Under the pieces are notes generated by a model that searched no databases, was not told the DNA's origin, and worked only from the letters and a program-made list of their open reading frames with translations. Positions 1 to 64,000 of a stretch of DNA of 64,000 nucleotides are shown here, one piece after another (position 1 is the first letter of the stretch; each line of letters starts with the position of its first letter). The DNA lies in NCBI GenBank assembly GCA_015143295.1, contig JABCRI010001165.1:44228-108227 (forward strand). The letters are read 5' to 3'. A program made the position numbers and the translations under genes. Source of the stretch: Tetracentron sinense. Lineage: Eukaryota; Streptophyta; Magnoliopsida; Trochodendrales; Trochodendraceae.

Positions 1-276
1 ACCCGACTCGAGTTATGCCCATGAGGTTGCCACGTGTCCCTATTGACACCATTTAACTATGGTTAAGATTTACCCATGCTTAAGGATCACCCACTTACCT
101 CTGATTTTTAGAAAAAAAAATATTCAAGTTTTTTCAATCTTAGAAATTAGTGAATTTTACCTTAGGGTTAAAAATAAAATTAGATATAAGTGAGTGAACC
201 CTAAGGGTGGATAAATCTTAACAATTAAGGGGTGTCAATAGAGACACGTGGCAGCCTTAGGGGCATAGCTGGACTC
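1..276. mobile_element. MITE with long inverted repeats, left end at window edge
   Basis: The left arm (about 5-105) and right arm (about 180-276) are imperfect inverted copies. Both carry the block reading CCACGTGTC or its complement, then GACACC, TTAAGATTTA and GGGTTCAC-like sequence. The centre is AT-rich and has no coding capacity. The same arm sequence recurs, more or less decayed, at 1214, 19000, 21260, 27730, 28018, 31803, 52310, 53940, 54236 and 59420. The left terminus is so near the window edge that a target duplication cannot be judged. Confidence 0.6.
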
Positions 277-1205
277 CTTGGACATCCAAAATTAAGCGGG
301 ATTGTCCCTATTATTTTTACTGGGAAAATAATTGCTAGTGGCGTGCAAGCCCTACTCTAACACATCCAAAATTAATATGTTAAAAAGCTAAGACATCCAA
401 AATTAATATATTAAAAACGTAAAGTGAGGACATGTGTTGATTTTTAGTTGAAAGTAAGAACATGTATTGTTTTTTAGGATGAGAGTAGGGAATGATCACG
501 AGTAGGCTAACATGGCTTTGATATTGTCAATGGTTTTTTTTTTTAATTTTGTTTTTGTGTTGACATATATTAACAGAGTCAATACGGTTTGAGCTTAGTT
601 TGGGCAGTGGAGTTCTTGCAACTCAACTCATTCCCGGGGGGGATTGGATCTCCAGATGCTTAGCTTGGACAGTGGAGCTCTTGCAACCCCGATTAGATCC
701 CAGACCTTCCCCCAATTGAAGGTCACATCCCTACCACTCGCGCGAGAAACGGGTGTTGTCCATGATTATTTTGGGTTTATTATTTTTTGTTAAATTAAGG
801 TTATTCGGTATAAATGTCATACTGGGAGACCATTGTCGTGATAATACATGAGGGTATTCTTTGGAACTGGCCAGAAAAATATGAAGCAACGGTCCAAAAT
901 CAAACAGTCTATCTTTAATCATTTCTTCTTTATTCGGAGGCAAAAGTTCAGGTCCAAGTCAGTCCTGTTGTGAAATATTGGAGTCAGAGTCCGCACGAGG
1001 TTGCTGCTCCAAATTCGCGCAGGATCTAGAGATCCCGTCTTTCGACTTTTGCTCTTAAAGAATGATTAAACGCCGTATGACTTTTCAAAGAATGATTAAC
1101 GAGAATCTGAGTACAAAATAGGAGGGTTTGAGTGATCTGTGCATTATCGGTGGCAGTTGGGCCGATCTGGCAGAATTATCTACTCTGGCCCGAAATTTGG
1201 CCTGG
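277..1205. other. AT-rich intergenic DNA, no feature recognised
   Basis: No coding homology is visible. A short near-repeat, GACATCCAAAATTAATAT, occurs twice near 362 and 391. A phrase reading GCTTAG(C/T)TTGG(A/G)CAGTGGAG(C/T)TCTTGCAAC occurs twice near 592 and 660. Both are consistent with decayed repeats. Confidence 0.4.
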
Positions 1206-1213
1206 TTTAGAGA

Positions 1214-1592
1214 GGAGTCAAATCCTCTACGGTGATAACCGGATTTGGCAAATCCGGTTATCACCCTTTGAGGTGGCCACGTGTCCCCCTTGACATGCCT
1301 TAAATGTGGTTCAGATTCTCCCGCCCCCAAGGATTCACCCACACATCCTTGGTATTTAGAAAAAAATATTAATTCTATTTTTTAAATATTTAATATTAAA
1401 AAAACCATAAAAACAGTTTTTTAATTTTAAAAAATAGAATTAATATTCTTTTATAAGAACCAAGGATGAGTGGGTGATCCCTAGGGGTGGGTGAATCTGA
1501 ACCATAGTTAAGGGGGTGTTAAAGGGGACACGTGGCCACCTCCTCAAAGTGTGATAACTGGATTTACCAAAACCCGTAGAGGATTTGACTCC
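1214..1592. mobile_element. Mutator-type MITE, 379 bp, 8-bp target duplication
   Basis: The element begins GGAGTCAAATCCTC and ends in the inverted copy GAGGATTTGACTCC, with terminal inverted repeats of roughly 75-100 bp. It is flanked by a perfect direct repeat TTTAGAGA at 1206-1213 and 1593-1600. Long TIRs and an 8- to 9-bp duplication fit a non-autonomous Mutator-like element; hAT is the alternative because of the 8-bp duplication. Each arm contains CACGTGTC or its complement, an ABRE/G-box type core. A near-identical relative sits in the NAC gene's first intron at 31803. Confidence 0.8.
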
Positions 1593-1600
1593 TTTAGAGA

Positions 1601-4369
1601 AAGAGTGCCGTAGTAGTGAAGCCTTAGAACTTCTATTGAGTGCCCTCACAAAAACTTGACAGTTGGCAAGTTGTTTTGAAATCTCACTATTCTATTCGAA
1701 GTTTCCTGGGAGATATTTGACAACAAATCATGTCGGTTGAATGTTTTAGGCTTTAGGTTTGGTCTAGTGAGCCATGAGAATTAGTACTGATAAACTAGGG
1801 TTAAATCCAACGGTTTATAAAGATCAGTTATACAGATTTTTTGTGAAGTGTGTCCCAATGAACTTACCATAACATCCAAAAGTTGAATTCAAAAATTACT
1901 TGTTTTATATCATCTTCTTCTTGGGTTCATTAGACATTCTAGTGAATGTTGTCCATTAGATTCTCTTTCTTTATGTATGGAATGATTATAGTGAGCAGAT
2001 CTTCTAGAATCTCGATACATAGCATGTCCTTTGAAAATTCAACCATTGGATGTTTACTTGAGTTCCATAAGAGATACGTAGTAAAAAAATTAGGTTGATC
2101 TAATGATTCTAGACCGTTTGATTAGACTTTCCTTTGTCAACATATAACCCTTGGTGTTTATTAGATTATAGATGTATTATAGAAATTTCTAATTTTCCAA
2201 CCTTCATCAAATAGCCAAAAAAGTTTGAAGTAGGAAGCTCTACTGTCTGAGTAGCGTACTATCTTGTGCGCTAGTTGGCTTCCATTTTTCCTTTCAACAG
2301 GCTTAACAATACCGACTTGATTTTTTTTATCACATCTCTCTCAAATGGTTCACTTTGACATCCAAAAATTAGATTTAAAAAAACCTGCTCTATATCCATT
2401 TTTCCTTGGGACTGCTCACTAGAAAATCTAGTGAGTAGCAACCTATAAGGCCTACACCAAAGAAACCTTCAGCCTGAAGGCTCTACACAATACTAACCCA
2501 TCCATTGCTTTTTCACTATATATCCTTAGCTACATCACTATATTACACACACACATATGAGTATGATGAATTAGCCCAAACTTCAACCAGCTCAAAAACA
2601 GCACAAAAGCCTAATATTTGTTTTCAACGGAGCTTAAGCTAAGAATTCTACTTGAACTCAGACTAATCTCAATCCGGCCCAATTGCCACCTTGAGAGAGT
2701 ATGCAGTGGTTAATGCATGGTATTCCTTTTTTCTATTTCTTTGCTTTCCCCCCCCCCCCCCCCCCTTATTTTTAAGTAAATTAGTTATGAGGAACCCTTC
2801 AAACCTAACCTGCCTACCAACACGGTTAACATAAATAAATATAGTTGTATTTCTCTAATTATATTAACATTTAAACCTAAAATTAATTATACTATTACTA
2901 AACACACAAATAATTTATTTTATTTTTTAAAAAATAAATTTATTTTTATTAATTTTTCATTAAACTAGAGTTCAATTTCTAATAAAACTCTTTTTATTTT
3001 AATATAAAAAATATCATTTATTTATAAATTATAATATTTATTTTCATAAAAGTATGTAATTTAAAGTTTAACATAAGTAAACTACTTAAAAACTATCAGT
3101 AATTGAGGTCATAAAACAAGTGATTTTTGAATAATAAGACTAGTGATTTTTTACTTTAATCATATTATATTTTCTATTAATAAAAAAATTAATACGTACA
3201 ATCTATAATTATTAGTGAATAAATTTAAGGGTTATGACCTACCGGGTGGTCTAAAAACATTTGATGTGACTATTTTTTTCTCACCTCTAAGTGAGTTTCC
3301 CCTAAAACCTTAACACCTAAGAGGTGGTTTTCTATTCCAATCGTTTGGACTTTAAGGTGAATTCTTTAAGAGACATGAGAAAAAAGATTGGCCAATAGGA
3401 TATTTGTGGACCATCTGATTGAATGTTGGAAAATTAGAGATTTTTACAGCCTAAGTAGGTCTACTGAACCTTAAGGAGTTAGTGTTGACCAAATATGATC
3501 TAATCAGATAGTGTAAAAATATCTAATCAATCAGATTTTGCCACGCATCTCTCATGAGACTCACCTTAAAATCCAACTATCGAATCCCAAAAAAACAAGG
3601 CACACATTGAAATTCTAAAAGGAGCCTGCTAATTAGAACTTCTATGAGCGCGATTAATGAGAAAAATTATTTATTTATTTATCTTAATAATGATCTTATG
3701 AGTCTAAAGATTGTTATTACTTTAATACGTAATTAAATGAAAAATATTAATGTATGAGCACTGTTAACATAAGAAAATTCTATAATAATGCGCTCTTTAT
3801 TTGTAATTATAATTAAAATATATCATATAGAGATGTTATTTTTAATTAAATGTTATTAAACTATCTTTTTAATATGTAATTACGGATGGTTTAAAATATT
3901 AATTTGTTGTTTTAATAATTCTAAAGTGTTCTTTAGTGCACACTTACTAACTTTAATATGTGGGTTTTTAATTTCTAATTAAGTAATAAAGAAAAAAATT
4001 AAAAATAAATTTTTAATACTCAAATTATACAAAATAGTATAACTTTGCTGAATTCTATTTATTATTATAATGATTATAAATTACTACAAAGCTTAATGAC
4101 TTTAATTGGTAAGCTAAGTCATTAGCCCGAGGATCACATATATTGATAATTTTAGTTAAAAAACCACTTATACAACAAGCACAACTTGACCTAACCGAAC
4201 CAAACCCAGCCCAACCCGTATCAGCCAAAGTTGAGCCTAGGATTGAGAAATTAAATCTTGGTTTTGACTTAGGTTTGACACTTCCGGTTGAGAGTAAGGT
4301 AGGGTTAGACATGGAAAAATTGGTTTACTATTAAGGTTGGACATGGGTTGTTGCATCTTTAGTTAATGC
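1601..4369. other. AT-rich intergenic DNA, homopolymer C18
   Basis: No gene is recognised in this 2.7-kb stretch. It holds a run of 18 C at 2748-2765 and long A/T-rich parts from about 2860 to 4080. Repeated phrases about TCTAGTGAG and CATCCAAAA near 1940-2430 and 3240-3600 look like decayed repeats. Confidence 0.4.
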
Positions 4370-4439
4370 TAGGGCTGTCAATGAGCCTGCTCGATTCATC
4401 TCGAAATGAGCCGAGTTTGAGTTGGGTATTTGAGCTTGT

Positions 4440-5514
4440 TGAGCCGAGTAGAGCTAAATGAAAGCACGATGTCTTAATGAAATTGAAGAACATGTTAAGT
4501 ACTTGTATACAATTGCTATAAATGAAAAGCCATGAGTATGTTTGATGTTTAAAAGTGTTTTCCATGTCCACCATGTTGTTCGCAAGAACATACGTACACA
4601 ATGTTTGCATGACCACGTGAAATGAAAAGTATGTTTTATCGCTAAGAATGATTTTGCTCAAAGTATATGTGACTCAATGTTTGTAAGAAAAGAATCAATG
4701 TTTTCTAAAAATTGAATAAATGTTTTATAAGAAAAGTAAAGAAAAGAAAAGCAATAAATGATGCTAGTATAATTAGACCAGGTACGGGTACTAATCATCT
4801 GTTTCAAAATAAGTAAGAAAACGTAAGTATGAAATGATGCTCATATATTAGACCAGGTACGAGTACGAGTCATCTGTTTCAAAGAAATATAAAATTAAGT
4901 AAGAAAGCAATTAAAAGATGCTAGTATACTTAGACCAGGTATGAGTACTAGTCATCTGTCTCCAAGTAAAAGAAAGATATTATAAAAGTATGATTTTGAA
5001 AAGTAAGCTCGAAGATTTCTGTAAAGTATGGTTTATGAAAAGTATGCACATGTTTCGAAAGAAAAGAGATTATGGTTTTTGTACTCTGATTACAGTATGC
5101 ATGTGTTTGATTAACTGTGATATGTGTATTGTGTTAAATGTTTATAACATTGCTATCTAGTGGGTTGTATACATGGAGCTTTTCAATGCTCAATCGAACT
5201 ATTATGCCAGCAAGTATACAGATGGATAGATGCGCTCTGGAACCATGGGTCGAGAAGGAGTATGATGAGGGGTCCTTGATAGATGGCCCTATGTTTTGAG
5301 TCTTGAGTGATGTAAGGGAGAGAAATGTATTTTTATAAACGAGGATGTTTGCTCTTCATTTTGGTTTTGTTGTAATACTTGGAATACAGTTATAAAGTTA
5401 AGAAATTTTAAGTTTCCGCTTTTAGAAAACTTTATATGCTCTTACAGATGGTTTGATGATGAAGTCACGAGCCAAAAGTGTCCAACCTCCTGGGGGGGAT
5501 TTTGGGTTGCGACA
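4440..5514 (+). mobile_element. Probable LTR fragment (gypsy type), + orientation
   Basis: The block ends GGATTTTGGGTTGCGACA at 5514. That closely resembles the terminus of the solo LTR at 24836-27032 read in the opposite orientation. It contains three imperfect direct copies of a unit with TTAGACCAGGTACGAGTAC and TCATCTGTTTC at about 4777, 4850 and 4931, the kind of internal tandem repeat common in long plant LTRs. The left boundary is uncertain: a hAT-like terminus (TAGGGCTGTCAATGAGCC) lies at about 4371. Confidence 0.4.
4770..4965. repeat. Three imperfect tandem repeats of about 75-80 bp
   Basis: The core TTAGACCAGGTACGAGTAC, followed by TCATCTGT, occurs three times, near 4777, 4850 and 4931, with A-rich spacers. 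It lies inside the LTR-like block and is not coding. Confidence 0.6.
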
Positions 5515-5516
5515 CT

Positions 5517-6767
5517 TGCACTATTATTTTAGGCTCGTTTAATCCAATTTTAACAAAAAAAATTTAAATCAAAATCCTAAAAATTAAACATGCTCATCAG
5601 ATTCTCCCTCCAAAGAAAAATTAAGAAGTGAACATAATTATTCTCGTGAGTCTAATTGAAGAAACAAGATATAGACAATCTATAAATTTTAAAAAGATGA
5701 AGTATACCTCAATAGAAAAAATATATTTAACTTACTTAATTTTTATGTAAAACTAATATTTTTAGGGTATTATAATTAGTACAGTAAAATTAATCAAGTC
5801 AAGCCAAGTCGAAAACAAGCTCAATCATCATCAAACATTATCAAGAACATACATCCCATCTTTTCCTTGGTTTTAAAAAGCTCAATTTCATCAAAACATA
5901 CGTTTTTCCCTTTCCTTTTCGTTAAAGAATAATAACAAAGTCATATAGTAGAGAGTATCTACCATTTTCCATCAAAACATCATGCTTCACACCTTGCTTT
6001 TCATAATTGGATTACAACAAGGATATCTAGTAGAAAATATCTACCTTTCAAAACCAATTCCATATGGTCTTAGCGCTTTAGAAATGCTGAGGGATTGAAA
6101 TCCAAGCTTGAGAAGCAAGAATTGAGCTTCTCCTTTGATCTCTACAAACACCCTTTGTAAAGCCCCAACCTCTCTCTCTTTTCTCTCAAACTATCTCCCA
6201 AAAAATTCTTCTAGCTTTGCTGTAAACCCTAGCCCACAAAAATGGGTTTATATAGGGGTTTTGAGATTGCTAAAACCCCAAAAGACCCCCAAAATGTCTT
6301 AGAAGGTTGGCCAAAAGCAAAAAGGCAAAGGATTGGTCGATCGGAGGTATGCTCGGTCGATCGGACCATTGGCAACTCATTGCTCGAAAACCCCATACTG
6401 AAATGGGAGGGAGATCGGTCAACCGAATGCCTATGGGTCGACTGGACCACTTGATGGGTCAACCAAACTACCCTGTTTTGCCCTGGTTTGACCCTTCTTC
6501 TTGCCTTTTGACACTTAGGGTATTTTTAACCCTTTGATCCTTGCACCCATTACACACCTAGGGTATTTTATACCCTTTTGTTTTTAAACCCATAGAATAT
6601 TATTATACTCTTGTTTTGAGAATCAGCACACTCACATAAAACCCTCATTTCCCTTATCATAAAAACTCAGGATACATGGAAAGCCTTAGTCCTTCACAAG
6701 CCCTGCGCATGGGCACTAATCACGGCACTATTCATAGCACGTGCACTCAAATTTCTGAGGCTCTACA
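5517..6767 (-). mobile_element. Probable 3' LTR of a Ty3-gypsy relic (minus strand)
   Basis: Read on the minus strand, a polypurine tract at 6768-6780 (TAAGGGGGGAGGA) is followed directly by TGTAGAGCC, the expected start of a 3' LTR. Further along, a TATATAA promoter-like sequence lies at about 6247-6256, as expected for the U3/R junction. The block near 6330-6440 carries several TCGATCGG motifs, like the GATCGGT cluster in the solo LTR at 26640-26830, so the two LTRs are probably related. The lower boundary is uncertain. Confidence 0.5.
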
Positions 6768-6780
6768 TCCTCCCCCCTTA
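6768..6780 (-). other. Polypurine tract of the gypsy relic
   Basis: On the minus strand this reads TAAGGGGGGAGGA and is immediately followed by TGTAGAGCC. Just upstream is TTTCGAGGACGAAATTATTC, the typical end of the pol frame in Tekay/Del-like gypsy elements. Confidence 0.65.
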
Positions 6781-7089
6781 GAATAATTTCGTCCTCGAAA
6801 TTAGGACGATAAGCAATCAAGATATTTTCCCACACTTCACCTTGCTCACTTAACACACCGACTTAGCATCCTAAACATGACAAAAGGACATGCTAACCCA
6901 GCACCAACCAACACCTAGTCTAGGCACTAGCTTGTTGTCAAAGTACTTTCGTTTTATACACGACTATGAGTCAATCAAGTGCAAGAAAACCTCCATCACA
7001 TATAATAGCATGCATATAAATATAGGGCAACAGACCAAAACATAACATCATCTTTTACAAAAATTCTATCTCCAAGAACTTTACACCAC

Positions 7090-8323
7090 ATCATTAGGTG
7101 CCTTGGCATCCTGCCCTAATATGGCGAAGACTTGGCCCTAGTTAGCCTGCGTGGCGGTTGTATGGGCCGCTGGGGCACAAACGCCTGAGAAAACCCCTGC
7201 TAGGTGGTTTGTTGACCTAGGGGCCTATTTCCCTACGGTCGGGCATGTAGCGGATGACTTGGACAATCTCGAATCGATCAAGTATCCCTGGCCACCACAA
7301 TGATAACAAGCACTAGTGAGCGCACGACAATTCCCAGCTCGGTGCTTCCTCCTACAGTACTTGCAGAACTCAAACATAGGGATAGATGAAGTGGGCTTCT
7401 CCTGTCGAGTGACCTGTGCAGTAGTAGTAGGGCAAGGGACCTGAGGTACAAAAGGAGATTTCTAAGCCTGTGAAAGCTCGGAGGGCTGATACGGGGTAGT
7501 TTTGGCCCTCTTCTTCGGTGGCACTGAATCATAAGACTGGTAGCTAATCATGCCTCTCTCTCCCATGCCATTGTACCCCCTATCTAAGAACTCCCCGGAA
7601 GTCTTCTCGGCGATCCTTGCCTTGCCCATGATCTCTCCCCAGGTCCTCACATGGAACAAAGAGACCTTGTCTTGGACGAAGGCCCTCAACCCTCTCTCAA
7701 ACTATCTGATTCGTAAGTTCTCCGACACGATCAGATGCGGAGAAAATCTAGACAGTTTGACGAACTTGACCTCATACTCGGCTATGCTCATCACTCCCTG
7801 CTCAAGAGTCAAGAACTCAACTTCCTTCTGTTCCTTGACGAACACAGGGAAATACTGTATGTGGAATGCCTCTACGAACTCTACTCAAGTCCATGATTCC
7901 CCTACCTTGACTGTATCCATCTGCCTCTGTGCAAATCTCCACCAATGTTCGGCTTCACCCTCTAGTACGAAGGAAGCCCAATCCACCATCTACTCATCAG
8001 TGCAACGAAACACCTTGAAAACCTTCTCCAGCTACATGATCTAAACCTTGACGGCTCAGATAAATAGTCGCATAGAAAATCGAAGGCTACAGTTTTCTGA
8101 AGGCCTCAAGACCTGCGATGTGGGGTACAGGAGGACGTACAGGTGCAGCAGCAGGTTGTATGGCTGCAAGTATAGTCATGGTTTCTACCATTGACCCCAA
8201 CAATTGGGTGAGGTCGGGTTGCCCATCACCCATCAGAGTTTCACCTCTACTACTCCGCGTGTGGTGCCCACGACTCCGAATCCTGCGTCTCAGGGTTGAA
8301 TCCTGAGTACAACAGTAACTCAT
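7090..8323 (-). pseudogene. Ty3-gypsy gag relic
   Basis: Minus-strand pieces in shifting frames spell a gypsy capsid protein: an N-terminal part with LTQLLGSMVETM (about 8210), then ASFVLEGEAEHWWRFA-like, FVKEQKEVEFLTLEQG and YEVKFVKLSRFSP segments, then RAFVQDKVSLF and ARIAEK (7690-7550). A degenerate zinc knuckle reads CYHCGGQGYL near 7300, where the expected CX2CX4HX4C His and last Cys are lost. Stops and frameshifts interrupt it. Protease, RT and integrase are absent: the gag relic is followed within about 300 bp by the pol terminus and polypurine tract, so most of pol has been deleted. Confidence 0.75.
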
Positions 8324-9349
8324 GACTCTAACTTGGAAACCAGTTCGCTAGGCTTAGCATATAATACGCACACAACATATAGCGTATAACAACACGTAAC
8401 AACACAACACATATAATATAAACATACAATTTTCGGTTTCTAGCGAAACTAGACACTACATTCAATTGATATATCAATCGGTTTAAGATTAAGACTAAGT
8501 GATTAGTTTACACTTGGAATACTACTCCCTATACGGATCTATGTCTTTGCACTCATAAATTTACAACCCTGCTTAATACTGTTCCAAGTAAAATTTTATA
8601 AAATAAAATGACCTACACTTTAACATGGACGCATGTTTTACTGTTTATGGTATTGATATGCATGAGATTAGATATCAAATCAAAAATAATAAAAGTAATC
8701 GTGGATTAGGGCTCCATTGCCAACTATTATTCGCCTTATTGGGTCCCTTGTTCTACTTGTGTTGACTAATTTTTTGGGTTCTAGTACAGCTGAGGGAAAT
8801 CCCTACCGAGTCCGAAATGAGCCGTTTGTGGGGTCCCCACTCGTGGTCACATGTTCCCTTGTTGGAAGGACATTAAATGATGGTCTGGCACTATTAATTG
8901 GTCGGCTTTTATTATTATGCGTACATTTCATTTCAGTGTTTTCTTTCGTAAATAAAACCTAAAATGTTTATTTATTAACATTTTAGTCCCTGTATTTTTA
9001 TGTTTAAAAACCTAGCCCTTTCGATTACTGTCTCAGAGGTCCTTTGCCATTGGTGCATTATTGGGTCGTCGGGCCGGGCGTCGAGTTTTAATCTCTTAAA
9101 CATGCTATTATAGCAGTTGAAGAGTACAAATCCATACCTACCTAATAACTATAAGTAATACATCGCCTACCTATGTTAAAATATGTAAATTAAAAATTAT
9201 TATTTTTATTAATAATTACTAAATTGACTAGTTGTTACGACTGATCATGTTTGAAAGACCTGGCTCAAACCCGACCAAATTATAAATAAATTGAAAATAC
9301 CTAATCCAACTGCAGCTACAAAAACTCAACCCTAACTTATAAAAGTTTA
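8324..9349. other. Intergenic, possible 5' LTR remnant of the gypsy relic
   Basis: This lies upstream of gag on the minus strand, where a primer-binding site and 5' LTR would be expected. I found no convincing tRNA-Met primer-binding sequence and no LTR terminus. From about 9237 a hAT-like repeat seems to run to about 9569 (GCCACCCCTA end), into which the SINE is inserted. Confidence 0.3.
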
Positions 9350-9505
9350 CCCCCCCGGGTTGTAGCCTAGTGGTTGTGGGATGAACCGTAGACCCGGAGG
9401 TCCTACGATCGACTCCTGGATGCATTTTCGTAACTTGTCGCCTACAGTGACTCATGGGGATTAGTCGGAGTCTTGAGTTGTGGACACCCCACGATTATAA
9501 AAAAA
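9350..9505 (+). mobile_element. SINE, about 156 bp, with target-site duplication
   Basis: The sequence contains a tRNA-like pol III promoter: an A-box-like TAGCCTAGTGGTTG at 9364-9377 and a B-box-like GGTCCTACGATCGACTCC about 35 bp further. It ends in an A-rich tail. It is flanked by a 16-bp direct repeat AACT(T/C)ATAAAAGTTTA at 9334-9349 and 9506-9521 with one mismatch. Internal promoter, A tail and long target duplication together are diagnostic for a SINE. Confidence 0.87.
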
Positions 9506-9521
9506 AACTCATAAAAGTTTA

Positions 9522-10150
9522 TTGGGATTAACAAGTTGGGTCAGAAAATTGCCACCCCTAACTTGCCCTTCCCTTATTATCGCTTATATTGACTCAAACT
9601 CATTAGTAACATCTGGAGTCGAGAACGTATTTTTAATTAAAAGTGTATTAATATTAATTTGATCAACTTCATAGTGAAATCTTGATATTAATAAGTGCGT
9701 GACTCCCAAATAGCCTAATTTGAGACGCGGTCTTGGAAGACCAATCTCCTTCTTATAATAAGGGTAGCAGTAGGTCAAGTTGGATAGGTGTACCCTCAAT
9801 TTCAAACTAAGCCTGTTTATAAACAGGTTAAATTACAACCTGTAAAAATCCAATAAGATATCACAATGTACCTAATCCAATAATAGATTACAATAGAAAC
9901 TAATTGTTTAGCCAGGCTAAAGTAATATACAAAATTATTAAAATATTTAAACTTAATCTAATTTATAATAAATTTATAATTATACATTTATCAATAAGTT
10001 AATTAAGTATTTGACCCAATGGGTTTAGAGTCAAACAGGAACCATCCCAATCAATGATAAACAGTTTGTGAAACAAAACCTCAAAATCATAAAACTGACT
10101 AGATTTGCGAGTCATGTCAGAAATTCCCATTTGTACTGAACTACTGATTA
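9522..10150. other. AT-rich intergenic DNA
   Basis: No gene is recognised. The end of a hAT-like repeat (GCCACCCCTA) is at about 9560-9569. The rest is low-complexity AT-rich sequence. Confidence 0.4.
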
Positions 10151-10158
10151 CCCATATG

Positions 10159-10613
10159 TAGGTCAATGGATCGGATCCCGATCCGATCTGATCCGATTAG
10201 TGGGACTTTGGACCCTATATGTGATCCGTCGGATTAGAGGAATCCGATTATAATCGGATCGGATCCATATAGGATGATCTAATCCGATTCGATTATAATA
10301 ACTTCTTAAAATTATTTTAAATATATTACATAGATTTTCTATGCATAAATTATTAATTTTAAAAAAATTAACATTAATGAAAGTTAATTAAGGTATTATT
10401 AGATTTTTATATTATTAAAATAGAGTTTTTTTTTAAAAAAAATAACCTTAATTGGATCAGATTAGATTCGGATCTTACAAATATAATCGGATTCGAATTG
10501 ATTAATTCATGATCCGACAGATCTCGGATCAGATTCGGATATGTCGGATTCTTAATCGGATCGGATTCGGATCTAGGTAGATTCAGTCCGAATCCGACCC
10601 ATTGACAATCCTA
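10159..10613. mobile_element. hAT-type MITE, 455 bp, GATCCGAT-rich
   Basis: The left end TAGGTCAATGGATCGG and the inverted right end CCGACCCATTGACAATCCTA are related terminal repeats. An 8-bp direct repeat CCCATATG flanks the element at 10151-10158 and 10614-10621. Eight-bp duplications and a TAGG...TCAATGG terminus are typical of plant hAT MITEs. The interior is made of many ATCCGAT/ATCGGAT motifs and has no coding potential. Confidence 0.8.
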
Positions 10614-10621
10614 CCCATATG

Positions 10622-11540
10622 TTCTCAACCCGGTCCTTGATAGTTGTAAATTTTGATTTTTTCATAATCGGATCCGTCGTCAACCCGTTAGGTGACCAGT
10701 TTCAGTTCAATCATATCTTTTTATTAATAATTTTTTTCAATCAATTTTTTGATTATTATGATTTTTCCGGATTTTATCACCGATTCTCCAGTTAAACCGG
10801 CTTATTATTCCGATTTTCAATTTTAAGGCCGATTTTTAAAACAGTCCAATTTTGTTGGTTTAAGGGACTAGTTGACTAGTCGATTCCTGATTTTATCGGT
10901 TCAACTGGCAGTCCGATTTTCCAAACACCGCCTAAATTAAAATTCAAGCCAAAATTTTTAATTTCCATGTGGAATTTGCTCACAACCATTTGCACTTAAA
11001 TTGAATTCAATTGTATACATGTCATGTATGGAGTAGATGAGGAAAAAACTGCCTGGAAAAACAAATTCCTTTTTTTTCTCTTTTAATCCGTACATAACAC
11101 ATATGCAATTGAATTGCAATAGGTATGATCTGATATACGAGTGCAAGCCCCAAACACAACAAAGTCCGATTTTTTCAAATAAGTGCAACAAGTGATGTTG
11201 TTGCCATTAACAGAGATAGTCTGACACTTGTTATCACCACCTTACGTCTAAGAAGACTGCCAATGGGCTAACATTTCTGTTTAGAGAGAAGGGGAGAGTG
11301 CATTAACAGGAGAGTGGGACTCACATTCCCTTCCCACACTAATCACGAACTCACAAAAAGTCAAAAACTCGAAGGATGTAGGTATTTAAATAGTGAAAAA
11401 ATGGTGACTATATCATAAATATCGAAAACTAGAAGGGTGGTATGGCAAAGCAAAACCTTATTTCTCATTCAGAAAAAGTAAAAAAATCAGAGTATGGACT
11501 CTGACCGTTCATTGAAGAATGTACGTATGTGATTGAAGGC
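10622..11540. other. Intergenic DNA upstream of the coiled-coil gene
   Basis: No gene is recognised. Part of it (about 10640-10930) is rich in CCGATTTT/CCGGTTT-like motifs also seen near 62880-63060 and is probably an old repeat. Confidence 0.35.
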
Positions 11541-11585
11541 AGTTGGAGTCACGTGTATGCCACGTAACACACACGTCTACATCAA
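11541..11585 (+). promoter_or_regulatory. ACGT-element cluster with a G-box
   Basis: Three ACGT cores sit within 45 bp, including a perfect CACGTG at 11550-11555, followed by GCCACGTAAC and ACACGTC. They lie about 700 bp upstream of the start codon at 12264 and shortly before a pyrimidine-rich stretch that looks like a 5' UTR. Such clusters bind bZIP/bHLH factors in plants; a role here is inferred. Confidence 0.4.
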
Positions 11586-11599
11586 AGGTGCTACTCCTG

Positions 11600-12263
11600 C
11601 ACGTCCCAGCTCTCTATTTCTTTCCTCACTCTTCTAATTCTAATGCAAACCAGAGCTTTCAGCTTTACCTGTTTCTCATTTCAACTGCAGATTACTAAGA
11701 TTAAGAAGATCTGCTTGCTAGGGTTAGGGTTTTGAAAGATTTCGATTTTCTTCTAATTTGGTCTAGATTTTGATCTTCAACTGGTAATAAAGCTCGAGAC
11801 TTTTGGGATTTTTGTTTCCTTTTTCTTTCTCGTTGTGATACGTATCAATTCTCTTCGACTATGATATCTGATTCTGGTAATTTGTAGTTGTTATACGAGA
11901 AATTTATCAAACAGATAAAGGGTGGTGGTAAATCTTCTCTGAGAATGATGATCATAAAGGTATGGTCGCAGATTTTAATGTGATTTTGTTGATAGTTTTT
12001 GGCAAAAAAATCGAAACTTTTCTCTCTGTCCCTGTTTTTGTTTCTCTGATAAAAATGGAATTGGATGTATAAATGTTTCTTCTAGGAGTTCCTGCAGTTT
12101 TCAATCTCAATCTTGAATGTTTTACTATCAGAAAGATACTAACTTGAAGCACAAACAAGAGGATGAATAAGAACTATAAGTTAATTTTCCAATTTTTTTT
12201 AAAAAAATTTCTTATGATTTGGGTTTTTCGCAGTCTAGGGAGAATTCGAATTCACAGTAGGCA
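11600..12263 (+). other. Probable 5' UTR with leader intron
   Basis: CT-rich, UTR-like sequence begins around 11600. A possible leader intron runs from a GTAATA donor at 11784 to a TTTTTCGCAG acceptor ending at 12233, 30 bp before the start codon. The intron boundaries rest on splice consensus only. Confidence 0.4.
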
Positions 12264-15200
12264 ATGTCGAGGCAGAATCGCAATATGGAGGGTCTAATCA
12301 GGGGACCCTGCAAAATCCGAAAACGAGGCTGTTCATCATCGTCGTCATCTTCCTCATTAGTGCACAATTACAGGTTCAAAAGGGCTATTTTGGTAGGGAA
12401 GAGAGGAGGATCAAGTACCCCTGTTCCGACATGGAAGATGAGTTCAAGATCTCCTTCTTCCAATGTGGGAATTGTTGAATCTCCGAAATACCCACCATCT
12501 CAGAATGGTGGTAAAGTAAAGCCAACTCAAGTTTCTGCCCGGAAGCTCGCCGCCACTCTGTGGGAGATGCATGATATTCCTTCACCTCGAGTGAAAGAGG
12601 ATTTAGAGGAAAAATTAATTAAGAAAGAGATGAGTGGCAGAGAGAGAATCAATAGGTCAGTCCATTCTGGTTCTCTCCCTCGACATTTATCGGATCCATC
12701 GCATAGTCCTGTTTCAGAGGTGGGTTTCAGTGTTTTTTTCTTTTGATTTTTGGTTTCCTGAGATTGAGAAATTTGAGGTGCTTTGTGTTTCTTTGTTCAT
12801 TGAATATATCTGTCATTTTATCTTATCAATTTTGTAGAGAATGGATCGATCTGGAACTGGTAGTCACAGGAGAAGACCGTCGGCTGGTTCTCAGAGGCTT
12901 CGGCTTACTGACTATAATGTTGGAGGTTTGGATTCTGTTAGCAATTCCAGTTTAATGGAGGTAAACCCCAAGTCTAGCCTCCTCTTTCTTTAGAGCTCTT
13001 CTAAAGTCATTTTGTCTATGAATGATGTCTTGGTTTTTTTTCCTCTTATTACTTGGAATATTTACTTCTGATAAGCATGGCTCAAAAACCCGAAAACTTG
13101 ACTCAAAAGTTAGCGGGGTCAAGTAACTTGAGAAACTCACAAAAACTCGATTCAGCCCTATATATATATACCAATTAGGCAATTACCAATTTCTTGACAT
13201 TTTATCCAAGATTGAACTTCAAATAACTTGAACCAAAAAAACTTGTAAAACTACACATTAATTTGAAAAACCAAAAACTACCAATAACTTGTGTGTGTTT
13301 AGATTACCTCTTCAACCAAAAAAAAAACTATAAATAACTTGAAAAACCTGGGTTAAAATTTAAAAGAACCCAAAGCAGGTTGGTTTTGCAGCCTCAAACC
13401 TAAAAATCAAGTTTAACAAAACCCATAGACTTTGCAGCCCCAAAAAAATATGATGCAAGAACAGTGTGACGTTTGAGTTTTTGTTTTAAAAATACCCTTC
13501 GTGACTCGACTTAGTTTGGTGAGTCAAAAAACTTGACTCAACTCGACTGAGTCACCTGAGTAACTCGCCGAATAGTGTCTCCTTGAGTTTTGAGGCAACT
13601 CGAAACTTAGTCGAGTAGAGTAATGAGTAGAGTAACTCGGCCGAGTTACTCGGGTGATTCGCTGAGTTCTCAAACTGCCGATAAGAACCAAATTCTAAGT
13701 TGAGAACTTGAAAATTCCAAAATAAGGTCGAATTTCTGAAGATTTCTCAAGACCTTTGGGTTTTCCTCTTCAATGATATATTAATTTGTGATCAAATTAA
13801 GAAAAAAAATGACAAGAAAGCATAAGTATATTGATCTCATCTTTTGCACTGCAGATTGAGACTCGATCTAGAGGCATGACTCCTACAGGATCCATTGTTG
13901 GAGTTAAGGCGCGTTTGAAGGATGTCAGTAATGGTCTGACCACATCTAAAGAGCTTCTGAAAATTCTCAACCGGGTTTGGGGTCTTGAAGAACAAAATTC
14001 ATCAAGCATGTCCCTTGTCTCAGCTCTACGTGTCGAGCTTGAACGGGCTCGCATGCAGGTTGATCAGCTAATCCAAGAACAGCGATCTGATCGCAATGAG
14101 ATCAATTACCTGATGAAGCGTTTTGCAGAAGAAAAGGCAGCATGGAAAAGCAAGGAGCAAGAAAAGATTCAGGCTGCTATTGAGTCCATTGCTGGAGATC
14201 TTGCAGTGGAGAGGAAACTGAGGAGACGAACTGAGAGCTTGAACAAGAAGCTAGGTAGAGAATTAGCAGAGACAAAGACATCTCTCTTGAAGGCAGTGAA
14301 AGAGCTTGAGAGTGAAAAGAGAGCAAGAGAAATAATGGAACAAGTCTGTGATGAGTTAGCCAGGGGTATTGGAGAAGACAAAGCTGAGGTGGAAGAACTG
14401 AAAAGGGAGTCTGTAAAGGTTCGGGAAGAGGTGGAGAAGGAAAGGGAAATGCTTCAGCTAGCTGACGTTTTGCGTGAGGAGAGAGTTCAAATGAAGCTCT
14501 CCGAGGCTAAATATCAATTCGAGGAAAAAAATGCGGCAGTGGAAAAGCTGAGAAATGAGCTTGAAGCCTTTCTGAAAGCCAAAAGTGCAAAAGAAAATGG
14601 AGGTGGGTCTCTGAATCATGAGAGCAATGGGGACATTGTGGCCTATTTGAGTAAAACTCATTTTGGCTCTTACCATAGCGAAGGAAAAGGAGAGGATGAG
14701 GGAGAAGTAGAAGAGGAAGAAGAAGATGACTCTGGTGAAAGTGATCTTCATTCCATTGAACTTAACATGGACAACAACAGCAAGAGCTATAATTGGACTT
14801 ATGCTTCTGGGGCTATTCAAGAAGATCCAAAGAGAGTCTCCATTGAGGAAGAAATCAAAGGGAGGAAGTCTACCTCTGAGAAAATACCAAGGGGAAGAAT
14901 TTCTCTAGAAAGAGGCCTTTCAGACGGAATCGAATGGGAATTAACTGAAAGTCATCAAAATTCAGGTGGTGGGTTTGATTGGGAAAGATTTTCTGAGCTT
15001 GAGAAGCAACCTCGGAGACAAGATTACGGGGATGAAACCCAGAGATATAACTCCGTGAAGAGTCTTAGGGACCACATATTGTCTGGTTCTATAAAAGCAA
15101 CAGCCCAAGGCTTCGCCAGTCCGACCCGGGAATGGGATCAACCTTGGCCTTCACAAGATCCTGGCAATTTGTCTCAGGAAAGACCAACCGTGATGCAGGG

Positions 15201-15270
15201 GACCAGTTTGAAGGCGGGACAAGTGGAAGCCAGAGGAGAAAGGCAGAATTCAAGACATTCGAGACGTTAA
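12264..15270 (+). CDS. Coiled-coil protein, At5g41620-like family (three exons)
   Basis: The exons are 12264-12719, 12838-12960 and 13855-15270. Both introns have GT/AG ends and phase 0, giving 664 residues and a TAA stop. The N-terminal part is Ser-rich. Residues near 91-104 hold the family signature ARKLAATLWEMHDIP. Residues from about 252 to 435 are a long heptad-like, Glu/Lys/Arg-rich coiled coil. A Glu/Asp-rich acidic patch follows, then a basic, polar tail. There is no signal peptide or membrane span. The family is annotated as At5g41620-like or intracellular transport USO1-like from coiled-coil similarity alone; its biochemical role is not established. The second intron (12961-13854) is mostly a hAT-type MITE. 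The first ATG in frame was chosen because it precedes the family signature and follows a splice acceptor. Confidence 0.85.
13076..13677. mobile_element. hAT-type MITE in intron 2 of the coiled-coil gene
   Basis: The ends CATGGCTCAAAAACCCG and (inverted) CAGTTTGAGAACTCAG are related. Flanking 8-mers CTGATAAG (13068-13075) and CCGATAAG (13678-13685) match at 7 of 8 positions. The interior is dense in ACTCGAC/GAGTTACTCGG motifs. The MITE at 33654-34167 shares this composition, so the two are probably one family. It lies fully inside the intron. Confidence 0.7.
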
Positions 15271-16650
15271 GTTTTTTACTTCTGTTCATCGACTAATACT
15301 TTGCTTGCATTTCCTAAGATTTTCTTTCTGCTCGACTCGCTCGAATAGCTGCTGAATATGTGTTAATCTATTGTCAAATTTTTGGAATATAAGACTGTTT
15401 CTGCTTGTGGAAAGCTGTGTGAGTTGAGTTGATACTCTTCTGTACAAATAGTCTCTGGGCAATATATATGCTACAAATACCAAATTGTTGTAGTTCTACT
15501 TTTTTGTTTTAGTAGCAAACATCTCTGCCTAATTCTCCTATATTTTGAACTCAATGAATCTAGAAAAATAAAATTTCACTAAGCCACAGCTCAAGTTAAT
15601 TTGGTCAAGTAAACAGTCTTGTAAATATGAGACTGTTTAAGAACTCTTAAACAGAAAACAAGTTGGACATTTCACCTATCTGTAAACGAAATTATCATAT
15701 TCACGACGATTCGCTTATGACCCCATCCCAAAGTTTAAACATAAAAAACTAATCGTGAAATATACATGTAAACAAATAGCTCAGTTCCCTCTAGAGAAGA
15801 AGTAAAATAGCTCAGTTTCCTCTAGAGAAGAAGTAAAATAGCTCAGTTCCCCCAAATGACATGCTCTAGAGAAGAAGTTCAAGTTCAATAGACTTGGGAG
15901 ATGTGGTTGGATACTGGTCTGAGATATTTGAATCTATTATGGCATGAGAGTTGCTGCCTTAGCGGTAGGTTGGGTCTGATACCCTGGAAGTCTGGAACAG
16001 CATCCTGTTGGTTACCATTTGCAAAACACATAGGAAAGATATACATAGTTTTTGAAGGTTAATATCTTGGATTTGACTAATCACCAAAAAGTTATATTAG
16101 GTATATAGATATTGCTTCAATACATGTTTCTCCATTTCTAAAGTAAAATTAAGTATTATTATGATTTAAAAAAAAGAAAAGAACGTAGTTGTTTTGTTCT
16201 CTTAATCGAAGCAATATTTACATGTCCTATTTCAGCATACTAAACATTGATAAACTCGATATAATATAAGTAGAAAATGAATCACTTCCATCCAGTTTTT
16301 TCTTCTAAATAAACTAAATTTTCTGTTTCTGCACTCTGCACCCCCGGTGTAAGGATACATATTGATATATAACCCATTATTGCAGTGACTTTACCAAATC
16401 TAGTATGACTCCTTTGTTCAGAAAAGAACGAGAACTATGCTCTCAATTTTGGCATATTTACAGGCATCGTTTAGCACAAGAATTTTGCCATAGGTTAATT
16501 TCATAAACACCTTACCCTTCCTAACGACGGGTCTGGAATGCGAGTTCCCCATGAACCCTTATTCTCCATCTACTTTATAGGATGCACCTTTGTCTATTGG
16601 GAAAAAATCTGGTTTGGAAAATCTGGGTTTTTATAAACTTTGATCCAAAA
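15271..16650. other. 3' flank of the coiled-coil gene, then AT-rich DNA
   Basis: The first few hundred bases are T-rich, 3'-UTR-like sequence. At about 15778-15860 the phrase AGCTCAGTT(C/T)CCTCTAGAGA and its AAGAAGTAAAAT tail recur in three imperfect tandem copies. No other gene is recognised. Confidence 0.4.
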
Positions 16651-16654
16651 TAAA

Positions 16655-17535
16655 TGTAAGACCCACACGGGTTTTGAGGCGGGTCCAAGTGGATCCGTGT
16701 TCTCCTCCATGAGGAGATTATCGTGATATATTTATTTGTCCAAAACAGTTAAGTGGTGAAAGAGAAATTAACTTCAAAGTGAGCCACTTGAACATGTGTT
16801 ATAAGTTGAAGAGTGGTATAGAATAATAATCTCACTTCAGAAAATTATTGAAATCAAAGTTGGTTTATATTACCTTGGAGTAAAGGATGGGCCCTTGGGA
16901 TACCCAAATTTTGCGAACGAGTGAGCACCTATCCAAGGGTGGAACCATGCAACCACACGCACGCACGTGCTGCTGCCGCCGCCTGCCCCGAGCCGTGCCC
17001 TACTCGTGTCCAGTCGCGACTGGTTGGGATTGTGGGCCTTAAGCCCAGGCCCCCGGCTAAAGCCCATTCAACTTCAACTATAAACCTAACAGGTTTTCTA
17101 TCCAACAGTCATGTCTGTTCGTATTTAAATTCAAACCCAAAAGGCATGACTTTTTTGGATAGTCTCCTCAGCCTATTATTAAAGGCTTCTCAGTTGCATT
17201 TTCTGAAGTATGAATTTGATAATCTTTTGTTTCGTAGTATCTTCATTCTTCTACATACTTGTCAGTTTGCATTAAGAGAGAGTCATGTCCACATCCCTGG
17301 TTCGCTATCTCTAAGTTTCTAGTGGTAGTACCAGAGGCGTGATTGTTGTATCTTGGGAGACAAGTTGCTACAGACCGTGACCATCGTAGCGGAACAATAT
17401 TTGTCTTAAGGACATTAAATCTAATTCAAGCCTCAATCAGCTCTGCATCTTCTGTTCTTTTATTTCGTTTCTTTATTCTGTAATTTGCGTATCTTGATCA
17501 TAACATACAAACAATTTTAGAAATAAACTCCAACA
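16655..17535 (+). mobile_element. Possible copia-type LTR/leader block
   Basis: The block starts TGTAAGACCC and could end ACTCCAACA at 17535. It contains a GC-rich upstream part (16960-17060), a TATAAACC motif near 17081, and a later segment (17340-17440) reading CTTGGGAGACAAGTTGC, GTAGCGGAAC and TCTTAAGGACATT. That segment resembles the R/U5 region of plant copia elements. I see no target duplication or adjoining coding region, so this remains a weak call. Confidence 0.3.
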
Positions 17536-18990
17536 TTGTCATTGCAGATATTTTAGTGGCAGCCGTCTCTACTACCTGACTCTTGCATTACCGATTAGAT
17601 TTGACTTCATAGACAACCCATATTGTTACATACGTTTCAGACCGATTAGCTTGTGGCTATGCGAAGTTCTTGACATTCTTCTTCTCGTATCTTTATTCAG
17701 TTACATGGTCATCTGTTTTACCCAATTATGGTTTTTATAGGTTTATCAGAATTGTCTTCTACTAAATTGACCGGTTATCTCTTTGGCCTTGTCACATTGT
17801 CTTTATTTTTGGCTGTTTTTTCTCATTTTGAATATGAACAAAAAAGGGGACATGCATTTCCTCGAGTTTTTATACTCCTAACTCCTAAGCGGATTGCAAT
17901 TTAATTATAAGAGCTGACACTTGATTAGCTTGATATATTTTTATCTATTCATTAGGTTTTCGGGTACATATAATTGCTAATTACTGGGTTATCATTGGCC
18001 ATTTTAAAACCTAAAATTTCCTGGTTCATGCTTCGTTTTATACAATTTTTTCTTACATATTTGCTTTCAAGCCATCTTTTGTATACCTCATGCAATTCAT
18101 TTGAAAAAACATTCAACAAGTAGTTTTAGAATAATTGCTCTGCTCTTTTCCCATAATTTATTTTAATATGATTTTGTCAGGTCCATGAGGCATATAGAGG
18201 AACCATTGTTCTTAAAAACGATTTCGCATCTTTTACTCAGATTGCATGATTCAGATGAACTTTGAACAAAAATCATCCTGTGATTTAATAACATCTTGTC
18301 TTAATAAGGTTGCACAAATAATATCAATACACACAAAATCCTCTTACTTGTATACGCAAATCATGAAAGGATGGAAATAAGATTAGGGGGATTCAAATAG
18401 AAACATGAGGGAGGAAGGTGAACAGTTTCTTTTCTGTTCTCAAAAGGAAGAAAACTAGTGTCGCATGTCATTGTATATGTATGCTTTTTATTCTGAGGTC
18501 TAGCATTCTTTTGGTTTCCTCTAATCTCTCAATTTGAAGAATCGTCATTTTATTATAATTTAATTTGAAAAACAACTTTCTCTCTTCAATATAATCAAAA
18601 CGATAAAATTACTTAATTCTTAATTGCTACGTTTTAAGCAATATATAATGTTAAACGAATTTATTATAACTTATGATAGTAAAAGGTAAGAAAAAAAATT
18701 ACAATCTATCATAAATTAGAAATTATAATTTATGAATAAGAATCATACGAAATAACTGTGTTTTGTCGAGCCAAATCGTCATTTACATGTATTTACATGT
18801 ATTTATATTACATTGTATTATAATTTATTTTTTTTACTATTTTCTATATGTAGTGCCCCTAAAATAACTGTAGTTAGTTGACAATGTGGAAAGTTTGGCC
18901 CTTTCAAAAATTTGTAGTTTTTTTTTATATGTATAATATAAAAAATTAAATATAATTAATTTTATTCATAGCAATGACTAGTGGACTGTG
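17536..18990. other. AT-rich intergenic DNA, nothing recognised
   Basis: No coding homology, RNA gene or clear transposon terminus is visible. Confidence 0.4.
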
Positions 18991-18999
18991 CATTTGGCT

Positions 19000-19205
19000 A
19001 GATAGTTGAAAGCCGATCCACGCCTCATTTTTAACACTCTTTAAGCTTAATTAAATTAAGACTAATAATATTTTTTTAAACCAAGGTTGTATGGATGAAC
19101 CCTAAGGTGAGTAGATCTTAACCACTGTTGGTGGGTGTTTAGAAGGGGTCATGGACCAATGAGGACGGGCATCCAACTACATTGCCAAAAGCGCAATCCA
19201 CTATC
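19000..19205. mobile_element. Partial copy of the CACGTG-arm MITE family
   Basis: Only one arm is clear: AACCCTAAGGTGAGTAGATC, then TCTTAACCACTG and a decayed terminus near 19190. The ABRE-like core is lost here. Confidence 0.4.
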
Positions 19206-19224
19206 TATTTTCCTTTTATTTATA

Positions 19225-19993
19225 CTAGCAAAGACCCCGTGTAATGCACGATAATAATTAAGAATATCTAAAATTAAATAATATTATTTATTTATTTAAA
19301 TATTGAGTAATATTTTAAGAATATTTCATAAATTTTATTTTTAATAGTATTAGTTTTGTATTAATTAATTTTATAATAATAATAATCTATTATTATTTTA
19401 ATACCATTTATAGGAAAATCATAAGTTATTTAGTATTAAACTTAAATTAATACACCCAAGAGTTGGAGATAAGTGAGAACTCTATAATAGTGGAGATAGA
19501 TAGGACTATAGGATGAGATAATAGGTTCCAAACCTGTAAGAGTTAGAGCTAAGAGAGGAGTCTGTAATAGTGGAGATAGAGAGGGCTCTAGGATGAAATA
19601 GTGGGTCACAAATTTGAATTGTGGAAATGAAAGAGAAAAGTCACATATCATTTCCAAAATAGAACTTATGAGATTGGAGGTATTGAAGTTTGGAGAGCAA
19701 AGAGTTTGATAACTGATGACTTAAATCAAACGATGTAGATTAAAGAGGGAAGCCACATGGCATCCCTAGGATTGAACGTATAAGTCTTTTGGGTGATAAA
19801 GATGTGAGAGAAAATTTAGGAGAGGTTAAAGGTTGTTTTGTTTGACGTCAGTTTGTAACTGATGACCTAAATCAAACGGTAGAGATTAAAGAGAGAAGTC
19901 ACATGGCATCCCTAAGATTGAACGTATAGGATTCGAGAGATTGAAGTTTGGAGAGCAGGGAGAAAGTCTTATTTCTTTATATTATAGTATAGA
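19225..19993 (-). mobile_element. Non-autonomous Helitron, 769 bp
   Basis: Read on the minus strand, the element starts TCTATACTATAATATAAAG right after an A (19994). It ends with a short hairpin (CGTG/CACG stem around CATTA) and then CTAG, followed by T. A 5' TC, a 3' subterminal hairpin, a terminal CTAG and insertion between A and T with no target duplication are the hallmarks of Helitrons. The interior has several imperfect repeats of GTGGAGATAGA and ATCCCTA(G/A)GATTGAACGTAT phrases and no Rep/helicase coding, so it depends on an autonomous partner. Confidence 0.75.
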
Positions 19994-20519
19994 TAATAGC
20001 CTTAAAAGGGACATGTTATGGTGTGTGTTTTCCTTCTGTTTGACTGTAGCTTTTGCTGTGTGGTATTATTACCTTAGACCAAAAAAATTGGACCTTAATT
20101 AGAATGTAACATTAACGAACAATCACACTCACTCTCTTGTTTCCGCTCGCAATACTAATTTATCACACATATAGGATGCCATTAGAGACACTTGCCAATC
20201 CAATTTTTGTAAACCGAATTGGACGGCTACCATTGCAAGACCACGCTCAAAGGCATTAACGGGCTTGACCACCAATTTATAGCAACCAGATGCAAACATG
20301 TAGATGCACAGCACACAAAACAATGTCACGCCTTTGGACTTCACCATTTGTCTATAATCCTCTATGTAGATACACAGTACACAAAACAATGGCACACCTA
20401 TGGACTTCACCATTTATCTATAATTATCTAAAACATGAGCATTGCTACGTGCACTTTTTTTGGTTGTCAGGTTGTTTTCAATAATTTCAACCAAAAAATC
20501 AAAATGACGAGACTCAAAA
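19994..20519. other. Intergenic DNA with a short direct repeat
   Basis: The phrase ACACAAAACAATG, followed by CACCATTT(G/A)TCTATAAT, occurs twice (about 20315 and 20378), a decayed tandem repeat of about 63 bp. No gene is recognised. Confidence 0.4.
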
Positions 20520-21250
20520 AAAGTGTCATATTATTTTGTCTTCTTGTATAAATAGTAAGATGCATGTGCGATGCATGTGAGAGAAGAGGGAGGGGAGAGA
20601 TTGGGAAGAGGGACCCTAATGACGAATATTTTGAGAATGCGATGCATGTGAGAAAAAAGGGAGGGGGAGAGATTGGGAAGAGGAACCCTAATGACGAGTA
20701 TTTTGAGAAAAAAATTTAAAGAATATTTTGGGTAGAAGAGTGTTTACCCCAATCGCAATAACTGCAAAACTTTCCACAATGCAAAAGTAGACACGTGGAA
20801 ATGCTTGATATTTACAAGATTAAAAAATATAAAAATTAGAAAATGTTTGACATTTGTAATCACCACATTGCGTCAATGAAAGATTGCGACTGGAGCTAGC
20901 AAAATCCTTTTGAGTATAGAAACTTGAGAGACATTTTGGATTTAAAAAATTATAAGAGATGCATTGGGTATAAAAATATGAGGGGATATTTTTAGAACGA
21001 AAAATTTTTAGGGACATTTTGGGTATAAAAAACATTGATGACACTTTAGATATATATAAACTTGAATGACATTTTAGAAATGAAATATGGGCAAACTTAA
21101 GGAGTATTTTGGATTAAAAAATTTGTGAGAGGCATTTTGAGTATAGAAATTTGACTTAAGAGCATTTTAGGAGCTAAAAAATATTTGGGACATTCTGAGT
21201 GTAGGAAAAAATTAGAGGCATTTTGGGTATAGATTACTTGACTTAAGGAT
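20520..21250. repeat. Degenerate short repeats around CATTTTGGGTATA
   Basis: Variants of GGACATTTTGGGTATAGAAA recur every 30-60 bp, mixed with a segment (20745-20915) that has a decayed counterpart at about 54945-55115. An inner tandem pair, GAGAGATTGGGAAGAGG(G/A), starts near 20595 and 20669. The same repeat family occurs at 54490-54730 (opposite orientation) and 55985-56440. No coding sequence is visible. Confidence 0.55.
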
Positions 21251-21254
21251 ATTT

Positions 21255-21560
21255 TGTCTCTATTAAACCTTATTAATCGTAGTTAAGATTCATTAATTTT
21301 AGGGTCCAACAATCTAACCTTAGTTTTTAGAAAATATGTTTTTTTTTAAAAAAATTAACCTTAGGGTTAAAAAAATTTAACATTTTTTTTTTTGAAATAT
21401 TTTTTTCTTCTAAAAACCCATGTTAGATTGTTGAATCCTAAAAGTTAATAAATCTTAACCATAGTTAATAGGGGTTAGAAAGGACCTATGTTGACCTATA
21501 AGTATGATTGAACTCTCTTGAGTTCAATCGAGATTGGCTGTGATTCAATCTCGTGGGGGT
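21255..21560. mobile_element. CACGTG-arm MITE family, subfamily with GATTGAACTC end
   Basis: Left and right arms repeat in inverted orientation the phrases TATTAA(T/C)CGTAGTTAAGATT and GGGTCCAACAATCTAAC. The right end reads GATTGAACTCTCTTGAGTTC and is shared with the copy at 28018-28335. Confidence 0.55.
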
Positions 21561-21779
21561 GGGGGGCAGAGAGGGGAATGAATGATGATGTGAGAGGTTG
21601 ATTGTGAGTTGGGGGAGAATGGAAGGGATGAAATGACCATATCATCCATCCAAAAATTTCAACCTTTAACAAACTATGATTTACAATTTTTTTTTATATT
21701 TCATTACATGAATCATTATAAAAGGGCATTTTAGAAATAATTGATTATTTAATCAACGTTTTGATCAAAAGATCTACGT

Positions 21780-24336
21780 GCTGCAAAATCCTTGCAAATC
21801 AAATAAAAGATGTGCTTCCTGATTAGAGGGAATCAATTGGCATTCATTAAGGGGCGAAGATCTCATATAGCATCCTTCTTACTCATAAGCTTCTCCGCAA
21901 CTACCATAGGGATAAAGGCCAATCCAGGTCTGCGATCAAGATTGATCTTCTTAAAGCTTTCGGCTCAGTGAGATGAGACTACTTACTGAAAAATCTGAAC
22001 TTGATGGGGATCCCGCAACAATTCATCAATTGGCTCTCACCATGTTTCTCATCTCCTAAATTTTTGATCGCCGTGAATGGTTCTCCGTGCGGGTATTTTT
22101 AAAGCTCTCGTGGTTTGCGTCAAGGTGATCCATTATCTCCTTTCTTATTTGTTATTGCCGCGGAAGGTTTATCTGCTCTTCTGGATAGGGCTTTCTTATC
22201 CGGCTTAATCCCTCCTCACCCCAGGTGCGCGGACCCCCTTATCTCTCATGTTAGTTTTGTTGATGGCCTCTTCGTTTTTCTAAAGGCATATTTCGCAAGA
22301 TTCTTTCTTATTTCTCTTCAATTTTGGGCCTAACTCCGAATCCTTCGAAGAGTCAGATGTTCTTCATGGGTTCCTCTATGCTCATTCAACAGGCTTTCAA
22401 GAATGAGTTAGGTTTCTTTATCAGGAAGTTGTTGGTTAAGTACCTTGGTTTGCCCCTTGTTTCTGGCTGTCTCTCGGCTCGGCTCGCGATTGTCAGCCTC
22501 TGCTTGATCGCATCAGCTACAAAGTCAAGAGTTGGAAATCTAGTTGTCTCTCTTATGCTAGCAGAGCCAAGCTCATTAAGTTGGTCCTAAATAGCCTTTA
22601 CATCTATTGGACTCGCCTCTTTTTCATTCTGAAAAGGAACTTGAAGATTGCTGAACAAATTTGCTGCCGGTTCCTTTGGGCAAGTCATACCTTCGCAAAA
22701 AAAATCCACCTCATCACTTGGGATCAAGTTTGTAGTCCACAAAATGAAGGAGGCCTGGGATTTCGCAAGCTGTCATATTGGAACAAAGCTGGTCTGTTGT
22801 GCCAAGTATGAATTTTGGGCCTCTTTGTGCCAAGCAAATCTCATCAAAAGGCATAATTTTTGGTATCTGAAGATCCCAACTGATTGTTCATGGGTCTGGA
22901 AAAAGCTCCTTCAGTTGAGAGATTCGGCAAAAGTTCTAATAGTCCATACCATTGCAAATGGGCAGGCCACGTCTCCGCAACATGACCCTTTGACCCCCTC
23001 GGGATCTTACTTGAAGCCTTCGGCAACCGTATGCTATACGATTCAAGCTTACCCATTGATGCTCTGGTTTCTTCTATCATTAATAACCACTCTTGGAGCA
23101 CGCTTCCTGCCATTTCTGTGGATTTACTTATGGCTTGGAATGAACTTTACAAAGTGGAGATTATCTTGTCTTTAACCAATGATGAAGTCATATGGAGGCC
23201 TACCACCTCAGATTCTTACTCGATTCGATCAGCTTGGAATAGCATCAGAACAACAAACATTAAGAAGGATTGGTCCTTCATTCTTTGGGATCCTCACCAT
23301 AGCCCTCGCCACTCCTTCATCTCTTGGCTTGCATTTTCTCAAGACATGTTGCTGAAACTCAAGGTTATTCAATGCTCCAATTACAGTTTTTGCTGAGCCC
23401 ACCCAGAGAACATTGCTCGCCTTTTTTTTTTAATGCTGTTACACCAAACCAATATGGAGCTTTTTCCTCAATCTCTCCCGATATAGCAACAGATCTATCC
23501 ATCCTTGGCCTGATGAATTAGCTTGGTTTACATCTGAATTCAGAGGTAAAAATATGATTGACAGTATCAAACAGATCTCTTTCTGTGTCACCATTTATTT
23601 CATCTAGTCTGAAAGGAATAATCGTATTTTCACCAACATTTTCAAGTCCAAGGAACACATCATCCAGAAAATCTTACGAGATGTTAGATTCAAATTTCTT
23701 GGCAATAATCACCAACTTGAAGATTCAGCCTCTAATCCGTACAAAATTAGTTATTAAACCTTCTATTTGGTGCGCCTGGAGCCCTCCTTCTCAAGAGTCC
23801 TGGCTTATCTGTTAGACCAGGAGCAGCTGGGTTTGGAGGAATCATTCGAGATCACCAAGGTAATCCATTGGTTGCCTTTGCTGAAGGCACCACGGGTTCA
23901 GATGTTTTGCAAATGAAAATCCTTGCTATTGCTAGAGGTCTTGATGTTGTGACTGAATATGGTCTCACAAATAGTTCTACTGCTTCTGATTCCTTAAATG
24001 CTTCTAGATACCTCTCTAAGAAAGATCCGCCTCCTTGGCATCTCAGAAACTTAGTGGCGACCACCAGGCAAAAGATGGAACTTCTGCAAGCGTTTTCAGT
24101 CTCTCGTGTCTGGAAAAAGACAAATATGATAGCTGATTTTTTGGCTAAATTTTGTAATGATATAGATTCTATAGTTTTTTCCCGCTTCAATTTCCTACAG
24201 CCTTGTCATCTCTTATTCAAAAGGACTAATCGGGATGTGTAAATACCTTAGAATGTAACATTTCTCTATTTATTTTATATATCTAGTAGGGGTCCGCCTA
24301 ACCACCAGCTTAACCTCAAAAAAAAAAAAAAAAAAA
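21780..24336 (+). mobile_element. 5'-truncated LINE (L1-type non-LTR retrotransposon)
   Basis: The fragment starts inside the reverse transcriptase (QLAFIKGRR at about 21838) and runs through RT motifs: IDLLKAF, then GLRQGDPLSPFLFV (about 22106-22147), then the zf-RVT region and a C-terminal RNase H-like domain (GFGGIIRDHQGNPL at about 23835) to a TAA at 24242. A 3' UTR and an A19 tail (24318-24336) follow. Several frameshifts and stops interrupt the frame. The catalytic (F/Y)ADD box is FVDG, so the second Asp is missing and the RT would be inactive even if repaired in frame. No clear target duplication was found. Confidence 0.88.
22115..22333 (+). pseudogene. LINE reverse transcriptase core, broken
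   Basis: This is the longest intact RT piece: RQGDPLSPFLFVIAAEGLS, then SHVSFVDG. RQGDPLSP is the diagnostic non-LTR RT motif. FVDG replaces the metal-binding F/YADD box, removing a catalytic aspartate. Confidence 0.85.
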
Positions 24337-24830
24337 GCACAATTCTCTTTATAATAGTAGAGAAGAGAAAATAAGGGAGAATGTACAACCGGAAAGTAGA
24401 CATAACATTGCTCCTAAAACATTTAGACAATTTTCATGGTGATTAAAAATACATCCCGATAAAAACATTATGCTTTTCTAATATTTCCAAAACTTTGGGC
24501 CGCTTTGGTGGTTTCCTTGGTGCTTTGGACTCTAAAGTTCCATCTTAGGATTTCTCCTATGAACAAATTTCCATTACTTGTGTGAAAGAGCATAGCACAT
24601 GAGGGTAGGCTTAATGTAAAGGTCATAATCTGTACCATTCGAGACTGCTAAGTTGGTTTTAGCTTTCTTGTATGAGCTTAACCCCTTTCTGATTTACCAT
24701 ATTTGGATTAATCACTTGTGGCTCCCAAAAGAGTCTTGGGTTGAACAAATTAGAATGCTACTTAAATAGAGTGAGGCACTACACGTGGTCTACTTGAGTT
24801 GTCTTATGTTATATCACATAATTCCTGTAA
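24337..24830. other. Intergenic DNA between LINE and solo LTR
   Basis: No gene or transposon terminus is recognised apart from the LINE tail on the left and the LTR target duplication on the right. Confidence 0.4.
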
Positions 24831-25517
24831 CGACCCCAAAATCCTACTAAGGCTAAAATAGGACTTTGGAATCGTCACATTCACTTAACCTGCTTAAAAC
24901 CATGCATACAAGGCTATTACACGAGTCTCCAAAAATGAGAGTAATAAAATTCCGATATATAAACCAAATCCAACCTGCACAAGTCTAAGGTCTATATATA
25001 CAACTTACAATGAACCAACAAGTCTGATACACAACTAATAAGAAGTCTACTGAGCAACATCCTCTAAAAGTCAAATACAAAACTCTCTCAATGAAAAGAA
25101 ATGTAAACTAAGAGGTGTAGCCGCCCAAGTCTACGGCTCCCTCCTCAGAAGGCTCACCTTCACCTCCTTCCTCGAGGTAAGTCTCCTCAACCCACGGCTC
25201 CGCCGGGTACTCCTGCTCTATACCTGCCAAGACAAAAGTTCGGCTGAGTACAAAGGTACTCAGTGTATATAAAATCCAACCAACAATAATAATATACCTG
25301 CACTTAGTCAGAAACATATCCAATAGCATAATGACATAATCAGAGTGCGGAAGAACGTGTGCGCATATACATCATATCATCACCTTGACTCGTGTACTTG
25401 TGAGAATCTTAGACTTGAAAGACAATACACTTATGAGTTGCTTATGCTTATGAGACCACGTGCTTGTGAGATGCTTATGCTTATGCTTATGCACTTATTC
25501 AGATCATACAAGGATGA

Positions 25518-25670
25518 GACATGCCGTTCTTGGCGGATACGGACCATGCCTTATGCACTTATTCAGATCACACAGTAATGAGACATGCCGTTCTTGGCGG
25601 ATACGGACCATGCCTTAGAAATCATATGGTTGACATGCCGTTCTTGGCGGATACGGACCATGTCATGCTT
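25518..25670. repeat. Three copies of a 31-bp repeat inside the solo LTR
   Basis: The phrase GACATGCCGTTCTTGGCGGA, continuing as TACGGACCATG, occurs identically three times (about 25518, 25582 and 25634) with different spacers. Confidence 0.8.
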
Positions 25671-26639
25671 ATGCTTATTCAGAATGTCATACATATGTCA
25701 TGCTCATGCTTGTGGCCCACATGTGTGATTTGTGAGATTCTTATCTTAACATACACGTGCTTATGTGCTTAAGTGTCGAAATTAACTTTCGAGTTGGTAA
25801 TTGCTTAGATTCCGATTTCCCACCATGGAAACTCCACTATATGTCTCATACCAAATAGTTAGAGAATTCCCGGTTTGAGGAATGTTCCTCTAAGTTCTTA
25901 TCTTCCCGACTATCAATTCTCATACAATTAATTAGACATACTTAACAAATCATTCGCATATACATATCTTATCATAATCCATATCGCAATTCATAATCAA
26001 TTTACCACCATTTCATAAGAGTATAATAGCATTTATCCTTTCAAGCATTTTCACAAACACCTTGTGTACGCATAATATGAATCCATTTCTCCTCTATATT
26101 TTCAAGCATTCCTCAAACCATAATTCATCCATACAATCAATTCACTATTCACATCCACATATTAATCCCATCCTCCATACATTTCCCATCCTCCATACAT
26201 TCTATCCACATTTAATCCACATTTCCAATCCACATATCCATCCATAATTAGCTTGCTTCTTAGAAAATTAGGGAAAATGCATCAAACATCTATTTCTACC
26301 ATTCCTAGCATCTTAACATTCACAAAACCTTAAAATAAAGTTGATTAGGATAGTATATCGACCTTAGGAATCCTTCCCTTGGATTCAAAACGCTCCCGAG
26401 ACGATTTGGAGAAGCTTTGAGGACGATTTCCCAACTTTCCTCTCAATCTTCTAGCAACCTCCTTCTTCTCCAAGCAAAACCCTCTCTCAAAACCCTAGGG
26501 TTTCTCCCATTTTTGCCAAATTAGGTTAGAACTAGGTGGAGTATTTTAATATTTCAAGTAGGACCCCCTATTTATAGCCTCAAGGTCTGAGAACAAAAAG
26601 ACCAAAAAGCCCATACTAAAATTCTGTAAAAATACTCGA

Positions 26640-26832
26640 AGGACCGAGCGATCGGTGGTTATGACCGAGCGATCGGTTGCCTACCGATCGATCGGTGTTT
26701 ATGACCGGGCGATCGGTCAAAAACACACTCTCTGGAAAATTTCCCCATACAAAATTCTGGGTCAGTCGATAGATACCGATCGATCGGTTTTGGACCGATC
26801 GATCGCTGGTTCTGACCGAGCGATCGGTTCCT
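26640..26832. repeat. Cluster of GAGCGATCGGT / CGATCGATCGGT motifs
   Basis: ACCGAGCGATCGGT, ACCGATCGATCGGT and ACCGGGCGATCGGT variants recur at least seven times. Most are perfect or near palindromes. They lie in the LTR upstream of its TATA-like box in the element's own orientation, so they may be U3 control sites. Related TCGATCGG motifs are in the LTR at 6330-6440. Confidence 0.7.
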
Positions 26833-27037
26833 ACAGGTTTTAACTCCCTTAACTGTTTTGGCCATAACTTTTGACTCGTTCGTCGGATTTTGACGATTCA
26901 ACTTGCGTTGGATTCGTCTTTCGAAAACGAACATTTCTGGCGTTTTAGAATTTCTAATTTCCACTTAATTTATAGACTAAAATACCTTTAATGCAATGCA
27001 CTAAAAACATGAAAAAGATTCGGGTCTCTACAATTCC

Positions 27038-27720
27038 ATGATTCAATTTTTTTATTTTTGTTTTGGGTCGTCTTACGTGATCACACTTATCTATATGTAG
27101 GGTGACGTTCTTGTTGGGTTCCGTAAATGAGAGGAAGAAGAAGAGGGAAGTAATAGAGGAGGGTATGGCCGTGAGGCTGAGTGTCGCAACTCGAGGGTTT
27201 CTCAACAGGTGCTTCAAGATCTCAAATCGCTTTTTGGAGTGAGAAACTCATGGGGATCTATCTCCTTTTATAGATCTCAATATCGTAACCTCTCCTGAAT
27301 TTCCTTTTGAGTTGGAGACAAAATAGGAAGGTAGTAACTCCTCAACGGCTCTCTCTTGGCCACTGTTAGCATTATTCTAACTTAGAGCCAGGAATTTGTT
27401 GTAGGGGGTACATTTGATTTAAGGGATGGGGGTTTGGGGGCGGAGCCCCCGAAATTTTATTTTATGACTAAGTTTATGGGTCATTTCATCCATCCATTTT
27501 GTACTTAACCTACAGGTATTATTTCTTCTTGTTTACGGGAGCAATTTCCCTTGCCCAATGACTATGCCCTATTAAATAATATAATATAATATAATTTTTT
27601 TAAAAAAGTATAGGGACCAGTTGCCCCCCCCCCCCCCAATTTTTTAATGACTATGTCCTATTAAATAATTAAACAAAATAGTTCACAAATATTTTTTTTT
27701 ATCTCTACTATTATAACCAA
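27038..27720. other. Intergenic DNA with hairpin and C14 run
   Basis: A GGGGGC-GGA-GCCCCC hairpin lies at 27436-27450 and a C14 run at 27624-27637. No gene is recognised. Confidence 0.4.
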
Positions 27721-27724
27721 ACTA

Positions 27725-27935
27725 CTAGGAGATTGATTATAACACAAAACTCTTTTAACTCTAGTTAACAACTTTAATCTTTAGAGTTAATTTTTTCCTC
27801 TAGAAACCAAGGTTAGGTGGTAGAACCCTAAGGGTTAGTGAATCTTAATCACAATCAAGATGTATTAAAAGGGACATGTATTGTGGGTTGTAACCGACTT
27901 AAGGAGTCCGGTTATAGGGATTCTAAATCCTTAGT
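27725..27935. mobile_element. Decayed MITE of the CACGTG-arm family
   Basis: It has the family's right-arm phrase (AACCCTAAGGGTTAGTGAAT, then CTTAATCACAATCAAGA and AAAGGGACATGT) and an AT-rich left arm that pairs only partly. An (AT)n run follows at about 27938-27961. Confidence 0.45.
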
Positions 27936-28017
27936 AAACTATATATATATATATATATATATTTTTAAATTCAAAAGTTGAGGGGCGCCCACCTGAGATA
28001 GAATTAAGCCAAACACG

Positions 28018-28335
28018 ATTGAATTCAAGAAGAGTTCAAACACATCCATAGGCCAAAACATATCCCTTTAACCCCTATTAACCGTGTTTAAGATTTAGTG
28101 ACCCTTGGGGTTCAACAATATAACATTAGTTTTTAGAAGAATATTAAACTCTAGTTAAGGATTTTTAACCCTTAGGATTAATATTTTTTAATATATTTTA
28201 AAAATAGTTAAAGTTATATTGTTGAACCCCCAAAATTAGTGAATCTTATCCATAGTTAATAGGGGTCAAAAGGGACACATATTGGCATGCGAGTCCGATT
28301 GAACTCTCCCCAAGTTCAATGGCTATTGGCTGTTA
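28018..28335. mobile_element. MITE of the CACGTG-arm family, both arms present
   Basis: The left arm runs GATTGAATTC ... AACCCCTATTAACCGTG ... GGGGTTCAACAATATAAC. The right arm is its inverted copy, ending near AGTTCAATGG. The G-box core has decayed to GACACATA. Confidence 0.6.
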
Positions 28336-28429
28336 TTGGATCTTCATCCACCTCTATGCCCATAAGTTATATATATGAAGGAGAAAATTCCCGGACTTGT
28401 CACGTGTCAGTAGTTGCAACAATCTCTAG

Positions 28430-29330
28430 TTTCCTGGTAGAAGGAAGATAACAAAACTCCGCCTACAAATGAAACTGAGGGGGCGGGTGTGCACCCTGAA
28501 ATAAGCTCCGATGATAAAGTCAGTATAAAACATAAGTATATGAGCATGATAGTGTAGAGATACTTATCGTGAGGTCATTGAGCATATGCGCTTGAAGACG
28601 GGCTCTGGTGTTATGCTCTAGAGGATGAGCTATGGGAAGGTATAGAATGTAGTGCAATACAGGACGTACCTTGGGAGACACAGAGGACGTAACTCTCGGA
28701 CAACGGAACTCTCAGACAACAGAACTCCCAGACAACGTAACTCTCGAACAACGCAGCTCGGACAATGTAGCTATCGAACAACGCAGCTCTCGGACAACGC
28801 AGCTCAGACAACGTGTACGTTGTGCACACGACAACGGGTACGTTGTGCACACGACAACGGGTCAACGTAGCTCGGACAATGGGTACAACTCAGGCACAGC
28901 TTAGGCACAACGGGTATAACTTGGATAACACAACGAATGGTACAACGGGTGACACAATGGATAGCACAGCGGATGGCAAAGCAGATGGCACAGCAGGTGG
29001 CACAACATTTATGGAGAACATCAAATGAAGAGGAGTGAATCAAGTGAGTGATTGTCTTCATAGCCTTTGGAGTTAAGGTGTGAACGACTCAAGCCTCCCA
29101 GTTCTCCTTCTTCTTCTTCTTCTTCTTTTCTCTTTTTTTACTTTCTCTCTTGTCTTCCGCACCATCCTCCCTTTCTCCGGTGATTCTTGCTTATTTATTT
29201 GCATTTGGAGTCATCATGACTTGTGTAGTCATGATAAGGTCACCTATCAGATAACACTTAAGAGAGTTAGCACATTGCCCAAGTGGGCTTATGTCGGCTA
29301 AATTGTTAGAATTTGCTAGAATGAGAAATT
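28430..29330. repeat. ACAACG-rich non-coding repeat block
   Basis: From about 28690 to 29005 the motifs GGACAACG and CACAACGG recur in a loose array. The leading part (28432-28530: GGTAGAAGGAAGATAAC, GTGTGCACCCTG, CTCCGATG) matches the block at about 35025-35110, which also carries ACAACG motifs (35500-35610). The two are related repeats, probably LTR or leader sequence of one element family. No protein is recognised. Confidence 0.5.
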
Positions 29331-31223
29331 TCCATTTTACCCGTTCCTTTTACGAATTTTTCCCTTTACAATATATATATACATAATTTTTTTTTTTAAT
29401 CCAAAAGTTTAGGGGGCTCCGCCCCCGGTCGAGAACGTGCCAAAGTGAGCGGTGGTAGGGTCTGAGCGGTTTCGATGTCTGGGATTAGAAGGAAAGGCTT
29501 TGCTGGATAGCGCCTTCGTTTTTCATTTATCTTTGTTTCTCTTCGCATCTCCTCTCCTTCTCTCCACTCCTTCAACATCAGGCTAGACAAACATCTTATG
29601 CATACAGTGTTGTAAGTATCCTACGCCCTTCCTCTCCTTCTCTCTATTTATAGTTTTTTCCCTAGTGAATTATATGCAATCTATCAACAGACAGTGTTAT
29701 GAGAGTCTTGCCCCATGACCTTCCTCTCCTTCTTTCTGTTTATTTTTTTTTTCTGTTGAATTTTAGAACATTTTTATATGGTTTAAAGAGTAGCTAAGGT
29801 TCGTGTGCAGGATCATATTACTAGAACAATTGACGATTCAACTGGTGTCGAGAAGTCACCCGCAAGACTCTACCTCAGATGAATATTAGTAAGGTCAACA
29901 GAATCTATTCCAAGAATGTCGGTGCTTGAAATCTACAAGCTATTTTTTTTTTTTTTTTTTAAGTATGTGAGGACTCATCTTGACTGCTACCATTTTAGCT
30001 GGCCACGTATTTCTGAAACTCACGTAGGGCTTTGAGGTAGACTACCCCATGTCAGCTTTATACATGTTGTCAGCTTTATACACTTATTTTCTTAGACCAT
30101 CGGAGCTGAAGATTTCTGTCTCACTTGATACTAAAGCAGAGTAACATGCAAAAATCTCAATTAGGAGGATTTGTCGACACCCCATTAAGTGTGAAACTGT
30201 AAGCCACAAGCACATATAATGCGACATCGAGCAATGCCAACAGTTTTGAAAATTTATTTAAATTGTTATTCTGGTTTTAAATCAAATTTTATGCAATTTT
30301 ATTATGGGGTTAACTATGAAAAGGAATTTGGGTTGAATAGACAACCTTGGAAAGCAGTATTCACGAAAAAAAAAAATTTCGTTTCTTCGTATTTATAATC
30401 ACCAAACTACCACTACCCAAAACTTTTTTTTTGGAGTTGTTCCCGTTGTCAATGTGACTTCTCAACACCAGCCTATGTGAGCATTTCTCCTTCTTTTTAT
30501 GGTTTAAAAAATATTATTTTATTTTTATTTTATAGGATGGTTAAACACACACACTCGCATAGGTCGACACACACATTCGGTCCACATGAGACTAAATATA
30601 TAATAAATGTTAATGTAATTGAGAGGTGCACCCAAAAAGGCAGTCCAAATTGTTCTATTATATTCTACCTTTTCTTTTTATTATTTTTTAAAATAAAATT
30701 TTTATTTTTATATTCACATCAATGCATCCTACGGGATATGCTAAGTAAGTGTTATTTGGATTTGAATCAACGGATCTTACTAACAAATACTTATTTCTTA
30801 AAAAAAAAATTTAATTTGAATCTTTCAAGTAGGATCCGGATTGTTTATTCTCTAATCCAAAATTAAAACAGCATTTAACTCCAAAAAAAAGCCAGACTTT
30901 GAAACCTAAGCGTGGGCGATCCCACGTGTTTATCAGCCATGATAAATTCTCGTACAAGTGTCGGCACGTGAGGAATAGCAAACATCGTATGACACGAAAT
31001 GTCAGAGATTAGTCAAATGTTCCACTCGTAATCCAACTCACAAAATACAATTGCCTCATCGTTAAAGCAACCGAAAGGAAAAACAGACTGTGACACGAAA
31101 GAATCATCTTTTGATTCTGTTCTTTTTCCGAGAGGATAGAAAGGTAGCAGAAACCCTAACTTTTTCAAAATCTTCAAGACGATCCACCGATTTCTTGGCT
31201 CTGAGATCTTCAAGGGAGCTAAG
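29331..31223. other. Intergenic DNA upstream of the NAC gene
   Basis: It holds a GGGGGC-TCC-GCCCCC hairpin (29412-29426), T/C-rich stretches and a T-run at about 29943-29960. A repeat phrase, GGTTAAACACACAC then TCGGTCCACATGAG (30537-30590), recurs at about 58139-58190. The last 150-200 bp are probably NAC promoter and 5' UTR, but no clear TATA box was pinned down. Confidence 0.4.
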
Positions 31224-34200
31224 ATGTGTACGATTTGCTCAGAGACTCCAATGGCGATTTCAGCTTCTTCTCTGTTTCCTGGTTTTAGGTTTGCTCCTAC
31301 AGACGAAGAACTGATTTCTTATTTCCTGAAGCGGAAGATCGAAGGTTTGGTGAAGAGCATTGAAGTGATTTCTGAGGTTGATATCTGTAAATTCGAGCCT
31401 TGGGACTTACCAGGTATGGAAGAGATTTTCACTCTTTCCTTCTCTTCCTGATCTGTTGATCTGTGATTTATTTCGTAGATTTGTGTTGCTGGATTTGGTT
31501 TTACATTTTTTTTGGGTAAATTTCGTTGTTTCTTCGAAATAGAGGTTCTTTGTTTAGACAAGCGGATTGGGATTTGGTTACAAAAGAATTTGTGAAATAT
31601 GACTAAGACTTATCTGCTGGGGACCATTGTAGAACTATCCTCATTTTCCAATACTTGTAGCTAATTTTGCAGTTCTTACATTTTCCTTTTTCTAAACAGT
31701 AGTAACAACTTGGATTGCTATATGCTACACTGTATACATGATCCACCATATAATTGATCTGCTCTGTACTTGGATGATGCATGTAAAAACTGATCATTTG
31801 AAGGAGTCAAATCCTCTATGGTGATAACCGGATTTGGCAAATCCGGTTATCACCCTTTAAGGTGGCCACGTGTCCTCCTTACACCCCTTAACTGTGTTTC
31901 AGATTCACACCCATCCTTGGTTTTTAGAAAACACTATTAAGTCTATTTTTTAAAATTAAAAAACTGGGATTTTTTTAATATTAAAATATTTAAAATATAG
32001 AATTAAAATTTTTTTTCTAAAAACCAAGAATGGGTGGGTGAACCCTAGGGGTGGGTGAGTCTGAACCACAGTTTAAGCCGTGTCAAGGGGGACACGTGGC
32101 CACCTCAAAGGGTGATAACCGGATTTCCCAAATCTGGTTATCACCGTAGAGGATTTGACTCCTCATTTGAATTGCTCACTTTCTGTTCGAGCCCAAGGCT
32201 CAGCTAGTTTGCTCTGTGGACTGCAGCCATGAGATGGCGGGTTCTTATCCGTGAGTTTTGGTTTAAATTTTGTATATGGGTTTTGTTGGGAAGTTAGTAT
32301 GGATCTTATCCTTATTCACCCCCGCCTGAAATTTTGAGGATGGGAAAAAGGGTTTTTTTCGAGGGTTTTAGAAGAGGGTTTAGAGAGAGCTTGTATATAC
32401 TATTTTTCTCCCATATTCTTAGTGGATTTCTTGCAGTTTTCTCCCGTGAACGCAGGCACCTTGCCGATCCACATTTATCTTGTCTCCCTTGTGCGATTGC
32501 TTGATTTCTCGTTTTCTTATTTCTCTAGATTTTTCAAACTGGTTATAACATTATTTAACCAAAATATAAACTGGAAATCGGTGAAATTCAGAGAAGATAA
32601 CATAGAAGAATAGTTACTTCTTGTATATCTTGTACACAGGTCATGCCTCTTTGAATAGAGGATTACTAGTGTAGCTATGGTAAGTAAATCATAGGAACAA
32701 CCTATGGATTGTACTCTAAGGGCTCTTCTTACCAAGTATGGTATAATCTTATCTGGAATGTCAAATACTGGTAGGGAACAACAAATATTCACTGTATCAC
32801 ATGATACCCCTCCTCAAACTAATGATTTTGGAAGAGAAATCATGACAATTTTTCCTAGAAGAATTGAAACCCGTATCGCCGTATCGGATACGGCACTCTA
32901 AGGTAAAACTTAGCTGTTTTTCATAATTTCTGCTGTATCGCCGTACCCGTATCGTATGGCCGTATCTAAGTATCGCCGTACCCATGCTTCCTAGGTTCTC
33001 CCCCTCTTTTCCTGCTAACTTCTTTGTTTGTTTTTTTTTAATGATGAGAGTTAAAAAGAATTTATTGAAATTTATGCTAATTATTAATGCATGGATTCTT
33101 GTTGATAGGACTTAGGAGTGCATGTCCAAGCCATGTCCATGTCCAAATCTGCGTCCACACATTTCGACATGCGTCACGTTTGCCAGTCTTAAGGAATCCA
33201 TGCAACATTGTTAGAGACATATGATAAAGATATAATCCCAACCGAGAAATGATGTTGAAAAAGTGGCAATCGATCTCACTATGTTTCATCCATTTTTTCC
33301 AGCACCATTTCCAATTTTGTTAGCACTTTGATTTTCATAATACATCGGAGTAGGGGCAGCAATGTGCAAGCCAAAATATGCAAGGAGCTATGATTTCAGA
33401 TGCAATACAACATAGCATGATATTCTGCTTTAGCATTGGAGCAAGCTATATACAACAGATTGCTTCTTAGATTTTTAGGAGATAAGAGAATGAATTTATG
33501 ATATCACTGGCCCAATCAATATCACTATATGTATAAAGATTTGGTGTGGAAGTGGAAGGATAGAGTAAGGTTCCCTGAATGTAGCATATAATTTGTAGAA
33601 TTGTTGAATAATGGACTGTCTGAGGAGTAGAGACTAATTAGCTTACTTTAAACCAGTATTTTAAAACCCAAAAAACTCAACTCGACTCGGAAAATTGCCG
33701 AGTAGAGTCAACTCGGAAACTCGGGCAAAACTCGTCCGAGTAATGACACTTAAAACTCGGACATATATAATATTTTTCTAATACTATATATATGATATAA
33801 ATTCAAAATTAATGATAAATCATGCCTAAAATGAGATATATAATTCAATTTATACTAAACACCCCTCTCCTTTTATTTTGTATTTATACTTAAGAGTGGG
33901 TGAAGTGTGTTTTAAAAAAAAAAAACATAATATAGTCAATCAGGTAGGCGGTTTACTCGATTTTTTGTTTTAACAAAAAAGGTGCAAGTAAGCGGTTTAC
34001 TTGATTTTTTGTTTTAACAAAAAAAGTGCAAAATTCGGGTGAGTTGGGCTGAGTTACTCGGTTTTCAGTGTCAAAACCGAGTTTTGCCTGAAACTCGACT
34101 CGAAATGTGGCCGAGTCGAGTTGACTCGGCCGAGTTTCGAGTTGACTTGCCGAGTTTTAATACTATGCTTTAAACAAACCTTCCAAAAAAAAAGCTTACT

Positions 34201-37200
34201 TTAAACAACATATACGAGGTCGGGTTGAGTGAAAAGCACATGAGACTACCCACCAGTTGTCAACAGAGGGTAGAATCAGCCAGAAGTTTTCCATCTACAT
34301 GATGCTGCTTAACATTAAGCTCCATTAGAGTATTGACATTTTTATCATTAGTTAGTTGTGGATGATCGATGAGATAACAGTCATTTTTATCCAAGCAACC
34401 ACTTGGAGAAGTGATGTCAGGACCAATTAATAGTGGAAAGGACCAAGGTCCTTCATGTCAAATTGCTGTTATAGTTTGATGCTTGATGCCCTGGATCCTT
34501 ATAAGGTGATCGATCACATGTGATGGTCATATTATTGTCATATAGGGGCTAAAGAACTTGTCCTTTAGTAGGGTATGTTATGATGAAAGAATGATCATGA
34601 TCACTTCACGTGAAACCTATAGAAAGGAAGACAGGGGAGAATTTTGAAACGAAGGCTCTAGATTCATGTTTGAGGCCTTACAGAGCAAGCCCCAATCTAC
34701 AGACATGACAAGAAGGATGTGATAGTCTTGAGGGATAAGCTTTATGCGGTTGCTTTGTAGATAAATGCATTTTTCACATCCATTTGATGGAAATTTCCAT
34801 TCTTTAATAGCAACGATAAAAAAAAAACGACATTACTAAGGGTGTGTAGAGATGTCATCTTTAGGACCAGATGAAAGTTCTCTTCATAGATAACGTCATA
34901 TTCTTGATAGAATCCTTTTACAACAAGATAGGCTTTGTACTGCTCAATGTTCCTTGAAATCAAGTTGTGCGGGAATTTTTCGGGGAAGCCACGCATCAGC
35001 AGCTGCTTCGAAGTCCAGTTTATTGGTAGAAGAAAGATAGCAAAGCTCCAATTGCTGATGAGGTAAAGGAGAGAAGGGTGTGCATCCTGTAATACACTCT
35101 GATGCCAAAGTTAGTTTTTGAAGAAAATGATGAACAGTAAGAAAGCTGAAGCAATAAGAGTGAGAAATACGAAATTTCGTGATCCTTAAGCACTGAGTCT
35201 CTAGGGGTATTTATAGGTTTAGCTCTGCATGCCCATACATAGCCATGGATGACCATGCCACTTGCTTTACACTCATTACCAAATATGTCAGACAGATCTT
35301 GAATCATACGTGTCACACGTGTGAGCTTACAATTCGTAAGGTCGGTCTGGGGTCGAAACTCGGCTGAGATGACTAGCATTAATTGCATTAAATGCTAAGA
35401 GAGTGCTTTTCACCTAACAACAGAGTAGAATGATTGTCTCCTGGTTATTTCGTCCTGCGAGTCGGTCTCGTTGTTGATTCAAGCTCGGACTCGTTGTCTA
35501 TGGAACACGGATAGAGTAACGGTTGTCTAAAGAGGATGGTTACGTTCGTCCTCCGAACAACGAATACGTTGTCATGTAGACAACGGGTCCGTTGTCTTGA
35601 AGAGAATGGATTTGTTCTCTATTGGGTTACGTGTCTTCCATCAGTTGACATATCAACGAAAGCTAGCTCGTTCTCCAACACTTAATCATTTTTACGAATT
35701 TTATCCATTACACAAGTCTTTACCTTGTACCATAGTCTCCAACTCCGAAATTATTCATCCTGCAGGGAAACATTAAGAAAAAAAATCAGTAAATTTTGAA
35801 ATATGCGGAAATTTCAAATATATCCCAATACCTTTTAGAGTGTCTCATCCTCTTGTTTAGCTTTGAAATCGGACCTAAAACAACAAATATGTAGGCTTTG
35901 CCATAGAAAATCTAATAATTTTGCTTAGTTTGGAGTACTCTTTTAGAAATTTCATAATCAGTTTGCCTGGTATTGAGGTATTTTTGAATTTTAGAATATA
36001 TAAAAGCAAGGAATCTGTTGAATTCTTCTCATGCTTTCTGTGAGTTGTGCACCGAATGATTGGTCATATTGACAAAATACATAACAAGCATAGGTTTAAT
36101 GATTTATGCAATTTGAATGGTTTTCTTACCATGTTCTTGGAATGTTATAGAACTTCCTCGGTTTGGAGACTGATTGCTGCTGGTTTATTTGCAACCAGGC
36201 AAATCTATCGTTCAGTCAGATCGTGAGTGGTTCTTCTTTTCTCCCCGCGGCAGGAAATTCCCAAATGGCACGCAAAGTAGGAGGGCTACTGAAATTGGGT
36301 ACTGGAAAGCAACTGGAAAAGAGCGCACCATAAAGTCAGGTTCTAATTTGATTGGTACGAAGAGGACTCTAGTGTTCCACGTTGGCCGTGCACCAAAAGG
36401 GGAGAGGACAGACTGGATAATGCATGAATATTGTATGAAAGAAAAATGTCAGGTGATCTCTGATAACCTCTTCATAGAATATTGGTGGTTATGCAAGAGT
36501 ATTAATTACATTTTCCCGGATCAGTAACTGAATCTGTGAGAAGTGCTGATGAGTTGAATTTTCTATCACCAACATAGTACTACCTGTGACCTTGTTACAT
36601 TAATATAATTCAATTGTAGTGTTGGCCCAAAGGCAACCTTGCAGTCGTGATTACAAGTTACACCCTTTTTCCCATGTTACTGAAATGAATCTAATCGATC
36701 CCTTCGCCCATAGTAACAAAAGAATATGGACCTCTGCTACTTGATACACCACACCCAAATGCAGTGTGACCTATTGGGACGTAATATACGCTTTGAAAGA
36801 TGGATATAGGAGACATACTAATTGTCCTTGGCCAGAATTCCAAACTATTACCATAGGACTACATAGCACAGAATAGAATCATTCTCTGCCCAGCAGCAAT
36901 TGCGTTGTAGCCTTGTTAGAGCTCAATGACATGAGAAAGGGAAAATTTATGGATCCTACTGCTTCATCAGAGGGTCAAATATCTAGGTGGGGACCAGAAT
37001 ATTACATCTGCTTTGTTTTGTTTCAAATTGCAGTTTAGTAGGATGTAGTGTATATTCTATTATGATCCATGCTTGTAGATGGATATATTTGACTACATCA
37101 AAAACCACATTTAGAGATTTTAAAAAATGGTCATTATGGCATTCTTTTAATGATCACAAATAAAAGCATACAAGTCTGATGCAGACAGCATTTTTTGAGC

Positions 37201-39536
37201 TGAAGAAGCCTAGAAAAAGTGGATGCTGAGAACAGGTATTCTACAAGGAGGGCCCCAAACAATAGGCGGATTATTATTGTCTGCTTTATATTTCTTAAAT
37301 TTCAGTCACTGGGTAAGTGGAATCTACTTGTAAGTGATTGGTACAATTGATGTTTGAAATTTCATTGTTGTCATCACAGATATCACCAAGATTTGTGAGC
37401 CGTTCTTCTCGTTCAGTAACTCAATTTCATGATGTGATTTTGAAGAAATTTTTTCTTGTGAAATGCAGTGTGTCACTGCCATGGCCTGGAACTAGTTATA
37501 TGAGACTTGTCTATGATTGTTTAAAACATGTTCAGTTATTTCTGGAGGAGTTCAATTTTCAATAGGTATCTCATTGATTCTGGACTTCTTAATCTACAGG
37601 ACAGTTTTGTTATTTGCCGCCTTCGAAAGAAGAATGATTTGTGTGTGAACAGTGATACCCCAAATAGTGATTCAGTCAGTCAAAGTGGCTTATCACCTTT
37701 AACTGATTGTATTCGTGGGGTACCTGAAGATGGTGGTGACATGGAGCAACCACCGGTACCTCAAGATGATGGTGACATGAAGCAACCACAGACAGGAGTT
37801 GCTGATGGGAGTAAGGAAATGGGATGCTGTTCAAAGAAGTGGAGTAACAATTATGATTCTCTTTTTGTTGAACATACTGATTTTGCATCCACATCTGTTC
37901 AGAAACTAACAGATGAAATGTGCTATCCTCAGCCCGACTCTCAGATCAACCAGAAGGTTTGACTTATTCTTAACTTTGTTTGAGATACCTTATTTACATG
38001 GATATTTGATTGACTTTTTCCTGATGGGATAGCGTGTCATGAAGCAACCACAGTTGGGAGTTGCTGATAGGAGCAAGGAAATGGGATGTTGTTCAAAGAA
38101 GTGGAACAACAGTTATGATTCTCTTTTTGTTGGAGACACTGATTTTGCATCCACGTCTGTTCAGAAACCAACAAATGAAATGTGTTCTCCTCAGCCCGAG
38201 CCTGAGATCAACCAGAAGGTTTGGCTTATTCTTATCTTTGTTTGAGATACCTTATTTACATGGATGTTTGATTGACTTTTTCCTGATCGGATAGCGTACA
38301 CCCTCAACCTTCTGAGAATTGATTGTAAGTTCAGAAAGAAGAAAACTTCCCCCATCCCTTAATTAATGGAAGATTAGTGATAAGTCTTGTCTATCTATCA
38401 TACGACCCATTTGTAGATCCCTCTTGTGGGGGGGGAGTCTATCATACGACCTATTTGTAGATCCCTCTTGTGGGGGTGTGGAATGAAAGGAAACAGGTAT
38501 TTGTGATGAAAATAAAAAAAACAATAATAAGTTTATTTAATTTTAGACAAACAATATCCGCCCTCCCCTTTTTTTTTCCTTTCACCTTTGCATTGAAAGA
38601 ACACATTCCAATAAAATAAAGTTTAAAAAAGGAAAAAAAATGGTATGATTCAATTCAAGCTCAGACCCATTTGAATGTGGCGGACAACAGCGAGCAAGAA
38701 AATTTGACTGAACCATCAATAATTTGGAGCATGAAGTGCAATTAGATTAATTTATTTTGGGGATTGATATATGGTATGATTCAATTCAAGCTCAGACCCA
38801 TTTGAATGTGGCGGACAACAGCGAGCAAGAAAATTTGACTGAACCATCAATAATTTGGAGCATGAATTGCAATTAGATTAATTTATTTTGGGGATTGATA
38901 TATATATAAATTAATTAATTAATTAGACTCATTTAAAAAGCATGTAATATTTGATAGTTGATAAATGGGGACTCCGCATAAGTTAGGAATTCTGTAACAA
39001 AGTTCAAGGGTGCATTGGTATGATGGTTTATTCATGCTTCCTGATGATTCATTTCTGAGATTGCGTACATTCTTAAATGCCAGGATTGTGATGGAGAATA
39101 TGATTGTTTTGCTGACATATTGAAAGACGATATCATCAAGCTGGATGAATATCTAAGGCCTTCAGCTCTGTTACCTTTCCCAGTGGTTGCTAATAAGTCT
39201 GGAAGTGAGACAAAATATAAACAACCAATGCACGCAAGCATGCCACGGATTCTTCCTTTCCAGGGCACGGCAAAACGTAGGATCAGATTGAGAAAACTAG
39301 AACCAAGGCAGTATTGTGCAGAGACATTGGAAGTTGGAGATCAGGGCTACAGTGTGGAAGAAGTGATTCAGAAAGATGCAGAGCAGTTGCCAAAATGCTT
39401 GAAGAGTGTGTTATCAGTCAGCATGCTCAATAATCGGCTCATATTTGTACTTTTGCTTGTCATGGCTTTGCTGGTTTTGTATCTGCTGGTGCTCAGAGGA
39501 TTGGGGAATCTCAAGAAGTTAAGCATCATGTTGTAA
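31224..39536 (+). CDS. Membrane-anchored NAC transcription factor (NTL type), five exons
   Basis: The exons are 31224-31413, 36199-36452, 37600-37956, 38033-38218 and 39084-39536, all with GT/AG introns and consistent phases, giving 479 residues. Starting instead at the ATG at 31251 gives 470. The NAC DNA-binding domain (residues about 18-160) shows [80 protein letters not shown] and [12 protein letters not shown] Ser/Gln-rich middle follows, then exon 5 with [10 protein letters not shown] and a single hydrophobic segment (residues about 448-466) before a short basic tail. Membrane-tethered NACs sit in the ER or plasma membrane and are released to enter the nucleus. Exon 4 is a tandem copy of the end of exon 3. 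The 4.8-kb first intron is full of transposons. Confidence 0.9.
31803..32162. mobile_element. Mutator-type MITE in NAC intron 1, 9-bp target duplication
   Basis: The ends GGAGTCAAATCCTC and GAGGATTTGACTCC begin long TIRs that closely match the MITE at 1214. The perfect 9-bp direct repeat TCATTTGAA is at 31794-31802 and 32163-32171. GGCCACGTGTCC at about 31862 and its complement at about 32091 place two ABRE/G-box cores inside the NAC intron. Confidence 0.88.
32172..33085. other. NAC intron 1 sequence, non-coding
   Basis: No gene is recognised. Around 32870-32990 GTATCGCCGTA/GTATCGTATGGCCGTA motifs recur, probably one end of a small decayed MITE. Confidence 0.35.
33654..34167. mobile_element. 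hAT-type MITE nested in the copia relic, 8-bp target duplication
   Basis: Its ends are CAGTATTTTAAAACCC and, inverted, CATAGTATTAAAACTCG. It is flanked by a perfect CTTTAAAC at 33646-33653 and 34168-34175. It is rich in ACTCGACTCGG/CCGAGTT motifs and is probably the same family as the MITE at 13076. It splits the copia frame between the QLVGSL and RNase H segments, so it inserted after the copia element. Confidence 0.82.
34176..34193 (+). mobile_element. 18-nt A-tailed insertion with 13-bp target duplication
   Basis: AAACCTTCC followed by A9 separates two copies of GCTTACTTTAAAC (33641-33653, now separated further by the MITE, and 34194-34206). An A tail plus a 13-bp duplication suggests an extremely 5'-truncated retroposon insertion. 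A plain small duplication with filler is the alternative. Confidence 0.4.
35020..35700 (-). repeat. LTR-like/leader block in NAC intron 1
   Basis: The part at about 35025-35110 matches the block at 28432-28530. A minus-strand CCTATAAATACCCC box lies at about 35205-35218, and ACAACG/GTTGTC motifs recur at 35480-35610. It adjoins the copia relic and may be its 5' LTR or leader. No clean LTR terminus is visible. Confidence 0.4.
37777..38294 (+). repeat. 262-bp tandem duplication creating an extra NAC exon
   Basis: Unit 1 (about 37777-38032) and unit 2 (about 38039-38294) are offset by 262 bp. Each unit holds a 3' exon piece plus a 76-bp intron with its acceptor. Translated over 60 residues, the copies match at 48 positions. 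Both copies keep the GTTTG donor and GATGGGATAG/GATCGGATAG acceptor. Confidence 0.9.
38641..38902. repeat. 131-bp tandem duplication in NAC intron 4
   Basis: The unit beginning TGGTATGATTCAATTCAAGC is repeated almost exactly from 38772. It lies fully in the intron between exons 4 and 5. Confidence 0.85.
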
Positions 39537-40097
39537 GGACTGTAATTCTGGTAATGAATGTATATATAGGCCAGCGTGGCTTCTTCGATTATCGGGCAAA
39601 CGTGCACATTGGGTTCCCCTAGTAGGCTCTTCCTGACCTTTCCATGCTACAATTGTTCGCCATTCACCGGGCTGGATATGGTAATTTATTCCTCCCTCAT
39701 GAATTGCACCCTAGCAGTACATCAATGAACAGCTATGACTTGTCTGTACCACATATTGGTCTGATAATGAGTGTGTAGGTACCTCTTTGATTCTCTGTTG
39801 AAGGTAAGAGAGACCTTCAGAGGCCATGCTCTCCTAAAAGTTCCTCCAAATCTCACAAACTCTGGGTTGCTTGGCCACCCTCAATGAACCCAACTGTGAC
39901 CACCTATATGGTTGTAAATGAATGAGTGAGCATTTATTTAGACCTTGATCAGCTTATCTTCTGATTCAAGAAAGATATCTCCACCAGGGTTAGAAAACAG
40001 AGGTGTCACAGTTACATATGCAAATGCTTACACAAGAACCTCTCAGAAGCAAGGAAAGAGGAAATATTACTCTAGCCTCAAGTCGATCTATTGTACT
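39537..40097. other. 3' flank of the NAC gene
   Basis: This is 3'-UTR-like sequence with no second gene, running up to the target duplication of the MULE at 40098. Confidence 0.45.
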
Positions 40098-40106
40098 CTG
40101 TAAATC
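40098..40106. repeat. Left 9-bp target-site duplication of the MULE
   Basis: CTGTAAATC, identical to 48837-48845 on the far side of the element. Confidence 0.92.
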
Positions 40107-40617
40107 GGGGAAAGTACGGAATTAGGCTTGAGTTTTTGAAAAATTACGGAAACCAGCTCCCTTTTGAAGGAGTTATTTTTTCCAGCCTACACGCGTGTGT
40201 AGAGCTGAAGCGTGCGGGAGGGCTTGTTACAATGTCCAAAATACCCCTGTAAAAACTGAACAGTTTATGGCTAACTCTTCCCATTCGATCGAATACCTTA
40301 CTTACCCATTTCGAACGCAGAGGAAGAAGTAGGAAGAGGAAGAAGGAAGAGGAAGAACGAAGAGGAAGAAGGAAGAGGAAGAACGAAGAAGGAAGAAGAA
40401 GGAAATTTCGGTTAAGAGGTATGGATTGAAACCCTGATCAAAACAGATGAAAATTTCGGTCACGCTTTTGTTGATTTTTTCGCATTTCGAACTCATTATG
40501 GATTGAACTCGTTAATTTAAGAGGAAGATAAACCCTAAGGAAATAAAACCATAACGAAGATGAACCCTTAAACCCTGTAAGAAAAATCCCAAAAATCGGG
40601 AAATCGGTAAAGATTTA

Positions 40618-40774
40618 CAGTCTCAAATTCGAGATAACAGTCTCGAATTCGAGATGGTTATCTCGAATTTGAGACTGTTATCTCGAATTCGAGATAACCA
40701 TCTCGAATTCAGGACAACCATCTTGAATTCAGGATGGTTATCTCGAATTTGAGATAACAGTCTCGAATTCAGGC
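40618..40774. repeat. Palindrome array in the left TIR (outer)
   Basis: Copies and variants of TCTCGAATTCGAGA alternate with 6-nt spacers TAACCA, TGGTTA, CTGTTA and TAACAG, giving a 20-bp period. The mirror copy is at 48214-48352. Confidence 0.9.
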
Positions 40775-40864
40775 TCTTTTTTTTTCTTAAAAGTAATTCT
40801 TAAACTGTATTACTAATATTAAGGAAGCCACACCCTAAAACCCCTGTAGGCAAAATCCAACGGC

Positions 40865-40957
40865 TGAATTCGAGGTTACAGTCTCGGATTCGAGATGGTT
40901 ATCTCGAATTCGAGATAACCATCTCAAATCCGAGACTGTTATCTCGAATTCAGGACT
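40865..40957. repeat. Palindrome array in the left TIR (inner)
   Basis: Same 20-bp palindrome/spacer pattern. The mirror copy is at 48032-48123. Confidence 0.9.
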
Positions 40958-42089
40958 GCTAATTTTTGAATTCCATCTTCCACTAATCAATTTTATTAAT
41001 ACTTGCAGAGTCAAGATGCCAAAAAACAGAGGAAAAGGGGATGACAAAGGCAAAGGGAAAGACAAAGGGAAGGGGAAAGAGGTGGAAAAGGCCCAACCTT
41101 CTGTGAAATGTACCATGAAATAATGGTTTGAAAAAATAAAGCCGCACTTGGAGGCCCATCCTGAGAGAAAGTCTTTATGAAAGCAGACTTGCTTTGGGCA
41201 TCTTTATGATTTGCCCAGAAATCCCCAATGTGGTCAGGCATTGCACCACCTACTTCAGAGGCGTAGGGATGCACTTACTTTTGATTTAGCTGGTAGTGTT
41301 ATGCGGTTTAGGTTGTTAGACTTCACCTTGATAATGGGTTTAAATGCTAGCATAGGTGTCCCTCCCGCCATAGTACCCGCCAATTCTCCTACCTCCCTAA
41401 AGGTTCGTAAGTTTGGTGAAGTACAACTTATAAAAAAATTGGACCTGCTTAGGGTGTTGGAGTCGTGTAACAATGATATGGACGCAATCAAGATTGCATT
41501 GGTCCTATATGTGGAGTTATTGATCATTGCAAAAGAGACACACTCGAACATCGAGATTGACTACTTGGATCTTGTAGAGGACCTCGATGCCTTTAACAAA
41601 TACCCTTGGGGCACTGTAGGGTACTCGATATTTAAGAAAAGTATTGAAATGACACATATAGATACTCCACAATACAACATTAACGGATGTTGTATTGCCT
41701 TTCAGGTATATTATATCCTTGATATAAGTTTAATTTGTAATTACACTCCTGTTTGTATTTTCATTTCAAATTGTAATGATGACAGGTTTGGATGTTTGAG
41801 TGCATTCCTGCACTTGGGAGATTATGTTCTCGCGAATCTCCGCCTACTACTGAGATGTTCCCTCGTGTTTTACGTTGGAAAGATACTACGTATAAAATCT
41901 ACAAGACATTGGAAGAAAAGATATTTAATGTAGAAGAGGTACGAAAGTGAAAGTTAGTATTTAGTTATATATTTTTTGTTTGCTTAGTTTAACATAATTT
42001 TATGTTCACAGCTTGAGGTTCCTTAAGTTGAATGTCACTGATCGTGAGAAGGAGCAAGAAGTTGTTAGGGGTGTCCTTGCACGAATGGG

Positions 42090-42262
42090 ATCTGATGACG
42101 ATGATGATGATGATGAGGCTGAGGATGAGGATGAGGATGAGGAGGAGGAGGATGGAGATGAGGAGGGTGGTGAGGAGGAGGATACTCTTGAGGGGGATGG
42201 TGATGAGCAGGCTGAGGTGGAGGGAGGGAATGATGATGGTGATGATGACGAGGAGGAGGGTA
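42090..42262 (+). repeat. GAT/GAG-rich low-complexity tract coding Asp/Glu
   Basis: This purine-rich trinucleotide tract lies in the third exon of the peptidase gene and encodes an acidic stretch in the expected frame. A C17 run at about 42266-42282 follows it. Confidence 0.75.
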
Positions 42263-42416
42263 GTCCCCCCCCCCCCCCCCCCGGTACATGAGCGAAGGTC
42301 AAAAACTGTAAGTAACAAAATTGAAACCCTAAATAAAGATGATTGTATCGAAACTGTTGTAAAATTTTGTCCTGAAATCGAGATTACAGTCTCGGATTCG
42401 AGATTACAGCTCGTAA

Positions 42417-42720
42417 TCTCGAATTCATGACTGTAATCTGGACTTCAGGCCCATTTATTCCATATATTTACATTTTATTGTGTCCTAATATCTAGCATTT
42501 TTTCAGGTACACGATGTACAAGCGAAATCACACCCATCTTTGTACAAGCGTCTCGAGATAACCATCTCGAATCCGAGGCTGTAATCTCGAATTCATGACT
42601 GTAATCTGGACTTCAGGCCCATTTATTCCATATATTTACATTTTATTGTGTCCTAATATCTAGTATTTTTTCAGGTACACGATGTACAAGCGAAATCACA
42701 CCCATCTTTGTACAAGCGTC
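42417..42720 (+). repeat. 168-bp tandem duplication at an intron/exon border
   Basis: The unit contains palindrome-array sequence, an intron 3' end with a TTTTTTCAG acceptor, and the first 45 or so bases of the next exon (GTACACGATGTACAAGCG). Its two copies have acceptors just before 42507 and 42675. Only the second copy reads on into the rest of the exon. Confidence 0.85.
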
Positions 42721-42934
42721 TGAAACGTTATTTTGGCCGACGGTTTGATGCCTTAGCCACGAAAATGGATTGCTTGGCTGACAGATTTGATAATTATGCA
42801 TCAGAAATGAGGGCTATGAGAAAAAGGGAAAGAAAAGAGATAGAAAAAGAAAAAGAAAAAGAAGAAGAAAAGAAAGAGAAAGACAAAGAGAAAGAGAATG
42901 CAGAAAGTATGCACCCCCTAGTGATGAAGAAAGA

Positions 42935-43085
42935 ACTATCTTTTCAGGGGGGCAGGTGGGTGATGAGGGAAGGCCTACCTGTTCAGGGGGGGAGGTGGGT
43001 GATGAAAGAAGGGCAACCTGTTCAGGGGGGGAGGTGGGGGATGAAGTAAGAACAGCCTGTTCAAGGGGGGAGGTGGGTGATGCTG
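42935..43085 (+). repeat. Four tandem 39-bp repeats coding a 13-residue unit
   Basis: Each unit contains TGTTCAGGGGGGGAGGTGGG, then TGATGA. In the frame used downstream it encodes a CSGGEVGDE-type unit. The repeat is specific to this region of the peptidase gene. Confidence 0.8.
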
Positions 43086-44681
43086 AAATAACGGCTTTTG
43101 AAGGTGATGATGATGAAACCCTTACAAGAGTTGAGGGAAGGCCACTAAGAGCCACAATCATTTCGAAGCATCTCCGCTCCCCTTACTTGAATACTAGAGT
43201 GAAGAAAAAAATGATCGAGGGCATGACCGCTAAAGACCCAATGAGGGAAGCTACGACAGCTGAAAAAAAGGCCCTACGAACCTTTTTGAATACGAAGGCA
43301 GATTCGAATAATATTAGGTAATTTTTCTAATTTTGAATTCAAAAGTAGATGCATAAATTATCATATTTCTCTACTTTAGAAAGTTTTTGAAATGTAGGCA
43401 GACGATATATAACGTTAGAATAACTCCGGAGATGCTCGCTGTTGTGTCAACTAGCAAAAGCTTGATCGATTCCACAGTAACAAACTCTTCCCATCTTTAA
43501 TTTAATGTTGTGTATCTCTTTTGTAATTCTAATAATCTAACACTAATCCTTTTATATTTATAGCATATTGACGTATGGATGGAGCTGTTGGCACAACGTC
43601 GTGAGAGACATCCCGCTCTTTACACTCAGTCCTGTGTCTTTGGACCTACTTGGTTCATGGTAAGGTCTCTTCTTATTATTTCATTACCGGTAACTCAATC
43701 TTTAAGGTATTCTAATGATTTAGTGTCTTCACAGGAATTTCTACTTCAAGAAGCAGACGTGTTAAGATCATATATGAATGCAAACGACTCTGTGACACGA
43801 GTGATGTTAAAGGACCAAATAAACCCTAACCTTAGACCCATTGTTGAGGGGTCAAGTGGGCGACCAGCCATGTGGTCGGCTGAGAGAGTGTACCTCCCGT
43901 TTCTCCATGGCCAGCACTGGGTGTTAGCGGTATTGGAACCCCCGAGAAACCAAGTCCTAATTCTGGACTCATACTTCACCGATGTCATAGACATGTATGC
44001 ATCAGAACTATGTACCATCAAAGAATGCATCCCCGCCTTCTTCCATATGTTTGGCGACGTGGAGGCTTTAGGCAAGGACTGGGTGGTACGGGAGGTCACC
44101 CACTTACCAAAACAAAAAAATACGTAAGTCTATATGAAAATAAGTAATTTATTTATAATTTAGCTCGCTTTTTTTTTTCCTATACTATAAAATACTAATG
44201 AAATGTGTTGTTTGTGTATCAAGCGCGATTGTGGAATATTCCTGATGAAATATGTTGATTTCTTATGTGCTGATTTGGAGATTCAGTTTGAGCAGGTATT
44301 ATTCCTTATTTTCCTCTAACTTACTATTTATGCTCTTGAAGGTTTTTTATTTATTTGACTCACTATTTATGCTCATAATATTTTAAATTTGTAGGTTGAT
44401 GTTTTGAAGTTCCGGAAGCGGATAGCCTGCGAGATAATGGATGGGGTTGCCAATCCTTAGGGGACATGGTCAAGGGGTGGGAGTGTCTTATGTGTTGTTT
44501 ATGTCAAGGGGGGCTCACTGTTTGGATGTACTAATTTTTTTATGGAAGGATGTTTAAGTTTTCAAACCTGACATGGATGTATGTATTGGATTTGTAATGG
44601 ATTTATTATGGATGTAAAGGATTCCCCCAAGGTAGCTAATTCACTGTTCATTTACAGTGAATGTCCCGAATTCAGACTAAC

Positions 44682-45175
44682 AAAATCTCGAATTCGAGAT
44701 AACCATCTCGAATTCGAAATGGTTATCTCGAATTCGAGATAACCATCTCGAATTCGAGACTGTTGCTTCCATTATTTTTCATTCTGTTCCAGATTATACA
44801 GGTGCAGGTCCTGAATTCGAGATAACCATCTCGAAATCATCCAAATCATCTCGAATTGGAAATGGTTATCTCGAATTCGAGACTGTTGCTTCCATTATTT
44901 TTCATTCTGTTCCAGATTATACAGGTTCGAGATAACCATCTCGAAATCATCCAAATCATCTCGAATTGGAAATGGTTATCTCGAATTCGAGATGGTTATC
45001 TCGAATTCGAGATAACCATCTCGAATTTGAGAGTGTTGCTTCCATTATTTTTCATTTTGTTCTAGATTATACAGGTCCAGGTCCTGAATTCGAGATAACC
45101 ATCTCGAAATCATCCAAATCATCTCGAATTCTAGATGGTTATCTCGAATTCAGGCTCCAATTCCAGATTACAGGT
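44682..45175. repeat. Palindrome arrays between the two MULE genes
   Basis: This 490-bp stretch lies between the convergent gene ends. Blocks of TCTCGAATTCGAGA units with TAACCA/TGGTTA spacers are separated by a linker (GTTGCTTCCATTATTTTTCA, continuing TTCTGTTCCAGATTATACAGG) that recurs near 44762, 44884 and 45035. It is thus a compound repeat: palindrome clusters inside larger 120- to 150-bp units. Confidence 0.88.
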
Positions 45176-45314
45176 TCTGTCTTGAGACTGTTGTTTCCAT
45201 TTGTCTCCCTTTATATACCATTCAAGTACATGGATGGATGAATTTTAACAATATTCGAATATACAAAATCAAGAATTCGATACAAAAACACTTTGAATTG
45301 TTATTATGAAATGA

Positions 45315-47882
45315 TCATACTTGTGGGATTACATTAGTACATGTTTGTCTATTATGACCACTTTGTTTGCATCTACCACATCTTACAGTAGGCCTTTCTT
45401 CGCCTTGTGAAGGAATTCTGTTCTTCTTTGGTCTCCCCGTGCTTCTTTTTTGTACAGGGGGTTTCATCCGCTTGGTCTCGGCTATTACTTCATCTGGGAG
45501 ATCCCAATGCTTTTTGTCATGTACCGGATATATTGACTCTTCATAGGTGGCTCGATACATATCAGATGTATAGTAGGGAGAAAAGTACGCATACGGATCA
45601 TGTCGATACTTATTACAGGCAGCCAAAACATGTATACAAGGCAACCCCTGTACATCAAATTTCCTACAGGTGCAAGTACGTTCAAGAAGCTTCACTGTAG
45701 CATTAAATTCTCCCCTCACATAATACTCATATCGAACAATTCCATCACATTCCAAATAACGTGCTTTAGAAAGTCTCCTTTGTAGTTTACCCTCAGCCCA
45801 TGTTGTTAGGCTTCCATTCATTTCCATCGCTTTGTTTCGTCGGTTAAAGAACATTCGTTGGATCTTAAGACGCACATCCTCTAAAAGCATTGTAACTGGA
45901 TATTCTCTCGCTTCCTTAAGCAAACTATTGATCGATTCAGCTACATTAGTAGTTACAATGTTATACCTTAGCCCAGGAAAGTATGCAGATGCCCATTTTT
46001 CTCTTGGAATTGCAGCTAACCATTCATATGCCTCGGGGTTTGCTCCTGCAAGACGTGACATAAACTCTTGGAACTTGTTGAACATGCATGTCTTTACGGC
46101 CGACCAAAATAACGGTTTCAGTCCCTCATCCTTGAATGCTGCATGCATATTCTGGCTAATATGATATGAGCAATAACTATGAATTGCATGTGGGAATGCA
46201 ATGGGGACTTGGCTTATCAAACTGGCGTGTCGATCAGTTATAATGACTAACCCTTCCATGTACCCAACTGAGTCAGCTAATTGTTTGAAAAACCACTTGT
46301 AACTGTCATTGTTCTCTGATTCAGCTATTCCATAAGCAACTGGACATATGTAGTTGTCACCATCAAGTGATGTTGCTATGATTAAGATCCCCTTGTACTT
46401 ACCCTTTAGATGCGTCCCGTCAACGGCTAATACTCTTCGTAAACTGAGCTGAAAACTTCTTATACAAGGTCCAAGAGCCACGAAACACCTTTCAAATGCA
46501 CCAGTATCTGGGTCACTCAATACTGCAGTTACTGTTCCCGGGTTGGTCCTGCGTAACTCGTACAAATAAGCGGGGAGGTCAGCGTACGAATCGTCGTATG
46601 ATCCTCTAACATGTTCTATTGCAATCTCTCTAGATCTCCACGCTTTCCGGTAACTCATTTGCACTCCATATTATTTCCAAACATCATGAATAATCTCTTT
46701 GGGCCTAGATGCCACGTGACCCTCGATTCGTCCCACGACCATGTCACTAATAACCAAACTAGATGCTTGTCGATGATCGGGCCCAGTTATGAGAAACCCA
46801 CCGGAGTGATGTGAATTATAAGTCTTTATCTTGAAGACACCCGACTCATTCACCCTTGATGCACGTAGCCTCCAAGTACAATTACCCCCAAGGCACTTAA
46901 CTACAAACTTTGATTTATTCGAATCCACAACCCTGTATTGGAAGTTTTTTATCATTGCATACTTTGCCAACACATTCTGTAGGCACCTCTTATCCTTAAA
47001 CATTTGCCCAAGTGAAATATCATCCGTATTGTCGAGTGCAGCCGCAAAGCCTGAAGGATCGAAATTGACATAGTCATCATTCTCAATCACATTTGATGAA
47101 GGGCCTTGACTGACTTGCCGAAAAGCAGACCTAGATGAGCTACAGATATTTGCACGGATAGGACCCTCATCAACATCGTCTCTGACAACATCTTCATCTA
47201 CCTCTACTGAATAATCATCATCAGCATCATCTTCTTCATCATCATCATCTTTAGCACATTCACCAACATTAGCACATTCATTATCTTGAACACCACAATC
47301 TTCACTATGGTAGTTGTCGCCCCTGCTGGTATCACCATAATCTACATATGTGTTAGGCACAAAACAAGTATATTGAGTTGGTCCTGTTGTCAAGTCTTCA
47401 AAGGGCCAAGGCACGGTTGGGAGGACAGGGTCGGGAACATAGACCGTAGAAGGCTGAAGGACATGACAAGTATCACCCTCGTTCGCATGGGGAATGGCAG
47501 TCTCATGATCAGGAAAACCTTCGTAACTCAAAGAGGGTGGACCACACTGTTGTACTCCCTTTGCAACTTCAGTTACATATATTGGCAAAAGTACATTATG
47601 AGTTTGTGCTCGCTCACATTCTGAAATAAATACCAACAAGTCTTCATCATCTTCAATATCAGTAGGAGGAATTGTCGGGTGTGTAGGGAACATAGACCTC
47701 AGTCTAATCTCAGTTTCTTCCCACCGGGATTTAGTCAATCGATAAACTCTGCTTAAAAGTTGCTCATGTGTCATTCCACTATACAACTGTATCAATTTCG
47801 ATTTTCCACCCTCATATACGTGGGACCTGTCAGGGAGAATCTTCCATTCTCCGTCATAACAACAAATCACTGATACATTCAT
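45315..47882 (-). pseudogene. MuDR-type DDE transposase of the MULE, one in-frame stop
   Basis: Read from 47882 down to 45315, there are 856 codons in one frame with a single internal TAA at 46671-46673 (codon 404). The N-terminus (YDGEWKI ... SGMTHEQLLSRV) is the PB1-like part of plant MULE proteins. An acidic low-complexity region follows, then the zinc-binding MuDR N-domain (KFVVKCLGGNCTWRL). The DDE core shows VDGTHLKGK (Asp at about codon 488), ITDRHASL (Asp 550) and TNVAESINS (Glu 649). A SWIM finger CTCRKF ... CIHVLAAC lies at about 737-756 and a terminal CCHC knuckle CGRCKQSGHNRQTC near 840. The start follows a TTGATGTTGCAG acceptor, suggesting a leader intron. All catalytic residues are present; the one visible defect is the nonsense codon. 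Confidence 0.9.
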
Positions 47883-47969
47883 TATCTGCAACATCAAGAA
47901 AAAACAACGCAAAAACTCAACAATGTCAATGCTTTACAATACAGACTCAACAATGAAAGCAAAGGGTGG

Positions 47970-48836
47970 ACATCTTGACTCTGCAAGTATTAATAAAATT
48001 GATTAGTGGAAGATGGAATTCAAAAATTAGCAGTCCTGAATTCGAGATAACAGTCTCGGATTCGAGATGGTTATCTCGAATTCGAGATAACCATCTCGAA
48101 TCCGAGACTGTAACCTCGAATTCAGCCGTTGGATTTTTCCTACAGGGGTTTTAGGGTGTGGCTTCCTTAATATTAGTAATACAGTTTAAGAATTACTTTT
48201 AAAAAAAAAAAAAAGCCTGAATTCGAGACTGTTATCTCGAATTCGAGATAACCATCCTGAATTCAAGATGGTTGTCCTGAATTCGAGATGGTTATCTCGA
48301 ATTCGAGATAACCATCTCGAATTCGAGACTGTTATCTCGAATTTGAGACTGTAAATCTTTACCGATTTCCCGATTTTTGGGATTTTTCTTACAGGGTTTA
48401 AGGGTTCATCTTCGTTACGGTTTTATTTCCTTAGGGTTTATCTTCCTCTTAAACTAACGAGTTCAATCCATAATGAGTTCGAAATGCGAAAAAATCAACA
48501 AAAGCGTGACCGAAATTTTCATCTGTTTTGATCAGGGTTTCAATCCATACCTCTTAACCGAAATTTCCTTCTTCTTCCTTCTTCGTTCTTCCTCTTCCTT
48601 CTTCCTCTTCCTACTTCTTCCTCTGCGTTCGAAATGGGTAAGTAAGGTATTCGATGGAATGGGGAGAGTTAGCCATAAACTGTTCAGTTTTTACAGGGGT
48701 ATTTTGGACATTGTAACAAGTCCTCCCGCACGCTTCAGCGTTACACACGCGTGGAGGCTGGAAAAAATAACTCCCTCAAAAGGGAGCTGGTTTCCGTAAT
48801 TTTTCATAAACTCAAGCCTAATTCCGTACTTTCCCC
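47970..48836. repeat. Right terminal inverted repeat of the MULE (867 bp)
   Basis: This is the inverted counterpart of 40107-41018. It holds palindrome arrays at 48032-48123 and 48214-48352. Reading inward it lies upstream of the transposase and probably drives it. Confidence 0.9.
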
Positions 48837-48845
48837 CTGTAAATC
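48837..48845. repeat. Right 9-bp target-site duplication of the MULE
   Basis: CTGTAAATC, identical to 40098-40106. Confidence 0.92.
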
Positions 48846-50020
48846 TTGCTCATGTATATATATGCAAAATCAAGGGAAAAAGAAATTCACATTGAGAGCT
48901 TCTTCCTTGTGCACATTGCACAAACTCCTCCTTATCTTATATGGCCTCTTGCAATACTATCTAAGGATTCAAAAATCCTTTTAGCTTCAGATACGGCAAT
49001 ATATCTATTTGAGGAAGAATTACCAAAAAAAAGAGGGTAAGAAAGGATGTAAGAAAGGGAGGGAAAGAGTTTGTATATAGTGAGAAAGAAAAAGTATGAG
49101 GCAACATTGCTTATAGCAATTGTGCAAAGTAATGAAGATGATAATATTGCATTTTGTATGTTGTTATTGTTCTATACAAAATTAAGCCATTAGTAGGACC
49201 TAATGAAAGTACTATAAATTTGTGTGACCTATAATTTCAACCAAAACCTTACAGACATATAACCTAAGCAAAGAAAATCAAGTTAATGTAGACAAAAACT
49301 CAGTCCAGAATCAACTACCGGAGGATTAAAGAGAATTATCTAGTTCTCAGTAAGCATATTGAGTTCAGCTTTGTATATCAACTTCAAAATTTTGAGGACC
49401 ACTATGCATATATGCAGCATGATAATTGCTAATTTTTTCTCTGGATTAAGAGTGAGTCAGTCATGCTGCATTGGAATAAGCCTAACAACAGAAGCAAATC
49501 GTCAATGTTCTTCCTTGGGTTCTTCCCTGTGGCCATGAGTGTTGAAAGGCGTGGATCAATTTTTCGTATGGATTTAACAGCTGTTTACAAATATTGAAGA
49601 GATCCTAGCCTTCAAAAACTCTGATCATAGGGAAGAACACTTCCGATATGGTTCCCATTCCCTCTATAATTTCTTTGTAAAATAGTAACCTTTAAATTAT
49701 AGTGGCGCACAATAAAAATACCCTGAGACATTCCAGCTACTCTCAAAATTGAACATAAACAAATGGGGAAAGTATCTTTCTCAAATCTCACTCTATTAGA
49801 TGAAACCCATTTTATATTCTCCTCCTTCTTTGTAGCTATATTTTACAAAGAAATTATAGAGGGAATTGGGGGTTGTTCTGATTTTACCCATGAAGAAAAA
49901 TAAGAAGCAAAATGCATTTCATAGTCATCTTTCATTTCTTTGATTATTTATGTTGAAAATATTACGGTTCATTTATTTCATTTCTTGAAATTAGTTAGGG
50001 TTGGGAAATCTAACAGATGG

Positions 50021-50066
<46 letters not shown>

Positions 50067-50187
50067 ATATTGAATGATAAGAAAACTCTTCATTTTATTT
50101 GACCACAAAATTGGAGCCCACTTGTTGACATGTGAAACATGAAATTGATCCGAGTATGACACCAACTTCGTTAACAAATCCCGAATT
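48846..50187. other. Intergenic DNA with a G29 run
   Basis: No gene is recognised. A run of 29 G lies at 50029-50057. The sequence upstream of it (49040-49990) is AT-rich. Confidence 0.45.
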
Positions 50188-50190
50188 TTA

Positions 50191-50612
50191 GGGGCCGTTT
50201 GGCTTCAATTATGACAATTCTCTCATTCTGAAAAATAATTCATTCTTATAAGTTTTGATTCTTGTAATCAATTTTGTGTTGTGAATGCATTTGGAAGCTG
50301 TTGGTCAGAATCAATTATGTTTTAGGCATTAATATTTGTATATCATCAACACATACATGAGTGTCATAAAATATTAAATTTGTTATTATGTCTCATATTT
50401 CTCATCAATTTTGATGCTTATCTCGTTCGTTTTAAGCATAATTCTCATAATTGATTCTGAAAAACGACTTTTTTTTATTCCCTAAAAATTGTGCCCAAAG
50501 CAGGATAATTCTTAAAATCGTTTCCTAAAAATGACTTGTCAAACACGTTTAGACTGTTTCTAGTCTTGTGATAAGAAAAATTGTTCCCCAAGGAATGATG
50601 TCAAACAGCCCC
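50191..50612. mobile_element. Harbinger/Tourist-type MITE, 422 bp
   Basis: The left end GGGGCCGTTTGGC and the right end TCAAACAGCCCC are inverted copies matching the GGGSCYGTTTGG terminus of PIF/Harbinger (Tourist) MITEs. The expected 3-bp duplication is imperfect (TTA on the left, ATA on the right). The interior contains further inverted phrases (GAATTATCA/TGATTCTGA) and no coding sequence. Confidence 0.7.
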
Positions 50613-51030
50613 ATAGGTAATTGAGCTATATGTCTTCTATAAATAGAGGATCCTGGTAGCAGTTGAAAGGCACGGAGAAGCTCTAAAGTAGTAAGAGATG
50701 ATATAAACTTAGTTTTACCTACACACATTTTCTGTACTGTTTCTACATATTTTCTTTAATCTCTAACACCGTTGAGCTCTTATATAGCAGAACAGGAGAA
50801 GAAAGTACACATCATCTAAACAAACTATTATGGAGAACACGAACAACACATCTACTGCTCCTAACCCCAGAAAGTACTCACATCATCTCTCATATTAGTT
50901 TCTTGTCTTGCTTTACATGCCATAATCAAATAGGATTTGAGTTATTAACCCTTGCAATTTAATTCTACCCATTTCTCACTAGATGTACTTCGTATTAGTG
51001 AGAGACCGACGGTCGATGACGGCCTCAATT
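50613..51030. other. Intergenic DNA, nothing recognised
   Basis: No gene or transposon terminus is seen before the inverted repeat at 51037. Confidence 0.35.
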
Positions 51031-51036
51031 CTCTCT

Positions 51037-51292
51037 GGCAGATGCCACAAAAGTTGTCTCAGGCCACCACACATTATGTGACATGTGGTGATAAAAAAGG
51101 AGAAGTCATTTCATTTTCTCCCATGATTTTGACTTCTCCCCACTTAATATTTTCCTCTCTTTTTCTCACCACTTTATCGCCACATGTCACATAAAGTGTG
51201 GAGAAGTCAAAATCATAGGAAACAATTAAATGACTTCTCCCCCACATGTGGTTGCCCGAGACCACTTTTCTCGCATCTGCCTGTCGATGACA
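51037..51292. mobile_element. MITE-like inverted repeat, about 255 bp
   Basis: The left arm GGCAGATGCCACAAAAGTTG and the right arm, read inverted, GGCAGATGCGAGAAAAGTGG pair over about 50 bp. Inner arms (CATTATGTGACATGTGG versus CCACATGTCACATAAAGTG) form a second inverted pair. GTCGATGAC occurs on both sides (about 51013 and 51287) but does not abut the left terminus. Confidence 0.5.
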
Positions 51293-51425
51293 AGATTTTA
51301 GGTATAATAAGTGGTTGCTCAAGGAAGGGTACTTTTGAGATAGAGTGCAGAATATGATAAGACAGTGTCATGATCCATTTAGTCAAACGTCCTAGCCCAT
51401 GTCCATTTGGGTGAAACTAATGAAC

Positions 51426-51926
51426 CAAGGTTCAAAAAAAGGGTTTCGGACACCGTTACGTAACGGTTTCAGCCAATACTTTTTTTTTTGCTTAAAAAAA
51501 TCTCAATAAATTTAAAATATATATATTAAAAAAAACATGCAAGAAATGAGTAACTAGATACTTCTAAAGCCAATATGAAGGTCAAAATGTAGAAATAATG
51601 AAATTTGATGGATTCGTGAGGAGTTTATAAACAATGGATGAATGGAGTTTACGGCTCTTCACTACTTTGTTTGTAGGCAACCAGGAGTCTAGGCATGTAG
51701 TTGGGTGAGTGTCAGAGTCAAACTGAAAGGTCTACAACGCAGTAAAAGAGATTCTCAAAGTTTATTTATGGGTGCATTATATTTCTGCGAACGAGTCCTA
51801 CACCCGTTACGTAACGGTTTCGGGTGTTACGTTTTGGTTTCGGAAAAAGGCCGTAAAGGCACGGTTTCGGGTATTGGAGGCCACCGAAACCGTTACGTAA
51901 CAATTTCAACGAGTTTTTAAACCATG
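51426..51926. mobile_element. hAT-type MITE with CCGTTACGTAACGG palindromes
   Basis: The ends CAAGGTTCAAAAAAAGG and, inverted, CATGGTTTAAAAACTCG match the hAT pattern. A perfect 8-bp duplication TAATGAAC flanks them at 51418-51425 and 51927-51934. Inside, the palindrome CCGTTACGTAACGG occurs twice, near 51453 and 51804, with a near copy at about 51890, close to both ends. Confidence 0.82.
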
Positions 51927-51934
51927 TAATGAAC

Positions 51935-52305
51935 AATAATCAGCTGCAAGGGCTCTTTTGCAGTCGTCGGCTGCAAATGGTCTCTCACATTGTCACATAA
52001 GGATAATAAGTTAGGTTTGATATTTATTATTGTTAGAAAATACATGGAAAAGACATCTCCGTCTATTTAAAAGCTAATAAAAGTTGAGTTTAATCATGTT
52101 TTCCTATGTAGAATTGTGAGAGAGTCGCTGCAAAAGGTCCATTACACCTAACTATTGTTATGGGACTCGTTAAACCATGAGTTCCACCCTTTTGCACATA
52201 CACTGTGTATTAAGCCTCCAAAAACTGCGTGGGTCATGAATGGGCATACCTTACTGCCGGAATGGAATTTGGTCTCGCCCTCGCCTGACCAAAACCGCCT
52301 AGCCC
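51935..52305. other. Intergenic DNA, nothing recognised
   Basis: No gene or clear repeat terminus is visible. Confidence 0.35.
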
Positions 52306-52309
52306 ACAT

Positions 52310-52490
52310 CCCAAGGGTTGACACTTGTCCCTTTTAACACTTCTCAACTGTAATTAAGATTTATTAATTAATCCATAGGGTACAATTATATAACCTAGGT
52401 TTTTAGAAAAAATTTTAAAAGAATTTAACCATGGGAGTTAAAATTTCTTGACTAGGGTTAAAAGGGGATTAAAGGACTCTACGACTGATG
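52310..52490. mobile_element. Decayed MITE of the CACGTG-arm family
   Basis: The left arm phrase TTGACACTTGTCCCTTTTAA, then CTGTAATTAAGATTTATT, is clear. The right arm is shortened and mutated (AGGGTTAAAAGGGG). Confidence 0.4.
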
Positions 52491-52774
52491 CCAAACGGTT
52501 TTGGTTTGGCAAGAGCCAGACCAAATAATCCGATCTAACATTCTTGCCAATACATTATCTTTATTCTGTTCTGGATTGTAATCTCCAATGAAAAAAATTA
52601 CTCCTTGAGCAAAGGTTCCTGTCATAATGAATCCTGCGACATATCGTATTATCGTACCGTTGTCACGTTCGAGTTCTTTACCATTATAACTCTCGTCACT
52701 TTTGATCTTTCTAGAGGCATATTGGTACTGCTTCTTCTCCTTACTGCACATGTTACTCAAGCCTATAAGTGCAG

Positions 52775-53415
52775 GTTAGAAGGAAAGGAGGCAATAATTA
52801 CTGGCACGCTGTACACATCTTCTGGGAGAATGGCGCTAAGGTGGTCATCGCCGACATCCAAAATGAACTAGGGCAATCCATTTGCGATAAGCTTGACAAA
52901 AACGTGAGCTACATCCACTGTGATGTATCGAATGAAGATGAGGTCTGCAACCTTGTCGATGCCACCATTGCCAAGCATGGGAAGCTTGACATAATGTATA
53001 ACAACGCAGGCATCATAGATAGCCCCCTGGGAAGGGATGTGGGGCTTGTTCTTCAATTGCAGGCCTATCTGCTCATTCCTACGCAGCATCCAAACATGCA
53101 ATTGTGGGGCTAGTGAAGACCTTAGCAGCTGAGCTGAGGCAGTGTGAGATACGCGTGAACTGTGTCTCCCCTTACGGCGTGATAACCAGCAATACCAAGG
53201 GGATGGACGAAGTCGCTGCCACAAAAGCGGAGCAAGGGCTGAGCATGGCAGCAAATCTTAAAGGGACAATTCTTAAGCCCGCCGACGTTGCGCCTGCCGC
53301 GCTATATCTGGCTAGCGATGAAGCTAACTACATGAGCGGCCTTGACCTTGTTGTAGATGGAGGATTTAGAGTTGTGAATCCTTCACTGATGATGGCCTTT
53401 AACCTTTCTTACTAG
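52775..53415 (+). pseudogene. Short-chain dehydrogenase/reductase (SDR110C-like), broken
   Basis: The sequence after a GTGCAG acceptor (ending 52774) reads LEGKEAIITG in one frame, then HIFWENGAKVVIADIQNELG ... YIHCDVSNEDEV ... LDIMYNNAG in another. The last part, in a third frame from 53044, gives ACSSIAGLSAHSYAASKHAI and RVNCVSPYGV, ending GLDLVVDGGF and a TAG. The family's cofactor loop TGxxxGxG is deleted right after IITG, and about 40-45 residues that normally connect NNAG...V to the active-site serine strand are gone. The catalytic Tyr-x-x-x-Lys (YAASK) remains. Relatives include secoisolariciresinol and xanthoxin dehydrogenases. Loss of the NAD(P) loop and two frame breaks make a functional enzyme very unlikely. 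Confidence 0.85.
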
Positions 53416-53930
53416 TAATATTAGTTATCTAAACAAATGACCTCACCATGTCTCCTGAGATAATCTGTAAGATGCTCATGTCTACTTGGGCTGCCCTACA
53501 TGTTTGGAATCCTAGCTAGGAGATGTCGATCAAACTCTAGCCCTCAATAAAGGCCTATAAAATAAATGATTAAATATCAGCTCCTTTTTATTCTACTTTA
53601 CTTTATTCAGCAGTTTTTTATTCTGGAAATCTTGAGGGAATTTCATTAACTGGGATCAATGGGTATTATTTAGAAGGATTACAAATGCCCCATGTTCAAA
53701 ACTTTGATTGAATCTTTGTAATTTCAAAACTATACTTTCCTCTTATCTCATCTTCTTCTCCTTCTTAATTATCTTTTATATATAATAAGTTCTTGAAAAC
53801 ATAGATAAAATTTTACAAAATTCTCAAACTACCCTTATCATTATCATTATATAAGACAAACACTTAATTGAATATTTACTTAATTCTTATACTACCCCTC
53901 ACTCATCTATCTATTAGGCCTGAAATTTTC
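53416..53930. other. 3' flank of the SDR pseudogene
   Basis: AT-rich with no gene recognised. Confidence 0.35.
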
Positions 53931-53939
53931 TACGGTTAT

Positions 53940-54235
53940 AACCAAACTCCTTAGAGTCTAGTGATGCCACTAAAGTCGTCATGTGTCCCTTTTAACACTC
54001 TTTAACTATGGTTAAAATTCACCCACCCCTAGAGTTCACACTTATCATTTGATTTTAGAAGAAAAAAATTAACCCTACGAATTAGTGAATTTTAACTAGG
54101 ATTTAAAAATTGTAATTTTTTTTCAAAAATCAAGGATAGGTGGGTGAACTCTAGGGGTAGATGAATCTTAACCACAATTAAGAGGTGTCAAAAGAGACAC
54201 ATGGCAACCTCAAGTGCATAACGGGACTCCAACTG
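53940..54235. mobile_element. MITE of the CACGTG-arm family
   Basis: The arms CATGTGTCCCTTTTAACACT ... GGTTAAAATTCACCCACCCC and their inverted copy are clear. The G-box core has decayed to CATGTGTC and GACACATG. Confidence 0.6.
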
Positions 54236-54480
54236 TGGTTAAGATTCACCGACCCCTAGGGTTCACCAACTTATTCTTGGTTCTTAGAAAAAAAATATAT
54301 TAATTTGTTTTAAGCCTTTGGTTAAAATTCACTAGCTCCTAAGGTTAATTTTTTTTTCATATTTTTTTCTAAAAACCAATGATAAGTGGGTGAACCCTAG
54401 GGGTGGGTGAATCTTAATCACAATTTAGTAGTGTTAAAAGTGATACATGGCGACCTCAGTAGCGTAACCAAAATCTTTGC
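54236..54480. mobile_element. Second, adjacent MITE of the same family
   Basis: The left arm GTGGTTAAGATTCACCGACC, then TAGGGTTCACC, pairs with GGTGAACCCTAGGGGTGGGTG/AATCTTAATCAC-type sequence on the right. The outer part of the left arm is missing, so this copy abuts or was inserted next to the one at 53940. Confidence 0.5.
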
Positions 54481-54489
54481 TCTCTTGGC

Positions 54490-54730
54490 AAAATGCTCCG
54501 AAAAAGAACGTCTCCCGCCCCCTTTCTTTGCTATACCCAAATGTCTCTAAAGCTTTTTGATTCTTAAAATGTCCCAACATCATATTTAAATAAGTGAAGT
54601 GTCTCTCACAAATTTTTTATCCAAAATGTCCCTCAATTTTCTACACCCAAAATTTTCCTTTATTTTTTTTCGAAATGCCCTCATTAGGTCTCTCTTCCCA
54701 ATATATCTCCCCTTCCTCTCTCTCTCTCTC
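54490..54730. repeat. Degenerate ATACCCAAAATG-type repeats (inverted family copy)
   Basis: These are the reverse-orientation counterpart of the CATTTTGGGTATA repeats at 20520 and 55985, followed by a C/T-rich (TCTC)n stretch. Confidence 0.5.
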
Positions 54731-54944
54731 TCACGTGCATCGCAGGTGCCGCCCACTAGTATATAACGTGGATTTCTTAAGAACTTTTATTCTGACATTG
54801 TCTCCCATCTGACTCAAAAACTATGGTATGCACTCACCTCTATTTTGATCCGAATCATTCAAATTAACAATAATCATGAATTAGCCTGAGTCGTTCGACT
54901 TCACATAGACTATTTTTACACAAAAAAAATTGAGTGCTATCCCA

Positions 54945-55384
54945 ATCGCATTTACTCCAAAAGTTCCACAGACGCAAGGGAAGGCATATCACGTGGAGAT
55001 GTTTTGATATTTTAACACATTAAAAAATTAAAAAAAACAGAAAATTTATGACATTTGTAGCCACCAAGTTGCGTATGTGGAAGATTTGCGACTGGGGCTA
55101 GCAAAATCCAAAAAAATTAGGCATTACCCAAACACTAAGTAAGGAGAAGCAGGAGTTGCTGATATTTTGCCACGTGTCTCTCAGGAGACTTGCATTTACA
55201 TCCGGTAAAATTCGAAAAACGCATGTCACATATCCTTTAAGGGATGTGGAGTGGACTTTAACTTTGAGGAAAATTCTTCAGTTAAAAAAGTACAGAGTTA
55301 GGATAGGATTTTTGCTTTTAATTTCTCAACTTTCTTTGTTATTATTATCTCCTAAAATTATTAATTATAAGTTGAAAAGTATTG

Positions 55385-55425
<41 letters not shown>
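54945..55425. repeat. Repeat related to 20745-20915, then (AT)n
   Basis: The phrases AATCGCA, CACGTGGA, GACATTTGTA, CACCA and GCGACTGG(A/G)GCTAGCAAAATCC are shared, in order, with 20745-20915. A perfect AT dinucleotide run lies at about 55386-55422. Confidence 0.5.
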
Positions 55426-55426
<1 letters not shown>

Positions 55427-55984
55427 TTTTCAAGGCGAGCCGAGTTCAAGCTTAACCTAACCCTAAAAAAGTTGAGCCGAGTCAACCAAAGTCTAGCTCG
55501 AGCTTGACTTACCTAAAGATTCAAACTCAAATAAAAGCTTATCTCGATCATTCAAGCGAGCTTGACTCAAATGAGCATAATTGAATCAAGCTGAGCCAAC
55601 AAGCCAGCTTTGCTTGAATTAATACAACCCCATTGTCAAGATTACTACCAAACGAAGAATAGGATTGGAACTATATATGTCATATCTAATTTCTAAGTCC
55701 AAGTGCGATCGATTGTAGGTCCCCTGCACATACTCTGTTTTTCCACCCTTTATTCGCTTAAGCATTTTAAATCACTTCACACCACTTAGATAAAATTAAA
55801 CATACACAAATAACATAACCAAAGACCATTATATCCCCATTAAACAAGATAGAAACAGGAATTCAATTCGGATCTCTACATTAAGTCCCTCGGGCTGTGT
55901 AGATCCCCTTAGACATTTACATATGTAAATGTTTGTTTTTGGGCTGCCGCCTGCCAGACATATAGAATATACAAAGCTCTTACA

Positions 55985-56440
55985 TGTATTGAGGGGGGCG
56001 GGGGAGAGTCTGAGAAGAGAGACACTAGTGAAGGTTATTTTGAGAAAAAAAAATTAAAGAATATTTTGAGTATATAAACTTGAGGGACATTTTTGGTAAA
56101 AAAAATTGTGAGAGACACATTGGGTATAGAAACATGACGTAGGGACATTTTGATGACCAAAAAGTATTAGGGGCATTTTGGTTATAGAAAAATTTGAGAG
56201 CATTTTGAGTATATAAACTTGAGGGACATTTTAGAAATAAAGAAAATGAAATATGGCAAACTTAAGGAGTATTTTAGGTTTAAAAAAATTTGAGGGGCAT
56301 TTTGGGTATAAAAATTTGAAGGGTATTTTGAAAACTAAATAATATTTGGGACATTTTGACTACAGAAAAAAATTGAGGACATTTTGGGTATAGAAACTTG
56401 ACTTAAGAGTATTTTTAGAATAAAATTTTTGTAGAGAAGT
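55985..56440. repeat. Degenerate CATTTTGGGTATA repeats, third block
   Basis: Variants of GGCATTTTGGGTATAGAAA recur every 30-60 bp, as at 20520-21250, with no coding sequence. Confidence 0.55.
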
Positions 56441-59415
56441 TTTGGCCAAGAAAATAAACAAAAAAATTAATAATAAAAGGATATGATCCAAACAAACCAA
56501 GAACCAGTCACCTAGCCAGTTTGATAGTTTGTCTGGTTATGAAAACATTGTTTTTTACATTAATAAAGGGAAATTTTAGAACTAAATTAAATTTTAATCA
56601 ACTTTCAAGTCCACATTATGTTTTGGTGAAAAAGTCTCCTACATTAATAAAAACTAAAATCAATACATAATTTTCAAATAAATCTAAAATTCAAACAGCT
56701 TTTTAAATGATCATTTTCATTGTATATTAGCAAAGAGATAGTTTTATTATTAATGTAAAATTCAATCAACCTTTTAAATATCGTCTTTATGTAGATGGTA
56801 GGTTTGGAAATATGTAAAAATCAATCAGCGTTTTTAACTCATATGTGTAAAAGGCAATTTTGAAATTAAGTAAAATTCATTAATGATTTGAACATATGAA
56901 GAAAGGGCAATTTGAAATTAATCAAATTTATTTAACCAATCTGAATCCATATGACTCCATATGGACTGAGGTTAGTTTTGAAATTAAATAAAAGATCAAT
57001 CAACATTTTAAACATGTTCATCCTCTTTATATTAGCAAAGATAAGGATAAATGTATCGCATCTATCGCCGATGTAAATTAATAAGCATAGGTGTAGTAGT
57101 GATGGTTAATTGGAAGAGCTATGTGATACATAAGTTTAGTTGTTTTGGGTAACCTATATGTGATCCTAACTGGAAGAACAATGTGCTACCCACTATTTTT
57201 TATGAGCTACATGCGATCCCATATTTTTGGGCGGGTTGTGTGCTGCCCCAAATATTGGCACTAGGGTGAGCTATGTACAAACCTTAAGGACAATGATTAT
57301 CATTCCAAACGACACCTAAGTAATTCATAATAGAACAACAGTAATAATAACCTATTAATGTTCCTTGATGGATGTGCTTATCTTGTTAGGCTTTGTGCTT
57401 ATCATTGTTATGTTTATATTTTCAGGAAGTACTTGAAGGACTTGGGGTTTCTTAAAGAGTAACTTAGCTAATAGAGCATTTATATACTTTATTCTTTAAT
57501 TAAAGAGAGAAAATTGTGGTGAAAACTTTGTCATAAACTTTAGATGTTTTCTTTGATTGACTTGACTTTGGCAAGAACCTTTAGTTTGATGCTTGATATT
57601 CACATCTATTAATAGATTCTATCTTAGTGATTTTTATTTTACTTTGGAATGTGTTCCACGCCCAGAATCCTGTGCAATTATAAGATATATTGTGTATAGA
57701 TTTTAGGGACATGAAATTGCTCCATTGATAGTGTGTATGTCATCACTCATTTGGCCCAGAGTCCAATCTCGAGAGGGTACAAGTGTTGTAATCTTCACTC
57801 GTCCCTAACGTAGAATAGATACTAACCTGCTAACTAGGGTTGCGGCCTAATCGCGTGTCATTTAGCAGAAAAACAAATCATATGGTACTTGAGAAAAGTT
57901 TGGACTAATACCTAATACAAGGTTAAATCCAAACTCTGCCCAATCAAGTTTACTTTGGGCCTAAATTCTAGCCCAAGCTCAGCTAAATCCAATTGATCCA
58001 AACTTTAGGCCTTTACAATATCAACTTTGGGCCAACCTGGTCCATTGCCACCCCGTAGGGGAATGTGTTATATTTCTAATATCATGCTATATAAATTTTT
58101 AGATATTAAACATGATATATATAGCTTTTTTTGGTTGAAAGGTTAAACACAACTCACATGGGCCAACACACACCCGGTCCACATGAGGCTCAACATAGAA
58201 AGATATAAAGGCTTTGCCAATTTTCAAAGCTACTCGCATGAAATTAAATTAGGATAATGTTTTTTTTTATTGAAATGATATCATGTAACTAACACACATG
58301 GCTAGACCTATGGTAGCCGCTAAGGTGCCATAGGATAAGTCCAAGCAACCACTCCAAAAGTGCATGTTTTAAGAGGGTTGATGACCCCTTATACACCCTT
58401 GCGAAGTCCACTTCCCAAAGGATAATGCTAGTTTCATTTATTTTTAAGAGTCACTTTTTTCAAATGAACCATATGTGTTAGTTCAAAACACGTGTTTTCT
58501 CTTAAATAGAAACAAACACATGTTTTTCCTTGAAGAAGTGAAAACTAATATTGCCATTAAATTATTATGGTGGCTTTTTCTTATTTGTAGCGAGAGTGGC
58601 ATTTTTGTGAAAGGTTCTCTCTTACCTTTCAACAGAGAATCAAAAAAACAGATGTGGCAAATTTTGTAATAAGATAAGTCCAATTTCCCTGTATTCACAC
58701 TGAAAAATGTTTGTAACTGTTTTTATATGCGGAGCACTCCACATTTGTGTTGAATTCTAGTTTATTTGCTGATAATAAAGAAATGTATTTTCTGCTCATC
58801 ATGTTTAAACGTCCATATCTTATTTGCTCATAATAATGAAATACGTTTTTTTTTTTTGGTTACATCGGTAAGTTAAAACACACATAAACCTAAGGTAATT
58901 GCTAGCAAGCATCACACATCACTGGCTAGGAGGATTTGTGATCCTTGTAATGGATTCTCACTATACTTTTTTTCTTATAAAATACAATTAGTTGGACCTT
59001 ATATATTTTAAACTTCAGGTTCACAATTTTTCATCCAACGGAACTTTGATCGCATTTGTCATTTGGAAATACTTCCCAGATCCTAGGAGTTGTATGCGTA
59101 GAGATAACTCTTTCATGTATAGTTCTCATTGTTATGCCCCTTTGTTTTTGATCACACATCAACTACTGTCCGTTTAAACGATTCACGCTACTCCTATAAT
59201 CCACAAGCATCTAAATTGATTTAAAAATACAACATATTTATTTTATTTTTAATTAAGCTTAATCCCTAGTTAACAGGAATGTTAAAAAGGACCGTGGCCA
59301 TGCATTAGATTCCTATCTAATGCGGCGGGTGTGCGTAATTCACTGCCCTAGTTATATTAAGAGGTATCGAATCTGAGCTCGGGTCAACTAAATCGCTTCG
59401 AATCCAACATTTAAA
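56441..59415. other. AT-rich intergenic DNA, no gene recognised
   Basis: Phrases such as TTGAAATTA(A/T)(G/A)TAAA with AATCAACNTTTTAA recur from about 56570 to 57010, suggesting an old repeat. A hAT-like end (CCATTGCCACCCCGTA) lies at about 58043-58058. The phrase GGTTAAACACAACTCACATG (58139) matches the repeat at 30537. Confidence 0.35.
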
Positions 59416-59419
59416 TTGT

Positions 59420-59790
59420 TGTGAAACCAAATCCTCTATGTGAGGATTTGGCAAATCGGTTAGGTCATCACCCCTAAGTCCTTCACATGTCTGTTGATAC
59501 CCCTTAACTGCGCGTTAACATTCCCCACCCTTATATTTCTTTAGAAAAAATATCAATTCTTTTTTATATTATTTTAAAAAAACCCTGAATAGTTTTTTGA
59601 AAGTTTTTAAAAAAAGAATTAACTTTCTTTTCTAATAACCAAGGTGGGTAGGGTGACCGCTAGGGTTGGGGTGAGATCTTACCCAGAAAAAAGGGAACAA
59701 CAGAAAAAGAGTTAAGGGGTGTCAAAGAGACATATGGCGACGTAAGGGGTGCTTACCTGGCTTTGCCAAATCCGATTATCACGTGTCGGA
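59420..59790. mobile_element. Decayed MITE related to the 1214/31803 copies
   Basis: The left end has AAATCCTCTATGTGAGGATT, then TGGCAAATCGG. The right end has TTTGCCAAATCCGATTATCA. The long arms match the family, but the terminal GGAGTC is lost and no target duplication is visible. Confidence 0.5.
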
Positions 59791-60018
59791 TTACCAAAAT
59801 ATCCGGCCGTTGGTTCTCCTTACAAACACGGTGGCGATAAAAAGTGTGAAAGATTCAAATGGAGAGCAAGTCAAAAAACAGGAGAGAAAAATAAATGTCT
59901 TCTCCATTTTTAGCGCCACCTGCGGAGGCAGGAACCTAGTCCCAGGAATTTGGTCTCGCGGAAGCCGGATCAATCGTTATCCACCGAAGAAGATTTACAT
60001 GCAAAGGAGAAAACACAC

Positions 60019-60667
60019 CTATAAAAGACTCCGAGGTAGTTCTAGTCATTTTTGAATAAGAGCTTTGCCGTGTAGGGTAATCGCTTCAACCCTAACCTCA
60101 AGATATATATATACACTAAAGAAAGAAATAGCGAGCAAAAAAAAAACGAAACCTAGCCCTCGTCGCTCCTCTTTGCTTCTTTCATCTTTCTTGCAGGTAC
60201 CCCCACAGGCTCGGCACTCTGCTACCTTGGGTAGGTGCGCACGAAGACTGTAAAAAGTCCTCCTCGCCAGGTATCGAGAGAGACCCTACTCGCGAATGAC
60301 CCTTGGATTTCACACAAAACCAAGAAGGTCATGGATTAGGTTGCTATCATACCCTCTAAGCGTCGCCTACGACAAGATAGCCGGCTCTCTCTCGTCATCT
60401 CCTGAACGCGTATCCAACGAGGACCTGTTCGTGGCATCCTCTCTGAATGCTCCAAGAATAGCCGCGAGCGTCGCATGGCTTCGTCCCTGACGAGTCCGCC
60501 ATTAAAACCGATCTCAATCGAGGTCGACAAGGAGACCATCGTACATGCTTTCTGCTCTCGGTTATGGCCGTACCTTCCCCGCAGTCGTCCAGCAGGCTGA
60601 GCCCTCTCCTCCGCTCCGGCCCCGGCTTTTCGGCAGGGGTGGTGTCCTGGAAGAGATACTGATTGGG
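60019..60667 (+). promoter_or_regulatory. Promoter-like block and candidate first exon(s) of an unidentified gene
   Basis: A TATAAAAG box (60019-60026) is followed by AACCCTAACC (telo-box-like, about 60090) and a CT-rich leader (AACCTAGCCCTCGTCGCTCC) typical of highly expressed plant genes. A CTTTCTTGCAG acceptor ends at 60196. The next 470 bp are clearly GC-richer than the surroundings and end at a GG|GTAAGC donor near 60667. Short reading frames there, for example from ATG 60475 (41 codons, MASSLTSPPLKPISIEVDKE...), match nothing I recognise, and no downstream exon was found before the window ends. It may be a truncated gene duplicate. Confidence 0.35.
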
Positions 60668-63600
60668 GTAAGCGTGTAGTAGTTAATTGTGGAAGTGGGA
60701 TTTGTTTTGTTTCAAAAACTAACTTTTCGATTTTTGTCTACTCGCTACAGTTGTTGGATCTTGTTATTGTTTTGTTTGATATGGATATTATGAGATTCCG
60801 CAGAAGAATACTTGATAGTTGTGTTAAATGGAGACTTTTTGACTTTTCTTGGTTATAATTATTTAGTTTCTAGGGTTGAGTATGGATTCAATTTTCTTGA
60901 TGCGATTTGCTGGCTTGGAAGTTTCCTGTCTTGTTTTCCCTGTAGCCGTTGTTTACTGACATTCCTATTTGGGGATGTGTTAAGTGAAATTACTAGTTTA
61001 ATTTCATACTCTGAGATTATTCAATGATTTATATCTTCTTTAGGAACGTGAGGCAAGAGGTAGGTCTGTCTTCAAATGTGCAATGCCTAATCCCATGTCC
61101 CCTTATTTTAGATTTTAGTGGAAGTTTTAATTTTTATATAACAAAAAAGGGAACATAACCACTTATACACTATTTACTAGTGTATAGAATAAAAGTTACG
61201 CACCAGTAATTCTGCAATTTATATAGACTTTTTTGCTCATATATTCTTGACAAGCATAATGACTTGCGATCTCACTTCTAACAATTCTGACCAAGAGCAT
61301 TAAAGAATACGGTTATCGTGGATGTATTGTTCCAAACCGAAACCGTATACTATCGGTTTTTCCTTGTCCGTTCTCCGCGTACCTATCATCGTTTATTTTT
61401 TTTTAAGAAAAAAATATTTAAAAAATCAAATGAGTTATAGGAAACAAATATAAAGTAATGTGAAGTAACTCTAAAACAAAGTAACACACAAGCCCTTACA
61501 ATTACACAATGAATTAAAACATAAATAACTAGATCACAATACGTACTCACCACCTTTCATTATCATATAACATATGTATGGGAGACTACCAATAGGGTTA
61601 ATTACCTACCTATCGCCCATTTCGGATTGGATTCCGGAGATTTTGTATTTTCTATATCGCCAACGAATCCTCTTTAAATGGCCTTAAACAACGACATTCT
61701 CTTCTTATAAGTAGAATTGCGAGAAAATTTAAATAATGATTTTAGAAAGAATGAACGATTAAAACCTAATACTTTATATACCTGATTCTCATTAATACGA
61801 GAAACTGCATTGAGAGAGACAATACATTGCAATCAAATTTAACCCCTTTTTGTTGTATATATAGTATGGAAATTAACACCTTCAATTATTATAGGAGCCG
61901 TAGTTTTCTTTTTTAAATAGGCCTAGTTGCTCGAATTCTCTTCAAGTGCAGCCAGGAAACTTACTATGAAACTGAAGAACTCAAAATGTTTTAAAAACCC
62001 AAATTTGTTATACATAATAATTGACTTGTTAGTTTAACGTTAGTGATTTATAAAGGCGCAAGAGTGAGGCAAAGCGTTATGACACCTTACTGGATGTGGA
62101 AATAAAATTATTAAATCTGGAAAATTTCCATACTCTAATATATAATATACATCTATATACATCTAATAGGGAACACTGTTTAAATAATTCAACTCATACA
62201 TTGAAAAAATGCTTTGATCTCAAACTTCAAAGAGACAGTACAATTACTTAATTTAGATTTATTTTTTTCTTCCTATAGATGTTGAAAACACAAATAGATG
62301 TTTGAAAATCAATTCCTAGTTTGCAGGTTTGTGATTCAATAGAAAAAAAGCAGCAAACAGTCACCAAGGCAGTCATACGACTATCGCTAGGACCAGCTCC
62401 CTCCAAAATCCTAAACATGAAACCGAGACGACCAAAAGGATCTGATAAAGCCCTAAATACATTAAATTTCTAAAGCTAGTGTTAACTTAAAAATAAAAAG
62501 TGAATAGATCTTGTATCTTAGTTTCTGTGCATACCGATCAGTTTCTGACAACAAACGTTGGAGGTGAAACACTTTCATACATTGCGAACTCTCAATGCAT
62601 GAGGCTTGTTACCTCATGTTGCCTCGCCCTTTGAGCCCATATTATTTCTCCTTGAGCCTCTCCCTTGGTGTAATTTCTCGAACCATTTTAAAATATGTTT
62701 GGACTAAATAGAAAACCCATTTACTTTTGTAGTTCTAAATTGTGGAGACAACTCGAATCTTCATTTTTGGTTACACGATGTGAATGCAATGCCTTAGCAA
62801 CGTCGTCAACATCAGGCGGTGGGAGTGCGTTTTTTTCACATAACTGAATCAGAGCGATCCAACTAGTTGGTTCCTCAGTTTTCCAGTTACAACTGTCTGA
62901 TGAACCGGTTTTTCTACTTTAAAAGTTTTTTTCTTTTTTTTTGGCTGTATTTTACAATTTTTGTTTTTTTTGGTTTTTTTCAAGAACCGTTTTTATTGTT
63001 CTCCGGTTTGAACCCGGCCCGTTTTTTTTTCGGTTATTTGTTTTAAGACCAGTTTAAATTATCTCAGTTCTTGTGCTTTTAAGAGGGCCAAATGACCTGC
63101 CGGATTCTCTCAGTTTTACTGGCTTCATCGCCAGCGCGATACTTGAAACACTTGTGATAGCCGTCCTCTTTTTTAGAGCAGCGTCGCGTTTGAGCTCTAC
63201 TTTCGTGACGTGATCCTTACAGCGGTTTGATCCTTGAGGAATAAAGCCCTCAACAATACCTTGTAAAACATTTGTTTAATAAGGATCACTATTACTCCTA
63301 GGATAGAATTACACGTCCAATTTAATCTCATTCAATCGCAATCATTAATCAATAATTTACTTTTAAATTGATTCCATACTCTTGTCAAGAAGATGTACCT
63401 AATACAGGTTTATTGCATCCACATCTTATTGCTATATTCCTTATACTATGTCCCTAATAGCATGGTTTTTTAGAATCTGATGCGATTTAACCTTTCAAAT
63501 CCTCGCGATCGATTCGAATCCCAAGTAAAACGATTCAAATCAGAGGTGAAAATCTTAATTGGGTAAAGTCCTCATTTGATTTGCGATTCATATTACGATT

Positions 63601-64000
63601 TGCGATTCCAATGTAAACGATCTCGAATTCATAGCACGAAATCCCCTTTTACGCCAATACTTAAAAAATATTTTTTTCTATTATTTTGATTTTTATTCTA
63701 AGACTATTAGTGTTTTAAAGAAGAGAGAAGACACAGGAAAAACTCCTGTTACGACATTCCAAAACCCCTTTTTGGGTTGTCTCTTTGTTTCTGTGAACGA
63801 GAAAAAAAAAGGAAGAAGAAGAAAATTGATGAGTTGATTTTTGGAAAACTTGTGGTTTATTTTATTAGTCCTTCTTATAATTGGTACAAGTCTTTTGATA
63901 TTTGATCTCATCCAACAAATTATATTCGTTTAGTCTTATCTTTATGATATTAGTTTTTTTTTTCCCATTTTATGGAGCATCGTTCACGTTTGTATATAGT
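60668..64000. other. AT-rich DNA with old repeats, no gene recognised
   Basis: No protein homology is seen. CCGGTTTTT-type motifs cluster near 62880-63060 and ATTCGAATC/GCGATT-type motifs near 63480-63640, both typical of decayed hAT-like MITEs. Confidence 0.35.

Follow-up and report, generated by a model that had tools for sequence, protein, structure and literature searches.

Why should a single Mutator-like element (MULE) carry regular arrays of a 14-bp palindrome, TCTCGAATTCGAGA, both in its terminal inverted repeats (TIRs) and in its interior? We examined this question in a window of 64 kb from Tetracentron sinense, by which we mean the whole stretch of DNA that was analyzed.

Structure and gene content of the element

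The element spans 40107-48836 (8,730 bp) and is flanked at both ends by CTGTAAATC, a perfect 9-bp target duplication of the kind that characterizes MULEs (Table 1). Its long TIRs are identical at 854 of 916 aligned positions with 47 gap columns, and differ at 15 of 864 columns, plus gaps. The two genes are convergent. The minus-strand gene encodes a MULE-type transposase, with profile matches above cut-off to PF03108 (E 4.2e-14), PF10551 (E 4e-19) and PF04434 (E 6.3e-10). The plus-strand gene combines a DUF1985 domain (PF09331, E 1.7e-16, within 41181-41933) with a C48 peptidase domain (PF02902, E 5.1e-6, within 43564-44127), and the tandem repeat found in it amounts to 13 residues per unit if translated. 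Its predicted intron has a second possible acceptor at 42504-42506. Both genes of the examined copy look defective, with early in-frame stops in the DUF1985 gene (41121-41123 and 41178-41180) and an in-frame stop in the transposase gene (46671-46673).

Table 1. Features of the Tetracentron element (positions in the window)
Feature	Position	Strand	Basis or remark
Left target site duplication, CTGTAAATC	40098-40106		Identical to 48837-48845
Left TIR, about 0.91 kb, starts GGGGAAAGTACGGAATTAGG	40107-41019	+	Compared with right TIR
Outer array, left TIR, 8 units, 20-bp spacing	40621-40774		Motif matches
Inner array, left TIR, 5 units including degenerate first; 90-bp near-palindrome	40862-40955		Motif matches
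DUF1985 and Ulp1-type (C48) peptidase gene	41016-44458	+	Domains, open frames; intron-exon limits estimated by eye
Predicted intron, GTAAGT ... CAG, DUF1985 gene	42308-42674	+	By eye
Intron array, first part	42370-42430		Motif matches
Intron array, second part, within 168-bp tandem duplication	42565-42598		Motif matches
39-bp tandem repeat, 4.2 copies, DUF1985 gene	42921-43082	+	Open frame 42794-43321
Intergenic arrays between convergent 3' ends, with larger 92%-identical duplication	44686-45155		Motif matches
MULE transposase gene (DBD_Tnp_Mut, MULE, SWIM domains)	45315-47882	-	Domains, open frames
Right TIR, about 0.87 kb	47967-48836	-	TIR alignment
Inner array, right TIR, 5 units including degenerate last	48034-48127		Motif matches
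Outer array, right TIR, 7 units	48215-48348		Motif matches; one 20-bp unit fewer than left
Right target site duplication, 9 bp, CTGTAAATC	48837-48845		Matches left copy

The DUF1985 stretch yielded no match to solved structures at E-values up to 1, and a single-sequence AlphaFold model of 174 of its residues had a mean pLDDT of 46.6. For the transposase, the N-terminal ORF gave four structure matches, which at E 0.2-0.25 were too weak to be believed. In sequence collections that exclude plants, no confirmed relatives were recovered for the DUF1985 stretch among viral contigs or for the C-terminal transposase ORF among genome contigs. In these collections the paired-14-mer pattern likewise had no match in viral contigs, a slightly shorter paired pattern had none in bacterial or archaeal genome contigs, and positions 44600-45200 had none in plasmids.

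Distribution and turnover of the palindrome

Allowing two mismatches, TCTCGAATTCGAGA occurs 36 times in the window (13 copies are exact), always inside the element and confined to 40621-45135 and 48034-48348, against an expectation of 0.20 per dinucleotide shuffle of the whole window; none of 100 shuffles reaches 36. This confirms that palindrome arrays run across the MULE, as the original prediction had it, and the coordinates then given for them in the TIRs, the peptidase intron and the intergenic gap proved correct. At this threshold the remaining 55 kb of the window contain no copy, and the independently spreading satellite that had been entertained was thus not found there. Outside matches with three mismatches are single, at least two (16532 and 19925) being present among the first 20 of the 22 outside matches listed.

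The TIR arrays begin 0.49-0.51 kb from the element ends and occupy the region about 0.5-0.85 kb from them, upstream of both genes. None of the 44 relaxed copies in the element (up to three mismatches) falls in the estimated coding blocks, a count that represents only about four independent array locations and depends on intron limits read by eye. The arrays in the intron and between the genes have no TIR flank and match the left TIR solely where it carries its own two arrays, edges included. They are therefore more than remnants of TIRs, in agreement with what had been suggested.

Between the two outer TIR arrays a single 20-bp unit has been gained or lost. Differences between the TIRs number 2/232 within arrays and 13/632 in the rest (p 0.38), so that conservation of the arrays is not significantly higher; both array differences fall at CpG sites. 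The CpG observed/expected ratio reaches 1.48-1.57 in the three arrays for which it was measured, versus 0.61 elsewhere in the element, an excess partly due to the two CpGs within the motif. No conclusion on CpG decay within units was reached, because a shared edge variant, CCTG/CAGG, confounds the mismatch counts.

Spacing, spacers and symmetry

Neighboring copies among the 44 are separated by less than 60 bp in 33 cases, and these distances are exactly 20 bp in 29, 40 bp in two, and 27 and 12 bp in one each. The 29 spacers at 20-bp spacing comprise TGGTTA (10), TAACCA (8), CTGTTA (4), TAACAG (3) and single instances of CAACCA, TTACAG, CTGTAA and TGGTTG. The inverted-partner spacers that had been described as alternating are indeed present in both orientations, but the alternation is not strict: in a hand count orientation switches in 10 of 13 neighboring pairs (4/6 in the left outer array, 3/3 in the left inner array, 2/2 in inter_1 and 1/2 in inter_3), the right TIR, with 3/3 and 4/5, being omitted as a near-duplicate of the left.

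Five array stretches, one of which is part of another, fold as RNA on both strands with z of -7.1 to -17.2 relative to dinucleotide shuffles, whereas two exon controls gave +0.3 to +0.6. Much of this potential stems from the unit being itself palindromic. When units and spacers were flipped at random in the TIR arrays, inter_1 and inter_3, symmetry exceeded expectation only in the inner TIR array (55/2000 in each TIR copy, two results that are not independent), where the left copy has a self-inverted match at 40864-40953 (93%). No excess was seen in the left outer (311/2000) and right outer arrays (817/2000), inter_3 (1265/2000) or inter_1 (1532/2000). Of the earlier contention that whole arrays can fold, the hairpin potential thus stands, while symmetry beyond the unit was seen, among the arrays tested, only in the inner TIR array; whole-array palindromy as a generally selected feature is unsupported.

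A possible target of an anti-silencing protein

The arrangement had been regarded as undescribed, but a close parallel is reported for VANC-encoding MULEs. According to that account (PMC5735166), VANC21, from the VANDAL MULEs of Arabidopsis, binds short motifs repeated in tandem in non-coding DNA, namely introns, intergenic and terminal non-coding regions, and removes methylation there; the target motifs of VANC proteins form dense tandem arrays whose units are gained and lost, and the proteins themselves contain DUF1985 and bear tandem peptide motifs. None of the motifs quoted there (YAGTATTAY, AGTTGTCC and AGTTGTAC) is palindromic, and those of VANC21 share one orientation. VANC genes with an Ulp1 domain, termed KIU, are said in a review to target non-coding motifs of the elements that carry them (PMC13317346, in part).

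We think that an anti-silencing target, a reading absent from the original prediction, fits the Tetracentron arrays best: by analogy with the VANC systems, and with a probability that we put at about 0.5, they may be binding targets of the family's own sequence-specific anti-silencing protein of the DUF1985-Ulp1 (KIU/VANC) type. The combination of DUF1985 and Ulp1 domains, as in KIU-type VANC genes, favors this proposal, as does the presence of arrays in the TIRs, the predicted intron and the intergenic gap together with their absence from estimated coding DNA. It is further favored by the gain and loss of units in dense tandem motifs (the 20-bp TIR difference and the larger duplications), by the tandem repeat in the DUF1985 gene, which recalls the peptide motifs of VANC proteins, by the lack of TIR flanks around internal arrays and by the elevated CpG ratio of the arrays. 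Dense short motifs in non-coding places, unit turnover and a DUF1985-encoding MULE are all shared with VANDAL21 and VANDAL6, as far as the available text of PMC5735166 and PMC10398659 goes. Against this stand the early stops in the DUF1985 gene of the examined copy and the absence of significantly higher conservation in array columns. There are also differences from those elements as they are described there: their quoted motifs are not palindromic and VANC21's run in one orientation, unlike the Tetracentron motif, a 14-bp palindrome that recurs on a 20-bp lattice and whose spacers occur in either orientation; the Tetracentron DUF1985 gene also carries an Ulp1 peptidase; and VANDAL TIRs are degenerate or absent, in contrast to the TIRs of about 0.9 kb here.

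Under the anti-silencing proposal, the plus-strand gene of the element would represent the protein in question, which would occupy sites spaced by roughly two turns of the helix, conceivably as a dimer in view of a palindromic site of 14 bp, or of 26 bp when the spacers on either side are inverted partners. If VANC behavior is a guide, such binding would lower local CG methylation and thereby keep open not only the stretches upstream of the two genes but also the remainder of the element.

The arrays could instead serve as sites for the element's transposase or an assembly partner, the sub-terminal ones aiding a synaptic complex and the internal ones being decoys or by-products. Each TIR does have two arrays, the transposase carries a MuDR-type DNA-binding domain, and in the available text of PMC5225508 short sub-terminal tandem repeats are recorded for 10 of the 12 Aedes aegypti MULE families with long TIRs, among which Muta1 has nine copies of 12 bp with 3-4 bp spacers. 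Long TIRs are indeed common to the Tetracentron element, Muta1 and the foldback MuTAnT elements (PMC5225508 and PMC4486113, in part), and a tandem short unit with few-base spacers and variable copy number recalls Muta1. The repeats of Muta1 and MuTAnT are, however, TIR or sub-terminal in those descriptions, whereas the arrays here start about 0.5 kb inside the ends and recur mid-element, in the predicted intron and between the genes, so that transposase end-recognition, one of the options first offered, becomes less likely; we regard this explanation as unlikely.

Equally doubtful is a functionless, self-propagating micro-satellite, whose palindromic unit would slip or switch template at replication, giving tandem copies and inverted spacers, with non-coding DNA of the element tolerating the copies. 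Spacers in both orientations, the one-unit TIR difference, the larger local duplications and the lack of a significant difference in substitution inside and outside arrays all speak for it, but it sits poorly with several separate non-coding locations in one element and no copy with up to two mismatches in the other 55 kb, and since the intron and intergenic arrays lack a TIR flank, copying of neighboring sequence provides no simple explanation. Less probable still is action as RNA, with transcribed hairpins feeding small-RNA silencing or marking the 3' ends of the convergent genes. The folding scores, the array block between those 3' ends and the naming of tandem repeats and long MULE TIRs as small-RNA sources (PMC10398659, in part) are consistent with it; yet any palindromic unit yields hairpins, array-scale symmetry exceeds the unit in the inner TIR array and not in the four others tested, and arrays in an intron or upstream of genes are ill-suited to 3'-end formation.

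Relationship to other Ulp1-bearing MULEs

As in the Arabidopsis KI-MULEs and KIU genes, the Ulp1 gene is opposite in orientation to the transposase (PMC2528002 and PMC13317346, in part); those KI-MULEs are non-TIR elements, unlike the one described here (PMC2528002). The Ulp1-bearing TIR-MULEs of grape and melon are closer in having both TIRs and an Ulp1 gene, the latter in either orientation, with a 9-bp target duplication where one was found, but no motif arrays are seen in the part of their description at hand (PMC2528002). It is possible, though rather unlikely, that a TIR-bearing, Ulp1-carrying lineage outside the VANDALs evolved a palindromic anti-silencing target that a dimer would recognize along a lattice of two helical turns. 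Being palindromic, such a target could grow by inversion as well as slippage; the TIR arrays would form methylation-free islands upstream of each gene; and, as hairpins of transcribed arrays would be usable by the host for silencing, attack and defense would share one sequence.

If the anti-silencing reading is true, sequence-specific anti-silencing extends from degenerate-TIR VANDALs to a long-TIR, Ulp1-fused MULE. The motif would be one that is obvious by eye, allowing a defined 20-26-bp probe, and the separate roles of the DUF1985 and Ulp1 parts and the co-change of motif and protein would become testable. A further implication would be that a regular palindromic "satellite", when met inside a plant transposon, may represent an array of protein-binding sites. 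Of four papers that contain the word TCTCGAATTCGAG, none deals with transposons, as judged by titles and the beginnings of abstracts; a palindromic KIU motif may already have been published, Sasaki 2022 (EMBO J 41:e110070) being the likeliest to list KIU motifs.

A strict scan for runs of three similar palindromes with a constant period returned 7 triplets, all within the element, and five Markov-simulated windows gave no triplet with at least 20/28 matching bases. A looser array with varying spacing, which this fixed-period search missed, is present at 26.6 kb.

Palindrome arrays and the element that carries them

All 36 copies of the 14-bp palindrome TCTCGAATTCGAGA detected in the 64-kb window at up to two mismatches, 13 of them exact, lie inside a single Mutator-like element (MULE), with 0.2 copies expected from shuffling of the whole window. 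When three mismatches are allowed the element holds 44 relaxed copies, and 29 of the 33 distances below 60 bp between neighbors are exactly 20 bp. The original prediction had the sequence and coordinates of the palindrome right; the alternation of 6-nt spacers that it described holds as a tendency, with orientation switching in 10 of 13 neighboring pairs (a hand count leaving out the right terminal inverted repeat, TIR), and not as strict alternation. Both TIRs contain an outer array, which begins 0.49-0.51 kb from the end of the element, and an inner one, which begins at ~0.71-0.76 kb. On the left, the inner array stops ~60 bp upstream of the ATG of the DUF1985 gene; on the right, it stops ~150 bp upstream of the likely ATG of the transposase. 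Further arrays occupy the predicted intron of the former gene and the gap between the two genes, which are convergent. None of the 44 relaxed copies falls in the coding blocks (~5.05 of 8.73 kb), a suggestive rather than strong indication that the arrays avoid coding DNA, because the blocks were estimated from the sequence alone and the copies represent only ~4 independent locations.

The TIRs (~0.91 and ~0.87 kb) begin with GGGGAAAGTACGGAATTAGG. Their alignment shows 15 mismatches in 864 columns, along with gaps of 26 and 20 bp; a second alignment gives 854/916 identical positions with 47 gap columns. Both genes look defective owing to in-frame stops, and this copy is therefore probably non-autonomous.

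Features of the element and other repeats and frames in the window
Feature	Position	Strand	Details
MULE	40107-48836		8,730 bp; perfect 9-bp duplication CTGTAAATC on both sides
DUF1985-Ulp1 gene	ATG 41016	+	DUF1985 PF09331, E 1.7e-16; Ulp1-type peptidase PF02902, E 5.1e-6
Early in-frame stops, DUF1985 gene	41016-41180	+	two in this copy
Long C run, DUF1985 gene	42264-42282	+	ends acidic-repeat exon; frame there uncertain
Predicted intron, DUF1985 gene	GTAAGT 42308; CAG 42672-42674	+	read by eye
Transposase gene		-	DBD_Tnp_Mut, MULE and SWIM domains
In-frame stop, transposase	46671-46673	-	between DNA-binding and catalytic parts
Tandem duplications adjoining MULE	37772-38297; 38640-38903		periods 262 and 131 bp; ~90% and 99% identity
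Second palindrome, ACCGATCGATCGGT	26643-26828		14 bp; 7 copies (<=2 mismatches) forming two groups, each with a spacing of 19-21 bp
Tandem repeats	28693-28862; 35557-35603		16-30 bp, with ACAACG and CGTTGT half-palindromes
Open frame	13813-15270	+	485 residues; no Pfam match at E 0.001

Turnover, folding and possible roles

As originally proposed, the arrays are more than a legacy of TIR ancestry. In a blastn comparison (E up to 1e-3) the intron and intergenic stretches match the left TIR solely at its positions 505-670 and 758-857, which are its two arrays and their edges, and the unit therefore occurs without surrounding TIR sequence. The arrays undergo turnover: the outer arrays of the two TIRs differ by exactly one 20-bp unit, spacer types vary from place to place, and the intergenic block contains a larger duplication (92% identical). 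The CpG observed/expected ratio was 1.48-1.57 in the three arrays for which it was calculated, versus 0.61 elsewhere in the element, the motif itself having two CpGs. The arrays may be a functionless micro-satellite; substitutions between the TIRs do not differ significantly in frequency between the arrays and the remaining TIR sequence (2/232 versus 13/632, p 0.38), and hence give no direct sign of constraint on the arrays.

They may also act as RNA hairpins. The earlier claim that whole arrays can fold in this way is borne out by RNA folding predictions: five stretches gave strong folds on both strands, with z of -7.1 to -17.2, versus +0.3 to +0.6 for two exon controls. However, when units and spacers were flipped at random, which keeps the unit and breaks array-scale symmetry, only the inner TIR array stood out (55/2000 on each of the two non-independent TIR copies), with no excess symmetry in the four other arrays tested; hairpin formation therefore follows largely from the palindromic unit. 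Alternatively, the arrays may be sub-terminal transposase sites: long-TIR MULEs of a mosquito are described as having sub-terminal repeats (PMC5225508), for which we infer such a role, but the present arrays start ~0.5 kb inside the element and recur internally.

Resemblance to VANC and KIU systems

The original prediction knew of no described arrangement of this kind; the motif arrays of the VANC anti-silencing system of Arabidopsis VANDAL MULEs provide a parallel, the closest that we found. According to PMC5735166, binding of VANC21 to YAGTATTAY takes place in introns, between genes and in terminal non-coding DNA; the motifs there are dense and often form tandem repeats gaining or losing units, and occupied sites lose CG methylation locally; VANC proteins contain DUF1985, and their variable regions often have tandem peptide motifs. 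KIU genes, according to a review (PMC13317346), are VANC genes with an Ulp1 domain, whose carriers act on motifs in the non-coding DNA of their own kind. Our element agrees with these systems in its gene content, in the turnover of units and in the three types of site at which arrays lie, and the 39-bp tandem repeat within its DUF1985 gene is a further point of resemblance. By analogy, the arrays probably work like VANC targets, and their best explanation, to which we assign a probability of about one half, is that they would be the targets of a VANC/KIU-type anti-silencing protein.

Nevertheless, the VANC motifs quoted in PMC5735166 are non-palindromic, that of VANC21 lying in one orientation, whereas ours is a palindrome. 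The long TIRs likewise differ from the degenerate ones ascribed to VANDALs (PMC10398659) and from Arabidopsis KI-MULEs, which lack TIRs (PMC2528002); that source also records Ulp1 genes in TIR-MULEs of grape and melon. Because of these differences in motif form and TIR structure we classify the element neither as a VANDAL nor as a KI-MULE of the Arabidopsis type. The 13-base word TCTCGAATTCGAG occurs in four papers of the literature searched, none of which concerns transposons as judged by title and start of abstract, and a palindromic KIU motif may still have been published, the eudicot survey (Sasaki 2022) lying outside that search. The arrays are a real and regular feature, consistent with a known type of system while taking a new form. 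Outside the MULE, the unrelated palindrome ACCGATCGATCGGT forms arrays strikingly like those of the element.
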